From contig JAHLLS010000010.1 of assembly GCA_020444045.1 (NCBI GenBank), positions 1-64,000 of the forward strand: 64,000 nt of DNA, given 5' to 3'. Of the stretch, positions 1 through 64,000 are shown piece after piece. Each line of letters opens with the position of its first letter. The stretch's first letter is position 1. A program made the translations under genes and the position numbers. The stretch is from Deltaproteobacteria bacterium. Its GTDB lineage: Bacteria > Desulfobacterota > Desulfobacteria > Desulfobacterales > UBA5852. The notes beneath the pieces are model-generated. The model saw nothing but the letters and a program-made list of their open reading frames with translations. It searched no databases and was not told the origin of the DNA.

Positions 1-72
<72 letters not shown>

Positions 73-98
73 AACGGGTGGTTATTTGAACGAAGTGC

Positions 99-127
99 TT
101 CATAAGCCAATCCCTGCATGATGTCAA
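99..127 (-). promoter_or_regulatory. sigma70-type promoter of tRNA-Arg
   Basis: On the minus strand, TTGACA (127-122) and TATGAA (104-99) are separated by 17 nt. The predicted start, near base 92, is about 20 nt before the mature tRNA 5' end. Called from the match to consensus only. Confidence 0.6.
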
Positions 128-357
128 CGACAAATTCAAATTCGTCAGCAGGCGTTTATACCATTTGGGTATGCTTTTTTTCCGTTCATGTCACGGTATC
201 ATCCAGGCCTTTCGCCATGCCAGCATCGTTTTCTGCTTAACGCGGTCAGGCGGGTCTTCAGCCCTCGGCAACGACTGCCTGCAACATCCACTTGCCTCGT
301 ACGAAAGAATCCTCTATTAAATCCTGGGTTGGTTGAATCGAACGAACGAAGGCTCCG

Positions 358-2182
<1,825 letters not shown>

Positions 2183-2198
2183 ATACCCAAATATTTGT

Positions 2199-2227
2199 TT
2201 GACTTTTCAAACCGTCTGAAATAATGA
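2199..2227 (+). promoter_or_regulatory. sigma70-type promoter of tRNA-Pro
   Basis: TTGACT (2199-2204) and TAATGA (2222-2227) are separated by 17 nt. The predicted start is only a few bases before the tRNA at 2240. Confidence 0.55.
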
Positions 2228-2239
2228 AATCAATCTTGT

Positions 2240-2316
2240 CGGGAAGTGGCTCAGCCTGGTAGAGCACAGCGTTCGGGACGCTGGGGTCGCTGGTTCAAAT
2301 CCAGTCTTCCCGACCA
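2240..2316 (+). tRNA. tRNA-Pro (anticodon CGG)
   Basis: The acceptor stem CGGGAAG pairs with CTTCCCG. The anticodon loop TTCGGGA gives CGG, reading the CCG codon. The T loop is TTCAAAT. CCA is encoded at 2314-2316. Confidence 0.96.
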
Positions 2317-2329
2317 AATATTACATCGC

Positions 2330-2366
2330 AAGGTCGATTCGCTCGAACGGATCGGCCTTCTTTTTT
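2330..2366 (+). terminator. rho-independent terminator after tRNA-Pro
   Basis: AAGGTCGAT (2330-2338) pairs with ATCGGCCTT (2351-2359, one G-T pair) around a 12-nt loop and is followed by CTTTTTT. Confidence 0.8.
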
Positions 2367-2465
2367 AGGTAGAGCTGGCAAGCATTTTCGCCGCACGCGG
2401 CTACACCCAAACATACCATTCATCCAAAGAAGGGCGCGGCCGGTATCACCGTCCCGAAATCACAA

Positions 2466-2924
2466 ATGACCGAAACCACGTTTACCTATGAGGTCCGGTG
2501 CAAGACATGTCGGACCAAGTTCAAGGTCCAACTCTTTGAAAGTCATGAGAAAAACCTCTTTCTTGTGGACAAGAAGGATTGGTATTGTGACGCCTGTCGC
2601 AAAGAATACGGCCGCCAGCAGACGGCCCGATTGTCACAAGCCCACCAGGCAATAGGACTGCCGGAGCTGACCGGCACACCGAAGATGCTCACCTGGGCTG
2701 AAAAAGTCCGCGCGGAGTTGACCAGCAAAGTCAGTTATCTAAAACAGAGTCTGAAACATGACAGCGACGCGCAAAAGGAGTTGTCGGATCAGGCGTTCGC
2801 GCTTTTCTTCCAGGAATGGCAAAATCAAACCAGCGCGAAATGGTGGATCGATCACCGCAAGATGACCGTAAGAGACATTTCCCAGCGCATATCCGAAATT
2901 ACCGAATCGCTAAAAAAGGATTGA
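2466..2924 (+). CDS. hypothetical zinc-ribbon-like protein
   Basis: Not assigned to a named family. The 152-residue protein begins with an apparent zinc ribbon: CKTC at about residues 12-15 and CDAC at about 41-44, the typical spacing of two CxxC knuckles. The rest is charged and mostly helical, with no signal peptide or membrane segment. It could be a small nucleic-acid-binding or regulatory protein; this is a guess from the ribbon. The start ATG at 2466 has no clear ribosome site. The next gene, also of unknown function, follows after 85 nt on the same strand, so the two may be cotranscribed. Confidence 0.7.
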   Translation: MTETTFTYEVRCKTCRTKFKVQLFESHEKNLFLVDKKDWYCDACRKEYGRQQTARLSQAHQAIGLPELTGTPKMLTWAEKVRAELTSKVSYLKQSLKHDSDAQKELSDQAFALFFQEWQNQTSAKWWIDHRKMTVRDISQRISEITESLKKD

Positions 2925-3009
2925 CGCAAAGCCGGCCGGAAACTATAAACCTCTCTGTTATGATCATATTCTCAATTAAAATTCACCGTTATTATGGGGA
3001 GGTCTAAAG

Positions 3010-3447
3010 ATGGTTTCCATTCACAACGCCGCCGAACTTGACGAACTATTGCAAAACTGGACAGATTCACCCCGACAAACCAAGCAGGCCTTTCTTACCC
3101 TCAAAGACCACCTCTCCAGACGCACCGATCTGACGCTGGATTTCAACGCCCGCCCCGGGGTGACGTTTTCACTGCGGGCCAAACACGACAACCAGCAGAA
3201 TCGACCGCTGTTCGCCATGGTCGATATTATCGATGACGATCCGTCCGATCGCTGGCTTTCGGTCTGCTTTTACGGGGAAATGATTTCCGATCCGGACGAA
3301 ATGGGCGATTTTGTTCCCGAAGGCTTGTTAGGCGAAGATGCCCACTGCTTTGACATCGAAGAATGGGATGAAGAAGGGCTTCATTACGTGATTGACCGGC
3401 TCGATGAGGCCTATGCCCATGCCGCCGCCATCGAAGAGACATCCTGA
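3010..3447 (+). CDS. conserved hypothetical acidic protein
   Basis: A 145-residue soluble, strongly acidic protein (clusters such as DIIDDDPSD and FDIEEWDEEGL) with no recognisable catalytic motif, signal peptide or membrane segment. The start is well supported: GGGGAGG lies 8 nt before the ATG. The composition suggests a compact alpha/beta cytoplasmic protein. I do not recognise the family and assign no function. It is convergent with the PAS-LuxR regulator to its right. Confidence 0.75.
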   Translation: MVSIHNAAELDELLQNWTDSPRQTKQAFLTLKDHLSRRTDLTLDFNARPGVTFSLRAKHDNQQNRPLFAMVDIIDDDPSDRWLSVCFYGEMISDPDEMGDFVPEGLLGEDAHCFDIEEWDEEGLHYVIDRLDEAYAHAAAIEETS

Positions 3448-3557
3448 TCCGTCGTACCCTTCTCTGCCGGCAGCATGGGGCATCCAAACGACGGGTAACG
3501 GCATGGCGCTATCGGTGGGTTCAACCGTTTGGGGCAAGTGTTCTTCCCTCACCCATC

Positions 3558-4880
3558 TCAAGTCGATAGTAAGTAGGATCGCAAGTTCGTGCTTCTTTTG
3601 TTAAGCCCCAATTTGCGTCGGATGTTAAGACGATGCATATCGACGGTGCGCGCGGATATCATCATCAAAGAGGCGATTTCCTTTGTGGTGCGGCCGTGCT
3701 TGACCATATTCGCCACCTCGATCTCAGCCGGCGTCAATACCAGCAGATGAGGCGATACCCTTTGGTTAAAGGATGATGTAATTTCCTTTAAATTGGCGGA
3801 TAGAAGTTGGGTATAAATTTTTTGGCGATCATTCAGTCCGCTGTTCTGCAGTTTTTCGATAAGGGGTTCCACCAGTTGTTGCAGATTGGCGGTTACCCTG
3901 TTTTCAATCTCGGATTTATCCTGTTCGCGAAGCTTGGCCAGCATGCGCAGGGCCGTATTCATCTCTGCTAGCTGGTCATTTTTATGCCGCAGTTCTTTTT
4001 CTCTGCGGCGAACAGCGTCTTCCGCCTTTTTCTTGGCGGTGATATCCGTGATAATGGCAAAGGTTTCTTGGCTACCGTCGTCCCCGCCCGGCAGAACCTG
4101 CGGTGAAATAATGCTGTAGCGCAGCTCTCCGTTTTTCCGCTTCCAGGCTATCTCAAATGCCCGCTGTAAATTCTCATCTTGGCCGGATAGTCTCCTTTGA
4201 AGGAAATGCAGGCCCTCCGGCGATAGAAACTCCTCTATCTCGTGGCCTATAAGTTCCTCGGTGTTATAGCCGCTGATCTCTTCAAGGTGCTGGTTCACGT
4301 AGATAAGACGCCCGTCACGGTCCAGAATGATCAGGCCTTCCTTCATGGTTTCCACGAGTCGTCGAAAACGCTGTTCGCTTTCCGCCAGAGCCTTTAAGGC
4401 GCGTTTGTGCTCATCCATCGTATAAAACACCACCGAAGCCGCTTGGAGGCCTTGCACACGGGCATCCTGAATCTCAAACAAAGCCCACCGTATCGGCCCT
4501 TTTTTACATCTGATCTGCAGTTCAACGCTGGCGCGTGCCTCCTCGCCGCATTGGATTTTTTCATAGTGCTCCCCAAAAAGATCCCGGCTGGCCTCCGCAA
4601 TGAAGTCAGCTGGATTCATCGCCAGGAATTCCTCCCGGGTATATCCCGTGTAGGCCAGTACAAAGCAATTCACCGACAGGCAGCGGCCGGAAACGAAATC
4701 AATTTCATACATACCGACCGGCGCCTTTTCGTAAAAATGGCGATAGCGTTGCGCCCTTTTCTCCAATTGGACGATCCGGCGCGCCAGTTTCTTGTTTTGG
4801 TTCTCGAGGGTTCTCAACCGGCGCATGGCAATCGTATGGCTTTCATTCTTCAACACGCACGGTTTCTCCTGTTCTGGCAT
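3558..4880 (-). CDS. PAS-domain LuxR-type transcriptional regulator
   Basis: Probably a cytoplasmic one-component sensor-regulator. A coiled-coil N-terminus (about residues 20-50) is followed by two PAS domains (about 50-165, with YEKAPVGMYEID, and about 170-290, with LVETMKEGLIILDRDG and the PAC-like FAIITDITAKKKAE). A long helical linker leads to a C-terminal LuxR/GerE helix-turn-helix (about 380-435: LTPAEIEVANMVKHG, TTKEIA, TVDMHR). No transmembrane segment or kinase domain is present. The frame is open to ATG 4880, but an AGGAG at codons 4-5 favours a GTG start at 4856. The ligand is not predictable. The next gene upstream on this strand is an amidohydrolase starting at 5831. Confidence 0.88.
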   Translation of the reverse strand: MPEQEKPCVLKNESHTIAMRRLRTLENQNKKLARRIVQLEKRAQRYRHFYEKAPVGMYEIDFVSGRCLSVNCFVLAYTGYTREEFLAMNPADFIAEASRDLFGEHYEKIQCGEEARASVELQIRCKKGPIRWALFEIQDARVQGLQAASVVFYTMDEHKRALKALAESEQRFRRLVETMKEGLIILDRDGRLIYVNQHLEEISGYNTEELIGHEIEEFLSPEGLHFLQRRLSGQDENLQRAFEIAWKRKNGELRYSIISPQVLPGGDDGSQETFAIITDITAKKKAEDAVRRREKELRHKNDQLAEMNTALRMLAKLREQDKSEIENRVTANLQQLVEPLIEKLQNSGLNDRQKIYTQLLSANLKEITSSFNQRVSPHLLVLTPAEIEVANMVKHGRTTKEIASLMMISARTVDMHRLNIRRKLGLNKRSTNLRSYLLST

Positions 4881-4931
4881 ACAGCGCTTTTTTAACCGTT
4901 GTCGAAATTCTGCATCGGGTACCGGTGCCGC

Positions 4932-5831
4932 TTACGGGATCGTTTCGTCAAGATCGATCTGATAGAGTGCAGCTGCATTTTTCGACAACACTTGCCGCAA
5001 CGATTTTTCATCCAGCTTCAGTGTTGCCAGCCGCCGCAATTCCCGGTCCCAGGCATACGGGATATTCGGAAAATCCGTTCCGAACATCAGACGATCCAGG
5101 CGCATGCGACTGATATCCGGCGGATTGACTATCGGCAGGTAATCCGCCAGCACCATGGTGGTATCCAGCCACAAATGATCAAAGCGATCCAACAGACGCT
5201 GGTAAGCCTCGAATTCATCCGCTCCCAGATGGGGTACGACCAGTTTCAAGTCGGGGTATTGCCGCAGCACGCGTTCGACATGGGTCCAGTGGCAAATCTT
5301 GTAAGGATCGCAGGGATAGGCCGGGCTTTTGGGCTCCCGTCCAGCATGGATCAAAAGGGGCCGGCCATTGTCGGAACAGCAGGCATAGATGGCATGCATC
5401 CCCGGGCTATCCATTTCGAAGCACTGCACGTGGCTGTGCAATTTGACCCCTTTGAGCCCTTCGTTGAACGCTGTTTCAAGAAGGCGACGCGCACTGCTTT
5501 CGCCGGGGAACACCGTGGCCAGACCGGTAACCGCTTTGGTTTTTCTTACAAGATCGACCATATAGCGATTGAGGTCAGCCGCTATCCCGGGTTTGTGGGC
5601 GTACTGAAGCGCCACAATATGGCCAATACCATGTTGGAGAAGGAATGCCACCAGGCGTTCAGTATGAAGACGATAGCGGATCGGCCACCCGAACTGATCG
5701 AACCATCCCCAGACCGCATCGAAAAGCAAATCCGGAAAAACATGCACGTGGGCATCCACGACCGGTGGCAGGCTATCCGGCACGTAAGCGCCTTCCTGAT
5801 CATCCAGCCCTGGCAATGGCAGATCAACCAT
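4932..5831 (-). CDS. amidohydrolase-family metal-dependent hydrolase (TIM barrel)
   Basis: An Amidohydro_2-type TIM-barrel hydrolase of 299 residues. Metal-site elements appear in order: VVDAHVHVF near residue 25, a later LLIHAGREP, VVPHLGADEF and the C-terminal LMFGTDFPNIPY supplying the last aspartate. The substrate is unknown; family members include decarboxylases and lactonases. An AGAGGA ribosome site lies 9 nt before the ATG. The gene lies 51 nt upstream of the PAS-LuxR regulator on the same strand, so cotranscription is possible. It is cytoplasmic: no signal peptide is seen. Confidence 0.85.
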   Translation of the reverse strand: MVDLPLPGLDDQEGAYVPDSLPPVVDAHVHVFPDLLFDAVWGWFDQFGWPIRYRLHTERLVAFLLQHGIGHIVALQYAHKPGIAADLNRYMVDLVRKTKAVTGLATVFPGESSARRLLETAFNEGLKGVKLHSHVQCFEMDSPGMHAIYACCSDNGRPLLIHAGREPKSPAYPCDPYKICHWTHVERVLRQYPDLKLVVPHLGADEFEAYQRLLDRFDHLWLDTTMVLADYLPIVNPPDISRMRLDRLMFGTDFPNIPYAWDRELRRLATLKLDEKSLRQVLSKNAAALYQIDLDETIP

Positions 5832-6017
5832 GTAACGGTTTCCTCTCTTGACACTGTCGCCACCGGCAATCAGCGTCGTTCTTTGTCATCAAAACGCTTC
5901 CCCTTAATTCTCGCGCCACGCGAAGCGGACTTGAAATTGGATAATGAACCAACACTGCCAATCGTTATCGGATCGCCGAACCCTCACGGGACCTCCATAA
6001 GGAGCGGCAGGCGCCGA

Positions 6018-6929
6018 TCAAAATGAAGGGGCCGGAAGCCGTTCCAATCGGTGCCGCGCCCATTGCAATCCGGCCCGCCCCATCAGTCTGTACAAGGGCA
6101 AGGCCAACGGTAGCAACGGCAGCCATGCCGGCCGCAGATAGCAAATCCGGCTCAGGGTCAGGAATAAGGCCGGCAGATCCCTGATCTCGAATCGAACGCT
6201 GTCGCCCCATTGTTCCAAACGCCAGCGGCGGGCGGCTTTTCGTGCTGCTGCGTCGCCATCCCGAAAAAAAACCTCGACGTCGAAAGGGCCGTTTCCGTCC
6301 AGAGGGCGGACAGCATGGTTGGCAAGCGATGCCACGGCGCCCTGTGCTAAACCCTGTCGCCAGGACTGAGCATCAAAGCCCTCCGGGCCTGTTTGTTTGT
6401 CGATCGAATAGGTGGAAATCCCCGGAATGGCAGCCGCCGCCTGGCGGCATGCGTCCAGACAACCGGAAAAGAAAACCGGCCGGATGCCATAGGGCGCCAA
6501 GAGCGCGGCAAACAGAGACACTTCGGATAGCAGCGCACCATTCGCCCGGACGGCGGCCAGCCGGGAGGTCATGGTGTGCGGCAGGAACCCATCCGTCCCG
6601 GAAGCGGCGTGCAGCCCCAGGAAAAGCACGGCCTGCGCCTTCCCCGGATCCCCCATACCGGGAATGGGTCCCAAGGCATATCCGCTGTCAACCCGGGCGC
6701 GACGATCGATTCTTTCAGGCAAGAGGTTGTAGCCCGTGCGATGAAAATCCTTGACGATGATATCTGTGACACCCGCCCTCAACAGGGCCTGGACCACCGC
6801 CTCGACATCCTTCGTCATTTCAGCGCAGGCGATTGCCCATTGCGGTGTCAGGAAGGAAGAGGCCGCGTAGTTCCAGCAACCGGAACTTCCTTCGATGTCG
6901 GCAACGATCAGGACGCGCTGGAACGGCAC
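6018..6929 (-). CDS. M55-family D-aminopeptidase (DppA-like)
   Basis: A zinc peptidase of the DppA family, which releases N-terminal D-residues from peptides. All catalytic positions are present at a constant +3 offset from Bacillus DppA numbering as I recall it: D11 and E13 (DIEGSSG), H63 (KDFH), H107 (GLHA), the nucleophile H118 (LPHTMTS) and E136 (LSEVS). The GTG start at 6929 lies inside the end of the threonine aldolase gene (22 nt overlap), so translation is probably coupled. The C-terminal 60 residues are arginine- and leucine-rich and less conserved. A joint role with the aldolase in recycling amino acids or peptides is inference. Confidence 0.87.
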   Translation of the reverse strand: MPFQRVLIVADIEGSSGCWNYAASSFLTPQWAIACAEMTKDVEAVVQALLRAGVTDIIVKDFHRTGYNLLPERIDRRARVDSGYALGPIPGMGDPGKAQAVLFLGLHAASGTDGFLPHTMTSRLAAVRANGALLSEVSLFAALLAPYGIRPVFFSGCLDACRQAAAAIPGISTYSIDKQTGPEGFDAQSWRQGLAQGAVASLANHAVRPLDGNGPFDVEVFFRDGDAAARKAARRWRLEQWGDSVRFEIRDLPALFLTLSRICYLRPAWLPLLPLALPLYRLMGRAGLQWARHRLERLPAPSF

Positions 6930-7966
6930 GAGAGCAGGACTTTTTTTAGATCGGCGACAAACCGGTGAATATCCTCTTCCGTTGTATCAAAAGAGGTCAT
7001 CCAGCGCACTTCGGAGGTGCTTTCGTTCCAGACGTAAAAGGGGCAGATCGCCTGCAGCGGGGCAATGATGTGCGGGGGCACCATTGCAAAAACACCATTG
7101 GCTTCGACCTTCTGGCTGATAATGATTTCCGGCAGGGCTTTCAGTTCGTCCGCCAGCAACCTAGCCATGCGGTTGGCGTGGCCGGCGCAACGCCGCCAAA
7201 GATCGTTGGACAGCAGGGCATCGAACTGGGCTGCGATAAACCGCATTTTGCTTGCCAGCTGCATGCCTTGCTTGCGTCGATATTTAAAATTACGGGTCAG
7301 TGCGGTATTGAAGAAAACAATGGCTTCGCCCATCATCATCCCGTTTTTGGTGCCACCGAAGGAAAGCACATCCACCCCGCATTCCACCGTCACTCGGCGC
7401 AAGTCGACACCTAAATGAACCGCGGCGTTGGCCAGACGGGCGCCATCCATGTGGAGCACCATCTCGTGCGCATGGGCCAAATCGGCAATGGCCCGGATCT
7501 CTTCCGGTTGATAGACGGTGCCCAGTTCGGTGGCCTGCGTAATGGAGATCACCCGCGGCTGGGCATGATGCTCGAATCCGAAACCGTGCAAATGCGATCG
7601 GATGCCGTCGCAGGTCAGCTTTCCGTCGGAAGTCGCGACCGACAATAGTTTGCACCCGGTGTGGCACTCCGGTGCGCCGCATTCGTCCACGTGAATGTGG
7701 GCGGTATCCGCGCAAACGATGGCGTTAAACGGTTCGGTGGCCGCCTGCAGGGACAGCACATTGGCGGCGGTTCCCAGGTAAACGAAAAAAACCTCGACAT
7801 TGTCACCGAAATGCTGCCGGAAACGATCCACCGCGGCAGCGGTGTAGGGATCCTCGCCATAGGCCACAGCATGGCCCTGATTGGCGGCTGCCATGGCGTG
7901 CATGATATCCGGATGCACACCGGCATGGTTGTCGCTTGCCAGTCCTCGCCAAATGTCACCACGCAT
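6908..7966 (-). CDS. low-specificity L-threonine aldolase
   Basis: A PLP enzyme cleaving L-threonine or L-allo-threonine to glycine and acetaldehyde. It has 352 residues from the ATG at 7966, chosen because GAGAGG lies 5 nt upstream and the protein then begins MRGDIWRGLASDNHAG, matching the family N-terminus (the frame is open to 8038). PLP-site residues are D174 and R177 (HMDGARLANA) and the Schiff-base lysine K207 (SFGGTKNG). It forms a two-gene unit with the overlapping D-aminopeptidase. The length is normal and nothing appears to be missing. Confidence 0.9.
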   Translation of the reverse strand: MRGDIWRGLASDNHAGVHPDIMHAMAAANQGHAVAYGEDPYTAAAVDRFRQHFGDNVEVFFVYLGTAANVLSLQAATEPFNAIVCADTAHIHVDECGAPECHTGCKLLSVATSDGKLTCDGIRSHLHGFGFEHHAQPRVISITQATELGTVYQPEEIRAIADLAHAHEMVLHMDGARLANAAVHLGVDLRRVTVECGVDVLSFGGTKNGMMMGEAIVFFNTALTRNFKYRRKQGMQLASKMRFIAAQFDALLSNDLWRRCAGHANRMARLLADELKALPEIIISQKVEANGVFAMVPPHIIAPLQAICPFYVWNESTSEVRWMTSFDTTEEDIHRFVADLKKVLLSCRSSAS

Positions 7967-8148
7967 GCCGACCTCTCCCGTTTCAATTTGTTTCTTCAGG
8001 ATCGAGACGGTTTTATCCCATTCATGACCGGCGGGCAACCCCCGGCAGCTCGATTTGAATCAAGCTGCCCGGCACAAGCCCGCCTGATAGCGCGTTCACC
8101 ACGACCGGTTGCGCAGACACCTCCGCGTCACATGATTGCCCTGTGGGG

Positions 8149-9405
8149 TCAAGGCGACGGGAGCTGGTTTTGAATGGCGTTGATCCGGCTTAAAACCGGC
8201 GGATGGGAATAGTTCAAAAAAACGTAGAACGGATGCGGGGATAAATGAGACAGATGGGTGACGGAAAGCTTTTTCAAGGCCGACACCAGCGCTTCACCAT
8301 TGCCGGTGGTCTCGATTGCGAATCGATCGGCGGCATACTCGTTGTGACGCGACAGCACCATGCTCAGGATACCGGTAAAAAAATCCACCGGTGCGTACAA
8401 CAACCCGAAAAGAACCAAACCGGCGTAAATGGAAGGTTGCGGCATGTAGAACGCTGCGAAAAGGGCCGGATGCGCAATGCAGAGGGACAGGAGAAAGAAC
8501 ATGACACCGGTCTGGGCGACCGCTGCCATCAGGCCGGTACGGACATGGTGCTTTTTATAATGCCCCATTTCATGGGCAATAATGGCGACCAGTTCGTCCC
8601 GGTCGTGCTGCTTGATCAGGGTATCAAAAAGCACGATGCGCCGGTTGTGGCCAAAACCCGTGAAAAAGGCATTGCCTTTTCCGGAGCGCTTGGATCCATC
8701 CATGACGAACACATTCTGCAACGGAAAATCGATCGCGTCGGCATAGCGCCGAATGGCTTTTTCAAGCGCGGCATCGCCCAGGGGTTCGAAACGGTTGAAC
8801 AAGGGCATGATCCAGGTCGGGGCGACATACTGCATCACAACCATGAAACTCACCACCGCGGCCCAGGAATAAACCCATGCCCAGGACCCGGCCTCCTGAA
8901 AAAAGAAAACAATGCCTGCCAGCAGCGGTGCTCCCAACAAACAGGCCAAAACCGTGCCCTTGATGCGGTCCATGACAAACGTACGCCAGGACGTCCGGTT
9001 GAACCCGAATTTTTCTTCAATGACAAAGGTGCTGTACACACTGAATGGCAGTGCGATGAGGGCTCGCAAGACCACAAGCACTCCCACGAAAACAAGGCCC
9101 GATAGAATCGTTCCCAGACCTAAAGTTCGCACCCAGGCATCCAAAACGGGAAACCCGCCGGCCAACCAGAAGGCCAAAACCGCCGCCAGCTGGATTCCCC
9201 CGGCCATCCACCCGAAGCGGGTATTGATGGAAAGATAATCCTTGGTCCGCTGGTAATCCCGCGTTTCAAACAGGGGTTCGAACGCCACCGGCGGCGATGC
9301 CGGCATGGCCTTCAAGTTCAGGCGATCCGCCAGCCAGTGCAGCCCGAAATCCGCCAAAAGGGCCCCCAATACGATCCAGCCGATACTGTTCAAGGATTCT
9401 GACAT
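8149..9405 (-). CDS. M48 family membrane metalloprotease (Ste24/CAAX protease-like)
   Basis: An integral-membrane zinc protease of the Ste24 type, 418 residues. The N-terminal CAAX-protease region carries several hydrophobic segments (about 5-25, 65-85, 95-120, 150-170 and 178-200). The zinc motif H278-E279-M-G-H282 sits in AIIAHEMGHYKKHH, and the third ligand region is NEYAADRFA near residue 355. Bacterial homologues are generally assigned to membrane-protein quality control; the substrate here is unknown. The upstream 319 bp hold a promoter-like sequence and an intrinsic terminator, so the gene may have a leader that is attenuated. Confidence 0.9.
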   Translation of the reverse strand: MSESLNSIGWIVLGALLADFGLHWLADRLNLKAMPASPPVAFEPLFETRDYQRTKDYLSINTRFGWMAGGIQLAAVLAFWLAGGFPVLDAWVRTLGLGTILSGLVFVGVLVVLRALIALPFSVYSTFVIEEKFGFNRTSWRTFVMDRIKGTVLACLLGAPLLAGIVFFFQEAGSWAWVYSWAAVVSFMVVMQYVAPTWIMPLFNRFEPLGDAALEKAIRRYADAIDFPLQNVFVMDGSKRSGKGNAFFTGFGHNRRIVLFDTLIKQHDRDELVAIIAHEMGHYKKHHVRTGLMAAVAQTGVMFFLLSLCIAHPALFAAFYMPQPSIYAGLVLFGLLYAPVDFFTGILSMVLSRHNEYAADRFAIETTGNGEALVSALKKLSVTHLSHLSPHPFYVFLNYSHPPVLSRINAIQNQLPSP

Positions 9406-9504
9406 CCGTTACCATCTGCGGTTGGAAATGGCATAAATCCTAACGCCGCCAGGATTGATGGGCACATTGTCTAAACGACTCACACACCGAACCGGACGGC
9501 TACC

Positions 9505-9534
9505 AAAAAGGGCGGCCCGTAAAGGCCGCCCCTT
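9505..9534 (-). terminator. rho-independent terminator
   Basis: On the plus strand, GGGCGGCC (9510-9517) and GGCCGCCC (9524-9531) form a perfect 8-bp stem with a 6-nt loop. Read on the minus strand the stem is followed by TTTTT (9509-9505). Confidence 0.82.
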
Positions 9535-9572
9535 GAGACGAGGAGATTGAAGGCAGTCTATCAACCACCCTC
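9505..9572 (-). ncRNA. candidate small RNA or attenuated leader (about 68 nt)
   Basis: A minus-strand transcript starting about 7 nt after the -10 hexamer (near 9572) would run into the terminator and end near 9505. Its predicted single-stranded centre carries TCTCCTCG (9546-9539), complementary to a Shine-Dalgarno core, a common feature of translation-repressing small RNAs. The alternative is a leader of the M48 gene (start 9405) with premature termination. There is no sequence family match that I recognise. Confidence 0.4.
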
Positions 9573-9578
9573 GTGCTC

Positions 9579-9606
9579 AATCTACAACCGATCCGGGGGG
9601 TGTCAA
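9579..9606 (-). promoter_or_regulatory. sigma70-type promoter before candidate small RNA
   Basis: On the minus strand, TTGACA (9606-9601) and TAGATT (9584-9579) are 16 nt apart. Confidence 0.45.
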
Positions 9607-9724
9607 GGACATCGCTTTTGTATCCCCCTCCCCTCGTGTCCCGTCTTGGCAGGCCTTCCCGTCGACTGACAACACAGATGATCGGAGAGAGACATTTCCG
9701 GCGTCAGGCAGGCGGGTCTCGTCG

Positions 9725-11896
9725 TCAGCGGCTCAGACCCAGCCGGATATCGTCCACGAAATTACCAATAACGCGATAAACCGCTTGGCAACCGGTGCCC
9801 ATAAGGATCCCGTGACGAACGATGTTAAACAGGATGTATTTTTTTTCCTGGGTCCCTAATCGCTCGAATACACGGCGCGAACCACGGGGATCAACCACAG
9901 GGTCGGCCGCCGACTGGACCACCACGGTCGGCACCTGAACGTGTTTCAGACAGGCTTCGACCCGATCCATCAGACGCTCGAGCTCCCGGATACCGGCAAT
10001 CGGATTGCGGGTATAATTGATATGGGGGTTTTCCGGCTGATTCGCGATAAACTCCTTGCGGGCGCCATTGCTGTGCATCCGCTGCATCAGGCGATTCCAG
10101 ATATCCACCGCCGGGACGAACCGGGCGGAGAAATCCTGCAGCCGCAAAGGCGGACTGACGGCAAAAACGCCCTTGATCCCCTGGATACGGGACGCCGCCT
10201 CCAGCGCCAAACCAGCCCCGTTGCTGAAACCCCCGACCACCACATGCCGACAATAGCAGGACATCAGGGCATAGGCTTCATCCACGCTTCGAATCCAGTC
10301 GTGGTAGGTCCGGCCGGCCAGGTCTTCCGGTGCGGTGCCATGGCCGCTAACCCGCGGCGCGTATACCCAATACCCCTTGTGATGAAGATAATCCGTCAAC
10401 CCACGGACCTCTTCGGGGGCGGCCATATAGCCATGCACCAGCACCACCCCAAGCCGACGCGAACGGCCTCTCCTGAACAGGGGGCGTCCGATGTGCCTCG
10501 GCTTGGATTCGCCCTCCCGAAAAAACGCCTCGTAATCCCGTCGAAATTCTGCTTCCGCCTTTTGCCGTAACTGCCCGGCAACCCGGTGGCGAGTCCATGC
10601 CGCCGGTTGCCAGGCAATCCGGCGAACACAGCGCTGCAGGAACTGGAGCGGCTCCACCTCGTTGGATATGACGCGGAGCGGGTTGTCGATGCGTATCCGG
10701 TGAAAGTCGAACGGATTGCTCAGGCGCGATCGATTTTTGACCAGGGTCTCGTCCGCGCCGCCAACCACTTCGGTCTGCTGGGCCAGCGTCATGAATTCCC
10801 TGAACTTGCCGAATCGGTCGTCCGTCAGCAGGGGCAGTTGGCTCTCCTGCAGGCTGCGGTGGTAGTGGGTCTGATTCATGGATACGCATTGATCGGCCAG
10901 AAGATACACCTTGCGTTTGAGATCATCCGCCCGGACGTTTTTGTAAGGAATATGCCGTAGCATGGACGCGAACAGGTGATCATGATTGACGGTGGTCATC
11001 CCGTAGATTTCGTCCATATAGCGCTGCATGATCCCGATCGCCTCACGGCGCATTTGTTTGCGGGATGCGATGGAGTCATCGAAATTGATGACCTGCCGGC
11101 TGCCGATATCATGTTCGATTTTCGGGCAGGTCAGGCATTCCCCGATCCGAATGGCGCGGCCGAAACGCATGTCGATATCCACCCCGCTCAGCAGCATGGT
11201 GCCTTCGGTCATCAATTCTTCAACCAGGCGATCGGACAGGTTGTCATTGATTTTACGGGCCAGATCGCTCAAGGCATTTTCCTTGGCGCGGATCGGATAG
11301 TACGTCAGGTTTACCGGGACAATAAAGGTGTTGCGCGTCAGCACCCCGGCGCCGTCTTCGATTTTGAATTCGGACAGAAGCCGCCGCGCCTCCAGGGGCG
11401 CCTCCTCCAGCAGGCGGTGCAGTCGCTGGCGATAGAATTCGGTCCGCAGGGCCAGGGTTGCCGCCCCGGTGTGCGGCGGGTGCTTGCCGCCGGCCGAGGA
11501 AATCATATAGCGGCCCTTCTCAAGGATCTTTTTGTTCTTGACCATGCGGCCCTCGGGATAGATGACCCATGCGGCCTCACCGGTCAAAAGCGACCGCACG
11601 ATGAGGCGATCGCGATCCGGGTTGCGCGTCGATACCGCGCCCACATTGTCGAGATAGGTTCCCAGCGCACCCTTGAACAGTTCGTAATCGGCCAGGGACC
11701 ATACCGGAAGGTTGGTTAAGCTGTTCAGCCAATAGGGCAGCAGCAGCGTTTCGATGCGGGTGAAATGATTGACGACGAACAGGAGGGACCCCTCACGGGG
11801 TATATTCTCACGGCCATGGATCGTGACGTGGGCTTTGGAAAACCACGAGAGCGCTTTGAGGGCTAGACCGGTGGTTCGGTAGGCGAATCGGTTCAT
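9725..11896 (-). CDS. acyltransferase (PlsC-like)-alpha/beta-hydrolase fusion protein
   Basis: A 723-residue two-domain protein. The N-terminal part (about 20-250) resembles glycerolipid 1-acyl acyltransferases: VVNHFTRIET holds H44-x4-E49, the HX4D motif with Glu for Asp, and VIYPEGRM (Y113-P-E115-G116) is motif III. The C-terminal part (about 480-720) is an alpha/beta hydrolase: VLVHGY, nucleophile elbow G556-F-S558-N-G560, a later SAADPVVDP aspartate and RHGIL histidine. The middle (250-480) is helical and charged. It may remodel membrane lipids by deacylation and reacylation, but this is inference. A membrane-peripheral location is likely. The gene is divergent from the NIL-ferredoxin gene with 259 bp between. 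Confidence 0.8.
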   Translation of the reverse strand: MNRFAYRTTGLALKALSWFSKAHVTIHGRENIPREGSLLFVVNHFTRIETLLLPYWLNSLTNLPVWSLADYELFKGALGTYLDNVGAVSTRNPDRDRLIVRSLLTGEAAWVIYPEGRMVKNKKILEKGRYMISSAGGKHPPHTGAATLALRTEFYRQRLHRLLEEAPLEARRLLSEFKIEDGAGVLTRNTFIVPVNLTYYPIRAKENALSDLARKINDNLSDRLVEELMTEGTMLLSGVDIDMRFGRAIRIGECLTCPKIEHDIGSRQVINFDDSIASRKQMRREAIGIMQRYMDEIYGMTTVNHDHLFASMLRHIPYKNVRADDLKRKVYLLADQCVSMNQTHYHRSLQESQLPLLTDDRFGKFREFMTLAQQTEVVGGADETLVKNRSRLSNPFDFHRIRIDNPLRVISNEVEPLQFLQRCVRRIAWQPAAWTRHRVAGQLRQKAEAEFRRDYEAFFREGESKPRHIGRPLFRRGRSRRLGVVLVHGYMAAPEEVRGLTDYLHHKGYWVYAPRVSGHGTAPEDLAGRTYHDWIRSVDEAYALMSCYCRHVVVGGFSNGAGLALEAASRIQGIKGVFAVSPPLRLQDFSARFVPAVDIWNRLMQRMHSNGARKEFIANQPENPHINYTRNPIAGIRELERLMDRVEACLKHVQVPTVVVQSAADPVVDPRGSRRVFERLGTQEKKYILFNIVRHGILMGTGCQAVYRVIGNFVDDIRLGLSR

Positions 11897-12155
11897 GAGG
11901 ATAGTATCGGCAATCCACCTCAGGGGGTTAAACCGCGTTTGCGATCATCACGGTAAGGGGGGCTTCCCGGCCCCTGCCTATACCGTTTAATCATAGTCAA
12001 TTCCGCCCTTTGAATCAACCATCATCCCGGCGGGTTCCGTTTCGGAAGCAATTTAGCGAATCGGCCCCTTCCCCGGGACGACCGGCAAACCGCAAGTTGA
12101 CAGCGGGATGAATTATCGTTAGGCTAGCGATCTTCGACAGCATCAGGAGGGTGGC

Positions 12156-12587
12156 GTGTATTCCAAAATATTGATCCTGCGGTTTTCACAGACAGTGGCT
12201 CAAAAACCGGTTGTCTGCAATCTGACCAAACAATTCGATCTGACATTCAACATATTGAATGCCACCATCCTGCCCCGCAAAGAAGGGGTCATGGTACTTG
12301 AACTGTCAGGTGAGAAAAAGCTATTCCGGGAAGGCGTCAACTACCTGAAGGCCCAGGGGGTGAAGGTCCAAAATGCCGAGCAGGAAATTAAGCGGGAAAA
12401 AACAAAATGCACCCATTGCGGGGCCTGTACCGCGGTTTGTCCTACGGGCGCGCTCTTTATCCAACGCCCGGAAATGATCATTGATTTCGACCAGCGGAAA
12501 TGCAGCCTCTGTGAACTCTGCATCCCTGCCTGTCCCTCGCGTGCCATGGCGGTGCGGCCCACCCGAAAAATCTTTTTTGACGGATGA
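12156..12587 (+). CDS. NIL domain / 2x[4Fe-4S] ferredoxin
   Basis: A 143-residue protein with an N-terminal NIL ligand-binding domain (about 15-80, ferredoxin-like fold first seen in MetN) and a C-terminal dicluster ferredoxin with two CxxCxxCxxxCP motifs (CTHCGACTAVCP and CSLCELCIPACP). In methanogens and some sulfate reducers, NIL-ferredoxins support sulfide incorporation during homocysteine synthesis with a COG1900 partner; here the partner is instead MnmA, whose ATG overlaps this stop codon by 4 nt. The inferred role is delivering electrons or sulfur for tRNA thiolation. GTG start at 12156 with AGGAGG 5 nt upstream. Confidence 0.88.
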   Translation: MYSKILILRFSQTVAQKPVVCNLTKQFDLTFNILNATILPRKEGVMVLELSGEKKLFREGVNYLKAQGVKVQNAEQEIKREKTKCTHCGACTAVCPTGALFIQRPEMIIDFDQRKCSLCELCIPACPSRAMAVRPTRKIFFDG

Positions 12588-13636
12588 CGGTCATCGCCGT
12601 TGCCATCAGCGGCGGCGTGGATTCGCTGGTCGCCGCTTTCCTCTTGAAACAGCAAGGGCACGACATCATCGGCATCCACTTTCGCACCGGTTACGAAGTC
12701 CACCGATCCGAATCCATAAAATCCGCATTGAAACCACCGGACATCGGAGCGATCGAGCGCCAGCTCGACATACCGGTCGAAATCCTGGACATCTCGGAAA
12801 CTTTCCGCCAAACCGTGGTAGCCTATTTCACCGCGACCTACCAGGCCGGCCGTACGCCTAATCCGTGTTTATTCTGCAACCCGACGATTAAATTCGGCCA
12901 TATCCTGTCCCAGGTGCAGCAGCAGGGGGCCGATGCGTTGGCCACCGGGCACTATGCCCGCGTGCAAACCGAGTCGGATGACCGGCGCCATCTCTATCGC
13001 GGCATGGATGCCCGCAAGGATCAGTCCTATTTTCTTTCACGCCTGAGCCAGGACCAATTGAAGAACGCCCGATTCCCCCTCGGGGAACTGACCAAAGACG
13101 AGGTACGCGCCATTGCCCGCCGGCACCATCTGACTCCAACCAATCGGCAGGAAAGCCAGGATATCTGTTTTATCAGGGAAACCCCTTATCACGTCTTTTT
13201 ACAACACCAGGAAGGCTTCCGAATAAACGAGGGGCTTATTGAGGACACCCGGGGACGTGTGATAGGCCGGCATCGCGGCCTGCATCTTTTTACGATCGGC
13301 CAACGCCGCGGAATCGATTGCCCGGCCGCAGAGCCGTATTATGTGGTCCGGCTGGATCATGCCCGCAATCGCCTGATCGTCGGGCCGCGTCATGAATTGG
13401 CCCGGCATACCTGCACGGTGGACGACATCAACTGGATCAATCCGCCGGCCCGTTTTCCAGCGGACGTCCACGCCCAGATCCGCTACCGGCACATGGGAGC
13501 ACCGGCCCGCCTGACCCAAACATCACTGACGACGGGAGACCTCCGGTTTGAAACGCCTCAGGATGCCATTACACCGGGACAGGGAGCGGTTTTCTACCAA
13601 GCTGACGAAGTTCTGGGGGGCGGTTGGATTGGTTGA
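12584..13636 (+). CDS. mnmA: tRNA-specific 2-thiouridylase MnmA
   Basis: ATP-dependent 2-thiolation of U34 in tRNA-Lys/Glu/Gln. The 350-residue protein has the PP-loop SGGVDS (9-14), TPNPC95LFC98N, the ARKDQSYFLSRL segment and SQDIC195F, so the two catalytic cysteines (C98 and C195) are present. C95 makes a CxxC pair; together with C195 this fits the three-cysteine [4Fe-4S] site reported for some MnmA proteins (Asp replaces the first Cys in E. coli). The overlap with the NIL-ferredoxin stop (ATGA) argues for coupled expression. No IscS or TusA-like gene is nearby. Confidence 0.92.
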   Translation: MTVIAVAISGGVDSLVAAFLLKQQGHDIIGIHFRTGYEVHRSESIKSALKPPDIGAIERQLDIPVEILDISETFRQTVVAYFTATYQAGRTPNPCLFCNPTIKFGHILSQVQQQGADALATGHYARVQTESDDRRHLYRGMDARKDQSYFLSRLSQDQLKNARFPLGELTKDEVRAIARRHHLTPTNRQESQDICFIRETPYHVFLQHQEGFRINEGLIEDTRGRVIGRHRGLHLFTIGQRRGIDCPAAEPYYVVRLDHARNRLIVGPRHELARHTCTVDDINWINPPARFPADVHAQIRYRHMGAPARLTQTSLTTGDLRFETPQDAITPGQGAVFYQADEVLGGGWIG

Positions 13637-13783
13637 CCCCCGGCGCACTTTCTTTTTGCGGCGTTGCCCGCATCGGCCCAAGGGCAGGCCTGACGACGAT
13701 GAATTGTAAGCCATGCCGGCCAGACCGCCATGTTATTTTGTCATCTTTAACTTGAAGATAAATATACTAACTTATTATAATAT

Positions 13784-15094
13784 ATGCTTTTTCATATTTC
13801 AACATTAGGATGTAAAGTCAATCAGCACGAATCCGATATCCTCGCTGCGGCCTTGAAAACGCGTGGCTGGCAGGGTGTCGAAGACGGCCAGGTTGCCGAT
13901 GTCTGTATCGTAAATACCTGCACCGTCACCCAAAAAGCGTCCATGCAGTCGCGTCAGACGATCCGACAGCTGCAACGCCGCCATCCGGGCACTATCATCA
14001 TTGTAACCGGGTGCTATGCTCAGGTCGCCCCGGAAGAAATCGAAGGGATCGATGGCGTGCATGCCATTGTGGGCCATCGCCTCAAATCGGCCCTGCCCGA
14101 CCTTATCATCCAGGCGGCCCAGGACACTGATGCCGCCCCGCTCTGTTCGGTGGAAAACCTCGATGCCACGATCCCCTTCGCCGATTCATCCGCGACCGCT
14201 CCTGGAGGACGCACCCGCCCCTTCCTAAAAATCCAGGACGGGTGCAACAGTTTCTGCACCTACTGCATCGTACCCTACGCCCGCGGCCGGAGCCGCAGTA
14301 TGCAACCGGAACGCGTCCTCCATCACCTCGGCCAGTTCGGCGGCATGGGCTATCAAGAAGTGGTTTTGACGGGCATCCATCTCGGGGCCTATGGCCTTGA
14401 TTTGAGCCCCACGACCCATTTGCTGGACCTGCTGGAACGTATCGAAACCCATCGACCGGTGGCCCGCATCCGGTTGAGCTCCATCGAGCCCAATGAAGTG
14501 TCCCGTGACATCATTGCCCAGGTGGCATCGTCCGCCATCTTATGCCCCCATTTCCATCTTCCACTGCAGAGCGGCGACGATACGATCTTAAAAAAAATGC
14601 ACCGTCCCTACACGCGGGACCTGTTCCGGCAGCAAGTCATGGCGATTCATTCCCGGATGCCGCAGGCCTCCGTGGGCGCCGACGTCCTTGTCGGTTTTCC
14701 CGGCGAAAACGACCACGCCTTTACCAACACCGCCCGGCTGCTCGAAGAACTGCCCTTGAGCTACCTGCATGTGTTTCCGTTTTCACGCCGTCCCGGCACA
14801 CCGGCCTGTGACTACCCCGACCAAGTCGATACGCAAATCATCAAACAACGAACCGCACGGATTCGCGTCATCGGTCGTGAAAAAAAACAAGCCTTTCTGC
14901 GCAAGGCCTTGGGCCAGATCGCCAATGTGCTGGTGGAGACCCGGCGTGATGCCGCCACCGGACATCTCATCGGCCTGACCGCCAATTATCAGCGTGTCTT
15001 AGTGGAAGGGCCCGACCGGCATATGAATACCATTGTCCCCACGCTCATCGAGAGCGTTCATCCCACGGGAAACCTTTGGGGACGAATGGTATAA
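13784..15094 (+). CDS. mtaB: tRNA t6A37 methylthiotransferase MtaB
   Basis: A radical SAM enzyme converting t6A37 to ms2t6A37 in tRNAs reading ANN codons. The 436-residue protein has the N-terminal UPF0004 domain with its three cluster cysteines (TLGC, VNTC and VTGC) and the radical SAM CNSFCTYC motif followed by PYARGRSRS, which is typical of MtaB rather than MiaB or RimO. LTGIHLGAYG is also MtaB-like. The start ATG at 13784 gives the expected N-terminus, although a TATAAT only 2 nt before it is too close to be its own promoter and no ribosome site is obvious. It is the second tRNA sulfuration enzyme in 3 kb. Confidence 0.92.
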   Translation: MLFHISTLGCKVNQHESDILAAALKTRGWQGVEDGQVADVCIVNTCTVTQKASMQSRQTIRQLQRRHPGTIIIVTGCYAQVAPEEIEGIDGVHAIVGHRLKSALPDLIIQAAQDTDAAPLCSVENLDATIPFADSSATAPGGRTRPFLKIQDGCNSFCTYCIVPYARGRSRSMQPERVLHHLGQFGGMGYQEVVLTGIHLGAYGLDLSPTTHLLDLLERIETHRPVARIRLSSIEPNEVSRDIIAQVASSAILCPHFHLPLQSGDDTILKKMHRPYTRDLFRQQVMAIHSRMPQASVGADVLVGFPGENDHAFTNTARLLEELPLSYLHVFPFSRRPGTPACDYPDQVDTQIIKQRTARIRVIGREKKQAFLRKALGQIANVLVETRRDAATGHLIGLTANYQRVLVEGPDRHMNTIVPTLIESVHPTGNLWGRMV

Positions 15095-15148
15095 TCCATA
15101 AAAACGTTTGGACCACTGATATCCTTCAAACCATCAAGGGAGAAAATC

Positions 15149-15673
15149 ATGAGCTTTGAAAAAGTGGATCACAAAGAACCCGTCGACCGGCCCGTGGCCG
15201 TTTTCGAAACCAACAAGGGCACGTTTGAAGCCGAACTCTACGCCGCGGAATGCCCGGAAACCGTCTGGAATTTCATCAATTTGGCGGAGGGACGCCAACC
15301 CACCGAAAAGGAGGGTCCTTTCTACGACGGCCTCACCTTTCACCGGGTGATTGCAGGGTTTGTCATTCAGGGCGGCTGCCCGCAGGGCACCGGAACGGGA
15401 GGCCCCGGCTACCGGTTTACCGATGAATTCGATGCCAGCCTGCGCCATGACACGGAAGGCGTCCTTTCCATGGCCAATGCCGGTCCGAACACCAACGGCA
15501 GCCAGTTTTTCGTCACGCTGGGACCGACACCGCACCTGAATGATCGCCATTCGGTTTTCGGACGCGTCACCCAGGGAATGGAGGTCGTTCGCTCCATCGG
15601 TGGGGTCGCCACAGGCCCCATGGATCGACCGGTCGAACCCGTCGTCATTGAAAAACTCACGATCCGGCGATAG
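15149..15673 (+). CDS. cyclophilin-type peptidyl-prolyl cis-trans isomerase
   Basis: Catalyses proline cis-trans isomerisation during protein folding. The 174-residue cyclophilin has FHRVIAGFVIQGGCPQGTGTG, the GPNTNGSQFFVTLG active-site segment and LNDRHSVFGRV. No signal peptide is seen, so it is probably cytoplasmic. AAGGGAG lies 6 nt before the ATG. The N-terminus (SFEKVDHKEPVDRPVAVFET) is about ten residues longer than in minimal cyclophilins. It follows mtaB by 54 nt and may be cotranscribed. Confidence 0.93.
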   Translation: MSFEKVDHKEPVDRPVAVFETNKGTFEAELYAAECPETVWNFINLAEGRQPTEKEGPFYDGLTFHRVIAGFVIQGGCPQGTGTGGPGYRFTDEFDASLRHDTEGVLSMANAGPNTNGSQFFVTLGPTPHLNDRHSVFGRVTQGMEVVRSIGGVATGPMDRPVEPVVIEKLTIRR

Positions 15674-15747
15674 ATCCATTGTCGGACATTTAACGAAACC
15701 GATACCAATTGAGACTTGACACATACTGCCGGACAGACTAACCATTG

Positions 15748-15785
15748 CGGCATACTTAACCTTTACGTCAAGGTTAAGTATGCCG
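15748..15785. promoter_or_regulatory. 38-bp perfect palindrome, candidate MerR operator
   Basis: CGGCATACTTAACCTT (15748-15763) and its exact reverse complement (15770-15785) flank TACGTC. The centre (ACCTTTACGTCAAGGT) resembles the ACGT-centred dyads bound by MerR-family regulators of acyl-CoA catabolism. TATAAT at 15804-15809 lies downstream and the MerR gene begins at 15832. It could also act as a terminator for the cyclophilin gene, but no T-tract follows. Confidence 0.6.
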
Positions 15786-15831
15786 TTTCCTCTCGACAAT
15801 TCCTATAATTCGACCATGGAGCCCCACATCC

Positions 15832-16245
15832 ATGCCGCCTTCCACACCGTCGACAGAGCGTTTCACCATATCGCAGCTGGCGCGTGAGTTGAATATCAGC
15901 ACACGATCTATTCGCTATTATGAAGAAAAAGGCCTGATTTCACCCCATAGAACCCAAGGCAACCAGCGGATTTACAGCAGGCGTGATCGGGCCCGCCTGA
16001 AACTGATCCTGCGCGGCAAACACTTTGGGTACGATCTCAATGAAATTGCTGAAATGATCGGCCATACGAACGTCGATGTGGATGAGACCGAGCAGATTAA
16101 AAAGAGCCTGCAATACGGTGAAAAAAAATTATCCGAAATTCGTGACCGCATCAACGAACTTGAAAAGCTGGCGCAGGAACTGACCACCATCAAAGCGAAA
16201 CTGCAGCAACGGCTTAAAGCCATCGAAAACGGATCAGTTCCCTAA
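15832..16245 (+). CDS. MerR-family transcriptional regulator
   Basis: A 137-residue MerR-type regulator. The N-terminal winged helix (residues 10-80) has FTISQLARELNISTRSIRYYEEKGLI, the standard MerR recognition segment, followed by a long dimerisation coiled coil (about 85-130). No metal-binding cysteines are present, so it is not a metal sensor. Such regulators next to acyl-CoA dehydrogenases often control branched-chain or fatty acyl-CoA degradation. It lies 71 nt before the acyl-CoA dehydrogenase and downstream of a 38-bp palindrome that is its probable operator. GGAG lies 10 nt before the ATG. Confidence 0.9.
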   Translation: MPPSTPSTERFTISQLARELNISTRSIRYYEEKGLISPHRTQGNQRIYSRRDRARLKLILRGKHFGYDLNEIAEMIGHTNVDVDETEQIKKSLQYGEKKLSEIRDRINELEKLAQELTTIKAKLQQRLKAIENGSVP

Positions 16246-16315
16246 CAGCGCTATCATGACAACTATCGTCATTATATCAAGCACCATATTCAATTTCTAT
16301 ATTTAAGGAACTAAT

Positions 16316-17560
16316 ATGTTTGATCATTTGATTTCAGATGAAGCATTGGTGCTACGCGCCGAAATCAGGGACCTTATCAAGTGGGTGCCCCGCGACATGA
16401 TACTGGACATGGACCGTGACCGGATCCGGTTTCCCAAGGATTTCCTGCGGGAAGCCGGCCGCCGCAACCTGATGGGGTGTCGCTATCCCAGGAAGTGGGG
16501 GGGGCGCGGTTTGGACTGGGTCACCACGGCCATGGTCATGGAGGAAGTCGGCACGCTGGGCTATATTTTTGCCTGTGTGTTCGGCGTCGGTGCTGAACTG
16601 GTATGCGACGCCATTATCCAGCACGGCACGGACCGGCAGCGGGAAAAATATGTCAAACCTCTTTTGCAAGGAGATATATTTGCCGCCGAATGCCTCACCG
16701 AACCGCGCGGGGGATCTGATTTCTTTGGCACCACCACGACGGCGGTGCGCCAGGGGAACTACTATATCCTCAACGGCCAGAAACGGTTCATCGTCGGGGC
16801 CGAGGGGGCGGATTATTTCCTGGTGTATGCCAAAACCGATCCGGCTGCCAAACCCCACGAAGCCCTCACCTGCTTCATCGTCGATCGCGGCCCCGGTGTG
16901 GAAACCCGCTATCTTTACAATCTCATGGGATGCCGCGGCGGGGGTGCCGGTCGGCTGGTATTCAAGGATGTCCGGGTACCAGCGGAAAACATCGTGGGGC
17001 AGCTCAACAACGCCTATGCGGTGTTCAACACCATGATGATCCCCGAACGGTTGGGTACGGCGGCCATGACCATCGGCGCCGCCCGTCCGGCACTGGACAT
17101 AGCCACCCGGTATACCAGCCGTCGCCGGGCTTTCGGCCAGACCATCAACCAGTTTCAGGGGGTAAGCTTCCAGATCGCCGAGTCAGCCATGCTGCTGGAT
17201 GCCGCCCGGGCCATGATTTTTACCACAGCCCGCGCTGTGGACGACCATTGCCCGCCCCGCTTTATCCGGCGTCAGGTCTCCGAAACCAAGAAGTTTGTCA
17301 CCGAGTCCTGCCAGAAGGTTGCCCATCATGCCATGCAGGTAATGGGCGGCATCGGCTACACGGATATTTTCCCGGTGGAACGCATCATTCGCGATCTGCG
17401 GCTGGCGTCCATCTGGACGGGTAGCAACGAGGTCATGGCCATGATCATCGCCAACGAATGGTACCGTGAGCAACTGTCCAAAAAACCGACCGATCTCGTT
17501 CGCCTCTCGGAGGAGGATGCCGAGAGTGCCTTTGCGGCCGATGAAAAAATTTATGAATAA
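16316..17560 (+). CDS. acyl-CoA dehydrogenase
   Basis: A flavoenzyme introducing an alpha,beta double bond into an acyl-CoA and passing electrons to ETF; 414 residues. AECLTEPRGGSDFFG and ILNGQKRFIVGAEGADY form the FAD/substrate region, and RRRAFGQTINQFQ and QVMGGIGYTDIFPVERIIRD complete the fold. The usual C-terminal catalytic Glu (I-Y-E-G-T) is replaced by IWTGSNE (T368), while E244 in MIPERLG aligns with the helix-G base of isovaleryl- and long-chain acyl-CoA dehydrogenases. The protein is therefore likely active with the alternative base. AAGGA precedes the ATG. The substrate cannot be fixed from sequence. Confidence 0.92.
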   Translation: MFDHLISDEALVLRAEIRDLIKWVPRDMILDMDRDRIRFPKDFLREAGRRNLMGCRYPRKWGGRGLDWVTTAMVMEEVGTLGYIFACVFGVGAELVCDAIIQHGTDRQREKYVKPLLQGDIFAAECLTEPRGGSDFFGTTTTAVRQGNYYILNGQKRFIVGAEGADYFLVYAKTDPAAKPHEALTCFIVDRGPGVETRYLYNLMGCRGGGAGRLVFKDVRVPAENIVGQLNNAYAVFNTMMIPERLGTAAMTIGAARPALDIATRYTSRRRAFGQTINQFQGVSFQIAESAMLLDAARAMIFTTARAVDDHCPPRFIRRQVSETKKFVTESCQKVAHHAMQVMGGIGYTDIFPVERIIRDLRLASIWTGSNEVMAMIIANEWYREQLSKKPTDLVRLSEEDAESAFAADEKIYE

Positions 17561-17663
17561 CACCGTGAAAAGCTGCGTTGAGCATCGATGCACGGCCCGC
17601 ACAACATGGCCTTTCCCGGACCGTGCGGTCTGACGCTAACCGCCTCGCCGCGAGGGTATATCC

Positions 17664-18482
17664 TTGCATCTGAAGAAAAAAACGACCTTTGGTCCTGTGC
17701 AGGCGGTGCAGTTAGGGTACAGCCCCATCGGGCCCCCCATCATGAGTGTCTATTTTTATTACCTGAACGGTCTGCTGATCGACACCGGCCAGCACCACAT
17801 GCAACGTCACGCGCTGGATGCCATCGGTGACCTGCCGGTCCGCCAAATCCTTTTAACCCACCACCATGAAGACCACAGCGGCAATGCCGCCGCATTCCAG
17901 AAAAAAACCGGCGCCCCTGTCCGGGGACATGCCCTGACCGCATCCAAGCTGAAGAATGGTTATCGCATCCGGCCTTACCAACACCTGATCTGGGGACGCA
18001 CGGCACCGGTCGGCATGGCAGCTCTCGACACCCCGATTCAATCCGATCCTTACCTTCTGAAGCCGGTGGAAACCCCCGGGCACAGCAAGGACCATGTGGT
18101 GTTTCTCGAAAAAAATTTCGGGTGGCTTTTTTCCGGGGATTTATACATCGGGGAACGAATCAAGTTTTTTCGATCCGATGAGGATCTCGACGCTCAGATT
18201 GACTCATTGCAAAAGGTCATGCGACTTGATTTCGATACGCTTTTTTGTGCCCACAACCCCTGTCCCAAAAACGGCAAACGCCACTTGTCGCGCAAGTTGA
18301 ACTATCTGGTGACGCTGAAACAAAAAGTGATGGCATTACATCAGAAAGGGTATTCCGCTTCGGAAATCATCCGCCGCCTCGATCCGGGAACGGATCGACG
18401 GGTCAAATGGATCACCATGGGCAACGCCAGTTTTGCCCACATGGTACGTTCAGCACTCGCATCAGTGCAACACCCTGAATGA
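17664..18482 (+). CDS. MBL-fold metallo-hydrolase
   Basis: A metallo-beta-lactamase-fold hydrolase of 272 residues. The zinc motif is THHHEDH (H66-x-H68-x-D70-H71), followed by TPGHSKDHV, the bridging aspartate in FSGDLYIGE and the last histidine in FCAHNPCP. The C-terminal 70 residues (LVTLKQKVMALHQKGYSASEIIRRL) are helical, as in LACTB2/glyoxalase-II-like members. A TTG start at 17664 with GAGGG 8 nt upstream is used. Its position after the acyl-CoA dehydrogenase suggests a thioester- or ester-hydrolysing role; this is inference. Confidence 0.86.
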   Translation: MHLKKKTTFGPVQAVQLGYSPIGPPIMSVYFYYLNGLLIDTGQHHMQRHALDAIGDLPVRQILLTHHHEDHSGNAAAFQKKTGAPVRGHALTASKLKNGYRIRPYQHLIWGRTAPVGMAALDTPIQSDPYLLKPVETPGHSKDHVVFLEKNFGWLFSGDLYIGERIKFFRSDEDLDAQIDSLQKVMRLDFDTLFCAHNPCPKNGKRHLSRKLNYLVTLKQKVMALHQKGYSASEIIRRLDPGTDRRVKWITMGNASFAHMVRSALASVQHPE

Positions 18483-18488
18483 CATTTT

Positions 18489-18565
18489 ACCATGAAGATC
18501 ATGAAGGGGCATGAAGAAGAATAGACGCTATCTCAAAACCATATTGTCTTCATGTCCTTCATGGT
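18489..18565. repeat. inverted repeat of ATGAAG units between convergent genes
   Basis: The 18-nt arm at 18489-18506 (ACCATGAAGATCATGAAG) matches the reverse complement of 18548-18565 at 16 of 18 positions, leaving a 41-nt loop. Each arm is itself built of two CATGAAG units, with a third at 18510-18516. It lies between the convergent MBL-hydrolase and DnaJ-like genes and may serve as a bidirectional terminator; the composition resembles dispersed intergenic repeats seen in many genomes. Confidence 0.55.
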
Positions 18566-18575
18566 GGTCGTCTTT

Positions 18576-19334
18576 TCATCCTTTACGGTGCTTTTTCTGG
18601 ATGGCCTCGTATGCTTCTTGAATTTCACGAAACTTGGTTTCGGCGAATTCCGTAAATTCATCCGGCAAGCCCTTGGCGGCAATCCGGTCCGGGTGAAACT
18701 CTTTAACAAGCGAACGATAGCGCGCCTTGATCTCGGTCTCCGAGGCGTCCGCCGTCACCCCCAGAATCCGGTAAAAGCGATCGTCCGTCTGCGCATGGCG
18801 GGATTTGAGATTCTGGTAACCGGGTTCGGGCAGGCCGAATATCTGGGCCGCCCGCCGAATCAGGGTTTCCTCGGCGGCGCTGAAATCCCGATCGGACAGG
18901 GCCACACGCATGAGGATATCCACCATGAATTCCAGTATTTCAGGCCGATGCTGAAACGCGCTGTAAAACTGACCGGCAAAGTCGTCGAAGGCATGCGGCG
19001 ATGTCTTGGCCGTGTTGAAAATATCGATGGCCACCCGGCGGCTCGCGGGACTCAGGCGAAGATCATCCTGCATGAAGCGTTCGATGGTGGCGATTTCGTC
19101 CTCGGTAACACGGCCATCCGCCTGAACCAGCTTGGCCAGCATCGAGAAGGCCGCCACGAAAAAGGTCATCTGAGCGTCTTCGTGGGTGCTCAGTCGCGCG
19201 CCCGGTATCCCACCGGAGGTGATTTCTTTTGTCTGGTCAAAAAAATGCCCGAAAACCGCGCCGGCAATCGCCCCTAATGGCCCACCCAAAGCAAAACCAA
19301 TGGTGCCACCAACAATTTTTCCCATCCATCCCAT
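18576..19334 (-). CDS. TerB/DnaJ-domain co-chaperone (DjlA-like)
   Basis: A DjlA-type protein of 252 residues. A glycine-rich hydrophobic N-terminus (IVGGTIGFALGGPLGAIAGAVFG, about 6-28) probably inserts in the membrane. A TerB-like domain follows (about 50-165), then a C-terminal J domain (about 185-250) with the HPD motif in LVKEFHPDRI that stimulates DnaK. The ATG at 19334 is chosen: the frame is open to 19523, but that extension runs through the tRNA-Leu gene. An AAAGG lies about 10 nt upstream. Confidence 0.88.
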   Translation of the reverse strand: MGWMGKIVGGTIGFALGGPLGAIAGAVFGHFFDQTKEITSGGIPGARLSTHEDAQMTFFVAAFSMLAKLVQADGRVTEDEIATIERFMQDDLRLSPASRRVAIDIFNTAKTSPHAFDDFAGQFYSAFQHRPEILEFMVDILMRVALSDRDFSAAEETLIRRAAQIFGLPEPGYQNLKSRHAQTDDRFYRILGVTADASETEIKARYRSLVKEFHPDRIAAKGLPDEFTEFAETKFREIQEAYEAIQKKHRKG

Positions 19335-19409
19335 CGTAAAAAACCTTTCACTAATAAAAAAGGGTTTCCCGATCGTTGCCAATCTCAAGGAAACCCTTAG
19401 CATAATCTG

Positions 19410-19496
19410 TGGTGCCGAAGGGGAGATTCGAACTCCCACACCCGTACGGGCACTAGACCCTGAACCTAGCGCGTCTACCAGTTCCGCCACTTCGGC
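19410..19496 (-). tRNA. tRNA-Leu (anticodon CAG)
   Basis: The acceptor stem GCCGAAG pairs with CTTCGGC. The loop TTCAGGG gives anticodon CAG. There is a long class II variable arm with GTGCCCGTACGGGTGT-like pairing. CCA is encoded (19412-19410). Total length is 87 nt. Confidence 0.96.
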
Positions 19497-19547
19497 ACAC
19501 CGGAAAGCGTGACTGAAAACCATTGATTAATCACGCAAGATGGACTA

Positions 19548-19574
19548 TTTATACCGCTTTAATTTCCGTGTCAA
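19548..19574 (-). promoter_or_regulatory. sigma70-type promoter of tRNA-Leu
   Basis: On the minus strand, TTGACA (19574-19569) precedes TATAAA (19553-19548) with 15 nt between, or an overlapping TAAATA at 17 nt. It lies about 50 nt upstream of the tRNA. Confidence 0.5.
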
Positions 19575-19601
19575 GAAAATATTAATGGATCGCCAATTCA
19601 T

Positions 19602-20537
19602 ATGAAAATCGTCGAACGTATTGAGGATATTGACAAACCGTTCACCAATGCCGTGATCACCATCGGTAACTTCGACGGTGTTCACATCGGCCATCAAAGC
19701 CTTTTTCATGAAGTCATTCTAAAGGCCGCCGCTTTAAATGGGACATCGGTCGCGATGACCTTTGATCCCCATCCCCTGCGGGTGCTGACCAACCATCGCC
19801 ATCCACCGCTCATTACGCTCAATGAACAGAAGAGGGAGCTTATTGCCGCCACCGAGCTCGATGTTTTGATCGTGGTCCCCTTTACCCTGGAATTTGCCGC
19901 TATTTCCGCCGAAGATTTCATCACCGAATTATTGGTCAAACGCATCGGCATGAAAGCGATCATTGTCGGGCCGGATTATTCTTTCGGCAAAAACCGTGAG
20001 GGCGATATCCATTTGCTGCAGGCGCTGGGACGCCAGCAGGGCTTCGACGTTATCCTGGCGGACTGGATCAACGCCTCCAATCGTGACGAAGGCCGTATCA
20101 GCAGCACCCGCATTCGTGAACTGGTCGCTGACGGCGACATCGAAAAAGCCCAGCGCTTGCTGGGACGTTATTACCAGATCAGGGGTACGGTTGTGGATGG
20201 CCGCAAGCGCGGCGGCAAACTGTTGGGATTTCCCACGGCCAACCTGGCCCTGCAGGATGAACTCTGCCCCAAAGCCGGCATTTATGCGGTGACGGTTGAA
20301 TGGCAAGGAAGGCCGTATCATGGGGTGGCCAATATTGGGTACAGCCCAACCTTCGACGATCATTTATTCACGGTGGAAGTCCATATTCTGGATTTCCATG
20401 AGGATATCTATGGTCAAACCATCAAGATCAATTTCCTGAAACGCATAAGGGATGAGATCAAATTTGACGGTATCGAGGCGCTTTCCAACCAGATTCGCGA
20501 CGATATCGCCGTTGCACGGGAGCTGTTCAACAATTAA
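19602..20537 (+). CDS. ribF: bifunctional riboflavin kinase / FAD synthetase RibF
   Basis: Phosphorylates riboflavin to FMN and adenylylates FMN to FAD. The 311-residue protein has the N-terminal nucleotidyltransferase domain (ITIGNFDGVHIGHQSLF, then GPDYSFGKNREGD and RISSTRIRELV) and the C-terminal riboflavin kinase domain (VVDGRKRGGKLLGFPTANL near residue 200). The length is typical. No FMN riboswitch is evident in the short upstream region that also carries the divergent tRNA-Leu promoter. It is followed after 84 nt by the def-fmt-rsmB-rpe genes. Confidence 0.95.
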   Translation: MKIVERIEDIDKPFTNAVITIGNFDGVHIGHQSLFHEVILKAAALNGTSVAMTFDPHPLRVLTNHRHPPLITLNEQKRELIAATELDVLIVVPFTLEFAAISAEDFITELLVKRIGMKAIIVGPDYSFGKNREGDIHLLQALGRQQGFDVILADWINASNRDEGRISSTRIRELVADGDIEKAQRLLGRYYQIRGTVVDGRKRGGKLLGFPTANLALQDELCPKAGIYAVTVEWQGRPYHGVANIGYSPTFDDHLFTVEVHILDFHEDIYGQTIKINFLKRIRDEIKFDGIEALSNQIRDDIAVARELFNN

Positions 20538-20621
20538 CAAAACGGCACCTTGACACCGCTGGCCTAAAATAAAATCCTTTCTTTAGAAGAAAAAGAACAC
20601 CACACAACTGAAAGATTCCCC

Positions 20622-21134
20622 ATGGCTATTCGCACCATTTTAACATATCCTGACAAATTCCTCAGACAGACAGCCAAACCGGTCACTGAGTTTAACGATG
20701 ACCTGCAGGTGCTGATCGATGATATGATCGAGACCATGTACGACGAACCGGGTGTCGGATTGGCGGCCGTTCAGGTTGGTTCCGACCTCAGTGTCATCGT
20801 CTATGATGTCACACAGACCGAGGGCGAACGCCGGGCAGAGGCACTGGTCAATCCCAAAATCGTTTTTCGCGAGGGATCGGTTCTGTCGGAAAGCGAAGGG
20901 TGTCTGAGTGTGCCTGACTTTCGCAGCGATGTTAAACGTGACGCCCATATTCGTGTCGAAGGCCTGGATCGCCATGGCAATCCCGTCGATATCGATGCAG
21001 AGGAATTTCTCGCCATCGTTCTCCAGCACGAAATCGATCATCTGAATGGGGTCTTGTTCATCGACCGGATCTCCTCTTTGAAGCGCGAGATGTACAAACG
21101 CAAACGCAAAAAACAACTCCGACAACAGTCATGA
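20622..21134 (+). CDS. def: peptide deformylase
   Basis: Removes the formyl group from nascent N-terminal methionine. The 170-residue protein has all three deformylase motifs: GVGLAAVQVG (the usual proline is valine here), EGCLSVP with the metal-binding cysteine, and QHEIDHLNG with the two metal-binding histidines and catalytic glutamate. It overlaps fmt by 4 nt (ATGA), the common def-fmt arrangement. The basic C-terminus (KREMYKRKRKKQLR) is typical. Confidence 0.95.
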   Translation: MAIRTILTYPDKFLRQTAKPVTEFNDDLQVLIDDMIETMYDEPGVGLAAVQVGSDLSVIVYDVTQTEGERRAEALVNPKIVFREGSVLSESEGCLSVPDFRSDVKRDAHIRVEGLDRHGNPVDIDAEEFLAIVLQHEIDHLNGVLFIDRISSLKREMYKRKRKKQLRQQS

Positions 21135-22069
21135 AGCCATTTCGCATCGTCTTTATGGGGACGCCGCAATTCGCCGTGCCGGCACTAAAAGCCCTTCACA
21201 CGAGCCGGCATGAGGTTGTGGCGGTTCTGACCCAACCGGACCGTCCCAAGGGGCGCGGCCGCAGGTTGACACCACCGCCGGTTAAAGTGGCCGCTCTTGA
21301 GTTGGGTTACCCCGTCGAACAGCCCGGGTGCATCCATAAACCCGATTGCCTCTCATTTCTAACCGCCAAAGCGCCGGACCTTTTCGTGGTCATTGCTTTC
21401 GGGCGGTTGTTGAAGCCGCACCATTTTGCCATTCCGCCCCATGGGGTCATCAACGTGCATGCCTCTCTCCTGCCCCGCTATCGGGGTCCGGCACCGATCC
21501 AATGGGCGCTCATCAATGGGGACCGGGAAACCGGTGTCACAACGATGGTCATGGAAGAGGAGCTCGATGCCGGGGATATGCTTTTACAAGCCCGCACAGC
21601 CATCTCCAGCGACGATACGGCAGCGACACTCCATGACCGACTCTCCGAGATTGGGGCACAGCTCCTGCTCGACACCCTGGACCAGCTGGCGACCGGCCGT
21701 CTTGACTCCATACCGCAGGACCCGACGGCCGTGACCTATGCGCCGCTGCTGACGAAAAAAGACGGCCGTATTCGCTGGGACCATCCGACTGCAGCCATCG
21801 ACGCCTTTATTCGCGGCATGACCCCCTGGCCGGGCGCTTTTACTTTTCTGGGCGACCTGCGATTGAAATTGTTTAAAGTGCGACCAGCGCGTCTGCCGCA
21901 ACCGGCTGTTCCGGGCACCATTATACCCGGCTTTTCCGATGAGATCCGGGTGGCCACCGGGGACGGCGCCCTGACGGTTCTTGAAATTCAGAGTGCCTCC
22001 GGACGCCGCATGGCTGCGTCGGACTTTCTCAAGGGAACCGCCATCATTCCCGGCTCTCAGTTCGAATAA
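21131..22069 (+). CDS. fmt: methionyl-tRNA formyltransferase
   Basis: Formylates initiator Met-tRNA using 10-formyl-tetrahydrofolate. The 312-residue protein has the N-terminal Rossmann segment FMGTPQFAVPALKAL, the catalytic NVHASLLPRYRGPAPIQWA region (asparagine, histidine, then GDRETGVTTM), and a C-terminal OB-fold with WPGAFTFLG. It overlaps def by 4 nt and ends 7 nt before rsmB, so it is the second gene of a translation operon. Confidence 0.95.
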   Translation: MKPFRIVFMGTPQFAVPALKALHTSRHEVVAVLTQPDRPKGRGRRLTPPPVKVAALELGYPVEQPGCIHKPDCLSFLTAKAPDLFVVIAFGRLLKPHHFAIPPHGVINVHASLLPRYRGPAPIQWALINGDRETGVTTMVMEEELDAGDMLLQARTAISSDDTAATLHDRLSEIGAQLLLDTLDQLATGRLDSIPQDPTAVTYAPLLTKKDGRIRWDHPTAAIDAFIRGMTPWPGAFTFLGDLRLKLFKVRPARLPQPAVPGTIIPGFSDEIRVATGDGALTVLEIQSASGRRMAASDFLKGTAIIPGSQFE

Positions 22070-22076
22070 GGCCACG

Positions 22077-23438
22077 ATGAGCCTTGCCCCGCGAAAAGCA
22101 GCCCTTGCCATCCTAATGGACATCGACCAGGGCGGTCTAACACTGGACCGTCTTATGGACCGTTTCCACCGTGGGAACGAATTGGATCGCCGTGATGAAT
22201 CCTTTGTTACGGCCATCGTCTATGGCGCTCTGCGCTGGCGCCGTCGCCTGGACTGGATCATCAGCAAGGTTTCCACAACGCCGCTTGACCGAATGGATCC
22301 CCTCGTCGTGAATATCCTGCGCATGGGCCTCTATCAGATCATCTTCATGGATCGGGTGCCGAACTCGGCCGCCGTCAATACCTCGGTCGAACTGGCCAAA
22401 GCGCTGAAAAAAAAATGGTTGACCGGCTTTGTCAACGGCGTGTTGCGACAAGCCCTAAGGCGTTTATCGGACATCGCACTTTCCTCTTCCGAAACGGATC
22501 CGGTTCAGGCGCTGGCAATGACGCACTCTATGCCGGAATGGCTTGTGGAGCGCTGGATTAACCAATTCGGGCAGCAGGAAGCCACCGCCCTTTGCGAAAC
22601 CTGCAACCGCATCCCGTCACTGGCCCTGCGCACCCATACCCTCAAAATCGATCGACAAACCCTCATGCGCAAGCTCCAGCCTCTTGCGAAAGCGATCCGC
22701 CCTTCCATCTATGCGCCGGAAGGCATTATCGTGGATAGCCTGAAGGGGGATCTTTTTTCAAGTGAAGCGTTTGAGAAAGGCTGGTTTCAAGTGCAGGATG
22801 AGGCAGCCCAGGCCGTCGCCCACCTGCTGGCGCCGCAACCCGGCCAGGACGTGCTGGATGCCTGCGCCGGTCTCGGCGGGAAAACAGCCCACATCGCCAC
22901 ATTGATGAAAAATTACGGCCGCATCACCGCCATGGATCGTGTGGACCGAAAACTTCAACAACTTATGCAAGAAATGTGGCGTCTGGGCATCGACATCGTT
23001 ACGCCTCAAACGACCGATCTTGAATCAGATGACATACCTAAAAATAGACAGGCGTTCGATCGTATTCTGCTGGACGCACCCTGCAGCGGTTTGGGCGTTA
23101 TTCGCCGCAACCCGGATGCCAAATGGTCGCGAACGCCAGACGATATCCAGCATTGTGCCCGCCGGCAGAAGCAGTTGCTGTTCAACTTGGCGCCCCGGCT
23201 CAAGCACGGTGGTGTCCTGGTGTATGCCGTTTGCAGCACCGAACCCGAAGAGACCAGCGACATCATCACTTTATTTTTGAGTGAATGCCCCCAATTTGTT
23301 ATAGATGACCGTCCTCCGGATTTACCGCCATCCTTGTCTCCCCTGATGGATCCCCATGGATGGCTGCAGACCAGTCCGCATCGCCATGGAACGGACGGAT
23401 TTTTTGCGGTGCGCTTACGCCGTCAGGAAACCCTGTAG
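22077..23438 (+). CDS. rsmB: 16S rRNA (cytosine-967-C5)-methyltransferase RsmB
   Basis: A Sun/NOL1-family rRNA m5C methyltransferase of 453 residues. The N-terminal NusB-like RNA-binding region (1-130) carries [11 protein letters not shown] and [19 protein letters not shown]. The SAM-binding [16 protein letters not shown] and the motif [21 protein letters not shown] and motif [13 protein letters not shown] cysteines are present. The ATG at 22077 is preferred to the longer open frame from 21981 because that overlaps most of the fmt C-terminus and the family N-terminus begins at [10 protein letters not shown]. Confidence 0.94.
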
Positions 23439-23454
23439 AAAGGAAGCTTATCCG

Positions 23455-24132
23455 ATGAAATTGATCGCTCCATCAATTCTGTCCGCCGATTTTGCGCGTC
23501 TCGGCGAAGAAATTCAAGCCGTTGAGGCGGCCGGTGCCGACTGGATCCATATTGACGTCATGGATGGCCATTTTGTACCGAATATCACCATCGGCCCGCT
23601 TATCGTAAAAGCCGCCCGACAGTCCACCCGCCTCCCATTGGACGTCCACCTCATGATCGAAAATCCGGACTGCTATATCCCGGAATTCGTGGAGGCCGGT
23701 GCCGACCTGGTGGCGGTGCAGGTGGAGACCTGCCCGCATCTGCACCGTACCGTTCAGTTGATCCGGGAATGCGGTGCCCGTCCAGGGGTCGTTCTGAACC
23801 CCACAACCCCGCTGACAACCATTGAATGGATTCTGGAAGATGTCGAATTCGTGATGCTGATGAGCGTCAACCCCGGTTTTGGCGGACAAAAATTTATTCC
23901 CGCGACGCTGAAAAAAATCAGGCAATTACGCACCATGATCGAAAACCGCCGTCTATCCACCCTCATTGAAATTGACGGCGGTGTGAACCGAACCACCATC
24001 GCCGATATCGCCGCTGCCGGGGCCGATGTTTTTGTAGCCGGTTCCGCCATCTACGGTACCCCTGATTATAAAGCCGTCATCAGTGAATTCCGGCAGATCA
24101 TCGCGGCACAAACCGATTTGATTCAGGCCTGA
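23455..24132 (+). CDS. rpe: ribulose-phosphate 3-epimerase
   Basis: Interconverts ribulose-5-phosphate and xylulose-5-phosphate. It is a 225-residue TIM barrel beginning [19 protein letters not shown], with [19 protein letters not shown] (metal ligands), [19 protein letters not shown] and IDGGVNRTT plus VAGSAIYG at the phosphate site. The ATG at 23455 is chosen over the upstream frame because AAGGA lies about 9 nt before it and the N-terminus is canonical. It is the last gene of def-fmt-rsmB-rpe. Confidence 0.95.
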
Positions 24133-24225
24133 TCGCTGATGTTTGCGGTGGCAAGATTCATGTACTAAGTTTGGAAAGTCTTTACACACTATCGGAATCC
24201 ATCGTGGCATCTGAAAGGACGATCC

Positions 24226-24783
24226 ATGCTGCACCGGAAGCCAACCGACCGCAAGTGGCTGTGCTTTGGGGTTTTGTTCCTGTACACCATCTTGACGGCT
24301 AGTTTCTGCAGCGATGCTGCTTCTGCAAGCGCAGCATCCTTGAGCGATGTCGAAAAGCGCCAACAAGTCGCGGCGATGTATGCCAACTATCGCGAGGATT
24401 TTCCCGGAATCGAGGAAATCGATGCGGAGAAAGCCTTAAACCTTCTAGAGGATTTGGACGTCGTTTTCGTGGATGTGCGCAAACCCGAGGAGCAGGCCGT
24501 CTCCATGATCCCCGGTGCCGTCACCAGCGAGGTCTTCCTGGCCGACACGGATCGCTTCCGTGGCCAGCGCATCATCGCCTACTGTACCATCAGCTACCGC
24601 AGCGGCAAGCTGGCAGCCAAACTGAAGCGCAAGGGCATTACCATGGTCAATCTTAAGGGGGGGCTGCTGGGGTGGGTTCACGCCGGGGGGCCGTTGGTGC
24701 GCGGCAACCTTCCGGTAACGGTTCTGCACGTCTATGGACAAAAATGGGATCTGGCCCCCGCGGGCATCGAAACCGTTTATTGA
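24226..24783 (+). CDS. exported rhodanese-domain protein
   Basis: A 185-residue protein with an N-terminal signal-like hydrophobic segment (about 12-30, WLCFGVLFLYTILTASFCS) and a single rhodanese domain (about 60-160). VVFVDVRKPEEQAVSMIPGAV is the typical rhodanese N-terminal half; the active loop is AYCTISYRSG with the catalytic cysteine. It is probably periplasmic. A sulfur-transfer or phosphatase-like role is possible; the substrate is unknown. AAAGGA lies 6 nt before the ATG. The stop codon overlaps by 7 nt the stop of the convergent glycosyltransferase fusion. Confidence 0.86.
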   Translation: MLHRKPTDRKWLCFGVLFLYTILTASFCSDAASASAASLSDVEKRQQVAAMYANYREDFPGIEEIDAEKALNLLEDLDVVFVDVRKPEEQAVSMIPGAVTSEVFLADTDRFRGQRIIAYCTISYRSGKLAAKLKRKGITMVNLKGGLLGWVHAGGPLVRGNLPVTVLHVYGQKWDLAPAGIETVY

Positions 24784-26765
24784 TCGGTGGGCTCAACGCT
24801 TCCATAATACCTGCGGTAATAATCGGTTCGAATGCCCGCTGCACCGTTCATCCGGCGTTCAACCAGATAACGGATAAAAAGGGTCAACACCCTCCAGAGG
24901 TTCTTGGCAAACCCCCATCGTACCCAGCGCCGCTGAGAGACGCAAACACCCCGGCGGATAAACAGCGGACGACCGAACTGCTTCAGCCGCAGAGAAAGCT
25001 CCACATCTTCCATCAACATCATGTCCGGGAAACCGCCCATCATGTTCAGCGCATCTCTGCGAAAAAACTGCCCCTGATCCCCAAACGATATGCCGCACCA
25101 GCGGGCACGCCAATTGTTTAGACAGGCGATCGCGCGCAGTCCGAGCGAACCCCCTTTAAAACGCATTTCAAAGGCGCCGCCGGCTATTCGAGGATAATCG
25201 GCCAGGGTCTGCAGCATCCGTTTGACCCCTCCCGCCGGCAATGCCGTATCAGCATGCAAAACGAGGATGACATCGCCGGTCGCCAAGTCCAACCCGGCGC
25301 GAACTTGAGGCCCCCTGCCGCGGGGACCCGATATCACGACCGCACCGGCCTGCCGGGCGCGTTCGCAGGTGGCATCCCGGGACCCGCCATCCACGACAAT
25401 CATTTCGGCGACCTCGGGTTCCGAGCGAACGGATTGGATCGCCGCCGCAACGCGGCCGGCCTCGTTCAACACCGGTATGATCACCGAAACATTACCGGCC
25501 AATGGGAATATGTGAGAAGGCAAAACCGGCCGCCGCATCACCGTGTCATATATCAGCAGCCCATAGAAAGGGAGGTATTCGATCAGCTTGAGCCATTTGT
25601 TCTCCAGGAAAACCCCGGTGTGATATTCGTTGACCAGGACGGGAAGCATCGCCACGCTTGCCAGCATGAGATAGAGCCAGGCCCGGGAGGGATAGACGAC
25701 CAACAACGGTGCCATCAGCAGCAAATACCACGGATGCAGTGTCGGCAGGCAAAGAAGAAGCACGCCCAATGCCAAATAGACGCTGCGCAGGGTGTCATGA
25801 ACGAACAAATAAATGCCGGCCAAGAGGCTGAGCAGGATCAAACACAGCACTGGCAAAGCCAGTGTTCCAGACAGGAACCGCAGGATTTCCGCCAGGCCGT
25901 CATTATAGTGCATCCGGCTCCCAAAAATAAAAAGGGACCGAAAAACAGCCTCTGGATCATGTATAAACGGGATGAAGGCAACCCCCGCGATAAAAATCGC
26001 CGGCCAGGCACGGCGGTTCGACCGTGTCATGACGAAAGGCAGCGCCACAATGGCAAAATACTTGGATACAGCCGCCATACCCAGCGCCAGGAATCCAGCG
26101 ACGGGCTTTTTGCTGCCGACCAAATAGACCCCCCAAACAAGAAAAGCCGCCTGGACGATATCGAGATGCGCCTCGCCGGCCACGTAAACCAAAACGAAAG
26201 GATTGGCCGCATACCAGATCAGGTGAGCGGGTGGAATTTTTCGCCATTGGACAATGAGAATCAAAGCCCCGATGGTCACCAGATCAAACCCGATTATCGC
26301 TATCTTAAAAAGAATCGGCTTGGGCGAAATTGCCGATAGTGTTCGAAATAAAAGCATCATCAGGGGGGGATAAGCGGCACTGAGATCCTTGTGGTTGATC
26401 TGCTGCCAGATCGTGGCCATGTCTCCCTGGATCAGGCCGGTCAGCAGGGGATCGTTCGGTGCGACCTGGTAAGGATTGAAGCCCTGGTTTTGAATGAAAC
26501 CTTCCCAAATATAGCGATAGACATCATTGCTGACCGGAAACCAAAGGAAACCGATGCGCCCCGCCACACCGATAGAAATTACGACAAATGCGACCCGTCG
26601 CAGGGACCAGTCCCGCGGGCAGGTACGCACCATCAGCGTCATGAAACCGAACCCCAGGACATAACAGACGGCAAAGACCGCTGGCGATCGCCCGGCAGGT
26701 CCCGATTGTGACAGGATCAGCACATCCAGCAGCCAACCCGCACTGAACCCGATAAAGGCGTTCAC
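24777..26765 (-). CDS. fusion of a polytopic membrane glycosyltransferase and a GT2 glycosyltransferase
   Basis: A 662-residue protein. Residues 1-410 are polytopic membrane with about ten hydrophobic stretches and GT87/GT39-like features (YRYIWEGFIQNQGFNPYQVAPNDP, then AAYPPLMMLLFR). Residues 425-650 form a complete GT-A domain of the TIGR04283 type: VSVIIPVLNEAGRVAAAI, VVDGGSRDAT, LHADTALP and MMLMEDVELSLRLKQFG. One half uses a polyprenyl-linked donor in the usual family mechanism and the other an NDP-sugar, so the fusion could couple two transfers. It overlaps the upstream GT2 gene by 4 nt. Reading continuity appears real: no stop or frameshift occurs at the junction. Confidence 0.82.
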   Translation of the reverse strand: MNAFIGFSAGWLLDVLILSQSGPAGRSPAVFAVCYVLGFGFMTLMVRTCPRDWSLRRVAFVVISIGVAGRIGFLWFPVSNDVYRYIWEGFIQNQGFNPYQVAPNDPLLTGLIQGDMATIWQQINHKDLSAAYPPLMMLLFRTLSAISPKPILFKIAIIGFDLVTIGALILIVQWRKIPPAHLIWYAANPFVLVYVAGEAHLDIVQAAFLVWGVYLVGSKKPVAGFLALGMAAVSKYFAIVALPFVMTRSNRRAWPAIFIAGVAFIPFIHDPEAVFRSLFIFGSRMHYNDGLAEILRFLSGTLALPVLCLILLSLLAGIYLFVHDTLRSVYLALGVLLLCLPTLHPWYLLLMAPLLVVYPSRAWLYLMLASVAMLPVLVNEYHTGVFLENKWLKLIEYLPFYGLLIYDTVMRRPVLPSHIFPLAGNVSVIIPVLNEAGRVAAAIQSVRSEPEVAEMIVVDGGSRDATCERARQAGAVVISGPRGRGPQVRAGLDLATGDVILVLHADTALPAGGVKRMLQTLADYPRIAGGAFEMRFKGGSLGLRAIACLNNWRARWCGISFGDQGQFFRRDALNMMGGFPDMMLMEDVELSLRLKQFGRPLFIRRGVCVSQRRWVRWGFAKNLWRVLTLFIRYLVERRMNGAAGIRTDYYRRYYGSVEPTDQ

Positions 26766-28255
26766 GGAGGGGAAGTCCCGCGACCGTAATACCAGGAGAT
26801 CCCGCCGATCGATAAAAAACCAACGGCATAAATCAACATGAAATGGCCGATCAGGTAATGGTGGGAGTCAAAATAGAGTCCCACGCCAAAGAGGCACCAA
26901 ATGCCGACGAGAATCTCCAGGAAAATCAATGGGCTGGTTTTGACCCGGTATCGCTTGCGAATAAGCCCCCCGCTTTTGGGCGTCCGCACGAAGGTACTCG
27001 TTTTGCCTAACAGCGCTTCGACCACCGCCCGCGAGTTGTTGATGGCCAGACCACAGCCAAAACACACCATAAACGGCAAAAGACACAAAGTACGCCGGTA
27101 TGGACGGCCCAAAGCATGTTCCGCCACCAGATACATCCGTGATGGCCCGGTACAACTGAGCAACAGCAGTCCACCAAAACAGACAAATCCGATGCCGGTC
27201 AGAAAATGGGTCTTCTGCAGCAAAAGGAAGGGCGCCAGGATGGCCAGGGTCAGCATGAGGGGATGAATAATGTAGTGGGACATGTGCATGAAGGCTTGAA
27301 ATTTTGCAAAAGGCCGGAATGAGGACCGCCAGATGCGCGGCATCAGCTTTATGGCCGTCTGGGTCGACCCCTTGGCCCACCGGAACTGCTGACTTTTAAA
27401 CGCATTGAGATCGCGGGGAATTTCCGCCGGCGCCACCAGATCAATCAAATAGCGGCACTCCCAGCCACAGAGCTGCATCCGGTAGGACAGATCCATGTCT
27501 TCGGTGAGGGTATCCCCCTGCCAGTTGCCGGCGTCGATGATCGCTTCCTTTCGAATAATACCGGCCGTTCCGTTGAAATTCATAAAGAGCCGGTTGGCAC
27601 TGCGGGCGCCCTGCTCCACCATGAAATGGCCGTTGATTCCAACAGCCTGCAGGCGTGTCACCCAGCTATCATTCTGGTTCAAGTGACCCCAACGGGCCTG
27701 AACCAGCCCAAGTTTAGGCTGATCGATGAAAAAGGGCATGGCGCGCAGCAAAAAATCACGCGGCGGGACAAAGTCAGCGTCGAATATGGCCACAAAATCA
27801 CCCCGCGCACGGGCAAGACCTTCCCGCAGGGCGCCTGCTTTGAATCCCGTGCGGTCTTTACGCGTGATGTGGTGAATATCGATCCCCTGCCGCTGCAGCA
27901 GGCGCACCTTTTCAGCCACGATCATCCGGGTTTCGTCCGTGGAATCATCCAACAATTGAATCTCATGACAGCCTTCGGGATAGTGGAATTCCGCCACAGC
28001 ATCGATCAAGCGTTCCACCACGTTGAGCTCATTGAAGACTGGGAGTTGGGTTGTGACCGACGGCAAACGAGCCCCGGAATTGGATGTGTGTCTATAAAAT
28101 GGATCCTGGTCGTAAAAGCCTGCCAGAAAAGCCTTGTCAGTTTGAGTTCGTTTCGGATAACTGCCTTTGAAAAGTTGAACAAGAATGTGCGTATTGATGC
28201 CATAAATGGTCAAAATGAGAGCTGCTATAAAATAGATCAGAATCACTGCACTCAT
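26762..28255 (-). CDS. GT2 processive glycosyltransferase (cellulose synthase-like)
   Basis: A 497-residue membrane glycosyltransferase. One N-terminal membrane segment (about 5-25) precedes the GT-A domain: TQLPVFNELNVVERLI, DDSTDET, FDADFVPP (DxD), TEDMDLSYRM (catalytic base region) and QQFRWAKGS (the QxxRW motif of processive enzymes). Four to five C-terminal membrane segments follow. This is the CESA/glucomannan-synthase-like group; the sugar is unknown. It overlaps the GT fusion gene by 4 nt. The 190 bp upstream to the next gene show no recognisable feature. Confidence 0.87.
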   Translation of the reverse strand: MSAVILIYFIAALILTIYGINTHILVQLFKGSYPKRTQTDKAFLAGFYDQDPFYRHTSNSGARLPSVTTQLPVFNELNVVERLIDAVAEFHYPEGCHEIQLLDDSTDETRMIVAEKVRLLQRQGIDIHHITRKDRTGFKAGALREGLARARGDFVAIFDADFVPPRDFLLRAMPFFIDQPKLGLVQARWGHLNQNDSWVTRLQAVGINGHFMVEQGARSANRLFMNFNGTAGIIRKEAIIDAGNWQGDTLTEDMDLSYRMQLCGWECRYLIDLVAPAEIPRDLNAFKSQQFRWAKGSTQTAIKLMPRIWRSSFRPFAKFQAFMHMSHYIIHPLMLTLAILAPFLLLQKTHFLTGIGFVCFGGLLLLSCTGPSRMYLVAEHALGRPYRRTLCLLPFMVCFGCGLAINNSRAVVEALLGKTSTFVRTPKSGGLIRKRYRVKTSPLIFLEILVGIWCLFGVGLYFDSHHYLIGHFMLIYAVGFLSIGGISWYYGRGTSPP

Positions 28256-28445
28256 AGGCCATCATCCGTTTTTCATAGGACTACAGGGTTATCGACAATT
28301 CAAATGATATCGATGGGACCGAAACACTATATCTTGTATAGAGCCATTAGAATGTCGGATGCGCCTTCTTTTTCAACAGCTTTTTTGAACCATCACGGCT
28401 CTTACACCATGTGGGTGGACTCTAACAGTGTGTTTAGGAATTCGA

Positions 28446-29390
28446 TCAAGGCAAGCGTGTCTGATGACAATAGCGTCCAGTCAAGACACCCGCAAGCCCC
28501 AAAACGAGGACATAGGAAATGAGGATGATATGTGAGGTCAGTGCAAATTCGACAGCTTGTTGAGCAGAAAATCCAATGATAAGCAATCCGGCCACCCACC
28601 CGCCTTCGTGGTTGCCGGCATTTGCAACGCCCTGCATCGGAATAAGCTGTAGCGGAAGTTGCAGCGAAATAAGCAACCAGACCTGCACCAGACTGATGGA
28701 TAAACCTATGGAATGTGCAACAAAGAAAAAAACACCCGCAACGGCAGCCCATATGCCCAAACTGACGGCCATCTCCGATAGGTTGAAACGCCTCGGATCA
28801 ACAACGCCTGCGATTCTGTTCAAAAATGGCCGAGAAGACGAACGCCCCTTGATGGCCAACCAATGCGTGATTGGCGGTCCAACAAGCATCAGAACGCCCG
28901 ACAGCACCCATACCATGCCGATGGGACCTGACAAAACAGACTCTTGAAATAGAACAGCACACAGTATCCATATGCCTAATGTCATTACATCCAACAATCG
29001 GGCCCGGATAAGAATTTTTCCCCCGTCGATCAGGTTAAAATCCATCAGATTGCGCAAGATCACCGGGAGCGTTAAATCTCCTGAACGGAAAGGTAACATA
29101 TAACTGGCAAAACCATGGATACAGCCGGCATGAAATCCTTCCGGCCATATGGGTATACGCCCTTTGGAAATGATCCGGAAGCGCATTGCCCTCATATAAT
29201 AATTGACACCGTAGCATCCCAATCCAGCAGCAGCCCAGCCGATATGGACACGTTGAAGCGCGTCGACCAATTCCGGACCGTAAAATAACGCCATGATTAT
29301 AACCGCGGTGGCAACAAAAATGGAAACCACCATTGATCCCTTATGGGCTTTGCTTCGGTGGGTATCGTCAGGTGGTGTCACTTTTAACAA
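28446..29390 (-). CDS. lysylphosphatidylglycerol synthase-like / AglD-like membrane protein
   Basis: A 314-residue polytopic protein with about seven hydrophobic segments, of the UPF0104 (lysylphosphatidylglycerol synthase transmembrane) family. The diagnostic pieces are YYMRAMRFRII, the PFRSGDLTLPVILR loop and the QLIPMQGVANAGNHEGGWVAG segment near residue 260. Family members act as lipid flippases or accessory proteins of polysaccharide export. The frame opens with TTG at 29390; an ATG at 29333 with AAGGG upstream is a good alternative start. It is part of the glycan cluster. Confidence 0.82.
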   Translation of the reverse strand: MLKVTPPDDTHRSKAHKGSMVVSIFVATAVIIMALFYGPELVDALQRVHIGWAAAGLGCYGVNYYMRAMRFRIISKGRIPIWPEGFHAGCIHGFASYMLPFRSGDLTLPVILRNLMDFNLIDGGKILIRARLLDVMTLGIWILCAVLFQESVLSGPIGMVWVLSGVLMLVGPPITHWLAIKGRSSSRPFLNRIAGVVDPRRFNLSEMAVSLGIWAAVAGVFFFVAHSIGLSISLVQVWLLISLQLPLQLIPMQGVANAGNHEGGWVAGLLIIGFSAQQAVEFALTSHIILISYVLVLGLAGVLTGRYCHQTRLP

Positions 29391-29518
29391 GACTTTCCGA
29401 ATTAATCGCGGTAGAGGCCAAATTTTAGATCCAGAAAATTGTCCGATCAGTCAAACAATTTCGCGTCCCTTCTAAACCACGCGAAATCGCCTGAGGCTGC
29501 TTACCAGAGGTGTCATAT

Positions 29519-30973
29519 TCAGGATGAGCTGCCCACAAAGGCACTCCTGAGCAGTACCATGAACCCGTTAAAATATTTTTGCACATCTTGAGGAGACCGT
29601 ATCGTTTTCATAAATTTCCAGATAATAGAAGGTCTGAGGTAAAATGACCGAAGTGCCATTTTCTGCATTTCAGCCAATTCTTTGATCGTTCGGCCCTCCG
29701 GGATGAATGGTATTTCTTCTTCACCCTTCCAGCCAGACCAGGTATTGTAGCAACGCCAATCATAAGTTCTTATTTGACCGGCCCGGTCCAGTTCGTCGAA
29801 CATTTGTGTCCCCGGATAAGGCACCGTTATGGTAAACTGCGCCCAGAGCGGATCGATCTTCTTGGCAAATGCGATGGTCTCGAAGCTCTCTTGCCGCGTT
29901 TCCGTTGGCAGCCCCAGCATAAAAAACCCGCGAATGCTGATTCCCGCCTTCTTGGTCAATCGGAACGCATGTTCGACCTGAGTCAACGTCACCCCCTTGT
30001 TGATCAGGTTCAATAACCGCTGGCTGCCGGTTTCAACGCCGTAACTGATCTGCCAGCACCCTGCTTGCCTCATCAGCTTGAGCATATCCGCATCAATCGT
30101 GTCGACACGGCTTTCGCAGGTCCATTTTATTTTCCGCTGTATCCCATTTTCGATAATGGCATGGCACAGATCTCTTAGAAATGTCTTTTTTACGGTAAGT
30201 GTATCAGCTTCAATATTTATCTGTCGAATCTGGTAAGTTTGAGTGAGATCTTGGATCTCTTCGATGATGCGTTCAATGCTGTGCGCGCGGAAAGTTCGAC
30301 CAAATGTCCTAGAGCAATACGAACATTTGAATGGACAGCCTCTGGCAACAATAATTGTGGGACAAAAGGTATCACCGGATACTCTGGACGCTGTCAGATG
30401 GTACTGGTCCATCGGCAGAAGATGGCGCGCTGGCGGCGGTAGTTCATCCAGGTTGCGTATAAAGGGGCGGTCAGGATTGCGAATGATTTCGTCATTGCGG
30501 CGATAGCATATCCCTTCAATGTGTTTGATATCGCTATCATCCGCACATTGTGCGATGGCGGCCATTGTCAGCTCACCTTCACCGATACAGGCGATATCGG
30601 CCTCTGGAATTTCCTCCAGGGTTCTTTCGGGCAACACGGTGCTATGAGGTCCACCTAAAACAATCATGCAGTGAGGGATAGCGCTTTTAATGCTACGGCA
30701 GAGATCTTTTACGACACTAAAAGTCGTCGTAAGAATGCTAATACCGACAATGTTATCATTTGATAGCCCTATATCGGACACGATCTGCTCTGCTGACATC
30801 TGTTGCGCCGGGGCGTCAATGATACGCACTGGAACATTGTTCTTTTCAAGGTATCCTGCGATATAAGCCAATCCCAGGGGCTCACTGACCGCCCCGAATT
30901 GTTTCATTTCCTTCCCGTAGCGATCTTCTAATGTCATGGGAGGATTGATGAGTACGACCGACCGTTTATCCAT
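29519..30973 (-). CDS. B12-binding-domain radical SAM protein
   Basis: A 484-residue cobalamin-dependent-type radical SAM enzyme. The N-terminal B12-binding Rossmann domain (about 1-140) includes GLAYIAGYL, VGISILTTTF and IVLGGPHSTV; no DxHxxG is seen, as in many of this class. The cluster motif is C213PFKC217SYC220, with GYETGSQRLL-like substrate-site sequence (SYGVETGSQRLLNLI) and FMLGLPTET. Typical reactions are methylation or ring formation; the product here is unknown. Its position inside the glycan cluster suggests modification of a lipid or sugar. Another 129 bp follow without a gene. Confidence 0.87.
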   Translation of the reverse strand: MDKRSVVLINPPMTLEDRYGKEMKQFGAVSEPLGLAYIAGYLEKNNVPVRIIDAPAQQMSAEQIVSDIGLSNDNIVGISILTTTFSVVKDLCRSIKSAIPHCMIVLGGPHSTVLPERTLEEIPEADIACIGEGELTMAAIAQCADDSDIKHIEGICYRRNDEIIRNPDRPFIRNLDELPPPARHLLPMDQYHLTASRVSGDTFCPTIIVARGCPFKCSYCSRTFGRTFRAHSIERIIEEIQDLTQTYQIRQINIEADTLTVKKTFLRDLCHAIIENGIQRKIKWTCESRVDTIDADMLKLMRQAGCWQISYGVETGSQRLLNLINKGVTLTQVEHAFRLTKKAGISIRGFFMLGLPTETRQESFETIAFAKKIDPLWAQFTITVPYPGTQMFDELDRAGQIRTYDWRCYNTWSGWKGEEEIPFIPEGRTIKELAEMQKMALRSFYLRPSIIWKFMKTIRSPQDVQKYFNGFMVLLRSAFVGSSS

Positions 30974-31010
30974 GAACCAATTTCCTCAAAGAGTATTTTC
31001 CATTGCCGGA

Positions 31011-31562
31011 TTACCCTCCTTGGTACGGGGGTTTATCTTTAATTACACGGCAGGGGTTCCCAGCGGCGATGACGTTATCGGGCAGATCTCTATTGACAAC
31101 CGCACTGGCTCCGATGGCCACATTGTTGCCTATCGACACCCCCGGCAGCACTACTGCATTCATGCCGATCCAGACATTGTTACCTATGGTGAGCGGTTTT
31201 GTTTGAACATGCTGACGGTAGTCGTTCAAATCATGATTCGAGCTGATAAGCCCGACCCCCGGACCAGTCCACAGATTATCCCCAATTTCGATACCGTTGC
31301 GTGCCTGAATGTAACAGTTGCCGGCAAGCCCAGGGGCACAGCATTTTCCGACCGTTATCCTTTTCGGATATAGAATGCGGGATGTGAAATGCACAGGCCA
31401 TGGCACCTGGCCGTTAATCATCAGTAGTTTTTGTGGAACAAAGCAATAAAGCAAATACTGGATCGGCACCCCTGTAGCACTGGGATAAAATAAACGTACC
31501 CATGCAAATAGCTTTTCATATCGGTGTATTAGGCGAAGAATTGTGCTGTTTTTGGTAGGCAT
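31011..31562 (-). CDS. hexapeptide-repeat acyltransferase (maltose/colanic acid O-acetyltransferase type)
   Basis: A 183-residue left-handed beta-helix acyltransferase. Hexapeptide repeats run from about residue 85 (ITVGKCCAPGLAGNCYIQARNG) to 170, including the catalytic-histidine loop LISSNHDLND, and IGNNVWIGMNAVVLPGVSIGNNVAIGASAVV. It probably O-acetylates a glycan made by this cluster. The ATG overlaps the stop of the GT2 gene by 3-4 nt (ATGA), so the pair is translationally coupled. Confidence 0.88.
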   Translation of the reverse strand: MPTKNSTILRLIHRYEKLFAWVRLFYPSATGVPIQYLLYCFVPQKLLMINGQVPWPVHFTSRILYPKRITVGKCCAPGLAGNCYIQARNGIEIGDNLWTGPGVGLISSNHDLNDYRQHVQTKPLTIGNNVWIGMNAVVLPGVSIGNNVAIGASAVVNRDLPDNVIAAGNPCRVIKDKPPYQGG

Positions 31563-32656
31563 CAGCTTGTACTTTGTGGTTGTTTCCGGGGATAGCTTGC
31601 TGAATCCATTTTTACCATTTCACTATCCCTATTATATATATTCGAGGAAGAAGTATTTTGGCCGCTATTTTCCCTGCACTCCACCAACAATCCTTTAATT
31701 TCAGGAAGCCCTTTTAATTCTTTGTTGGCTTCCATGTCAAACCACATCGCAAAAAGCGTGAAGAGGCTGGCACTAGTGAATGAGAAAAAAGCGGCAAGCG
31801 AACCGGTAGGTGGAAAAAAACCTAATGTAAATTTATAATACAGAACGCGGATCATCAATGCAAATGTCGTAAATATGAAAAAACCACCCAGGGTATAGAA
31901 AAATATCAGAGGATGAAAGTCCCGAATGATATATTTCTCCTTCATTCTCCAGAAGAAGAGTTTAATCAACAGCCAACTGAGCGTAAAAATAACGCGGTAA
32001 ATCTTCATCCCAGATTTTTCGCCAATATTATACACCGGTTCAACAGGAATATCAGTAACGCGAAAGTTATAGACATTCAGCCTAACAAGCAAATCGTTAG
32101 GCTGTCCGTAGCGTTTGTACATCCTGGTCCAATCAATCATGTGCAAGGCGCGTTTATTGATGGCCGTATATCCGGACTGAAAATCAGCTACATGCCAATA
32201 TCCCGAGGCAATTTTCGTCAGCAGGGATAGAAAGGCATTTCCGAAATAGCGGACCTTTGGAATTCTTTTAAATGCTTCCCCGGTAAATAGCCGGTTCCCC
32301 TTGGTATAGTCAGCCCGCTTTTCTACAATCGGATCCAGTAATGATGATAATTCCCCTGGATCCATTTGACCGTCACCATCCATGCGAACGGCGATGTCAC
32401 ATTCATTCCGGCGAGCCCATTGGTAGCCGCTGGCCAAAGCGCCGCCACACCCTTGGTTCACATCCAGGTCGATCAGAATCACGCGCGAATCAGTCTTCTG
32501 CAACTGACGAACAACCCATCCTGTCTTGTCCGTGCTGGCATCATTGACAATGATAATATGGTCTACCCAGTCAGGAATGTTGCTGACGACCGCGCCGATC
32601 TGTTTTTCTTCATTATATGCCGGGACCACAACACCGATCTTTTTATTCCGATACAT
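31562..32656 (-). CDS. GT2 glycosyltransferase (DPM1/DPG synthase-like)
   Basis: A 364-residue polyprenol-phosphate sugar transferase candidate. The GT-A domain (1-235) has VGVVVPAYNEEKQIGAV, IIIVNDASTDKTG, VRMDGDGQMDPGEL (DxD) and FQSGYTAINKRAL. Two C-terminal membrane helices follow (about 245-270 and 285-310). Such enzymes make dolichyl/undecaprenyl-phosphate sugars used by GT39-type transferases, and one lies next in this cluster. The last 60 residues are hydrophilic and low in complexity (SGQNTSSSNIYN), which is unusual for the family. Confidence 0.86.
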   Translation of the reverse strand: MYRNKKIGVVVPAYNEEKQIGAVVSNIPDWVDHIIIVNDASTDKTGWVVRQLQKTDSRVILIDLDVNQGCGGALASGYQWARRNECDIAVRMDGDGQMDPGELSSLLDPIVEKRADYTKGNRLFTGEAFKRIPKVRYFGNAFLSLLTKIASGYWHVADFQSGYTAINKRALHMIDWTRMYKRYGQPNDLLVRLNVYNFRVTDIPVEPVYNIGEKSGMKIYRVIFTLSWLLIKLFFWRMKEKYIIRDFHPLIFFYTLGGFFIFTTFALMIRVLYYKFTLGFFPPTGSLAAFFSFTSASLFTLFAMWFDMEANKELKGLPEIKGLLVECRENSGQNTSSSNIYNRDSEMVKMDSASYPRKQPQSTS

Positions 32657-32930
32657 TCTGACCGCCCGTAAGAATGGATTAGTCTTTCATTCTGCTTTAA
32701 TCGTGCAAAAAACCTGCGCCTGTCACTGTTTTATTGCCAATGGGGAATGGATACAAACCGATTCCCCAAAATTCCTTTATATAAAATTTAGCATGTCAAT
32801 TGCCCGGCAGCAAGCACGTATGTCGAACATTGATGTATATCAATAGCCATACACCGACTGTCGTTGCGCAGCATAATTAACCGGATTAACCGATCTTGCC
32901 CGTCACCTGCACGGCTTGCTGTTGGCGTTA

Positions 32931-34616
32931 TCATTTCTTTTCATTATCTAACCGAAGCTTAAAAAGGGCGTATCCATTTTTCTCCGCTATGGTCTCTAAA
33001 TCGCGCTGTAACCATCGGCGGACTTTAATTTGATCTTTGGTCGTTAGGTTTTGATGCGCCCAGTATCGCAGCCCCTCCATACCAACCATCACGTGCGTGA
33101 GACCTTTTTGGGTCATGGCGTTGGTCAAGGCCTGCGCATCGGATACTCTTACAACCAAATTTTTAAATTGAGACCACTCATAAAACAGGGTGTCTATCTC
33201 AAAATAATAGCGCCGGTTCCCGAGAAAAACACATAGGATGCGATCCCCTTCCTTCAAGTGTTGATTTGCATAACGGATAAGGGAATATTCGGGCCGGTGA
33301 CGCGTGATATAGGCTCCGCGATCCACCTGTCCGCCAATATATTCCAAAGGCCGCACGCTTTCCCATTTCTGGTATATGTATAGAGCGTTAAGGGTCAACA
33401 TGAGCATCACCCCTAATGATGCGGTGATCTGCAATCCTTGGCGCACAGCGGTATTGGGACCATAACGCACCCAACTATAGACATTTCGGATCCCGAAAAC
33501 GCTCAAGATGACCAACGGTGGGATGGCCGGTGCAATGTACCGGATACGCATATCCCGGGTAAAAAAAACGATGAGGATGAAAAGCAGCGCAAACCCACCC
33601 CATACCGATTTTTCAAATTGCATCCCCTGCAACTGACGCTTCGATTCGAGCAGACCAATGACTGCCAATGGCAGGAGGAAGAAATTCAGCCGCCCGTCAA
33701 ACAAGGCCGGCACATCATCTTGTCCCTGAAAAAAGATGCGAATGGGCACCAGGAGCGTTTGCCATAGGGTTTCGCCGTAAACCAATCGCCGCATGGCAAA
33801 AGGGTTCAAACCGGATTCGATATAGGGCTTTTGAGGATTGAAGACGGTGTCGTAGAGGGGGTAAAGCGGATTGCCCGTCCACAAAAAGTTGCGCACAGCC
33901 CAGGGGGAAAACAACAATAGTGCGACAGAAACAAAAAACATGGTGGAAATGGCTATAGTTTGCCAATTGACAGCTTTCCCATTCGGATCGATTGAAGGTT
34001 GCGAATGCCGGCCGCCAATAATCGGCACCAGCAGGGTCAATAGCAAAAAGACCACCAAGCTGTTATATTTCGTTCCCAGTGCCAGACCACAAAATACGGC
34101 TGCGAGCAACAGATGCCTCTTATGAAGCCCGCTCTGTCGCCACTCAAGGAGATAGATCAGGGCCGCGGTCGAAAAAAAAATGAGGCCGAGATCCACATAA
34201 ACGGTGATGGAAAGCTGAATAATGATCGGCAGAGATAGAAAAAGCAGCACTCCTAAAAGGCCGTAGATCTGGTTCAAGCGATCACGAAGGTAACGATATA
34301 ACAACATCGCCGTGAGGAGGCCAAAGAGCATATGGATATATTTAGGGATGATGTCATTTCCCCATAAAAGTGGAATAAGGTACAGCAAATCCATGTTCAT
34401 GGGAAAATAGGAGGGAACAATATCCGGCATTTCCACCATCCGACCTTCTGCGATATAGAGTTTTGGCACCGCCAAATGGTGGGTCAAGGCATCGCGACTG
34501 AACGGCGGGACAGACGCCATCAATACGATGCTGATGGTCAGCAGGATAAGAAGCAAGATCAATAACCAGCGCACGCCGATGCACTCTGAACGGTTGTTGC
34601 GCTTTTTCGTTTTCAA
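32931..34616 (-). CDS. GT39-type (PMT/ArnT-like) membrane glycosyltransferase
   Basis: A 561-residue polytopic transferase with about ten membrane helices and a C-terminal periplasmic part (about 420-560). SRDALTHHLAVPKLYIAEG near residue 42 is the family's first extracytoplasmic loop with its catalytic acidic residue; YFPMNMDLLYLIPLLWG follows. It transfers sugar from a polyprenyl-phosphate donor to a protein or lipid acceptor on the outer face of the inner membrane (family knowledge). It overlaps the VKOR-DsbA gene by 4 nt. The 274 bp downstream hold no gene or terminator I recognise. Confidence 0.84.
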   Translation of the reverse strand: MKTKKRNNRSECIGVRWLLILLLILLTISIVLMASVPPFSRDALTHHLAVPKLYIAEGRMVEMPDIVPSYFPMNMDLLYLIPLLWGNDIIPKYIHMLFGLLTAMLLYRYLRDRLNQIYGLLGVLLFLSLPIIIQLSITVYVDLGLIFFSTAALIYLLEWRQSGLHKRHLLLAAVFCGLALGTKYNSLVVFLLLTLLVPIIGGRHSQPSIDPNGKAVNWQTIAISTMFFVSVALLLFSPWAVRNFLWTGNPLYPLYDTVFNPQKPYIESGLNPFAMRRLVYGETLWQTLLVPIRIFFQGQDDVPALFDGRLNFFLLPLAVIGLLESKRQLQGMQFEKSVWGGFALLFILIVFFTRDMRIRYIAPAIPPLVILSVFGIRNVYSWVRYGPNTAVRQGLQITASLGVMLMLTLNALYIYQKWESVRPLEYIGGQVDRGAYITRHRPEYSLIRYANQHLKEGDRILCVFLGNRRYYFEIDTLFYEWSQFKNLVVRVSDAQALTNAMTQKGLTHVMVGMEGLRYWAHQNLTTKDQIKVRRWLQRDLETIAEKNGYALFKLRLDNEKK

Positions 34617-35800
34617 TCGATAAACCTTTTTAATATTTCGGGAGGGATCTGCCCCTGGTAAAGCTGTCCGTCAATCAAGAAACCGGGGGTGCCTTCCATG
34701 CCCAAGTGGATGCCTGTCAGAATATCCCTTTTGAGGTGTAATTTCATTTCCGGGGTGTCGAAATACGCCGCCATGCGGTTTGCATCAAGCCCTGACAATT
34801 CCGCCATTTGAGTAATGCTCATCCCCCCCGAACCTCGGGCATGATGATAAACCACGTCGTTGAATTCCCAGAAACGGCCTTCGACAGTAGCATAAATGGC
34901 CAGAAGCGCCAGTTTTCCCGAGCCCACATGATACGCATCCTTTACAATGGGGTTAAACTTGTGGTCCATGGGAAAATGCCGATGGATCAACCGGATCCTA
35001 TCAGGATAGCGTGCAACGAGTTCCCGCAGGAAATAATGCATTTTTTTACATTGGAAACAAAGATAATCTCCGAATTCAACGATTTCCAGATCAGGATCCT
35101 GGGCGCCGATCCAGGGGTGCCCCTCCTCTGTAACCCCCGTGGCAATGTGTTCCTCCAATAGGGGTTGCTCAAGGGCCCAATAGTCAGGATAGGCTCCCAT
35201 AGTGACGCCCACAATGGAGATGGCAACGGCAAGGCCAACTGCTGACATTCGACGCCTCTGGGAAAAAAAGGCCAGGTCTTCCCGCAGTGCCATAATCCAA
35301 GGCGCCTGGTCAAACCGGCGTCTTATCAGCCAAGCGAAGTACAAAAGGAGGAAATTAATGCCATAGCTGATCAGACACATGATGCAATAGCTGTGAATGA
35401 TCAGCGATGAAACAGCCGCCAGCGCGACGCTGACAAGGCTAAAAATGCCAGCCATAAATGAAAGCAGCGCCCAGCCACGCTTTTTTTCAGCATCCCGGCG
35501 CCACACCACCGTTGAAATCAGTAAAAAGATAACATAACCGATCATTCCCCAGACAGCGACAGGAACACCTGCGAATATCGCGTAGGGACTCTGGGCCACC
35601 GTGTCGCAGTTAATTGCTTTGGACAGAGCACAAAAGCTTTTATAGCCGATATCCGTGAAGACCTTGTAATGCGAAATGGCAAGATAAAGGGAAACCCCTA
35701 TACCACTCATCGCTAAAAAAGCAACCACGCCGTAGTAGACTGGAAACGGCAGCACTTTAGCCTTTGGTTTTGAATCGGTTGTTTCCATTATGATCGACAT
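34613..35800 (-). CDS. VKOR-DsbA fusion, periplasmic disulfide-generating protein
   Basis: A 395-residue fusion. The N-terminal VKOR domain (about 20-165) has four or five helices, the loop cysteines C57 and C65 (CALSKAINC) and the quinone-proximal C139-I-M-C142. A further helix (about 187-205) leads to a periplasmic thioredoxin-like DsbA domain with C248-F-Q-C251 and the cis-proline in MEGTPGFLIDG. VKOR passes electrons from the DsbA domain to quinone, so one protein replaces DsbA plus DsbB. An ATG at 35788 is an alternative start. It lies between a GT39-type transferase and a TPR protein, near a two-cysteine pilin. Confidence 0.9.
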   Translation of the reverse strand: MSIIMETTDSKPKAKVLPFPVYYGVVAFLAMSGIGVSLYLAISHYKVFTDIGYKSFCALSKAINCDTVAQSPYAIFAGVPVAVWGMIGYVIFLLISTVVWRRDAEKKRGWALLSFMAGIFSLVSVALAAVSSLIIHSYCIMCLISYGINFLLLYFAWLIRRRFDQAPWIMALREDLAFFSQRRRMSAVGLAVAISIVGVTMGAYPDYWALEQPLLEEHIATGVTEEGHPWIGAQDPDLEIVEFGDYLCFQCKKMHYFLRELVARYPDRIRLIHRHFPMDHKFNPIVKDAYHVGSGKLALLAIYATVEGRFWEFNDVVYHHARGSGGMSITQMAELSGLDANRMAAYFDTPEMKLHLKRDILTGIHLGMEGTPGFLIDGQLYQGQIPPEILKRFID

Positions 35801-35833
35801 AAAATTTCAAGTACCTCGGCCCAGCTCTTAATC

Positions 35834-37942
35834 TTAGCGGCCGGAAGCGATATCTGCCATCGCCCTGTGAATGATCGGGGCAACAATATCATACGCGATG
35901 GGGGCAAATCGACGTTCGTCCGGCAGACGCTCCAAATAGGCCAGAATCGCGGGCAACGTAAAATCAGCGGCCAGCCTACGGCACTCTTTTTGAGCGCGCT
36001 GTTGATCCCCGGCGCGGGCGGCGTTTTCAATCAACGCCAGCCGGGGATGCATATCACCGGGACTGCGCTTGGTGGCCTGCCTCAGAAACCACTCGGCGTT
36101 GGAATAGCTGTCCATGCGGTTGAGCGCCACACCGATGTTCAGCCATATGCCTGAATGATGAGGGGCTAAAGCAAGAGCTCTTCTAAAATCGGTCATAGCC
36201 TTTACAGGGTCGCCCTGCCAAATAAGAATAAACCCCCTTAAATTCAAATAGGCAGAATTAAAGGGCTTTGCAGCCACCAGAATATCGGATTGTTTTTTGG
36301 CATCATCCAAGCGCCCCGTCAGAATCAGGGGCATAATCATATCATATCGACCCTTGAGAAATTCTGGATCGACCACCAACGCCTGTTGGTATAGCTTGAT
36401 AGCCCCACCAAATGATCCGTTATGATAGAGGATACTGGCCATATTTCCGATAATCTCGGCTTTCAAAACGTCGCGCGATATGTACAGATCGAGGGATTTG
36501 CGAAACATGGCATAGGCTTGAGCATATTGTGCAGGCGAAGTCTGTTCGGACCAGGCCAGCCGGATGGCAAGATTGTTCAAAGGTCGGGCATTGTTGGGCG
36601 CTTTGATCATCGCATCGGTCCAAAGGCTTTCTTCAGTCATCCAGTCCATATTCCGGATGTAGGTTCCAACCCCCATGCTGACAATCCACATTATAGGCAA
36701 AAAGGCCACCAAGCCAAACAAAACACGGTTGGTGTTCTTCAGACTTTCCAGCAACCGCCAAATTCCAACAGCCACCGGCAGAAAAATGAAAAGCGACGGC
36801 AGATAATTGCGATGCTCGAACACCAGCTCCAGCGGCAGGATGCTGGATTCGATCAGATGGTTGAGTAAAAAGAATAATATCGCCAGCGCTATCAACCGTC
36901 GACGCCAGATAAACCAGAAACCGACGCCCCCCAAAAATGTCAGCAGAAGTATGGCGGGTAGCGTAGTCCAGGGGTACCAAAGCGACTTGGACAGCACCAC
37001 ATCGTGAACGATAGAGAGGCGATTCGGCGACGGTATCAAGAGTAGGGAAATGTAAAAAAGAACGACACGCGACTGGGTTAAGAGTCTTTCTGACAGGGTA
37101 AACGATCGCTCGCTGTAGACCTTTTCAAAGTATGCCACCGGATCGAATTGCATAAAAAACAGTGCACCCAGACCAATGAGCAGAAAAACAGCCAAAACAA
37201 TCGTCAACATTTTGGGAAGACGCTGCCGTATCTGATCGGGTCCCTGGAAACCGATCAGTTCCAACAAGACAAGCGATGCGGGCAGTAGAATGGCGTTTTC
37301 CTTGGACCCGACGGCTAAAAAAAAATACAGGACTCCGGCGGCGCCCCAGACAAAACGCCTGTTTCGTTCATCCGCCATTCTGGCTTTTAAGTAAGCATGC
37401 ATACCCAGCAGATAGAACAGGGTGGCCAGGATGGTCATACGTTGCACCACATAGGTGACGGCTTGGATCTGGATCGGGTTGACCGCCCAAAGGGACGCCG
37501 TAAGCACAGCGGCAAAATGCCAGCCATCGGGCGACAGATAATGGTGCAGTTTGGGAGTCTGGCCGAGCATCAAGATAACGATGTAAAGGGTAAATGCGGT
37601 GAGAATGTGAAGGAGGATGTTGCACCAGCGGTAGCCGGTGGGTTCGTCCTGACCGAGATACCAGTTCAGGGCAAAGCTCAAGTTGGCCACCGGCCGGAAA
37701 AGGCGCTCGCCCTTGCCCTGATTGGCGAAAAAGGTGCCCCAAAGGGAAGACGGCATCAGATCGTCGATATGCAGCCACCGGTTGTCGACAATGTTGGGCC
37801 GGTCATCCAGCTGCCAGGCCGCTCCTCCCACATGGGCATAAATGGGGACGATCAACGACACGAGCAGGATCAGTACTATCAGTTGGACTTTCGGCAACGG
37901 TATTCTCGCAGGGTTTTCCATGGCAACGATCAGTCGAGGCAC
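35834..37942 (-). CDS. polytopic membrane protein with C-terminal TPR repeats (O-glycosyltransferase-like)
   Basis: A 702-residue protein. Residues 15-440 contain about ten membrane helices, with WQLDDRPNIVDN (an early acidic loop, DD) and a NPIQIQAVTYVVQRMT segment typical of the DUF1736/TMTC-like transferases. Residues 450-690 form TPR repeats on the periplasmic or cytoplasmic side. Genes of this type are often found beside pilA in deltaproteobacteria, and a protein-glycosylation role (for example on pilin) is plausible but not shown. An ATG at 37924 is an alternative start. The stop is 33 nt before the VKOR-DsbA start. Confidence 0.82.
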   Translation of the reverse strand: MPRLIVAMENPARIPLPKVQLIVLILLVSLIVPIYAHVGGAAWQLDDRPNIVDNRWLHIDDLMPSSLWGTFFANQGKGERLFRPVANLSFALNWYLGQDEPTGYRWCNILLHILTAFTLYIVILMLGQTPKLHHYLSPDGWHFAAVLTASLWAVNPIQIQAVTYVVQRMTILATLFYLLGMHAYLKARMADERNRRFVWGAAGVLYFFLAVGSKENAILLPASLVLLELIGFQGPDQIRQRLPKMLTIVLAVFLLIGLGALFFMQFDPVAYFEKVYSERSFTLSERLLTQSRVVLFYISLLLIPSPNRLSIVHDVVLSKSLWYPWTTLPAILLLTFLGGVGFWFIWRRRLIALAILFFLLNHLIESSILPLELVFEHRNYLPSLFIFLPVAVGIWRLLESLKNTNRVLFGLVAFLPIMWIVSMGVGTYIRNMDWMTEESLWTDAMIKAPNNARPLNNLAIRLAWSEQTSPAQYAQAYAMFRKSLDLYISRDVLKAEIIGNMASILYHNGSFGGAIKLYQQALVVDPEFLKGRYDMIMPLILTGRLDDAKKQSDILVAAKPFNSAYLNLRGFILIWQGDPVKAMTDFRRALALAPHHSGIWLNIGVALNRMDSYSNAEWFLRQATKRSPGDMHPRLALIENAARAGDQQRAQKECRRLAADFTLPAILAYLERLPDERRFAPIAYDIVAPIIHRAMADIASGR

Positions 37943-38066
37943 AATTGTGGCAGGATCACCGAGTTTTAAGATCGCAAAAAGCTGTCGGTTTTATAAACGC
38001 AAGGCGCCTGCCTGGGCAAGACTTATCTTGCGACGGGCAAGAAAGGTGGCTGAACGACGCCAATGC

Positions 38067-38091
38067 AAAAGGGGGGCTCTTCGAGCCCCCC
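38067..38091 (-). terminator. rho-independent terminator of pilA
   Basis: GGGGGGCTC (38071-38079) pairs with GAGCCCCCC (38083-38091) around a 3-nt loop (the inner pairs may open). On the minus strand the stem is followed by TTTT (38070-38067). It lies 43 nt past the pilA stop. Confidence 0.8.
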
Positions 38092-38133
38092 TGATGTTAT
38101 TCCGCTTATACGGTGCGAATTAGGTTTTGGGTA

Positions 38134-38550
38134 TCAGTTCGTGATGGTCATAGTAAAAACACCAGCATTCCAGCCAGGGGAGGCGGCCATGTAATCCGCC
38201 GGACAGCGGGTGGAAATGTCGGTTACAGTGACGGTGATGTTGACGTTAGGATCGGCACCTGTAACGGTCGCTGTGTTAACACCGTTGGTACTTGTGCTAA
38301 GTGTTATGCCAGCTCCGCCGTTCAGGTCAGCGAAGGCGGGCGTGTTGATGTGTGACGGCATAGAGAAATAGTCAGCGATGGCCGCAACAACGGCGGTAGC
38401 ATCGGATTCAGCGGCCGTACAGAAGGCCTTGTTGCGGTAGGCGATGAAGTTGGGAATGGCGATCGCGGCCAGGATACCGATGATGGCGATGACGATCATG
38501 AGCTCGATCAGGGTGAAACCTTCTTTGTTGCTTCTCAGTTTCTGCAGCAT
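38134..38550 (-). CDS. pilA: type IV pilin PilA
   Basis: The major-type IVa pilin subunit. The 138-residue prepilin has a short basic leader, cleavage at G11|F12 by PilD ([11 protein letters not shown]), E16 at mature position 5, a hydrophobic helix to about residue 32 and [15 protein letters not shown]44 and C116 are the only cysteines and could form the fold-stabilising disulfide; the globular domain is small and threonine/serine rich (about 80-110). The ATG at 38550 is chosen over the open frame to 38700, with AGGAGG just upstream. It is transcribed from a sigma54 promoter 125 nt upstream and ends at a strong terminator. Confidence 0.94.
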
Positions 38551-38674
38551 GGTTTTTCCTCCTCTTAAGGTGTTAAAAAAAAACTTAAAATTGGGTTGAC
38601 GAATGTTAGCTACCGCTGATTTTAGGGTGGCGCTTTTTCGCGCCGTTTTAACCGCATTCGTTGGACAGGGATAA

Positions 38675-38690
38675 AGCAATGAGCATGCCA
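38675..38690 (-). promoter_or_regulatory. sigma54 (-24/-12) promoter of pilA
   Basis: On the minus strand, TGGCATG (38690-38684), four bases, and TTGCT (38679-38675) make GG-N10-GC with both consensus blocks intact. The start is expected near 38665. Confidence 0.82.
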
Positions 38691-38797
38691 GTTGCCACAT
38701 GCCAATTTATTTTTTTTCATCACATCGTATTTATTGCATAATTCGATCTTCCCCACCCAGCGCAACCTTTCAGAAGTATATGGCTATACCAAGCATC

Positions 38798-38833
38798 TGA
38801 CAGAATTTGTCAGGAGATTGACATTTTTTGTCA
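38798..38833. promoter_or_regulatory. two phased TGACA-N5-TGTCA dyads, candidate PilR sites
   Basis: TGACA-GAATT-TGTCA (38798-38812) and TGACA-TTTTT-TGTCA (38819-38833). Centres are 21 bp apart, two helical turns, and 115-136 bp upstream of the sigma54 promoter. Known PilR-bound sequences contain TGTC. A PilR gene lies 2.8 kb away. Confidence 0.65.
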
Positions 38834-39054
38834 CGTTGTATGTTTTTGTTTACACAAAAACATTATTATCAATAATTGGCTTGTATTATTAGATGGTTGT
38901 CTATTCTTTGTACCTTGGACCAGATGCCGGGTTCCGCCGGCATGAGAGACAGGGGCTGGTGGGTAAAAGTGAAGCGTCAAGCTGAAAGCTGAAAGGGAAA
39001 AAGCAGGCCCCTTGAACCGCGATAGGTATGAGGTTGGAGGCTTGGAGCTTCTTT

Positions 39055-39092
39055 TCGCGATCTGCGAAAATCTGCGTCACCTGCGGATTAAT
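39055..39092. repeat. intergenic repeat-like tract
   Basis: The tract ATCTGCGAAAATCTGCGTC, followed by ACCTGCGGATTAATC, repeats the unit ATCTGCG and closely resembles intergenic phrases that occur in many copies in unrelated genomes. It overlaps the 3' end of the PIN gene. Only one copy is visible in this window. Confidence 0.35.
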
Positions 39093-39516
39093 CTTTCGTT
39101 TTTTGGATAGCCATACATCGATAAAATTCAAGGAATTCCCTTGGGGATAAGAGACGCACCCCTTTCCGTAAATCGGTGGGGAAATGAATCGCGTTGCCTG
39201 TGATCAATGCGTTTACATTTCCGGCAATGGCAACCGCGATAAATGGTTCATCGTCGCGGTCCGGTAAACGATCGTGTAAGGGGCTTCCCGAAACAAAATG
39301 TCCATAATGTTCGACAAAATCAAGCAAGACCGCCACATCGTCTCGGTTGAATCGAAATTTTGGACAATGAAGGACATCTCGGTATTCCGATAGAATTCTG
39401 GCATCCAAAAACAGGGTAAGGCTATTCGAAAAAACCAATCGGACAATTTCCCCGCTTGAACCGAAGGGCGTAAGCAACCCGGAAACAAGAATATTCGTAT
39501 CGAGTACGATTTTCAC
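39088..39516 (-). CDS. PIN-domain toxin of a type II toxin-antitoxin pair
   Basis: A 142-residue PIN-domain nuclease of the COG1569 type: the first acidic residue D6 (VLDTNILVSGLL), ILSEYRDVLHCPKF in the middle, and DRDDEPFIAVAI followed by ITGNAIHFP, the TGN-HFP variant typical of this subfamily. Toxins of this class cleave RNA using acidic residues and a divalent metal. The ATG overlaps the antitoxin stop by 4 nt, the normal order (antitoxin first). Confidence 0.86.
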   Translation of the reverse strand: MKIVLDTNILVSGLLTPFGSSGEIVRLVFSNSLTLFLDARILSEYRDVLHCPKFRFNRDDVAVLLDFVEHYGHFVSGSPLHDRLPDRDDEPFIAVAIAGNVNALITGNAIHFPTDLRKGVRLLSPREFLEFYRCMAIQKTKD

Positions 39517-39800
39517 GATTTCCGCTCATCCCTGACAGCTTGAATTTCAGCATCGATCTCATCCATGGATATTTTGTCTGTCCCCTGCCCGGTCGATTCA
39601 TACTGGATGGCGGCTACGGCATTGGTTGCGCGTGCCAGTCGAAAAGCCTTTAAGACCTTTTCAAGATTGCTTTCATTGATGGATGAAAGCATGGCAATCG
39701 GCCTGCCGTTACTGGTCAAGATCATTTCTTTTTGAGCCGGTAGCTCCTTCCACACTTGTGCCGATTTCGATTTTAATTCTCTTATGCTTAAAAACTTCAT
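39513..39800 (-). CDS. Phd/YefM-like antitoxin
   Basis: A 95-residue antitoxin for the overlapping PIN toxin. The N-terminal DNA-binding fold is Phd/YefM-like (FLSIRELKSKSAQVWKEL, then EMILTSNGRPIAMLSS), and the acidic C-terminus (DKISMDEIDAEIQAV) is the expected toxin-binding tail. GGGAGG lies about 6 nt before the ATG. Two short palindromes upstream are possible autoregulatory sites. Confidence 0.85.
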   Translation of the reverse strand: MKFLSIRELKSKSAQVWKELPAQKEMILTSNGRPIAMLSSINESNLEKVLKAFRLARATNAVAAIQYESTGQGTDKISMDEIDAEIQAVRDERKS

Positions 39801-40271
39801 ATATAGCCTCCCTCTTTCTCTTGAGACTCAATTGTAGATCCATATGCGACTCGAATCAAGTACTTGAATGTGAATTATATTTCCGCAACCTGGTTTTTCA
39901 AGAAACACCAGATACCTCAAAGCCCAAGTTCCTTTTTCAAATCCTTCCAGGGGATCGGCTCGCCAGGCTCGTTTTTGGCTTTCCAGGCCTCTTAAGCCTC
40001 ATGGACGGCGTGTTCGCCTGCGGTAGCTTCTCACCTCTCATGCAATTACCTTGGGCTACCGGGAGCGGGCATCTCGAGGAAACCCCCGTCGGCCCGGGAC
40101 AAGATATCGGCTTTCGCCGGTATGACGATGGAAAGGGGCCGGGATGACGGAGGTGAGATGATGAAAACAGACGGCGGAATGACGGCCTTGGGGGTGTGTG
40201 GACCGCCGATCCCGATGGTTTATATCTGGAACGCCGCACAACGCCGATGCCAGCTGATTTACGAAGCCCCC
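39801..40271. other. 471-bp intergenic region with antitoxin operator-like palindromes and a dispersed-repeat tract
   Basis: Next to the antitoxin start lie two palindromes: TTGAGACTCAA (39821-39831) and TCAAGTACTTGA (39856-39867). Further right, 40075-40165 carries a dispersed-repeat-like tract (CCCCCGTCGGCCCGGGACA, then TTTCGCCGGTATGACG), the type whose spurious translation reads HTGESRYP in many genomes. No coding frame here is convincing. Confidence 0.5.
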
Positions 40272-41666
40272 TTACTTGTCATCCGCCATTTTCCCGAGGC
40301 GATGCCGGAAGGATCGGAACGTGATCCCCAACAGCTCCGCAGCGCGGTTTTTGTTGCCGTCGGCGATTTCAAGGCCTTTTTGGAGGTAGGCGTACTCGAT
40401 TTCCCGCAAAACAACATCCAGGGCGATGCCCTTGGCCACATCGTCCAAGTCGTAGCGCTTACCCTCCACGCCCTCGATCCAGCGACGTTTGTGTACCGAC
40501 AGCGCCAGGCTTTCCGGCAGGATGATGTTGGTACTGGTCAGGGCCACCGAGCGCTCCATGAGGTTTTCTAGCTCCCGCACATTGCCCGGAAAATCGTATT
40601 TATTCATCAAATCAACGGCATAGGAGGATAATTTTTTGATTTCCTTACCCATCTCGCGGGAATATTTATCCAGGAAATGCTGGGCCAGCACCTTTAGATC
40701 ACCCTTCCGCTCCCGCAGGGGAGGCACCTTGATCTCGATGACGTTCAGGCGATAGAACAGATCCTCCCGGAACCGGCCTTCGATGACTTCCTTGGCCAGA
40801 TTCTTGTTGGTGGCCGAGATGATGCGGCAATCTACCTCGATGTCCTCGTTGCTGCCCACTGGTTTAAAAGATTTTTCCTGGACCACCCGCAGCAGTTTGA
40901 CCTGCAGGGGCATGCTCAACTCACCGATTTCATCAAGAAAAACCGTTCCTTTGTGGGCGGCCGCAAACAAACCCTTTTTATCCTGGGTGGCCCCGGTAAA
41001 CGAGCCCTTCATATGGCCGAAAAGCTCGCTCTCCATCAGATTTTCCGGAATGCCGCCGCAGTTGATCGCCACAAAGGGCTTGATCGACCGCTCGCTTTCA
41101 TCGTGAATGGCCCTGGCGATCAATTCCTTGCCGGTGCCGCTCTCACCCGTGACCAGGACATTGGTGCGTGTCGGGGCAACCTGCCGGATCAGGTTGAAAA
41201 TATGCTCCATGGCCGGGCTGTTGCCCACGATCTTGCTGAAATGGATGTTCTTTTTCAACTGATCATCAACGGTCTCTTTTTCGTGTTCGAGGGTTTTCAG
41301 TTCCAGCGCGTTGGCGACCGTGGCCTTGAGTTCATCGTTGTCAAACGGCTTGGGGACGTAGTCGTAAGCCCCCTCATTCATGGCCTCCACCGCCACTTCG
41401 GTGGTGACATAGGCCGAAATCATGATGACGACAGTGTCGGGATTCTTGGCCTTGGAGGCCCGCAGAACATCGAGGCCGGTGATGTCGCCCAGACGAATAT
41501 CACAGATCATTAAATCATAGCGGTCCTCACCCAGCATTTGCACCGCCCGGGTGCCGGATTCAGCGCACGTCACCTGATAACCCTCCTTGATCAGGAGGTA
41601 TTCAAGCAATTCCCGCATGCTCAGTTCATCGTCCACGACAAGAATGTGATACGCCGGTTTCGTCAT
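40272..41666 (-). CDS. pilR: sigma54-dependent response regulator, PilR-like
   Basis: A 464-residue NtrC-family regulator. The receiver domain (1-125) has D12/D13 and the phosphoacceptor D56 (MICDIRLGD). The AAA+ domain (about 145-385) has Walker A GESGTGKE, the sigma54-contact loop as GSFTGA (the variant found in PilR) and Walker B TVFLDEIGEL. The C-terminal Fis-type helix-turn-helix (about 420-460) includes NRAAELLGITFRSFRHRL. PilR activates sigma54 transcription of pilA; a matching promoter lies 2.8 kb away. The cognate sensor PilS is not adjacent: the next gene upstream on this strand is pyrC, after 108 bp. Confidence 0.88.
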   Translation of the reverse strand: MTKPAYHILVVDDELSMRELLEYLLIKEGYQVTCAESGTRAVQMLGEDRYDLMICDIRLGDITGLDVLRASKAKNPDTVVIMISAYVTTEVAVEAMNEGAYDYVPKPFDNDELKATVANALELKTLEHEKETVDDQLKKNIHFSKIVGNSPAMEHIFNLIRQVAPTRTNVLVTGESGTGKELIARAIHDESERSIKPFVAINCGGIPENLMESELFGHMKGSFTGATQDKKGLFAAAHKGTVFLDEIGELSMPLQVKLLRVVQEKSFKPVGSNEDIEVDCRIISATNKNLAKEVIEGRFREDLFYRLNVIEIKVPPLRERKGDLKVLAQHFLDKYSREMGKEIKKLSSYAVDLMNKYDFPGNVRELENLMERSVALTSTNIILPESLALSVHKRRWIEGVEGKRYDLDDVAKGIALDVVLREIEYAYLQKGLEIADGNKNRAAELLGITFRSFRHRLGKMADDK

Positions 41667-41774
41667 GATGGGTCATGATCCCTTATGTGATGATAACGCG
41701 TTGTGAATATGGAAAGCATCGGTCAAACACAAGCGGCCCAGCAGACTGCTATATCCCTGAAGTTGCACTTCGGA

Positions 41775-43061
41775 CTATACCGCCGAGAGTTCGTAAACCA
41801 CGCGGCCGCCGACGATGGTCATGACAGCCCGCCCTTTGACCGGCCATCCATTGAAAGGGCAATTGCGGCTCAGCGAAACGAACTGGTCAACGTCGATCGT
41901 ATATTCCAAATCCGGTGCGAAAACGGTCACATCGGCGACCATTCCGGTTTGCAGTCCATGATCGCGACTCAGTATGCGGGCAGGTCCGGTGGCCATCAAC
42001 TCCACCAGGCGCGCCATGCTGATCACACGCTCATGGATCAGTTTGAGCGCCAGCGGCAGGGATGTTTCCAGACCGATGATGCCGTTGGCGGCCTGGTCGA
42101 ATTCCACCATCTTTTCGATGCTCGAATGGGGCGCATGATCGCTGGCAATGGCATCCAGGGTGCCGTCCGCCAGCCCCTCTCGAATGGCGTCGCTGTCAGC
42201 CCGGGTGCGCAGGGGCGGATACATTTTCGTGTTGGTGTCGTATTCCTGAACGGCCTCGTCGGTCAGGGAGAAATAATGCGGTGCGGTTTCAGCCGTCACA
42301 CGCACCCCGCGCGCTTTGGCCCGGCGAATGGCCTGCACGGTTTGCGCCGTACTGACATGGGCGATGTGCAACGCCCCGCCGGTGAGCTCACTCAGGGCGA
42401 TATCCCGCATGGCCATGACGGATTCGGCCGCATTGGGAATGCCGGACAATCCCAGGCGAGTGGCCACCGCCCCTTCGTTCATGGCGCCCCCGTCGGACAG
42501 GTCGGAATCCTCGCAGTGGGAAATAACCGGCAGCCCAAACCCGCGGGCATACTCCAAGGCGCGCCGCATCAGCAGGCTGCTGACAATCGGTCGCCCGTCA
42601 TCACTGAAGGCCACGGCACCGCAATGTTTCAATTCACCGAATTCGGTAAGCCCCTCCCCTTTCAGCCCCGGGCTTACTGCCGCCACCGGATAAACGCGGG
42701 CGGCCGCCGCCTGGCGTGCCTGGGCGAGGACAAACTCTGTGATCTGGCCGCAATCATTGACCGGAACCGTATTGGGCATGGTACAAACCGCCGTAAAACC
42801 GCCGGCGGCAGCCGCGCGGCAGCCGGAAGCAATGGTTTCCTTGTATTCGTGACCGGGTTCGCGCAAGTGAACGTGAAGATCAATCAGCCCCGGCGTCACC
42901 ACCATGCCGGCCGCATCCACCACGCGACAGCCGGCCGGTGGGGCTTCACTGCCCTCACCATGGGTGAGTCCGGCAATTTTCCCGTCTTTTATATAAAGGT
43001 CGGCCACACCGTCGCAATGCCCCGGGTCGATGACCCGTCCGCCCCGAATCAGCAGATCCAT
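41775..43061 (-). CDS. pyrC: dihydroorotase PyrC
   Basis: Cyclises carbamoyl aspartate to dihydroorotate in pyrimidine synthesis. The 428-residue amidohydrolase has GLIDLHVHLREPGHEYKE (zinc histidines), CTMPNTVPVND, and later SHCEDSDLS, AIASDHAPHS. The ATG at 43061 is chosen (DLLIRGGRVIDP): it lies 1 nt past the pyrB stop codon, although the frame is open to 43175 inside pyrB. It is translationally close-coupled with pyrB. A second, different dihydroorotase gene is at 59731. Confidence 0.94.
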   Translation of the reverse strand: MDLLIRGGRVIDPGHCDGVADLYIKDGKIAGLTHGEGSEAPPAGCRVVDAAGMVVTPGLIDLHVHLREPGHEYKETIASGCRAAAAGGFTAVCTMPNTVPVNDCGQITEFVLAQARQAAAARVYPVAAVSPGLKGEGLTEFGELKHCGAVAFSDDGRPIVSSLLMRRALEYARGFGLPVISHCEDSDLSDGGAMNEGAVATRLGLSGIPNAAESVMAMRDIALSELTGGALHIAHVSTAQTVQAIRRAKARGVRVTAETAPHYFSLTDEAVQEYDTNTKMYPPLRTRADSDAIREGLADGTLDAIASDHAPHSSIEKMVEFDQAANGIIGLETSLPLALKLIHERVISMARLVELMATGPARILSRDHGLQTGMVADVTVFAPDLEYTIDVDQFVSLSRNCPFNGWPVKGRAVMTIVGGRVVYELSAV

Positions 43062-43062
43062 T

Positions 43063-43977
43063 TCACTTGCCTCCCAGCACCAGATAGAGCAGCGCCATGC
43101 GAACGGCGACACCGTTGGTGACCTGGTCCAGAATGACGGAATAGGGTCCGTCCGCCACCTCCGGGGCGATTTCAACCCCCCGGTTCATGGGCCCCGGGTG
43201 CATGATCAGCACATCGCGCTTGGCCTTCCGCAACCGCTTCAGATCGAGCCCGTAGACGTTGGCATATTCCCGCTCGCTGGGCATGAGAAACCGTTGTTGG
43301 CGCTCTTTCTGAACCCGTAGCATCATGATGATGTCGGCCTCAGGGATCGCCTCATCCAGCTGGTCGACCACCCTGGCCCCCAGTGCCTCAATTCCAATAG
43401 GCATCATGGTCGGCGGTCCGGCCAGCATTACCGTGGCCCCCATTTTCTGAAAACCGACGATATTGGACCGCGCCACCCGGCTGTGGGCGATATCCCCCAC
43501 GATCAGGAGTTTCAATCCCTGCAGGTGTCCCTTTTTCTCCCTGACGGTCATCATGTCCAGAAGGGCCTGGGTCGGGTGGGCATGCATGCCGTCTCCAGCA
43601 TTGATAACGCGGGCCTGGCACATTCTGGCCAGCATATGCGGCGCCCCGGCAGAGGAATGCCGAATGACGATGATGTCCGGCTGCATGGCTTCGATATTCT
43701 GAATCGTGTCCAGCAGGGTTTCCCCTTTGACCACGCTGCTGGTGGCTTTGGAAAAAGACATGCTGTCGGCACTCAGGCGCTTGGCGGCAATATCAAACGA
43801 CGATTTGGTACGCGTGCTGGGTTCGTAGAAAAAATGAACGACGGTCTTGCCCCGTAGGGTGGGAACCTTCTTGATGGCGCGTCTGGAAATCTCCTTCATC
43901 CGCACGGCCGTTTCCAGAATCTGTTTGATTTCTCCCGGAGACAGGGAGGCCATGTCGAGAATGTGTTTATTGCGCAT
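43063..43977 (-). CDS. pyrB: aspartate carbamoyltransferase catalytic subunit PyrB
   Basis: Condenses carbamoyl phosphate with aspartate. The 304-residue protein has YEPSTRTKSSF (carbamoyl phosphate loop, STRTxxSF), IRHSSAGAPHMLA, HPTQALLDMMT, and MHPGPMNRGVE. No regulatory pyrI or pyrR lies beside it; class B/C enzymes often pair with a dihydroorotase, which follows here directly. The 236-bp upstream region has no gene apart from a doubtful 32-codon frame after lepB. Confidence 0.95.
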   Translation of the reverse strand: MRNKHILDMASLSPGEIKQILETAVRMKEISRRAIKKVPTLRGKTVVHFFYEPSTRTKSSFDIAAKRLSADSMSFSKATSSVVKGETLLDTIQNIEAMQPDIIVIRHSSAGAPHMLARMCQARVINAGDGMHAHPTQALLDMMTVREKKGHLQGLKLLIVGDIAHSRVARSNIVGFQKMGATVMLAGPPTMMPIGIEALGARVVDQLDEAIPEADIIMMLRVQKERQQRFLMPSEREYANVYGLDLKRLRKAKRDVLIMHPGPMNRGVEIAPEVADGPYSVILDQVTNGVAVRMALLYLVLGGK

Positions 43978-44213
43978 AGCTCAAGCCCTTTGTGCAGGGA
44001 TTGTAGGACAAAGGCAGCCTATCGAAAAGCGATCGCGTCGTTATGGTGAATCAGATAATTAATAAAAACATGCGCTTGTCATTATAACAAGCATGACCCC
44101 TTAGAACGTCATATCATTCAGACACAGCCGCGGCAGCCGTCATCGATTCGATACGTGTCCATACGGGTGACAGCACTTCCCGAATGCCGTAGCACAGCCA
44201 AACAGAAGCCACG

Positions 44214-44861
44214 CTAATGTAATATGTCCCCCAGACGGCGCCACCGCACACCGAAGTCTTCGCTGTCCCATGACCAGTAAATCATAAAGGCCTTGCCCCT
44301 CAACTTGTCAAAGTCAACAAAACCCCAGAAGCGGCTGTCGTTGCTATTGTCGCGGTTGTCACCCATGACGAACAGATTGTCCGGCGGAACCGTGATCGGG
44401 CCGAAATTGTCGCGAGGCGGGTATTTCTGCCGGATCGTATACGCATCTTTGTGCACCGCGAAGGGGTTTTCCTCAGGTTGGCCATTGACGAAGACCTCTT
44501 TATCGCGGCATTCGACCACATCCCCCGGGAGGCCGACCACCCGCTTGATGTAGTCCACCTTGGGATCGCCGGGGAATTTGAACACCACGATATCACCCCG
44601 CTTGGGGTCCGTGACGGGAACGATCGTCTGGTTGCTGAACGGCATTCGTATGCCGTACATAAATTTGTTGACCAGGATGTGGTCCCCAACAAGCAAGGTG
44701 TCTTCCATCGAACCGGAAGGAATTTTAAACGCCTGGACAATAAAAGTGCGGATAAAAAGTGCCAGTAAAATCGCCAGCAGGATAGCTTCGACATTTTCCC
44801 GAAGTCGTGATTTTTTCACGGTGGCAAGCTCTTTGTCATGAAGCGAGGTAGTGGATTTCAA
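44214..44861 (-). CDS. lepB: signal peptidase I
   Basis: Cleaves signal peptides of exported proteins. The 215-residue serine-lysine protease has one N-terminal membrane helix (about 25-45: AILLAILLALFIRTFIVQAF), the catalytic serine in IPSGSMEDTLLVGDHILVNKF, the catalytic lysine in DPKVDYIKRVVGLPGD and the GDNRDNSNDSRFWGFV box. Complete. It follows pgpA (50 nt), suggesting a larC-pgpA-lepB transcript. Confidence 0.95.
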   Translation of the reverse strand: MKSTTSLHDKELATVKKSRLRENVEAILLAILLALFIRTFIVQAFKIPSGSMEDTLLVGDHILVNKFMYGIRMPFSNQTIVPVTDPKRGDIVVFKFPGDPKVDYIKRVVGLPGDVVECRDKEVFVNGQPEENPFAVHKDAYTIRQKYPPRDNFGPITVPPDNLFVMGDNRDNSNDSRFWGFVDFDKLRGKAFMIYWSWDSEDFGVRWRRLGDILH

Positions 44862-44911
44862 TGGTTTGGAAAGCCCTTCCTATGAGTGAAGCCGAAGACC
44901 CGGTGACAGAA

Positions 44912-45379
44912 TCACATCACAGCGGTCAGCCAATAGCCAGCGTGATACACGATTCCAGCCAGGATTCCGGCAGCTACATCGTCCGCAACGATGCCGATGC
45001 CACCGGTAAGGTGCCGGTCCAGCCACCCTACCGGAAACGGTTTGAAAACATCGAACAATCGAAAAAGGATAAAAATGATAATGGCGCTGGCAGCCGTCAG
45101 AGACACCCCCAGACAAGCGATAAGGATGCCGGCGATTTCGTCAATGACGATCATTCCGGGGTCTTTGGTGCCGATGAGGCTCTCGGCTTTGTGAGCGACC
45201 CGCACGGATATCCCGCAGAAGCTTACCGTGAACAAGACCTGCCAATAGAGAGGCCACCCGGAAAGGCACCACGCCAACAAAATGCCGATCAGGGAACCGA
45301 ATGTGCCGGGAGCCACCGGTATCTTCCCGATGTTACAACCCGTTGCGCAAAAAAGCACCCATCGATCCCGGAAAAGCAT
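44912..45379 (-). CDS. pgpA: phosphatidylglycerophosphatase A
   Basis: Dephosphorylates phosphatidylglycerophosphate to phosphatidylglycerol. The 155-residue membrane protein has NIGKIPVAPGTFGS, the metal-binding VIDEIAG and FRLFDVFKPFPVGWLDR with GGIGIVADDVAAG, plus four hydrophobic segments. The substrate is made by PgsA, whose gene is at 63.0 kb in the same window. It is 31 nt downstream of larC. Confidence 0.93.
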   Translation of the reverse strand: MLFRDRWVLFCATGCNIGKIPVAPGTFGSLIGILLAWCLSGWPLYWQVLFTVSFCGISVRVAHKAESLIGTKDPGMIVIDEIAGILIACLGVSLTAASAIIIFILFRLFDVFKPFPVGWLDRHLTGGIGIVADDVAAGILAGIVYHAGYWLTAVM

Positions 45380-45410
45380 GGCCCGTCTCTATATCCCGCG
45401 CTGATATTTG

Positions 45411-46625
45411 TCAATGGTCAGTTGCCGGCTTTGGCCGCGGTGTCTCTAAGGCCGACGCTTCCCCGGCAATCCGCTCATACGCACGGCGAATGGAGATGTC
45501 CTGCTCCCGTGCCACACGGCGGCAGCTCTCGTATTCCGGTACCCAACGGATTTCGCCATCCGGCATGCCAATCCGCTTCAGGGTAACCCGGCCCACCGAC
45601 AGAGAAAGGGACAACGTCTCCCTGGGCAGCATCCAGCGCCGGGCTGTCGAAACCCGCAGGCCGATCGTGGTGGTTTCTTTAAAGAGAACATCACGCAGCG
45701 CGTCGATGTGTGACGCGTGCCCCAAAACCTGGACCAGAGTTCCCGGCCGGTTCTTCTTCATGTAAACCGGTATCCAATAGACATCCAGGGCGCCGTTCGC
45801 AAAGAGTTCTTCCATCAGATAACCAAAGATCTCCGGATTCATATCATCGATGGTGGTCTCGATGACGTGCACGGTGTCCACAACATACCCATCCTGTTCA
45901 CACCCGGGTGTCAGTGGATTTCCGATTATCACCCGCAAAAGGTTGGGATGGTCCGGGTAATTTCGCTGCCCGGCGCCGTAACCCACCGCAATAATTTTCA
46001 TGGCCGGCATGGCACCGAAGCGTTCCCCCAGTGTTGCCATGATGGCGGCCCCCGTGGGGGTCACCAGTTCCCCCTCGACGTCCACGCCGTGAACCGGAAT
46101 GCCTTGCAACAAAGAAAGTGTCGCGGGGGCCGGCAACGGTAACCGCCCGTGGCGGCAATCGACGAAACCGCGGCCCTGAGGAAGAGAGGACGCCATCACC
46201 CGGGTCACGCCGAGATGCGCCAGGCCCAGCACGCTACCAACGATATCCACAATCGAGTCCAATGCACCGACCTCATGGAAATGCACCGCATCGACGGCTT
46301 CTCCATGGATGCCGGCTTCAGCGACGGCAATTTTATGGAAGATGGCCAGCACCGTCTTTTTGACGGATTCCGGCAGGCCACTATCGCCGATCAGTTTTTG
46401 GATATCGGCATAATGGCGGGAGGGGCTGCGGTCTTCGGCAACGACCTCGCAGTGCAACGCCCGAATACCGTGCCGCTCAACCGGCGTCACCTCTAGTCTG
46501 AAAGGTTCTGTCAGCAACAGCGCCAGGTCATGCTCAAGTTTATCCACCGGAACGCCAAGATCGATCAACGCTCCTAACGTCATATCGCCGCTGATACCCG
46601 AAAAACAGTCAAAATAAGCCAGCAC
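45411..46625 (-). CDS. larC: LarC-like nickel-pincer cofactor biosynthesis protein
   Basis: LarC is a CTP-dependent nickel insertase that makes the nickel-pincer nucleotide of lactate racemase. The 404-residue DUF111 protein begins MLAYFDCFSGISGDMTLGALIDLG, then has VHFHEVGALDSIVDIVG, the LPLPAPATLSLL segment, GAAIMATLG and ETTIDDMNPEIFGYL. LarB, LarE and LarA are not nearby, so the cofactor pathway must be completed elsewhere, or the protein serves another nickel enzyme. The length is normal. Confidence 0.9.
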   Translation of the reverse strand: MLAYFDCFSGISGDMTLGALIDLGVPVDKLEHDLALLLTEPFRLEVTPVERHGIRALHCEVVAEDRSPSRHYADIQKLIGDSGLPESVKKTVLAIFHKIAVAEAGIHGEAVDAVHFHEVGALDSIVDIVGSVLGLAHLGVTRVMASSLPQGRGFVDCRHGRLPLPAPATLSLLQGIPVHGVDVEGELVTPTGAAIMATLGERFGAMPAMKIIAVGYGAGQRNYPDHPNLLRVIIGNPLTPGCEQDGYVVDTVHVIETTIDDMNPEIFGYLMEELFANGALDVYWIPVYMKKNRPGTLVQVLGHASHIDALRDVLFKETTTIGLRVSTARRWMLPRETLSLSLSVGRVTLKRIGMPDGEIRWVPEYESCRRVAREQDISIRRAYERIAGEASALETPRPKPATDH

Positions 46626-46659
46626 GCGCGTTCGCCTCCCACCTTGGACCAGGCCGCCT

Positions 46660-47814
46660 TCAGGATGGATCGTAATCGGAACTTTCCTGGTAGATCGCCG
46701 TCACTTCAAGCACCATTTCACAGGCCTTGACCATGTCAGCCACGTCGACGTATTCGCGCACCGAATGCACATCCGTCATCCCGGTCCCCAGCACGCCGGT
46801 GTTGATCCCCTGCTGAAAAAAGACATTGGCGTCCGAACCTCCGCCGGCGACTTGCAGGCGAAGCGGGCGCTTCAACCGTTCCGCCGCTTTGAAAGCCATT
46901 CGCACCACGGCGTGATGGTCCGGAATATGGGTGCGTTGAAAATCAGGATGCACATCCACGGTGACATAGGGCAGGTCACCATCGCCCCGATCGTGATAAG
47001 AGGTGGCCGCCGCTTGAAACGCGTCGATCATACGTTGGGTCACCTGCGCAAGCTTATCGTCATCATGGCTTCGCACTTCACCGTCCACCTGGACCATTTT
47101 CGGAACGATATTGGTCGCATCGCCGCCTTTAATAACGCCCAGGTTGCAGGTGGTTTCGGCGTCCAAGCGCCCCAAATCGAGCGTGGCAATCGCCTTGGCC
47201 GCAATCAGGATGGCGTTGATCCCTTTTTCCGGCGCCGACCCGGCATGCGCATCGCGACCCATAACCGTAAATTTGAGCCGGTTGGCAGAAGGCGCGCGGG
47301 TCACGAGTCCATCCGGGTCGCGCGTATCCAGAACATATCCCTGGCGGGCAGAAATCAGCGACCAATCGAGATGCTTGGCGCCTAAAAGTCCGATCTCTTC
47401 ACATGTTGAAAAAACGAACTCCATGGTGGGATGCGGCTTGCCGGATTCCTTGAGCACGCGCAGCATTTCCAGCAGGATGGCGATGGCGCTCTTGTCGTCC
47501 GCGCCCAAAATGGTCGTTCCGTCGCTGGTGATCCTGCCGTTCGCAAGAATCGGTTTTATGCCGCGCCCGGGTTCGACGGTATCCATGTGGGCACTAAAAA
47601 GAAGCGGCGCTCTATCGCTGCTTCCTTTGATACGCGCAATCAGATTGCCGGTATCACTGCCGGTTTGGGGGGCCGAACCGTCAAATACGGTTTCCACACC
47701 CAACAAATCCAATTGCTTCTTGAGATAGGCGGCCAGACGGCTTTCCTCACGCGATACGCTGTCGATCTGCACGAGGTCCATAAAGGTGTCCGTCATACGC
47801 TGGACATTGATCAT
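46660..47814 (-). CDS. M20 family peptidase (PepT-like)
   Basis: A di-zinc M20 aminopeptidase of the PepT-like group (TIGR01883), 384 residues. Metal-site motifs: FSAHMDTVEPGRG, TILGADDKSAIAI (bridging aspartate), VFSTCEEIGLLGAKHLDW (catalytic glutamates) and the C-terminal VAGGGSDANVFFQQG. The dimerisation lid lies at about 180-300. Probably a cytoplasmic tripeptidase. It is 34 nt upstream of larC and may begin that transcript. Confidence 0.9.
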   Translation of the reverse strand: MINVQRMTDTFMDLVQIDSVSREESRLAAYLKKQLDLLGVETVFDGSAPQTGSDTGNLIARIKGSSDRAPLLFSAHMDTVEPGRGIKPILANGRITSDGTTILGADDKSAIAILLEMLRVLKESGKPHPTMEFVFSTCEEIGLLGAKHLDWSLISARQGYVLDTRDPDGLVTRAPSANRLKFTVMGRDAHAGSAPEKGINAILIAAKAIATLDLGRLDAETTCNLGVIKGGDATNIVPKMVQVDGEVRSHDDDKLAQVTQRMIDAFQAAATSYHDRGDGDLPYVTVDVHPDFQRTHIPDHHAVVRMAFKAAERLKRPLRLQVAGGGSDANVFFQQGINTGVLGTGMTDVHSVREYVDVADMVKACEMVLEVTAIYQESSDYDPS

Positions 47815-47922
47815 GATGTCATCCGTTCATCTGATAAATCGTTTTATGGGAATCATTTCCTGGAATCCATGACGCCCCAATGTCGTTGTTGACAAGACGA
47901 TATGGAATCGCGGTTTGAATGA

Positions 47923-47951
47923 TTGACAAAGGCCCCTGCAAGCCGTTATAA
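47923..47951 (+). promoter_or_regulatory. sigma70-type promoter of selC
   Basis: TTGACA (47923-47928) and TTATAA (47946-47951) are 17 nt apart. The predicted start is about 7 nt before the tRNA. Confidence 0.65.
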
Positions 47952-47964
47952 GCGCTTGTATCGT

Positions 47965-48062
47965 GGAAGTGCGCAGCTACCTGGTGGGGCTCCCGGGCTT
48001 CAAACCCGGTGTGGGGCGTTAAAACCGTCCCGGGTGGGTTCGATTCCCATGCACTTCCGCCA
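47965..48062 (+). tRNA. selC: tRNA-Sec (anticodon TCA)
   Basis: Carries selenocysteine to UGA codons. 98 nt with the hallmark 8-bp acceptor stem (GGAAGTGC/GCACTTCC), anticodon loop CTTCAAA (TCA), a very long variable arm (GTGGGGCGTTAAAACCGTCCC region) and T loop TTCGATT. Discriminator G and encoded CCA. selA and selB are not in this window. Confidence 0.96.
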
Positions 48063-48107
48063 CGAAAAACAATAGTTACAATAACTTAGATATATCTGTC
48101 AACATAG

Positions 48108-48160
48108 AAACGGGGACCAAACCGGGGCCAAACCCAAGTTGCGATCCCCGTTTTTATTTT
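48108..48160 (+). terminator. probable terminator of selC
   Basis: AAACGGGGA (48108-48116) pairs with TCCCCGTTT (48145-48153), followed by TTATTTT. The 28-nt loop is long for an intrinsic terminator. Confidence 0.55.
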
Positions 48161-48282
48161 CCAACAAGCGGCAGCAACGCGGTCCATTCATTAACATGGA
48201 CACCCATCCGGTCCAGGATGTCAAAAAGGCCGTTAGAATCTGCGAGTTAAACCGCGAAGGACTTCAAGGCCTTCGCGGCGAC

Positions 48283-48465
48283 CTATTTTTCGGGATCAAA
48301 GAACGCAAAATAAATAAAGACCCCGGCGCACCCGGCACTGGCCATTATCACACCGAAGACCGAAAGATCCACCAATTTTTCAGCCAGGAAGCCGTAGATA
48401 CAAAGCCCGGTTCCCAGGAACAGCATGCCGGCAATGACCAGCTTAACCACAGCACCCATAGCCAT
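48283..48465 (-). CDS. small hypothetical membrane protein
   Basis: A 60-residue protein from the ATG at 48465 (frame open by GTG to 48501). Two hydrophobic segments (about 3-25 and 33-55, VVKLVIAGMLFLGTG and SVFGVIMASAGCAGVFIYFAFF) are joined by a short loop, and the C-terminus is DPEK. Codon choice looks like that of the neighbouring genes, which favours a real gene. No function can be assigned. The ribosome site is weak (AAAGAG next to the start). Confidence 0.5.
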   Translation of the reverse strand: MAMGAVVKLVIAGMLFLGTGLCIYGFLAEKLVDLSVFGVIMASAGCAGVFIYFAFFDPEK

Positions 48466-48501
48466 CTCTTTTTTTCCACAGTAGCCCCCCACGGATGTCA
48501 C

Positions 48502-48902
48502 CGCTCCACTGCAGACGCGTCAAAGTCATCCCCTGCCACATACCTCTCAGAACATCATCCGCGGAAAAACCATATCGGCCTTAACCTTAACCGTCTACAA
48601 CGGATTATCCCGATAAATGCAAAAGCCGATTGGCGGTTCCATCTTGCCTATTAGCGTCTTCAATAATCCAAGGACTCCTTCATAGACCTCAAAGATACAG
48701 CAAATTCTCCCGACGTGGCATCTCTTTTTCTACCAACGATTCGTGAATCCCCGCTCTGCTGACATTATTAAAGAATTAATGCTTGCGTTATTGTAAGCTT
48801 TCTTACATTATTTTTTTATTATTTTACATTTTTTTTGTATTTTTTATTTATTTTATTAATTTTTTATTGAATTATATATTTATTTAATATAAGAATTCTT
48901 AC
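48502..48902. other. 401-bp AT-rich intergenic region with operator-like palindromes
   Basis: The right half (48765-48900) is extremely AT-rich. It carries TGTAAG-CTTT-CTTACA (48792-48807) and the 12-bp palindrome TAAGAATTCTTA (48890-48901), which shares the CTTACA half-site and abuts the start codon of the ribbon-helix-helix gene. The left half shows nothing recognisable. Confidence 0.6.
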
Positions 48903-49061
48903 ATGGTTCAAAAAAAGACATTTTCAACCCGAGTGGATGAAAGCCGGATTAAGGCATTGAAGCATCTTGCCGTGGATACGGATAAATCCCTTGGTGTTCT
49001 TCTTGAGGAGGCCATCGCAGATCTTGTGCGTAAATATGAAAAGAAAGGGATCAGATCATGA
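48903..49061 (+). CDS. ribbon-helix-helix DNA-binding protein (antitoxin-like)
   Basis: A 52-residue RHH protein. The N-terminal strand KKTFSTRVDESRIKALKHLA and the following helix DTDKSLGVLLEEAIADLVRKYEKK match the CopG/ParD-type fold of a dimeric repressor. Its ATG touches the palindrome TAAGAATTCTTA, so it probably autoregulates. The stop codon overlaps the ATG of the PilZ gene (ATGA), so the two are coupled. No toxin-like gene follows; the partner may be elsewhere, or the protein may be a stand-alone repressor. Confidence 0.78.
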   Translation: MVQKKTFSTRVDESRIKALKHLAVDTDKSLGVLLEEAIADLVRKYEKKGIRS

Positions 49062-49435
49062 CGAGCACCATGGGAGCGCAATGTGCGGGGAGGCTACAGG
49101 AGGCGAATTTCTGTTCTTTCTATGAAGCGGATGATCACAAGTCGACACGCGGCAATGAAAAACGCCGTTCAATTCGACTCACACACGAAGAACCGGTGAT
49201 TCTTGAAACGCAGGAAGGCAATCTGTTTGGCGCCGTCATGATGAACTACGGTAAAAATGGCCTCTATTTTGAATCCGACTTAAGGGCACAACGCGGCACA
49301 ATTCTACGCATTCGCAATGAATCTACGCTGGCAAACAGAAGCGAGGGAGGCTGCTGTGCCGAGGTGCGGTGGTCTAAACCCCTGGAGGGCAGCCCAACCG
49401 AGTATGCCTTTGGAACCGGTGTCCGTTACTGCTGA
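49058..49435 (+). CDS. PilZ-domain protein
   Basis: A 125-residue protein with a C-terminal PilZ-like domain (about 32-122): EKRRSIRL gives the RxxxR c-di-GMP-binding motif, and MNYGKNGLYFES corresponds to the (D/N)xSxxG motif with Gly for Ser. AEVRWSKPL and FGTGVRY complete the barrel. The degenerate second motif may weaken nucleotide binding. The first 30 residues are unusual and cysteine-bearing. It overlaps the RHH gene by 4 nt. Confidence 0.75.
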   Translation: MTSTMGAQCAGRLQEANFCSFYEADDHKSTRGNEKRRSIRLTHEEPVILETQEGNLFGAVMMNYGKNGLYFESDLRAQRGTILRIRNESTLANRSEGGCCAEVRWSKPLEGSPTEYAFGTGVRYC

Positions 49436-49591
49436 ACAGCAATCGCAAACGCATCAACACAAGTCCATCAAACGGCAGAAAACCATGCACAGTGCATCAC
49501 TTACCATCATATTTCGCTTTTCCGTATCATGGCCCGCACGGGGCGAGTTCCAGCCCCACCCCACCCCAACTTTTTAGTGGAGAATTGAACA

Positions 49592-49825
49592 TTGAAAACA
49601 GAAAATGGAAGCATCGACGCCGAAAAGGGAGTTGAATGTATTCAATCCATCTGTCTCAGTGAGAAATCAACGGAATGCGTTTGTCCAAAATGCGGCGCCC
49701 GACATCGCGTCAAACTGCTGTGGACCGGCCGGGGGATTCCCCGCAAATTTTGTCCGATTTGCAAGCATTACTCCAACTCCATCAATGATTCCGATCCCTG
49801 CAACGTCTCATCGATGACCGTTTGA
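49592..49825 (+). CDS. small zinc-ribbon protein
   Basis: A 77-residue protein with two CxxC pairs (CPKCGARHR near residue 30 and FCPICKHY near 53), spaced as a zinc ribbon. The remaining residues are polar. A TTG start at 49592 is used, with GGAG about 10 nt upstream. Function unknown. The coding evidence is modest, but the ribbon pattern is regular. Confidence 0.6.
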   Translation: MKTENGSIDAEKGVECIQSICLSEKSTECVCPKCGARHRVKLLWTGRGIPRKFCPICKHYSNSINDSDPCNVSSMTV

Positions 49826-49990
49826 GGGGTTTTGATACGGAAGTAGGCTAAAAATCGTCAGAGTCCCTGCCGAGGGTGCTTCTGTCATCCTTTGCCATAG
49901 GGCACCCTCCCCTATTGGCGATGAAGCCCCCTTTTTTGGAGATGAATGCTTTCGAGATCGAACTGCCATCCTTAAAAAATTTGCGGCCCC

Positions 49991-50028
49991 GGTTTCCCGG
50001 AGCCGCTATGGTTTCCCGGAGCCGCTAT
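49991..50028 (+). repeat. 19-nt perfect tandem duplication
   Basis: GGTTTCCCGGAGCCGCTAT occurs twice without a gap. The preceding GCGGCCCCGG (49983-49992) can pair with the 3' half of either copy, so alternative hairpins are possible. Confidence 0.75.
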
Positions 50029-50044
50029 GGAGGAAGGAGGTAAG

Positions 50045-50083
50045 ATGAAAGCAATATGGCAGTTGCTTTCAATGATCCTTTAA
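50045..50083 (+). CDS. possible 12-residue leader peptide
   Basis: ATG-AAA-GCA-ATA-TGG and on, ending TAA, encodes MKAIWQLLSMIL. A very strong AAGGAGG lies 4 nt before the ATG. The coding region lies within dyads (GAAAGCAA 50047-50054 with TTGCTTTC 50063-50070, and GGCAGT 50058-50063 with ACTGCC 50091-50096), as in attenuator leaders. It lies 250 bp before feoA. Too short to support by codon use; a chance match is possible. Confidence 0.35.
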   Translation: MKAIWQLLSMIL

Positions 50084-50331
50084 AGATCACACTGCCAATT
50101 TAGTTACAATTTTTACGAATGCCGCCCCATTTACCGCTATTTTCCCCTGCCCTTTTCAATCATTTTTTCCCCAATTGATCTATTTCTATCTGTTTATATT
50201 CGTTTTTTTTATTTATTACGGCTATCTAAAAAAGTTCATACAGCCAAAAATATATTGCAAAATTTTCTTTTTTACCTCATATACGCATCCTTAACGTAGC
50301 AACGCATTGTGCTGATGAACTTTAAATAAGA

Positions 50332-50592
50332 ATGACTGGAATGGATCGTCCCAATTTTACAACCACGCCCCTGAGTCGGTTGGCTGAAGGCCAGCGGGCA
50401 CGCATTGTCTCCATCGGCGGTGGTGGCGCATTGCGGCGCCGAATCATGGAAATGGGAATGATACGCGGTACCGAGCTGTTGGTTGAAAAATACGCACCGC
50501 TGAGAGATCCGTTGGAAGTGATCGTCAAAGGATTTCACGTTTCGCTTCGTGTCGAGGAAGCCGCTCAAATCACAGTGGAAGTCGTGGAGTAA
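50332..50592 (+). CDS. feoA: ferrous iron transport protein FeoA
   Basis: A small SH3-like partner of FeoB, 86 residues (ATG at 50332; ATG at 50341 also possible). LSRLAEGQRARIVSIGGGGALRRRIMEMGMIRGTELLVEKYAPLRDPLEVIVKGFHVSLR is the FeoA pattern (split here only by description). It probably binds FeoB on the cytoplasmic side and modulates its GTPase. It lies 9 nt before feoB. Confidence 0.92.
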   Translation: MTGMDRPNFTTTPLSRLAEGQRARIVSIGGGGALRRRIMEMGMIRGTELLVEKYAPLRDPLEVIVKGFHVSLRVEEAAQITVEVVE

Positions 50593-50601
50593 TCCCTTTC
50601 C

Positions 50602-52788
50602 ATGGAAAAGGCCACCATCACCATCGCGTTAGCCGGTAATCCAAACTCGGGAAAAACCACGATTTTCAACAATATCACCGGCACCCGGCAAAAAGTCGGC
50701 AACTGGCCCGGCGTTACCGTTGAAAAAAAAGAAGGCCGGATTCATAAATTCGGCTACGACCTCAAAATTATCGATCTCCCCGGTATTTACAGCCTTACAC
50801 CCTTCTCGATCGAGGAAATTGTGGCCCGGGATTACATCCTGGAAGAATGCCCGGATGTCGTTATCGACATCATCGATGCCTCCAACCTCGAACGGAGTCT
50901 CTACCTCGCCACCCAGATGCGTGAACTGGGGCGCTCCAAAGTCCTTTTTGCCCTTAACATGTCCGATGTTGCCCGTGCCCGCGGGTTCAAAATCGATGGC
51001 GACAAGCTCTCCGAACTTCTCGATGTCCCGGTGCACGCCACGGTGGGCAATAAAAACCAGGGTGTGGACGTGCTTCTGCAGAAAGCCATCGAAATGGTGG
51101 AATCCGGCAAGGAGCCGCCCAAAGGCCGCAAGGTTAACTATTCCAAGGACATCGAAGCCGCCATCGGCACACTGGAAGCAATGCTTACCCCTCACTTCCA
51201 GGCTGACAGCTCCTATGATTCCCGCTGGGCATCCATCAAACTGCTCGAAAACGACAGTGTCGTATTGAAACGTATCCAATCGGTATTGCCTGACGATGCC
51301 CTATCTGAATTGATGTCAAAAACCGACATGCTCCGGCAGACGCTACGGGAGCGGTACGATGAAGACCCGGAAATCATTTTGACCGATGAACGCTACGGTT
51401 TCATTGCCGGCATCATGAAAGAGGTCTTCACGACGTCCTCGCGCAAACGCATCGACAGCTCGCGGAATATTGACCTGGTCCTCACCAACCGGTTTGTCGG
51501 CTTCCCCATTTTCCTCTTTTTCATCTGGGCCATGTTCCAGCTGACGTTTACGCTGGGCGCCTATCCCATGGACTGGATTGAAAGCGGGGTCGCTGCTGCA
51601 GGTGCCGTCCTCAACAATGCACTGCCGGAAAGCCTGCTGAAAGACCTGCTCGTCAACGGCATTCTGGCCGGTGTGGGCAGCGTGGTTGTCTTTCTGCCCA
51701 ACATTCTCATCCTCTTTTTCTGTATCGCAATTTTCGAAGACACCGGTTACATGTCCCGCTGCGCCTTTTTGATGGATAAGATCATGCATTTGATCGGTCT
51801 CCATGGCAAATCGTTCATCCCGATGCTCATGGGATTTGGCTGTAACGTGCCGGCCATCATGGCGGCACGTACCCTTGAAAGCGAAAAAGACCGCCTACTT
51901 ACGATCCTGATTACCCCCTTCATGTCCTGTTCCGCCAAACTGCCCGTCTATATCGTGCTGGCCGGCACTTTTTTCGGCCCACGAGCCGGCACGGTCATTT
52001 TTATCGTCTACCTTTTCGGCATCGTGACCGCCATCTTAACCGGACGCCTTTTTCGTACCACGCTCCTGCGCGGGGCCGATGCCCCGTTTGTCATGGAACT
52101 GCCGCCATACCGGGTTCCGATGGTGAAATCGCTGCTGATTCACATGTGGGATCGCAGCAAAATGTTTCTCAAAAAAATGGGCGGCATTATTCTTGTGGGT
52201 TCCGTCATCATCTGGACGTTGTCGGCCTTTCCGCGCACCACGCACTATTCCCATGACTACCCGGCCGCCATCGCGCACATCGAATCCGTTTTCGCGCAAC
52301 GCATCGATGGCGCCGATCCTTCGGCGCGGCCGATATTGGAAACGGAAAAAGCCGACCGCTTGCAGGACATCCAGCGCGCCATGCGGGCCGAACAGACCGC
52401 AAATTCGTTTATGGGCCTCATCGGAAAGGCGGTGGCACCCATTTTTGCCCCGATCGGCATCGATTGGCGCGGCGGCGTATCGCTGTTGGCCGGTTTTGTG
52501 GCCAAAGAGATTGTGGTCAGCACACTGGGCGTGCTGCATGCCGTCGACGAAGAGGGCTCCGAGGCCCTTCGCCAGGCGCTGGTGGATTCCGGCATGACGC
52601 CCCTATCAGCGTTTTCGATGATGATTTTTGTACTGCTCTATATCCCCTGTATCGCCACGGTGGCCACCATTCGCAAGGAAACCAATTCCATGCGATGGAC
52701 CTTTTTCAGCATCGGCTACACGACGGTGGTGGCCTGGCTCATGGCCTTCATCGTCTATAACGGCGGTCGCCTGATCGGCCTGGCTTAA
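50602..52788 (+). CDS. feoB: ferrous iron transport protein B
   Basis: A GTP-driven Fe(II) transporter of 728 residues. The N-terminal G domain has G1 GNPNSGKTTIFN, switch GNWPGVTVEKKEG, G3 DLPGIYSLTPFS and G4 NMSD; a GDI helix domain follows (about 170-270). The membrane part has two Gate regions: GFGCNVPAIMAART (metal-path cysteine) and a second core near SVIIWTLSAFPRT. About eight to ten helices. The length is within the family range. It needs FeoA, encoded directly upstream. Confidence 0.95.
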   Translation: MEKATITIALAGNPNSGKTTIFNNITGTRQKVGNWPGVTVEKKEGRIHKFGYDLKIIDLPGIYSLTPFSIEEIVARDYILEECPDVVIDIIDASNLERSLYLATQMRELGRSKVLFALNMSDVARARGFKIDGDKLSELLDVPVHATVGNKNQGVDVLLQKAIEMVESGKEPPKGRKVNYSKDIEAAIGTLEAMLTPHFQADSSYDSRWASIKLLENDSVVLKRIQSVLPDDALSELMSKTDMLRQTLRERYDEDPEIILTDERYGFIAGIMKEVFTTSSRKRIDSSRNIDLVLTNRFVGFPIFLFFIWAMFQLTFTLGAYPMDWIESGVAAAGAVLNNALPESLLKDLLVNGILAGVGSVVVFLPNILILFFCIAIFEDTGYMSRCAFLMDKIMHLIGLHGKSFIPMLMGFGCNVPAIMAARTLESEKDRLLTILITPFMSCSAKLPVYIVLAGTFFGPRAGTVIFIVYLFGIVTAILTGRLFRTTLLRGADAPFVMELPPYRVPMVKSLLIHMWDRSKMFLKKMGGIILVGSVIIWTLSAFPRTTHYSHDYPAAIAHIESVFAQRIDGADPSARPILETEKADRLQDIQRAMRAEQTANSFMGLIGKAVAPIFAPIGIDWRGGVSLLAGFVAKEIVVSTLGVLHAVDEEGSEALRQALVDSGMTPLSAFSMMIFVLLYIPCIATVATIRKETNSMRWTFFSIGYTTVVAWLMAFIVYNGGRLIGLA

Positions 52789-53028
52789 CCCCTGCCCCGC
52801 CGACGCCCCGATTAAACGCGGCGAATCCCGTCGGATCATCCCTCCCCATCGTCCGCAGTATAATTCCGTCATTTCGTCGGCCATCGGAAACGGTGACGCT
52901 CGGATCGGAGTTCATCAGGAAGGAATGTGAGAATGGTCACCTATATTTGATCGGCAAACGATGACCAGATGAGGGTGTTGGACGGCAAGCGGATTGGATT
53001 TTAAAAAGGCTGGAAGAAGCGTGGAAAA

Positions 53029-53259
53029 TCAGTTGACGAAGATTTTATGGGCCATGCCCCGGCCCAGCACCAGTCGGCTGCCTCGGACATCAAGAATAAA
53101 AGGGTCACCCGGTGCATTGCTGATAATTTCAACCTCGACCCCCGGCAGCAGTCCCATGGCTGCCAGTCGGGATGTCATCTGTTTGCCGCCATTGACCGAC
53201 ACCAGGCGGACTTTGCTTCCCCGGGAGGCCATAATAAGTGGCATTTGCGTCAAGGTCAT
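53029..53259 (-). CDS. FeoA-domain protein (second copy)
   Basis: A 76-residue FeoA-like SH3 protein: ASRGSKVRLVSVNGGKQMTSRLAAMGLLPGVEVEIISN followed by GDPFILDVRGSRLVLGRGMA. The ATG at 53259 is preferred (AAGGA just upstream); the frame is open to 53298. It is convergent with feoB, 240 bp apart, and lies downstream of rlmD. It may substitute for or modulate FeoA, or be a stand-alone regulator of the transporter. Confidence 0.88.
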   Translation of the reverse strand: MTLTQMPLIMASRGSKVRLVSVNGGKQMTSRLAAMGLLPGVEVEIISNAPGDPFILDVRGSRLVLGRGMAHKIFVN

Positions 53260-53398
53260 TATCCTTCTATCGTTCAGGGTCGATCCATACGGATTCAATA
53301 GGCCAAACGGAACGGCCTGTCAATAATTATTTGGAACGACGAACTTTTTTACCGTCACCAATTCTTAATGATAAGCCACTGTTCATACAGCATTAACG

Positions 53399-54787
53399 CT
53401 ACAGTTTCTCCAAGCGGGCCACACTTTCAATGTGCCACGTATGGGGAAACATATCCACCGGCTGGACTTCGGCAACCCGATAATGGTCCTTGAGAAGGCT
53501 GATGTCGCGTGCCAGGGTGGCCGGGTTGCAGGACACATACACAATTCGCGGTGGCACAATCTGGATGACCTGTTTCAGGACATCCTTGTGCATGCCGTCC
53601 CGCGGAGGATCGAGGATCATGACATCCGGCGAAGCCTCCAGAGCGGCCAGTCGTTCGCGGACATCCCCCTGCATGAAACGGCAGTTGCCGATATGGTTGC
53701 TGCGGCAGTTGTCTTCCGCGTCCTGAACGGCGCTGGCAACGATTTCCATCCCCATCACTTCCCGGGCGGCGTCGGCCAAAAAAATGGCAATGGTACCGGT
53801 GCCGCTGTAAAGATCCAGCACGAACTCCGTTCCGGACAGACGGGCGAATTCTTTCACTTTGCCATAGAGCAAGGCGGCCGAGCGTGTATTGGTCTGGAAA
53901 AAGGAATTGGCCGAAATCGCAAACTCAAAGGGACCGATCCGATCCGTTAATTTGGACTGACCGGAAATCGGCACTTCATATTCACCCGCGGCAATCGCAG
54001 CTTTACGCCCGGTAACGTTGTTCACCACGGAAACGATTTCCGGATGGGCATCCATCAGTTTTTCGGCCATGGGCCGTATCACCTCGATAGCCTCCCCTGA
54101 GGTAATCAGGTTGACCAGCCACTGGTCCCGGGCCACGGAGTGCCGCAGCATGAGAAACCGCCAGAAACCGACATGGCTCCGCAACCCATAGGGCGGCTTT
54201 CCCGAAGCACGCATCCCCTGTCTGACTTCTTCCAGAACCTGGTTGCCAAGAGCCGGCTGCAGCAGGCAAGCGCGGGTGTCGAGCACCTTGTGAAAGGTGC
54301 CGGGCACATGCAGTCCTAAAGCGAACGATATATCCTGGTCGTCCTGGTCCATCTCCGAGGGCAGCAGCCAGCGGCGGTCCGAGCAGGAAAATTCCATCTT
54401 GTTGCGATAGCCGAAAATCGGGTTTGCCGGCAATGTTGGATGGACACGGGGGGCCTGCAGTCCCCCGATATGTTCCAGCGCCTCCCTCACATGGCTTTGT
54501 TTGTAGGCCAGTTGCTTGTCATAGTGAAGAAACTGCCACTTGCAGCCTCCGCAAAACCCACTGTATTCGCATGGGGCCGGCACGCGGTCGATAGAAGGCC
54601 GAAGCAACTGCACAACGCGTGCTTCGGCATACTGTTTGCGCTTTTTGAAAATCCGGGCTTCCACACGATCACCGGGTACGGCGCCGTCGATGAATACAGC
54701 CATCCCGTCCACACGGGTCAGCCCCTTGCCACCAAAGGCAAGATCCGCTATCTCGACGTCGATTATTTGACCTTTTTTAACCGTCAT
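53399..54787 (-). CDS. rlmD: 23S rRNA (uracil-C5)-methyltransferase RlmD/RumA-type
   Basis: A 462-residue SAM-dependent rRNA m5U methyltransferase. An N-terminal TRAM domain (1-60) is followed by [4Fe-4S] cysteines in CEYSGFCGGCKW (about 73-84). The C-terminal domain has ELVLDLYSGTGTIAIFLA (SAM site), MILDPPRDGMHKDVL, and the catalytic cysteine in VYVSCNPATLARD. Whether the target is U1939 (RlmD) or another uridine cannot be settled from sequence. Confidence 0.9.
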   Translation of the reverse strand: MTVKKGQIIDVEIADLAFGGKGLTRVDGMAVFIDGAVPGDRVEARIFKKRKQYAEARVVQLLRPSIDRVPAPCEYSGFCGGCKWQFLHYDKQLAYKQSHVREALEHIGGLQAPRVHPTLPANPIFGYRNKMEFSCSDRRWLLPSEMDQDDQDISFALGLHVPGTFHKVLDTRACLLQPALGNQVLEEVRQGMRASGKPPYGLRSHVGFWRFLMLRHSVARDQWLVNLITSGEAIEVIRPMAEKLMDAHPEIVSVVNNVTGRKAAIAAGEYEVPISGQSKLTDRIGPFEFAISANSFFQTNTRSAALLYGKVKEFARLSGTEFVLDLYSGTGTIAIFLADAAREVMGMEIVASAVQDAEDNCRSNHIGNCRFMQGDVRERLAALEASPDVMILDPPRDGMHKDVLKQVIQIVPPRIVYVSCNPATLARDISLLKDHYRVAEVQPVDMFPHTWHIESVARLEKL

Positions 54788-54911
54788 GGTTCAATACGCC
54801 CATTTTTTTACAGCGCCCATAAAAGGGCCTGTTTTTATCGAAATGCGAGATCCTTTATACGACCGGAACCGGCAAATCAATCCTTTCACAACCAGAACGG
54901 CGAATTTACGT

Positions 54912-55685
54912 ATGAAAAAAACCGCCTCTGCCCCGAATGTTCACGCTGGCAAAGAAACCCGACTGGCGTTTTCATCGGACGGCTGTTGCCTGCAAGGGAC
55001 TCTGCATCTTCCCAATCGGTTATCCCCCAATTTGATCGTCGGTTCCCACGGCCTCTACAGTAGCGGCAATTCTCCCAAACAGATCGAACTGGCCCATCGC
55101 TGCTGCCAGATGGGCATCGCCTATTTCCGATTCGACCATCGGGGCTGCGGCCACAGCGAAGGACGCTTCGAAACGGTTACCACCCTGCCGGGGCGACGCA
55201 ACGATTTGGTGAATGCGGTGTCATTTCTGCGAAAAACGTTCCGCCTTGGACCGCAACTAGGCCTGTTCGGCAGCAGCCTCGGCGGGGCGACCTGTCTGGC
55301 CGCCGCCGGCGTCCTGAAACCATCACGGCTGGTGACCCTGGCCGCCCCGGTGGACAGCTGTTCCATATTGGCGGCCGTCGAAAAAGACGAGGCCCCCGTC
55401 GCCCCCTTTTTTTTCAAGGATGTCTTTCAGTTTGACCTGCGCCACGAACTCGGTGCCCTCAGCGACCTCCTGGTCATTCACGGCGACAAGGATGAGGTCA
55501 TCCCCTCCTCGCATGCCGAGGTCATTTTCAAACGGGCGCGCGACCCTAAAAAGCTGCTTTTCATAGCCGGGGGCGACCATCGTCTCAGCCGCCGCAACCA
55601 TCAACAAGAGTTCGTCAGCGAAACCCTGAACTGGCTAAAACCGTTGACGAACCCCCTGCCAAACGATAGAAAAATCCCATGCTGA
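54912..55685 (+). CDS. alpha/beta hydrolase
   Basis: A serine hydrolase of 257 residues from the ATG at 54912 (the frame is open to 54786, but that upstream part overlaps the start of the divergent rlmD and has no ribosome site). Motifs: GSHGLYSSGNS (oxyanion region), YFRFDHRGCGHSEG, the nucleophile elbow LFGSSLGGAT, VIHGDKDEVIP (aspartate) and AGGDHRL (histidine). The substrate is unknown. Confidence 0.82.
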   Translation: MKKTASAPNVHAGKETRLAFSSDGCCLQGTLHLPNRLSPNLIVGSHGLYSSGNSPKQIELAHRCCQMGIAYFRFDHRGCGHSEGRFETVTTLPGRRNDLVNAVSFLRKTFRLGPQLGLFGSSLGGATCLAAAGVLKPSRLVTLAAPVDSCSILAAVEKDEAPVAPFFFKDVFQFDLRHELGALSDLLVIHGDKDEVIPSSHAEVIFKRARDPKKLLFIAGGDHRLSRRNHQQEFVSETLNWLKPLTNPLPNDRKIPC

Positions 55686-56008
55686 ATGTCAACGTAGCCC
55701 AACTGAGCCCGTCGGAACTCAAAGCGATCCGGGATCTTGAGAAATCTTTAGGCGACAAGGTGTGTTTGCTGGCTGTCGAAAAAGCCGGTGCCCTTTACGC
55801 CCTGGAAGCCAAAATGGGACCCAACCACTGGGAGCGCATCGACCTGGTTTACCCTGAAATCGACAACCTGAGAGCTTTTTTCGGAAACCATGAAGACGCC
55901 CACGATGCCAAAGCGGCCCTCAAATCCTTCTTGAATTCCCCCAAAGCCAAGACCCTTCAAAAACGACCGATCCGCATCCGGCTGAGTGTGCCCGTCATCG
56001 ACGAATAG
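55679..56008 (+). CDS. hypothetical protein
   Basis: A 109-residue soluble protein with no recognised domain. It begins MLNVNVAQLSPSELKAIRDLEKSLG and ends in a basic, arginine-rich strand. No cysteine cluster, signal peptide or membrane segment. It overlaps the hydrolase stop by 7 nt, so it is probably cotranslated with it. Confidence 0.7.
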   Translation: MLNVNVAQLSPSELKAIRDLEKSLGDKVCLLAVEKAGALYALEAKMGPNHWERIDLVYPEIDNLRAFFGNHEDAHDAKAALKSFLNSPKAKTLQKRPIRIRLSVPVIDE

Positions 56009-56104
56009 GGCTGGTTTCGCCAGGTGTCCGATATCGGCGTTACGCTTTCACAGTTGTAGGATTACCAACCGGTTGACGCTCAGGAAAGACCATGGCGCGG
56101 CCTG

Positions 56105-57289
56105 TCAAAAGCGATGATCGAACACGGTGCGGCCATCGATCATGAACCAGACCGGTGTGGCCAAATTGGCCGGAAAGGCCTGCGGACCGCCGGGCAGGGC
56201 CAAAAGGGTCGCCCAATAACCCGGGGCAATCACTCCGGTGCGGGATAACCCCATCAACATGGCGCCATGCTGCGTGGCGCACTGGACAGCTTCCGGGATG
56301 CTATAACCGGCTTCCAGCAGGAGTTTGATTTCCTCCCGGACCGCACGACCATGATGAACGCCGATGGTACCGGCGTCCGTCCCCACCGCAACCTTGACGC
56401 CCAACGCCCGGGCCTGACGCATCTGTTCGAGCTGGTGGTCCAGATTGCGTCGGGCAATGTCCGCCTCGCGGCTTCCGGGCCCGGCATGTTTCGCGTAGCC
56501 CCCCATGGTGCAGGCAGTCGGCACCCAGAACGCCTGTGATGCCGCCAGACGCCGCAAATTGTCCGCCCCCATAAAAAACCCGTGTTCAATGCTGTGGCAG
56601 CCGGCGGCAAGCGATTGGCGCACCGGTTCGCGGCCGTTGACATGCACCATGACCCGCTTTTTTTGATAAGCCACCACCTGAACCGCCGCTCGGAGTTCCT
56701 CCAACGGGAACTGGGGCGCTGTTTCCTTACCGTAGGTTTTTAGACTGTTCAGGCCGGAATTGACGATTTTGACATGATCGATGCGTTCTCGGTTCACCTT
56801 GACCGCCTGGGCAAGATGCTGTCCCTTGCCCGGGGGGCGGCCAATGAGGCGACCATAGCGACCGGCGCAGCGCCAGGCCCGACCGGCCGTGTGGACCGTC
56901 ACTGCCGCATGGTTCCCTATCGGTCGGGTTTGTTGGAAGCGCAGCACATGCCCGGCATAATCGCCGCCATCGCGGACCGCCGCAACACCGCAGGCCCGCT
57001 GCTGTTTCAGATGGGTTTCGATCACCGCCTGCATGCGCGCGTAGGGGGCGTTCAGCTGCCATTCCCGAACGGCAGCATCGGCCGTTCCGGACATGAACAG
57101 GTGCACGTGGCTGTCAATCAAACCTGGTATCAGCATGCAGTCACTGAGATCAAGATCCAAGGGGCCGTTATCGGCACCTGGGGGCGCATCGCACCGGCGG
57201 ATGCGGCCCTGCTCTATCTCCAGCAGTACATCTTCCTGAATCCCACTGTCGCGGCCGTCCACCACCCAGCCGGCCTTTATGGTATGCAC
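56105..57289 (-). CDS. amidohydrolase (imidazolonepropionase-like)
   Basis: A 394-residue metal-dependent hydrolase from the GTG at 57289, which lies 4 nt after the upstream hydrolase's stop (the open frame to 57421 overlaps that gene). GLIDSHVHLFMSG gives the first metal histidines; HVNGREPV, HSIEHGFFMG and VGTDAGTIG supply the rest, and WFMIDGRTVFDHRF ends the protein. Substrate unknown; related enzymes include cytosine/atrazine-type deaminases and dipeptidases. Confidence 0.82.
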   Translation of the reverse strand: MHTIKAGWVVDGRDSGIQEDVLLEIEQGRIRRCDAPPGADNGPLDLDLSDCMLIPGLIDSHVHLFMSGTADAAVREWQLNAPYARMQAVIETHLKQQRACGVAAVRDGGDYAGHVLRFQQTRPIGNHAAVTVHTAGRAWRCAGRYGRLIGRPPGKGQHLAQAVKVNRERIDHVKIVNSGLNSLKTYGKETAPQFPLEELRAAVQVVAYQKKRVMVHVNGREPVRQSLAAGCHSIEHGFFMGADNLRRLAASQAFWVPTACTMGGYAKHAGPGSREADIARRNLDHQLEQMRQARALGVKVAVGTDAGTIGVHHGRAVREEIKLLLEAGYSIPEAVQCATQHGAMLMGLSRTGVIAPGYWATLLALPGGPQAFPANLATPVWFMIDGRTVFDHRF

Positions 57290-57293
57290 CCCG

Positions 57294-58172
57294 TCAGTTT
57301 TCAATCTTCGATATGTCCTCGACAGGGCCCAGAGCGCCAAAACGCACGAGAAATTCCCGGATGGCGGGGATATACCCCGGTGTGGCGGAAGACGCACTGT
57401 GGCCGGCCCCCTGGGCGACATAGAGTGTCACGGGAACAGAAGTGAAACAGGCTTTTAGTTGGTGGGCAAAACGCACGGGGAAACGGCGGTCTTTTTCTCC
57501 ATGAATCAGCATAACCGGCATCGTGATATCCCTTGCCAGTCGGCAGGGTGTCATCCGACGCAGCCGTCCCCGGTAAAAGAGGTTCATCCAAAACAGAATC
57601 ATCGGCCCGAAGCAATGACCAAAAAATGGGCTGGCCCAAATGTAAAGATGCATCAGGGCTTCGCGGGTTTCCGCAAACACGCCCTCCAGAAATAGGAGCT
57701 GGATTTTCTCCGGGTTTCGCACCGCGGCAATCAGGGCGCCGCCGGAACCGGCAGAATGTCCGTAAAGCATTACCGGTTCGTCCAGCCAGTGCAGCACCGT
57801 TTCGATATCTTCGGCAAACTTCATGATATTCATCATGCGGCTGGGTGAACTGTGTCCGTGATCACGGGCGCTGTGCATGACCGTCGTAAACCCCCACCGG
57901 GCGAAAATGCGTGCCCGTCCTACCATTCGATCCCGATTCCGGCCCCACCCATGCATAAACAGGATGGTTCCACGGGAAGGCCCGTCAGGCAAGACACGCC
58001 ATACCTCGATGGAACCGCCGTCCACCGCTTCGAGCCTCAGGTCTTCGACATGACCCCAGTCCGGCGGGTCCTGGACGGGATTTCGCGGGTATTGTTGAAC
58101 GACATAGGCCAGGATCAGCGTCACAAATCCATAGACACCGGCAAGGGCCGCTAAGATAATAAATAAATTCAT
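57294..58172 (-). CDS. membrane-anchored alpha/beta hydrolase
   Basis: A 292-residue hydrolase with one N-terminal membrane helix (about 3-25) and a cytoplasmic or periplasmic hydrolase domain: ILFMHGWGRN, the nucleophile elbow YGHSAGSGGA, LIHGEKDRRFP and GAGHSASS. The ATG at 58172 shares its A with the cinA stop (TAATG), evidence of translational coupling; the frame is open to 58331. Middle gene of cinA-hydrolase-amidohydrolase. Confidence 0.84.
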   Translation of the reverse strand: MNLFIILAALAGVYGFVTLILAYVVQQYPRNPVQDPPDWGHVEDLRLEAVDGGSIEVWRVLPDGPSRGTILFMHGWGRNRDRMVGRARIFARWGFTTVMHSARDHGHSSPSRMMNIMKFAEDIETVLHWLDEPVMLYGHSAGSGGALIAAVRNPEKIQLLFLEGVFAETREALMHLYIWASPFFGHCFGPMILFWMNLFYRGRLRRMTPCRLARDITMPVMLIHGEKDRRFPVRFAHQLKACFTSVPVTLYVAQGAGHSASSATPGYIPAIREFLVRFGALGPVEDISKIEN

Positions 58173-59443
58173 TATTCTGTTAATCCATTCACACGCAGGG
58201 TTCCCATGAGATATTGCCGCAAACGATCGAAGGCGGTCGCTGCAAATAAGCGCCGGTTCAAATCGCGATCGCCAAATGGAAAAACATAACGAAAGGTGCG
58301 TGTTCCTTCCGGCGTGGCCAATCCGATGCAAACCGTTCCCACCGGTTTTTCAGCGGTCCCCCCGTCCGGACCGGCAATGCCCGTCGTCGACAGCGCATAG
58401 TCGGCTCCGGCTCGGCGCCGGGCCCCCTCCGCCATTTCATGGGCGGTCGCTTCATCAACCGCCCCATACCGTTCAAGGGTTTCGGGTGAAACACCCAGAA
58501 CAGCTATTTTAGCCTCATTGGCGTATGTTACCGCGGACAGAAGAAAAAAACCGGAGCTGCCGGGCACATCCGTCAACTGCTTGGCCATCAATCCGCCGGT
58601 GCAACTCTCCGCCACCGCCAAGGTCGCCCGGCGTTCCATCAGCATGCCGCCCAGCACTTCCGGCAGCCGCCTTCCATCGGTGGAAAGCACGCGTTTCCCC
58701 AACCGCTCGCAAATGATTTCCTTGAGCTGCCGCATCTGCGCTGCCAACGTCTCCAGCCGCTCGCCCTGGCCGTAGACGCGCACATGAATCTCGGGAAACA
58801 ACACCCGCAGCCCAACCCGCAATGGCCCGTTTGGCGGTGTGATGTCCTTTAGTTTATCCCCCACCACGGATTCCGGCAGTCCAAATGTTGAAATCACAAC
58901 CACCACATGGACCATGCCGTCCGATCGATGCGGCTGGGTAAAAGCATTTACCACATGCCGGGCCAGCATCGGCCGCATTTCGCGGGGCACCCCCGGCAGG
59001 AAGACCATCCGACAGGCACCGATGGTCATTCGGAACCCCGGGGCCGTCCCGTCGGTGTTTTCTAAAACCAAAGCCCCCTGGGGCATCAGGGCCTGTTTAC
59101 GATTGGTCGTCGACATGGCCATGCCCCTGGCGTGAAAAAACCGTTCGATTTGCTCCAGTGCCACCGGCATTTCTTCTAGTGCAACGCCCGCGGCGCGGGC
59201 GGCAGCTTCAGCGGTCCTGTCGTCCGCCGTGGGCCCCAAACCGCCCGTGATCACCGCCATATCGGAACGGCCGGCAATCTCTCGAAGCACGGCGGCAATG
59301 TCGTCCAGGTCGTCCCCGACGCAGGTGTGGCGGTTAACGGTGATACCGATGGTTTCAAGTGCTTCCGCTATGAAAGCGGCGTTGGTATCGACGACGGCGC
59401 CGGTGCGCACCTCGTCACCGGTGGATAGTATCTCGGCCTGCAT
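58172..59443 (-). CDS. CinA-like protein (nicotinamide-nucleotide amidase family)
   Basis: A 423-residue protein. The N-terminal MoCF-like domain (1-170) begins QAEILSTGDEVRTGAVVDTNAAFIAE and includes VITGGLGPTADDRT. The C-terminal CinA/PncC domain (about 260-410) has AVAESCTGGLMAKQLTDVPGSS and STTGIAGPDGGTAEKPVGTVCIG. Such proteins deamidate NMN and hydrolyse ADP-ribose. Complete length. First gene of a three-gene transcript. Confidence 0.92.
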   Translation of the reverse strand: MQAEILSTGDEVRTGAVVDTNAAFIAEALETIGITVNRHTCVGDDLDDIAAVLREIAGRSDMAVITGGLGPTADDRTAEAAARAAGVALEEMPVALEQIERFFHARGMAMSTTNRKQALMPQGALVLENTDGTAPGFRMTIGACRMVFLPGVPREMRPMLARHVVNAFTQPHRSDGMVHVVVVISTFGLPESVVGDKLKDITPPNGPLRVGLRVLFPEIHVRVYGQGERLETLAAQMRQLKEIICERLGKRVLSTDGRRLPEVLGGMLMERRATLAVAESCTGGLMAKQLTDVPGSSGFFLLSAVTYANEAKIAVLGVSPETLERYGAVDEATAHEMAEGARRRAGADYALSTTGIAGPDGGTAEKPVGTVCIGLATPEGTRTFRYVFPFGDRDLNRRLFAATAFDRLRQYLMGTLRVNGLTE

Positions 59444-59730
59444 GTGGTGATCTCCGTCTCAATTCCGGGCAGGTATCGCTGCCAGACCCCATTTAAATCC
59501 CCCATCGATAAATCGCGCTTGGGACCATAGCGAGATTGGGCCACAATGGCAAACGGATTTGCCGTTTATTCCTCACGCCCAGGGCTCAAGGAATTTGACA
59601 CAGCCACACAACCGTTCGGCAGTCCTAAAACGCGCCCTATGCTTGCATTGCATCGACTCCTGCCGCATGGTATGTCAGTTGGAACATCTGTTATTTTGAA
59701 CCCCATACGTTCCGGGAAGCGCGTCCGCCT

Positions 59731-61065
59731 ATGAATCGCATCCTTATTACCAACGCCGAAATCGTGAACGAGCAGAAAGTCTTCAGCGGGGATGTGCTGA
59801 TCTGCCGAGGACGCATCCATGCCATCGGCGGCGACCTGGGGTCGCAACCCCACGACCTGGTGATCGACGCTGCAGGAAAGCTGCTGATGCCCGGCCTGAT
59901 CGACGACCAGGTTCATTTCCGCGAGCCGGGGTATACCCATAAGGGCGATATCGGATCGGAATCACGGGCAGCCGTAGCCGGCGGTATCACCAGTTTCATG
60001 GAGATGCCCAACACGCAGCCCACCACCACCGACCGCGGCGCGCTGGACGCAAAGCGAGTTATTGCTTCCCGCACGGCCTACGCCAACTATGCCTTTTACC
60101 TGGGTGCCACCAACACCAATATCGATGCCGTTAAATCCCTCGATCCCCAAATAACCTGCGGTGTCAAAGTCTTCATGGGCGCCTCCACTGGCGACATGCT
60201 GGTGGATGATCCCCGCACCCTGGAGAAGATATTTGCCGAAGCGCCCATTCTCGTTGCCACCCACTGTGAAGACACCCCCACCATTATAGCGAACGAAGCG
60301 CGCTTCCGCGCACAGTTCGGCGATGACGTTCCCATGCGGCACCATCCCGATATCCGCAGCCGGGAGGCCTGCCTGGCATCATCTTCCCTGGCGGTGGATC
60401 TGGCAAAACGCCACGGCACCCGCCTGCATGTCCTGCACTTGACCACGGCGGATGAAATGGTGCTTTTCAACAGCGGTCCCCCTGACGGCAAAAAGATAAC
60501 CGCCGAGGTCTGCGCCCACCATCTCTTTTTCAACGCCGCCGATTACAAAACCCACGGCGCGCGCATCAAGTGCAACCCCGCCATCAAAACCGAAGCCGAC
60601 CGCCGGGCGCTTCTCAAGGCGATCCAGGACGACCATATCGATGTCATCGCCACGGACCATGCTCCCCATACATGGAAGGAAAAACAGCGCCTCTACTTTG
60701 AGGCTCCTTCCGGGCTGCCGTTGGTGCAGGATGCCCTGCCGTCCCTTCTGGAGCACGTCCACCGCGGCGACCTATCGCTTCCCCAGATCGTGGCAAAGAC
60801 CAGCCATGCTCCCGCCCGTCTGTTTAACATCAGAGATCGCGGTTACATTCGCGAAGGGTATTGGGCGGACCTGGTGCTCGTAGACCTCGATCGACCGCAC
60901 GTCGTTGACAAAAAGAACGTTATCGGCCGCTGCGGTTGGTCCCCCTTCGAGGGGTATTCGTTTCGATCGACGGTTGAAATGACGATGGTAAATGGCCGGA
61001 TCGTCTATCAAAACGGTCAGGTGGTCGATCCCCCGCAGGGCTTACCTCTTGAATTCGAGCGATAA
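59731..61065 (+). CDS. dihydroorotase (second, Bacteroides-type)
   Basis: A 444-residue class I-like dihydroorotase: LLMPGLIDDQVHFREPGYTHKGDI, then TSFMEMPNTQPTTT, VFMGASTGDMLVDD, VATHCEDTPT and VIATDHAPHTWKEK. It is longer than the pyrC at 41775 and of a different subfamily, so both may be active, or this one may act on a related cyclic amide. About 290 bp precede it without a gene; they include GGCAAACGGATTTGCC (6-bp dyad). Confidence 0.87.
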   Translation: MNRILITNAEIVNEQKVFSGDVLICRGRIHAIGGDLGSQPHDLVIDAAGKLLMPGLIDDQVHFREPGYTHKGDIGSESRAAVAGGITSFMEMPNTQPTTTDRGALDAKRVIASRTAYANYAFYLGATNTNIDAVKSLDPQITCGVKVFMGASTGDMLVDDPRTLEKIFAEAPILVATHCEDTPTIIANEARFRAQFGDDVPMRHHPDIRSREACLASSSLAVDLAKRHGTRLHVLHLTTADEMVLFNSGPPDGKKITAEVCAHHLFFNAADYKTHGARIKCNPAIKTEADRRALLKAIQDDHIDVIATDHAPHTWKEKQRLYFEAPSGLPLVQDALPSLLEHVHRGDLSLPQIVAKTSHAPARLFNIRDRGYIREGYWADLVLVDLDRPHVVDKKNVIGRCGWSPFEGYSFRSTVEMTMVNGRIVYQNGQVVDPPQGLPLEFER

Positions 61066-61119
61066 ACGCCGAATCTATTTTGTGAGGGTTCCCCGTCACA
61101 CTCAAAAGGAACTAAGCGG

Positions 61120-61653
61120 ATGAAAATAAAACCGACCTTATTTATCGTAATAATAAGCCTGGTAGTTGTCCACGCCGGGCATGCGGAAGACGTGATGCAA
61201 AGCTTTTCCGGTATTCTCTGGGGGACCCCGATTGAAGAAATCCGTGGTTTACAGGAATCCGCGCGTGACGGTGATATCCATTACTATAAACGTGCCGAAG
61301 ATTTTTACAACATCGCCGGCGTTACTCTACCCGACGTCGTTTATGGCTTTTATCAGGGGAAGTATTTTGCCGCTTACATGAAGCTGGCATCATCCGACAT
61401 TTTCAGCAAGGTTAAACGCCACCTCGATACCGTTTATGGCGATGCCCGTTCCCAGTTGCGGCTCAACCAGACCGTTTACATCTGGGAGTATCTGGACGTC
61501 AAAATAAAATTGAAGCAGTATAACGATCAGTTCCATGGCAAACTGGCCTTCTACTATATGCCCCTGTCAAACAAAGCGAACAGGATAAAAATCGAAGACG
61601 ACAAGGAAATCGTTTTCAAGATAGAATCCGGTGAACCGGAATACGATTTTTAA
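61120..61653 (+). CDS. exported hypothetical protein
   Basis: A 177-residue protein with a signal peptide (LFIVIISLVVVHAGHA, cleavage near 21-23). The mature part has WGTPIEEIRGL, a motif seen in small exported proteins of deltaproteobacteria, and no catalytic motif. Periplasmic. Function unknown. It follows the dihydroorotase after 54 nt. Confidence 0.75.
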   Translation: MKIKPTLFIVIISLVVVHAGHAEDVMQSFSGILWGTPIEEIRGLQESARDGDIHYYKRAEDFYNIAGVTLPDVVYGFYQGKYFAAYMKLASSDIFSKVKRHLDTVYGDARSQLRLNQTVYIWEYLDVKIKLKQYNDQFHGKLAFYYMPLSNKANRIKIEDDKEIVFKIESGEPEYDF

Positions 61654-61871
61654 ATGATGGCGAGGCCTGACAACCCTCTCATCGCGAACAGGCTGCATCG
61701 TTGCTGGAACCCCTGCGGCGAAAAGCGCAAAAGACTATAACCCATTTCAAAATTATTGTATCTTTTTGTCCTCCTGCAGTATCTCAAACAGCACAGTTTC
61801 GACCACGCACGATACCATAGACAGGGTAGTTTATTTCACAATCTCAATATGTTGTGCAATATACTGGTGCG

Positions 61872-61887
61872 TGGCACTATAGTTGCA
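61872..61887 (+). promoter_or_regulatory. sigma54 (-24/-12) promoter of the CheY-like gene
   Basis: TGGCACT (61872-61878), ATAG and TTGCA (61883-61887) make GG-N10-GC with both consensus blocks near perfect. The start is expected near 61897, giving a 46-nt leader to the ATG at 61943. Confidence 0.8.
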
Positions 61888-61942
61888 GATATATCTTTTC
61901 TCGACGTTCCTTCCCCGGTAGCCCTAACGCAGGTGGTTCAAC

Positions 61943-62332
61943 ATGACAACCCAACCATTGAAAAAAGTGCTTGTCGTTGATGATTTTGAAGGCGTGGCCA
62001 CACTGGTCAAGGAAGCCATCGAAGACATCAACTATTCCGTAAAAACCGCCTGCAGTGCGGAAGACGGCTACCGGACCTATCTGCGCTTCAAACCCGACAT
62101 CGTGATTACCGATATCGAGATGGGGGGCAAAAACGGCTTTGAGCTTGTAGATGATATTCGCTGCATCGATCCGGAGATTAAAGTGATTTTCATGAGTGGC
62201 TACTCCGACAAACTTGAAAACCGCCGCCAATCGGAAGTCGACAGGTGTTCCATCGCCTTCTTACCGAAACCGTTCTCGCTGGATGACCTCTACGATCACC
62301 TGGATCATTTCAGCGCTGTTGCCTGCCACTGA
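61943..62332 (+). CDS. single-domain (CheY-like) response regulator
   Basis: A 129-residue stand-alone receiver. D13/D14 and phosphoacceptor D57 (VITDIEMGG), MSGYSD (T/S position S) and K111-ish LPKPF complete the phosphorylation site. There is no output domain, so it probably acts by protein contact or phosphate relay. No histidine kinase lies nearby. A sigma54 promoter precedes it. The small membrane protein follows 20 nt downstream. Confidence 0.9.
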   Translation: MTTQPLKKVLVVDDFEGVATLVKEAIEDINYSVKTACSAEDGYRTYLRFKPDIVITDIEMGGKNGFELVDDIRCIDPEIKVIFMSGYSDKLENRRQSEVDRCSIAFLPKPFSLDDLYDHLDHFSAVACH

Positions 62333-62352
62333 CACTCAAAGAGAAGATCGCC

Positions 62353-62607
62353 ATGACCACGTCCTCACCTTTTGACCATTTACCGTCCGGATACGCAGAA
62401 GATGCGCCATTCACCATGTCGGAACCGGCCCTTCCATCCATGACAGAATTTCAGGAAAAGACCGATTCGCTCCAAACCCTTTCATCCGGGTTCATCGGCA
62501 ATCCATTTCATCGAAATCGATTTTTCGGTGGTATTTGCCTGGCACTGCCGCTTTCAGCTTTGCTGTGGTTCTTGATTTACCGGGCCCTGCAGCTGTTTAA
62601 GCTGTAA
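62353..62607 (+). CDS. small hypothetical membrane protein
   Basis: An 84-residue protein with one membrane helix near the C-terminus (about 57-80, GGICLALPLSALLWFLIYRAL) and a hydrophilic N-terminal half. AGAGAAG lies 7 nt before the ATG. It probably shares the sigma54 transcript of the CheY-like gene, so a signalling role is possible. No recognised domain. Confidence 0.65.
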   Translation: MTTSSPFDHLPSGYAEDAPFTMSEPALPSMTEFQEKTDSLQTLSSGFIGNPFHRNRFFGGICLALPLSALLWFLIYRALQLFKL

Positions 62608-62735
62608 TCGTCTGACGTCAGCGCCGCCGCTTCGGATTTAACGACCCATCAACAGCCATCTCTTGCGCCTCAACCAAACCTGCCGTTAGACGCCCTCTCT
62701 TATTCATCAAGGGAAACGCTTCTGTCCCACAAACT

Positions 62736-62772
62736 AAAAAAGCCTGCAAATCCGTTTCGGACTTTGCAGGCT
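62736..62772 (-). terminator. rho-independent terminator after tRNA-Cys
   Basis: AGCCTGCAAA (62741-62750) pairs with TTTGCAGGCT (62763-62772), extended by TCCG/CGGA with one bulge. On the minus strand the stem is followed by TTTTTAG. Confidence 0.85.
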
Positions 62773-62787
62773 GAATTTGTCGGTGCT

Positions 62788-62862
62788 TGGAGGCGGCAGT
62801 CAGATTCGAACTGACGAATAACGGCTTTGCAGGCCGCTGCCTTACCACTTGGCTATGCCGCC
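62788..62862 (-). tRNA. tRNA-Cys (anticodon GCA)
   Basis: Acceptor GGCGGCA pairs with TGCCGCC. Anticodon loop CTGCAAA (GCA), T loop TTCGAAT, discriminator T and encoded CCA. The terminator lies 16 nt downstream. Confidence 0.96.
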
Positions 62863-62872
62863 AGAAAAAAAA

Positions 62873-62947
62873 TGGAGCGGGAAACGGGATTTGAACCCGC
62901 GACTTCGACCTTGGCAAGGTCGCACTCTACCACTGAGTTATTCCCGC
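62873..62947 (-). tRNA. tRNA-Gly (anticodon GCC)
   Basis: Acceptor GCGGGAA pairs with TTCCCGC. Anticodon loop TTGCCAA (GCC), T loop TTCAAAT, encoded CCA. Cotranscribed with tRNA-Cys 10 nt downstream. Confidence 0.96.
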
Positions 62948-62963
62948 TCAGTTAAGAAAACGT

Positions 62964-62992
62964 TTACTATCGATTCCTTTGATTGATGTCAA
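62964..62992 (-). promoter_or_regulatory. sigma70-type promoter of tRNA-Gly/tRNA-Cys
   Basis: On the minus strand, TTGACA (62992-62987) and TAGTAA (62969-62964) are 17 nt apart, just upstream of tRNA-Gly. Confidence 0.65.
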
Positions 62993-63000
62993 CAAAAAAA

Positions 63001-63567
63001 TTAGAGTTTCAACACGTCCCGAAATCGTAAAAAATAGTCCGCCCCCGACCATACCGTCAACAGCAATGCGCACCAAAGAAAGAACATGCCGATCACGTGA
63101 AAATGGATGCCGAGATACGGATAATGGATCAGCAACGGAATGATGGCTGCAATCTGAAAGCCGGTTTTGTATTTCCCAAGATTAGAAGCGGAAACATCCT
63201 GCCGGCCTTCCGCCATCAGGTTGCGCAAACCGGTAACGGCCATTTCACGTCCGATAATGATACACACGATCCAGGCAGGAACCCAACCAAGCGATGTCAT
63301 CATGATAAAGGCGGAAGACACCAGCAGTTTATCAGCCACCGGGTCCATGACCTTCCCGAAACTCGACTCCAATCCCAGACGGCGGGCAAAAAAACCGTCC
63401 AGCGCATCGGTTACCGAAGCAATGCTGAATATCAAGGCCGCAAAAAAAGTGGTAAAGCGATTCGGAAACAGCAGCAAAACAACCAGGCCGGGTATCGCAA
63501 ACACCCGGTACATCGTGAGGACGTTGGGGTTGCTGAAATGTTTTTTTAATCGCTCCGAATATGCCAT
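63001..63567 (-). CDS. pgsA: CDP-diacylglycerol-glycerol-3-phosphate 3-phosphatidyltransferase
   Basis: Makes phosphatidylglycerophosphate; 188 residues. The CDP-alcohol phosphotransferase motif is DALDGFFARRLGLESSFGKV (then MDPVADK), and four to five hydrophobic segments follow. The ATG at 63567 is chosen because the family N-terminus (NVLTMYRVFAIPGLV) begins shortly after; the frame is open to 63612 inside the transaldolase gene. Its product is the substrate of PgpA, encoded at 44.9 kb. Confidence 0.92.
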   Translation of the reverse strand: MAYSERLKKHFSNPNVLTMYRVFAIPGLVVLLLFPNRFTTFFAALIFSIASVTDALDGFFARRLGLESSFGKVMDPVADKLLVSSAFIMMTSLGWVPAWIVCIIIGREMAVTGLRNLMAEGRQDVSASNLGKYKTGFQIAAIIPLLIHYPYLGIHFHVIGMFFLWCALLLTVWSGADYFLRFRDVLKL

Positions 63568-63590
63568 GCCACTGACTCTCTGTGTACCGG

Positions 63591-64000
63591 CTAATTCCCG
63601 GCTTTTTTCCAATCGTCCAGAAAGGATTGAATGCCCTTGTCCGTGAGAGGATGGGCGGCCAATTTCTTTAGAACACTGAAGGGAATGGTGGCGATATCGG
63701 CCCCGATCAATGCGCTGTCCAGAACGTGCAGAGGATTGCGGATACTGGCAACGATGATCTCGGTGTCATAGGCGTAATTGCTGAAGATATCGGCAATCTG
63801 TTCAATCAGCAGCATGCCCTCCTGCGAAAGGTCGTCGAGGCGCCCCACGAAAGGACTGACATAGCTGGCGCCGGCTTTCGCCGCCATCAAGGCCTGCAGG
63901 GCCGAAAATACCAGTGTTACATTGGTTTTGATGCCGTCATTGGCAAGGATTCGCACCGCTTTCAAACCATCGGTGGTCATGGGAATCTTGACGACGATAT
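63591..64000 (-). CDS. transaldolase/fructose-6-phosphate aldolase-like protein (partial, N-terminus beyond the window)
   Basis: The visible 136 residues cover the C-terminal two thirds of an FSA/TalC-type small transaldolase. At the window edge VVKIPMT supplies the Schiff-base lysine; [32 protein letters not shown] is the family core, followed by [25 protein letters not shown]. The gene continues past base 64000. Its stop is 23 nt before pgsA. Confidence 0.9.

Follow-up and report, generated by a model that had tools for sequence, protein, structure and literature searches.

Paired TGACA-N5-TGTCA dyads with conserved geometry upstream of the sigma54 promoter of pilA in a Desulfobacterales genome

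RESULTS

The pilA locus and its neighbourhood

The window, which is the whole 64-kb stretch of DNA analysed here, contains a type IV pilin gene, pilA, transcribed on the minus strand from an ATG at 38550, and farther upstream a gene for a sigma54 activator, pilR. The features of the region are:

38134..38550, minus strand: pilA, encoding a 138-aa type IV pilin that has two cysteines and an N_methyl domain and is 66-73% identical to its family orthologs
38675..38690, minus strand: sigma54 -24/-12 promoter of pilA, TGGCATGCTCATTGCT, kept in five family orthologs and order-wide
38682..38697, minus strand: second, weaker GG-N10-GC copy, TGGCAACTGGCATGCT, assigned from sequence only
38715..38755, minus strand: AT-rich spacer; the order-wide motif profile shows enrichment of an IHF-like bend site here in other species
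38798..38812: promoter-proximal dyad, TGACAGAATTTGTCA, an exact TGACA-N5-TGTCA match; relative to the T in the -24 box, the order-wide start of this dyad is about -121
38819..38833: promoter-distal dyad, TGACATTTTTTGTCA, an exact TGACA-N5-TGTCA match; relative to the T in the -24 box, the order-wide start of this dyad is about -142
39088..39516, minus strand: PIN-domain toxin gene (PF13470), between pilR and pilA
39513..39800, minus strand: Phd/YefM-type antitoxin gene that pairs with the PIN gene (its PF02604 match is slightly under the curated cut-off)
40272-41666, minus strand: pilR, encoding receiver, sigma54 AAA+ (GSFTGA) and Fis-type HTH domains (Pfam), with orthologs in the family and in most order genomes tested

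The pilA promoter reads TGGCATG-CTCA-TTGCT (38690..38675), and thus contains the TGGCATG-N4-TTGCT that an earlier, sequence-only reading had noted before pilA; its GG-N10-GC stands in the TGGCAYR-N4-TTGCW context of a sigma54 promoter, and an rpoN gene was found in the genome. The weaker copy TGGCAACTGGCATGCT overlaps this promoter 7 bp farther upstream, is a poorer match, and was not seen in the family orthologs. The two dyads are located as that reading had described them: both are exact, they start 21 bp apart, and they lie about 115-136 bp upstream of the -24 box. The same reading had called the control region complete. The promoter and the dyads agree with this description, but the AT-rich, IHF-like element found about 25-60 bp upstream of the -24 box in the order-wide profile, where it is enriched, is weak in this genome's copy.

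Dyads of this kind are more frequent than expected by chance. Dyads with at most one mismatch occur six times in the window compared to 1.5 expected, and none of 100 shuffles reached six. Similarly, the whole genome (5.71 Mb) contains 14 exact dyads, but only one match to a reversed control pattern. With a strict pattern of the pilA-like geometry, the pilA site is the sole match in its own genome. Sites in this genome were found by patterns and the list of sites is a lower bound.

The pilR product has the domains of the NtrC family, and its closest solved relatives are also NtrC-family proteins. In the window, pyrC and pyrB lie upstream of pilR; the gene order pyrC-pilR-pilA recurs in many genomes, with pilR the usual neighbour of pilA. 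No sensor kinase gene was seen beside pilR here, where a PilS-PilR system would have its cognate kinase PilS, and no H-box or G-box was found in the 36 order loci checked. In this genome the phd/PIN pair (39088-39800) splits pilR from pilA. The relatives checked have no such pair at this place; in G069 and G164, for example, pilR ends directly before the pilA region. The gene with the GSFTGA loop, reported to lie 2.8 kb away, does have its start codon 2.8 kb from the dyads, but its stop codon is only 1.4 kb from them. To describe this locus as a nearly self-contained circuit is an overstatement, because no kinase gene adjoins pilR, the toxin-antitoxin pair interrupts the arrangement, and the same pair of dyads occurs at other promoters (see below).

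Downstream of pilA (34613-37942) are genes for a TPR membrane protein resembling glycosyltransferases and for a VKOR-DsbA fusion, and a glycosyltransferase-like TPR gene also follows pilA in other families (for example at L019, L022 and L025). Since PilA has two cysteines and these genes lie downstream of it, it is plausible that they serve the pilin as a module for disulfides and glycosylation.

The dyad pair is conserved at pilA across the order

The sequence-only reading had proposed that lack of the dyads upstream of orthologous pilA genes would count against its interpretation; we find that they are conserved. In all five family relatives, pilA is preceded by a good sigma54 promoter and by a dyad pair with 21-bp spacing and 0-2 mismatches in total. 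The sequence between the promoter and dyad elements largely differs among these relatives, and thus the elements form a footprint and do not merely reflect a lack of divergence.

Matches to named organisms put the window within the Desulfobacterales or close to them. We examined conservation beyond the family in 100 non-redundant upstream regions of pilin genes with a sigma54 promoter from the order, scoring a pair if it had no more than 4 mismatches in 20 positions and a spacing of 20-22. A dyad pair was found in 56 of these regions, compared to a mean of 0.05 in shuffled sequences, and a good pair was absent from the other 44. Pairs were also present at pilA copies on contigs other than that of the PilR ortholog (G034, G105 and one of the two copies in G037). 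Of 291 order genomes, 19 contain two exact dyads with 1-31 bp between them, and the control pattern yielded none; about 22 of the 30 exact pairs have a gap of 6-7 bp, which corresponds to a start-to-start spacing of 21 or 22 bp. Outside the order, some pilin genes have the pair (for example at L206, L219, L225 and L229), and most are without it. Because the same arrangement recurs across the order, the dyad pair is almost certainly the landing site of a protein that switches on pilA, and perhaps related surface genes as well.

Spacing and helical phase of the dyads

When all spacings between 15 and 39 were scanned with no more than 3 mismatches, 25 of the 100 regions had a pair at 21, 10 at 20 and 4 at 22, with 0-3 at each other spacing. 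The distance from promoter to ATG varies from 72 to 244 bp across the order. A 10.5-bp phase is seen for dyads that carry no more than one mismatch (Rayleigh p about 4e-10), and also for the 30 dyads that lie outside the two main clusters (p about 4e-4), although these p-values are guides only because the regions share descent. For the 30 dyads, periods of 8, 9, 12 and 13 yield no phasing. The helical phasing suggested for this locus is therefore real, both between the dyads and relative to the promoter (with the order-wide 10.5-bp phase), and the dyads have the location (about 80-200 bp upstream) and the promoter phasing of an upstream activating sequence. The sites, their order-wide conservation, their fixed spacing and their phasing are direct observations, and they support the pilA dyads as a conserved sigma54 enhancer.

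The distal dyad, with the profile consensus TGACAAATTTTGTCA, is the better conserved member of the pair at pilA order-wide, and the proximal dyad is weaker. Within the distal dyad, the N5 shows conservation of about 1 bit per column, and the 6 bp between the dyads show none, which favours the dyads themselves as the units. The pair also contains an outward-facing TGTCA-N6-TGACA, that is TGT-N10-ACA, which could be parsed as a NifA/PilR-like unit, but the conserved N5 and unconserved N6 speak more for the dyads.

A second class of sites at other sigma54 promoters

A search for a sigma54 promoter with dyads at a shorter distance gave 22 matches in six family genomes and none with the control. 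After choice of the best pair, the class consists of 21 distinct sites, two of which are from other families and came from earlier searches. The spacing is 22 bp in 14 sites, 21 bp in six and 23 bp in one. The distal dyad keeps to 107-112 bp from the -24 box, even though a range of about 81-133 bp was searched. The targets include an operon of a CcdA/DsbD-like protein and thioredoxin, a zinc-ribbon protein, small genes controlled by riboswitches, and PEP-CTERM-like and other exported proteins. The occurrence of dyad pairs at these promoters suggests a wider surface and pilus regulon.

In this genome, the ccdA-thioredoxin operon is divergent from yggT-divIVA-pilT-pilU, and a dyad pair lies between the two operons (L189:4002-5458 and 5789-9001); the ccdA-side site is common to G069, G141 and G181. 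PEP-CTERM-like exported proteins stand behind a dyad and sigma54 promoter at L272, L180 and L187, in a family that has no PrsR at the cut-off given below.

Loci with c-di-GMP-I-GGC riboswitches were examined in the family, and five of them have a dyad pair and a sigma54-like promoter, at a distance of 108-110 bp:

L262/L190 (L190:3335-3556): riboswitch locus with dyad pair, this genome
L241, L248, L249, L253: riboswitch loci with dyad pair

The promoter in this genome is the poorest of the five. At these loci the dyad pair and promoter immediately precede the riboswitch, which is followed by genes for small conserved proteins or, at L253, by a start resembling that of a LEPR-type adhesin.

At three further loci, a site of the 22-bp/110-bp class is followed by a short, structured putative transcript, a candidate small RNA:

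L277: this genome, C29 at about 199,217
L281: G069
L284: G141

The candidate has a conserved long stem and a terminator-like hairpin at its end, and its consensus fold contains 40 pairs, 5 of which are changed on both sides, from three sequences only. No convincing gene was found in this region in the three genomes, and no Rfam family matched the candidate.

Which activator reads the pilA dyads

PilR is likely the reader of the pilA dyads and is the best candidate, because the order pyrC-pilR-pilA is widely conserved. PilR orthologs score far above paralogs in most of the order genomes tested, and the predicted recognition helix, GI[ST]FRS[FL]R[HY]RL, shows almost no variation in the PilRs recovered from the order. 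None of 32 other regions, taken from around activators of the same genome, resembled this helix (best 7/14), a comparison that covers about 30 other HTHs in a genome encoding about 85 related sigma54 activators. The PEP-CTERM regulator PrsR (TIGR02915) was considered as a reader and rejected: the best family score was 445 bits and that of the PilR in the window 399, compared to a cut-off of 502.6. We found no significant association between having pilR next to pilA and having the dyads (Fisher p 0.26).

The large number of sigma54 activators leaves room for the dyads to be a sigma54 enhancer read by another member of the NtrC family, or for a second activator to read the 22-bp/110-bp sites. 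Two observations fit such an explanation. First, the site classes differ in geometry (spacing and distance are 20-21 bp and about 142 bp for pilA but 22 bp and 107-112 bp for the other promoters), and since this fixed geometry is not that of pilA, a second, similar activator at the 22-bp/about 110-bp sites is possible. Second, a good pair is missing at the pilA of G067, G140 and G093 though a clear PilR ortholog is present. However, pilR is the conserved neighbour of pilA, the recognition helix of PilR is absent from the sampled paralogs, and no PrsR of the family scored above its cut-off, and we consider a reader other than PilR, at either class of sites, to be unlikely.

We think it very improbable that the dyads are not protein sites at all, but terminator hairpins of pilR or of another upstream transcript, or mobile repeats. 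The dyads are indeed inverted repeats, placed between pilR and pilA in many genomes, and near-identical copies are clustered in some, such as G144 and G166. Nevertheless, the stems are short and AT-rich, and the toxin-antitoxin pair parts the dyads from pilR here. Moreover, the two-turn spacing and promoter phasing, together with the occurrence of dyads at pilA copies far from pilR and before unrelated sigma54 promoters, disfavour a terminator or repeat. Binding of a repressor or nucleoid protein unrelated to sigma54 is likewise hardly credible: pilA of Geobacter is also under the control of the repressor GSU1771 and IHF (PMC7962754), but a fixed position more than 100 bp upstream of the -24/-12 promoter, in helical phase with it, is what sigma54 enhancers typically show and repressor sites seldom do.

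DISCUSSION

We consider it probable that the region is the enhancer of pilA, at which a sigma54 activator, most likely PilR, acts from two dyads on the same face of the DNA. According to this model, two dimers, or one higher oligomer, of the activator would occupy the two 15-bp dyads (of the type TGACA-AAATT-TGTCA), the activator most likely being the PilR encoded just upstream of pilA. Separated by two helical turns and placed about 100-140 bp upstream of the -24 box, the dyads would face the same side of the DNA. The stretch between them and the promoter would loop, in many species with the aid of an IHF-like bend, and the activator's AAA+ ring would then open the sigma54-RNA polymerase complex at pilA. 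We infer that PilR is the binder, as well as the number of dimers, the looping and the signal.

The finding is a variant of the known PilR/sigma54/pilA circuit, and is ordinary in kind. PilR acts through sigma54 on pilA in Pseudomonas (PMC6058289) and Geobacter (PMC2725144). The PilS-PilR/pilA system of P. aeruginosa resembles the locus described here in its NtrC-type PilR, its sigma54 promoter and possibly its upstream activating sites, with elements of the TGT and GTCT types; the PilR site there is marked by a NifA-like TGT-N11-AGA and nearby GTCT elements (PMC6058289). It differs in that its kinase, PilS, is known, whereas none was seen beside pilR here, and in that the locus here has two palindromic dyads at a fixed two-turn spacing and pyrimidine genes upstream. 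Geobacter sulfurreducens is similar in that pilA is immediately downstream of pilR and has an RpoN-dependent promoter (PMC2725144); in Geobacter, IHF mutants are without PilA (PMC7962754), and PilR sites were predicted at 54 loci with sigma54 promoters, as cited in PMC6058289. The dyad pair also occurs in some other members of the phylum. DVU2114 of Desulfovibrio vulgaris, a regulator of pili whose targets and motif were mapped experimentally (PMC3333781), is likewise a response regulator of the sigma54 kind that controls pilin genes of a sulfate reducer, but its targets are pili of the Flp/Tad type, while the pilA here is type IVa-like. Neither TGACA-N5-TGTCA as a PilR site nor a pair of fixed geometry was found in the open literature searched, outside a survey of Geobacter PilR sites (Gene 469:31-44) and a paper on unphosphorylated PilR. 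The paired-dyad form with fixed geometry is well supported and possibly undescribed.

More tentatively, and with some doubt, we suggest that one PilR without an adjacent kinase may use two discrete enhancer geometries to run a surface-attachment regulon throughout the order. The regulon would include pilA at 20-21 bp/about 142 bp and, at 22 bp/about 110 bp, the ccdA-thioredoxin operon, the riboswitch genes, exoproteins (adhesin- and PEP-CTERM-like) and the small RNA. If this is true, targets would be sorted by geometry and not by sequence, and a cyclic dinucleotide would act after initiation as a gate on part of the output.

The rules for sigma54 enhancers are usually called loose. The spacing and distance at pilA are near base-pair-exact across very divergent species, and may thus provide a test of how strict activator geometry is. 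The paired dyads are a searchable signature for the pilus and surface regulon of little-studied, environmentally important sulfate reducers, one that may tie this regulon to genes with a cyclic-dinucleotide riboswitch and to disulfide-handling genes.
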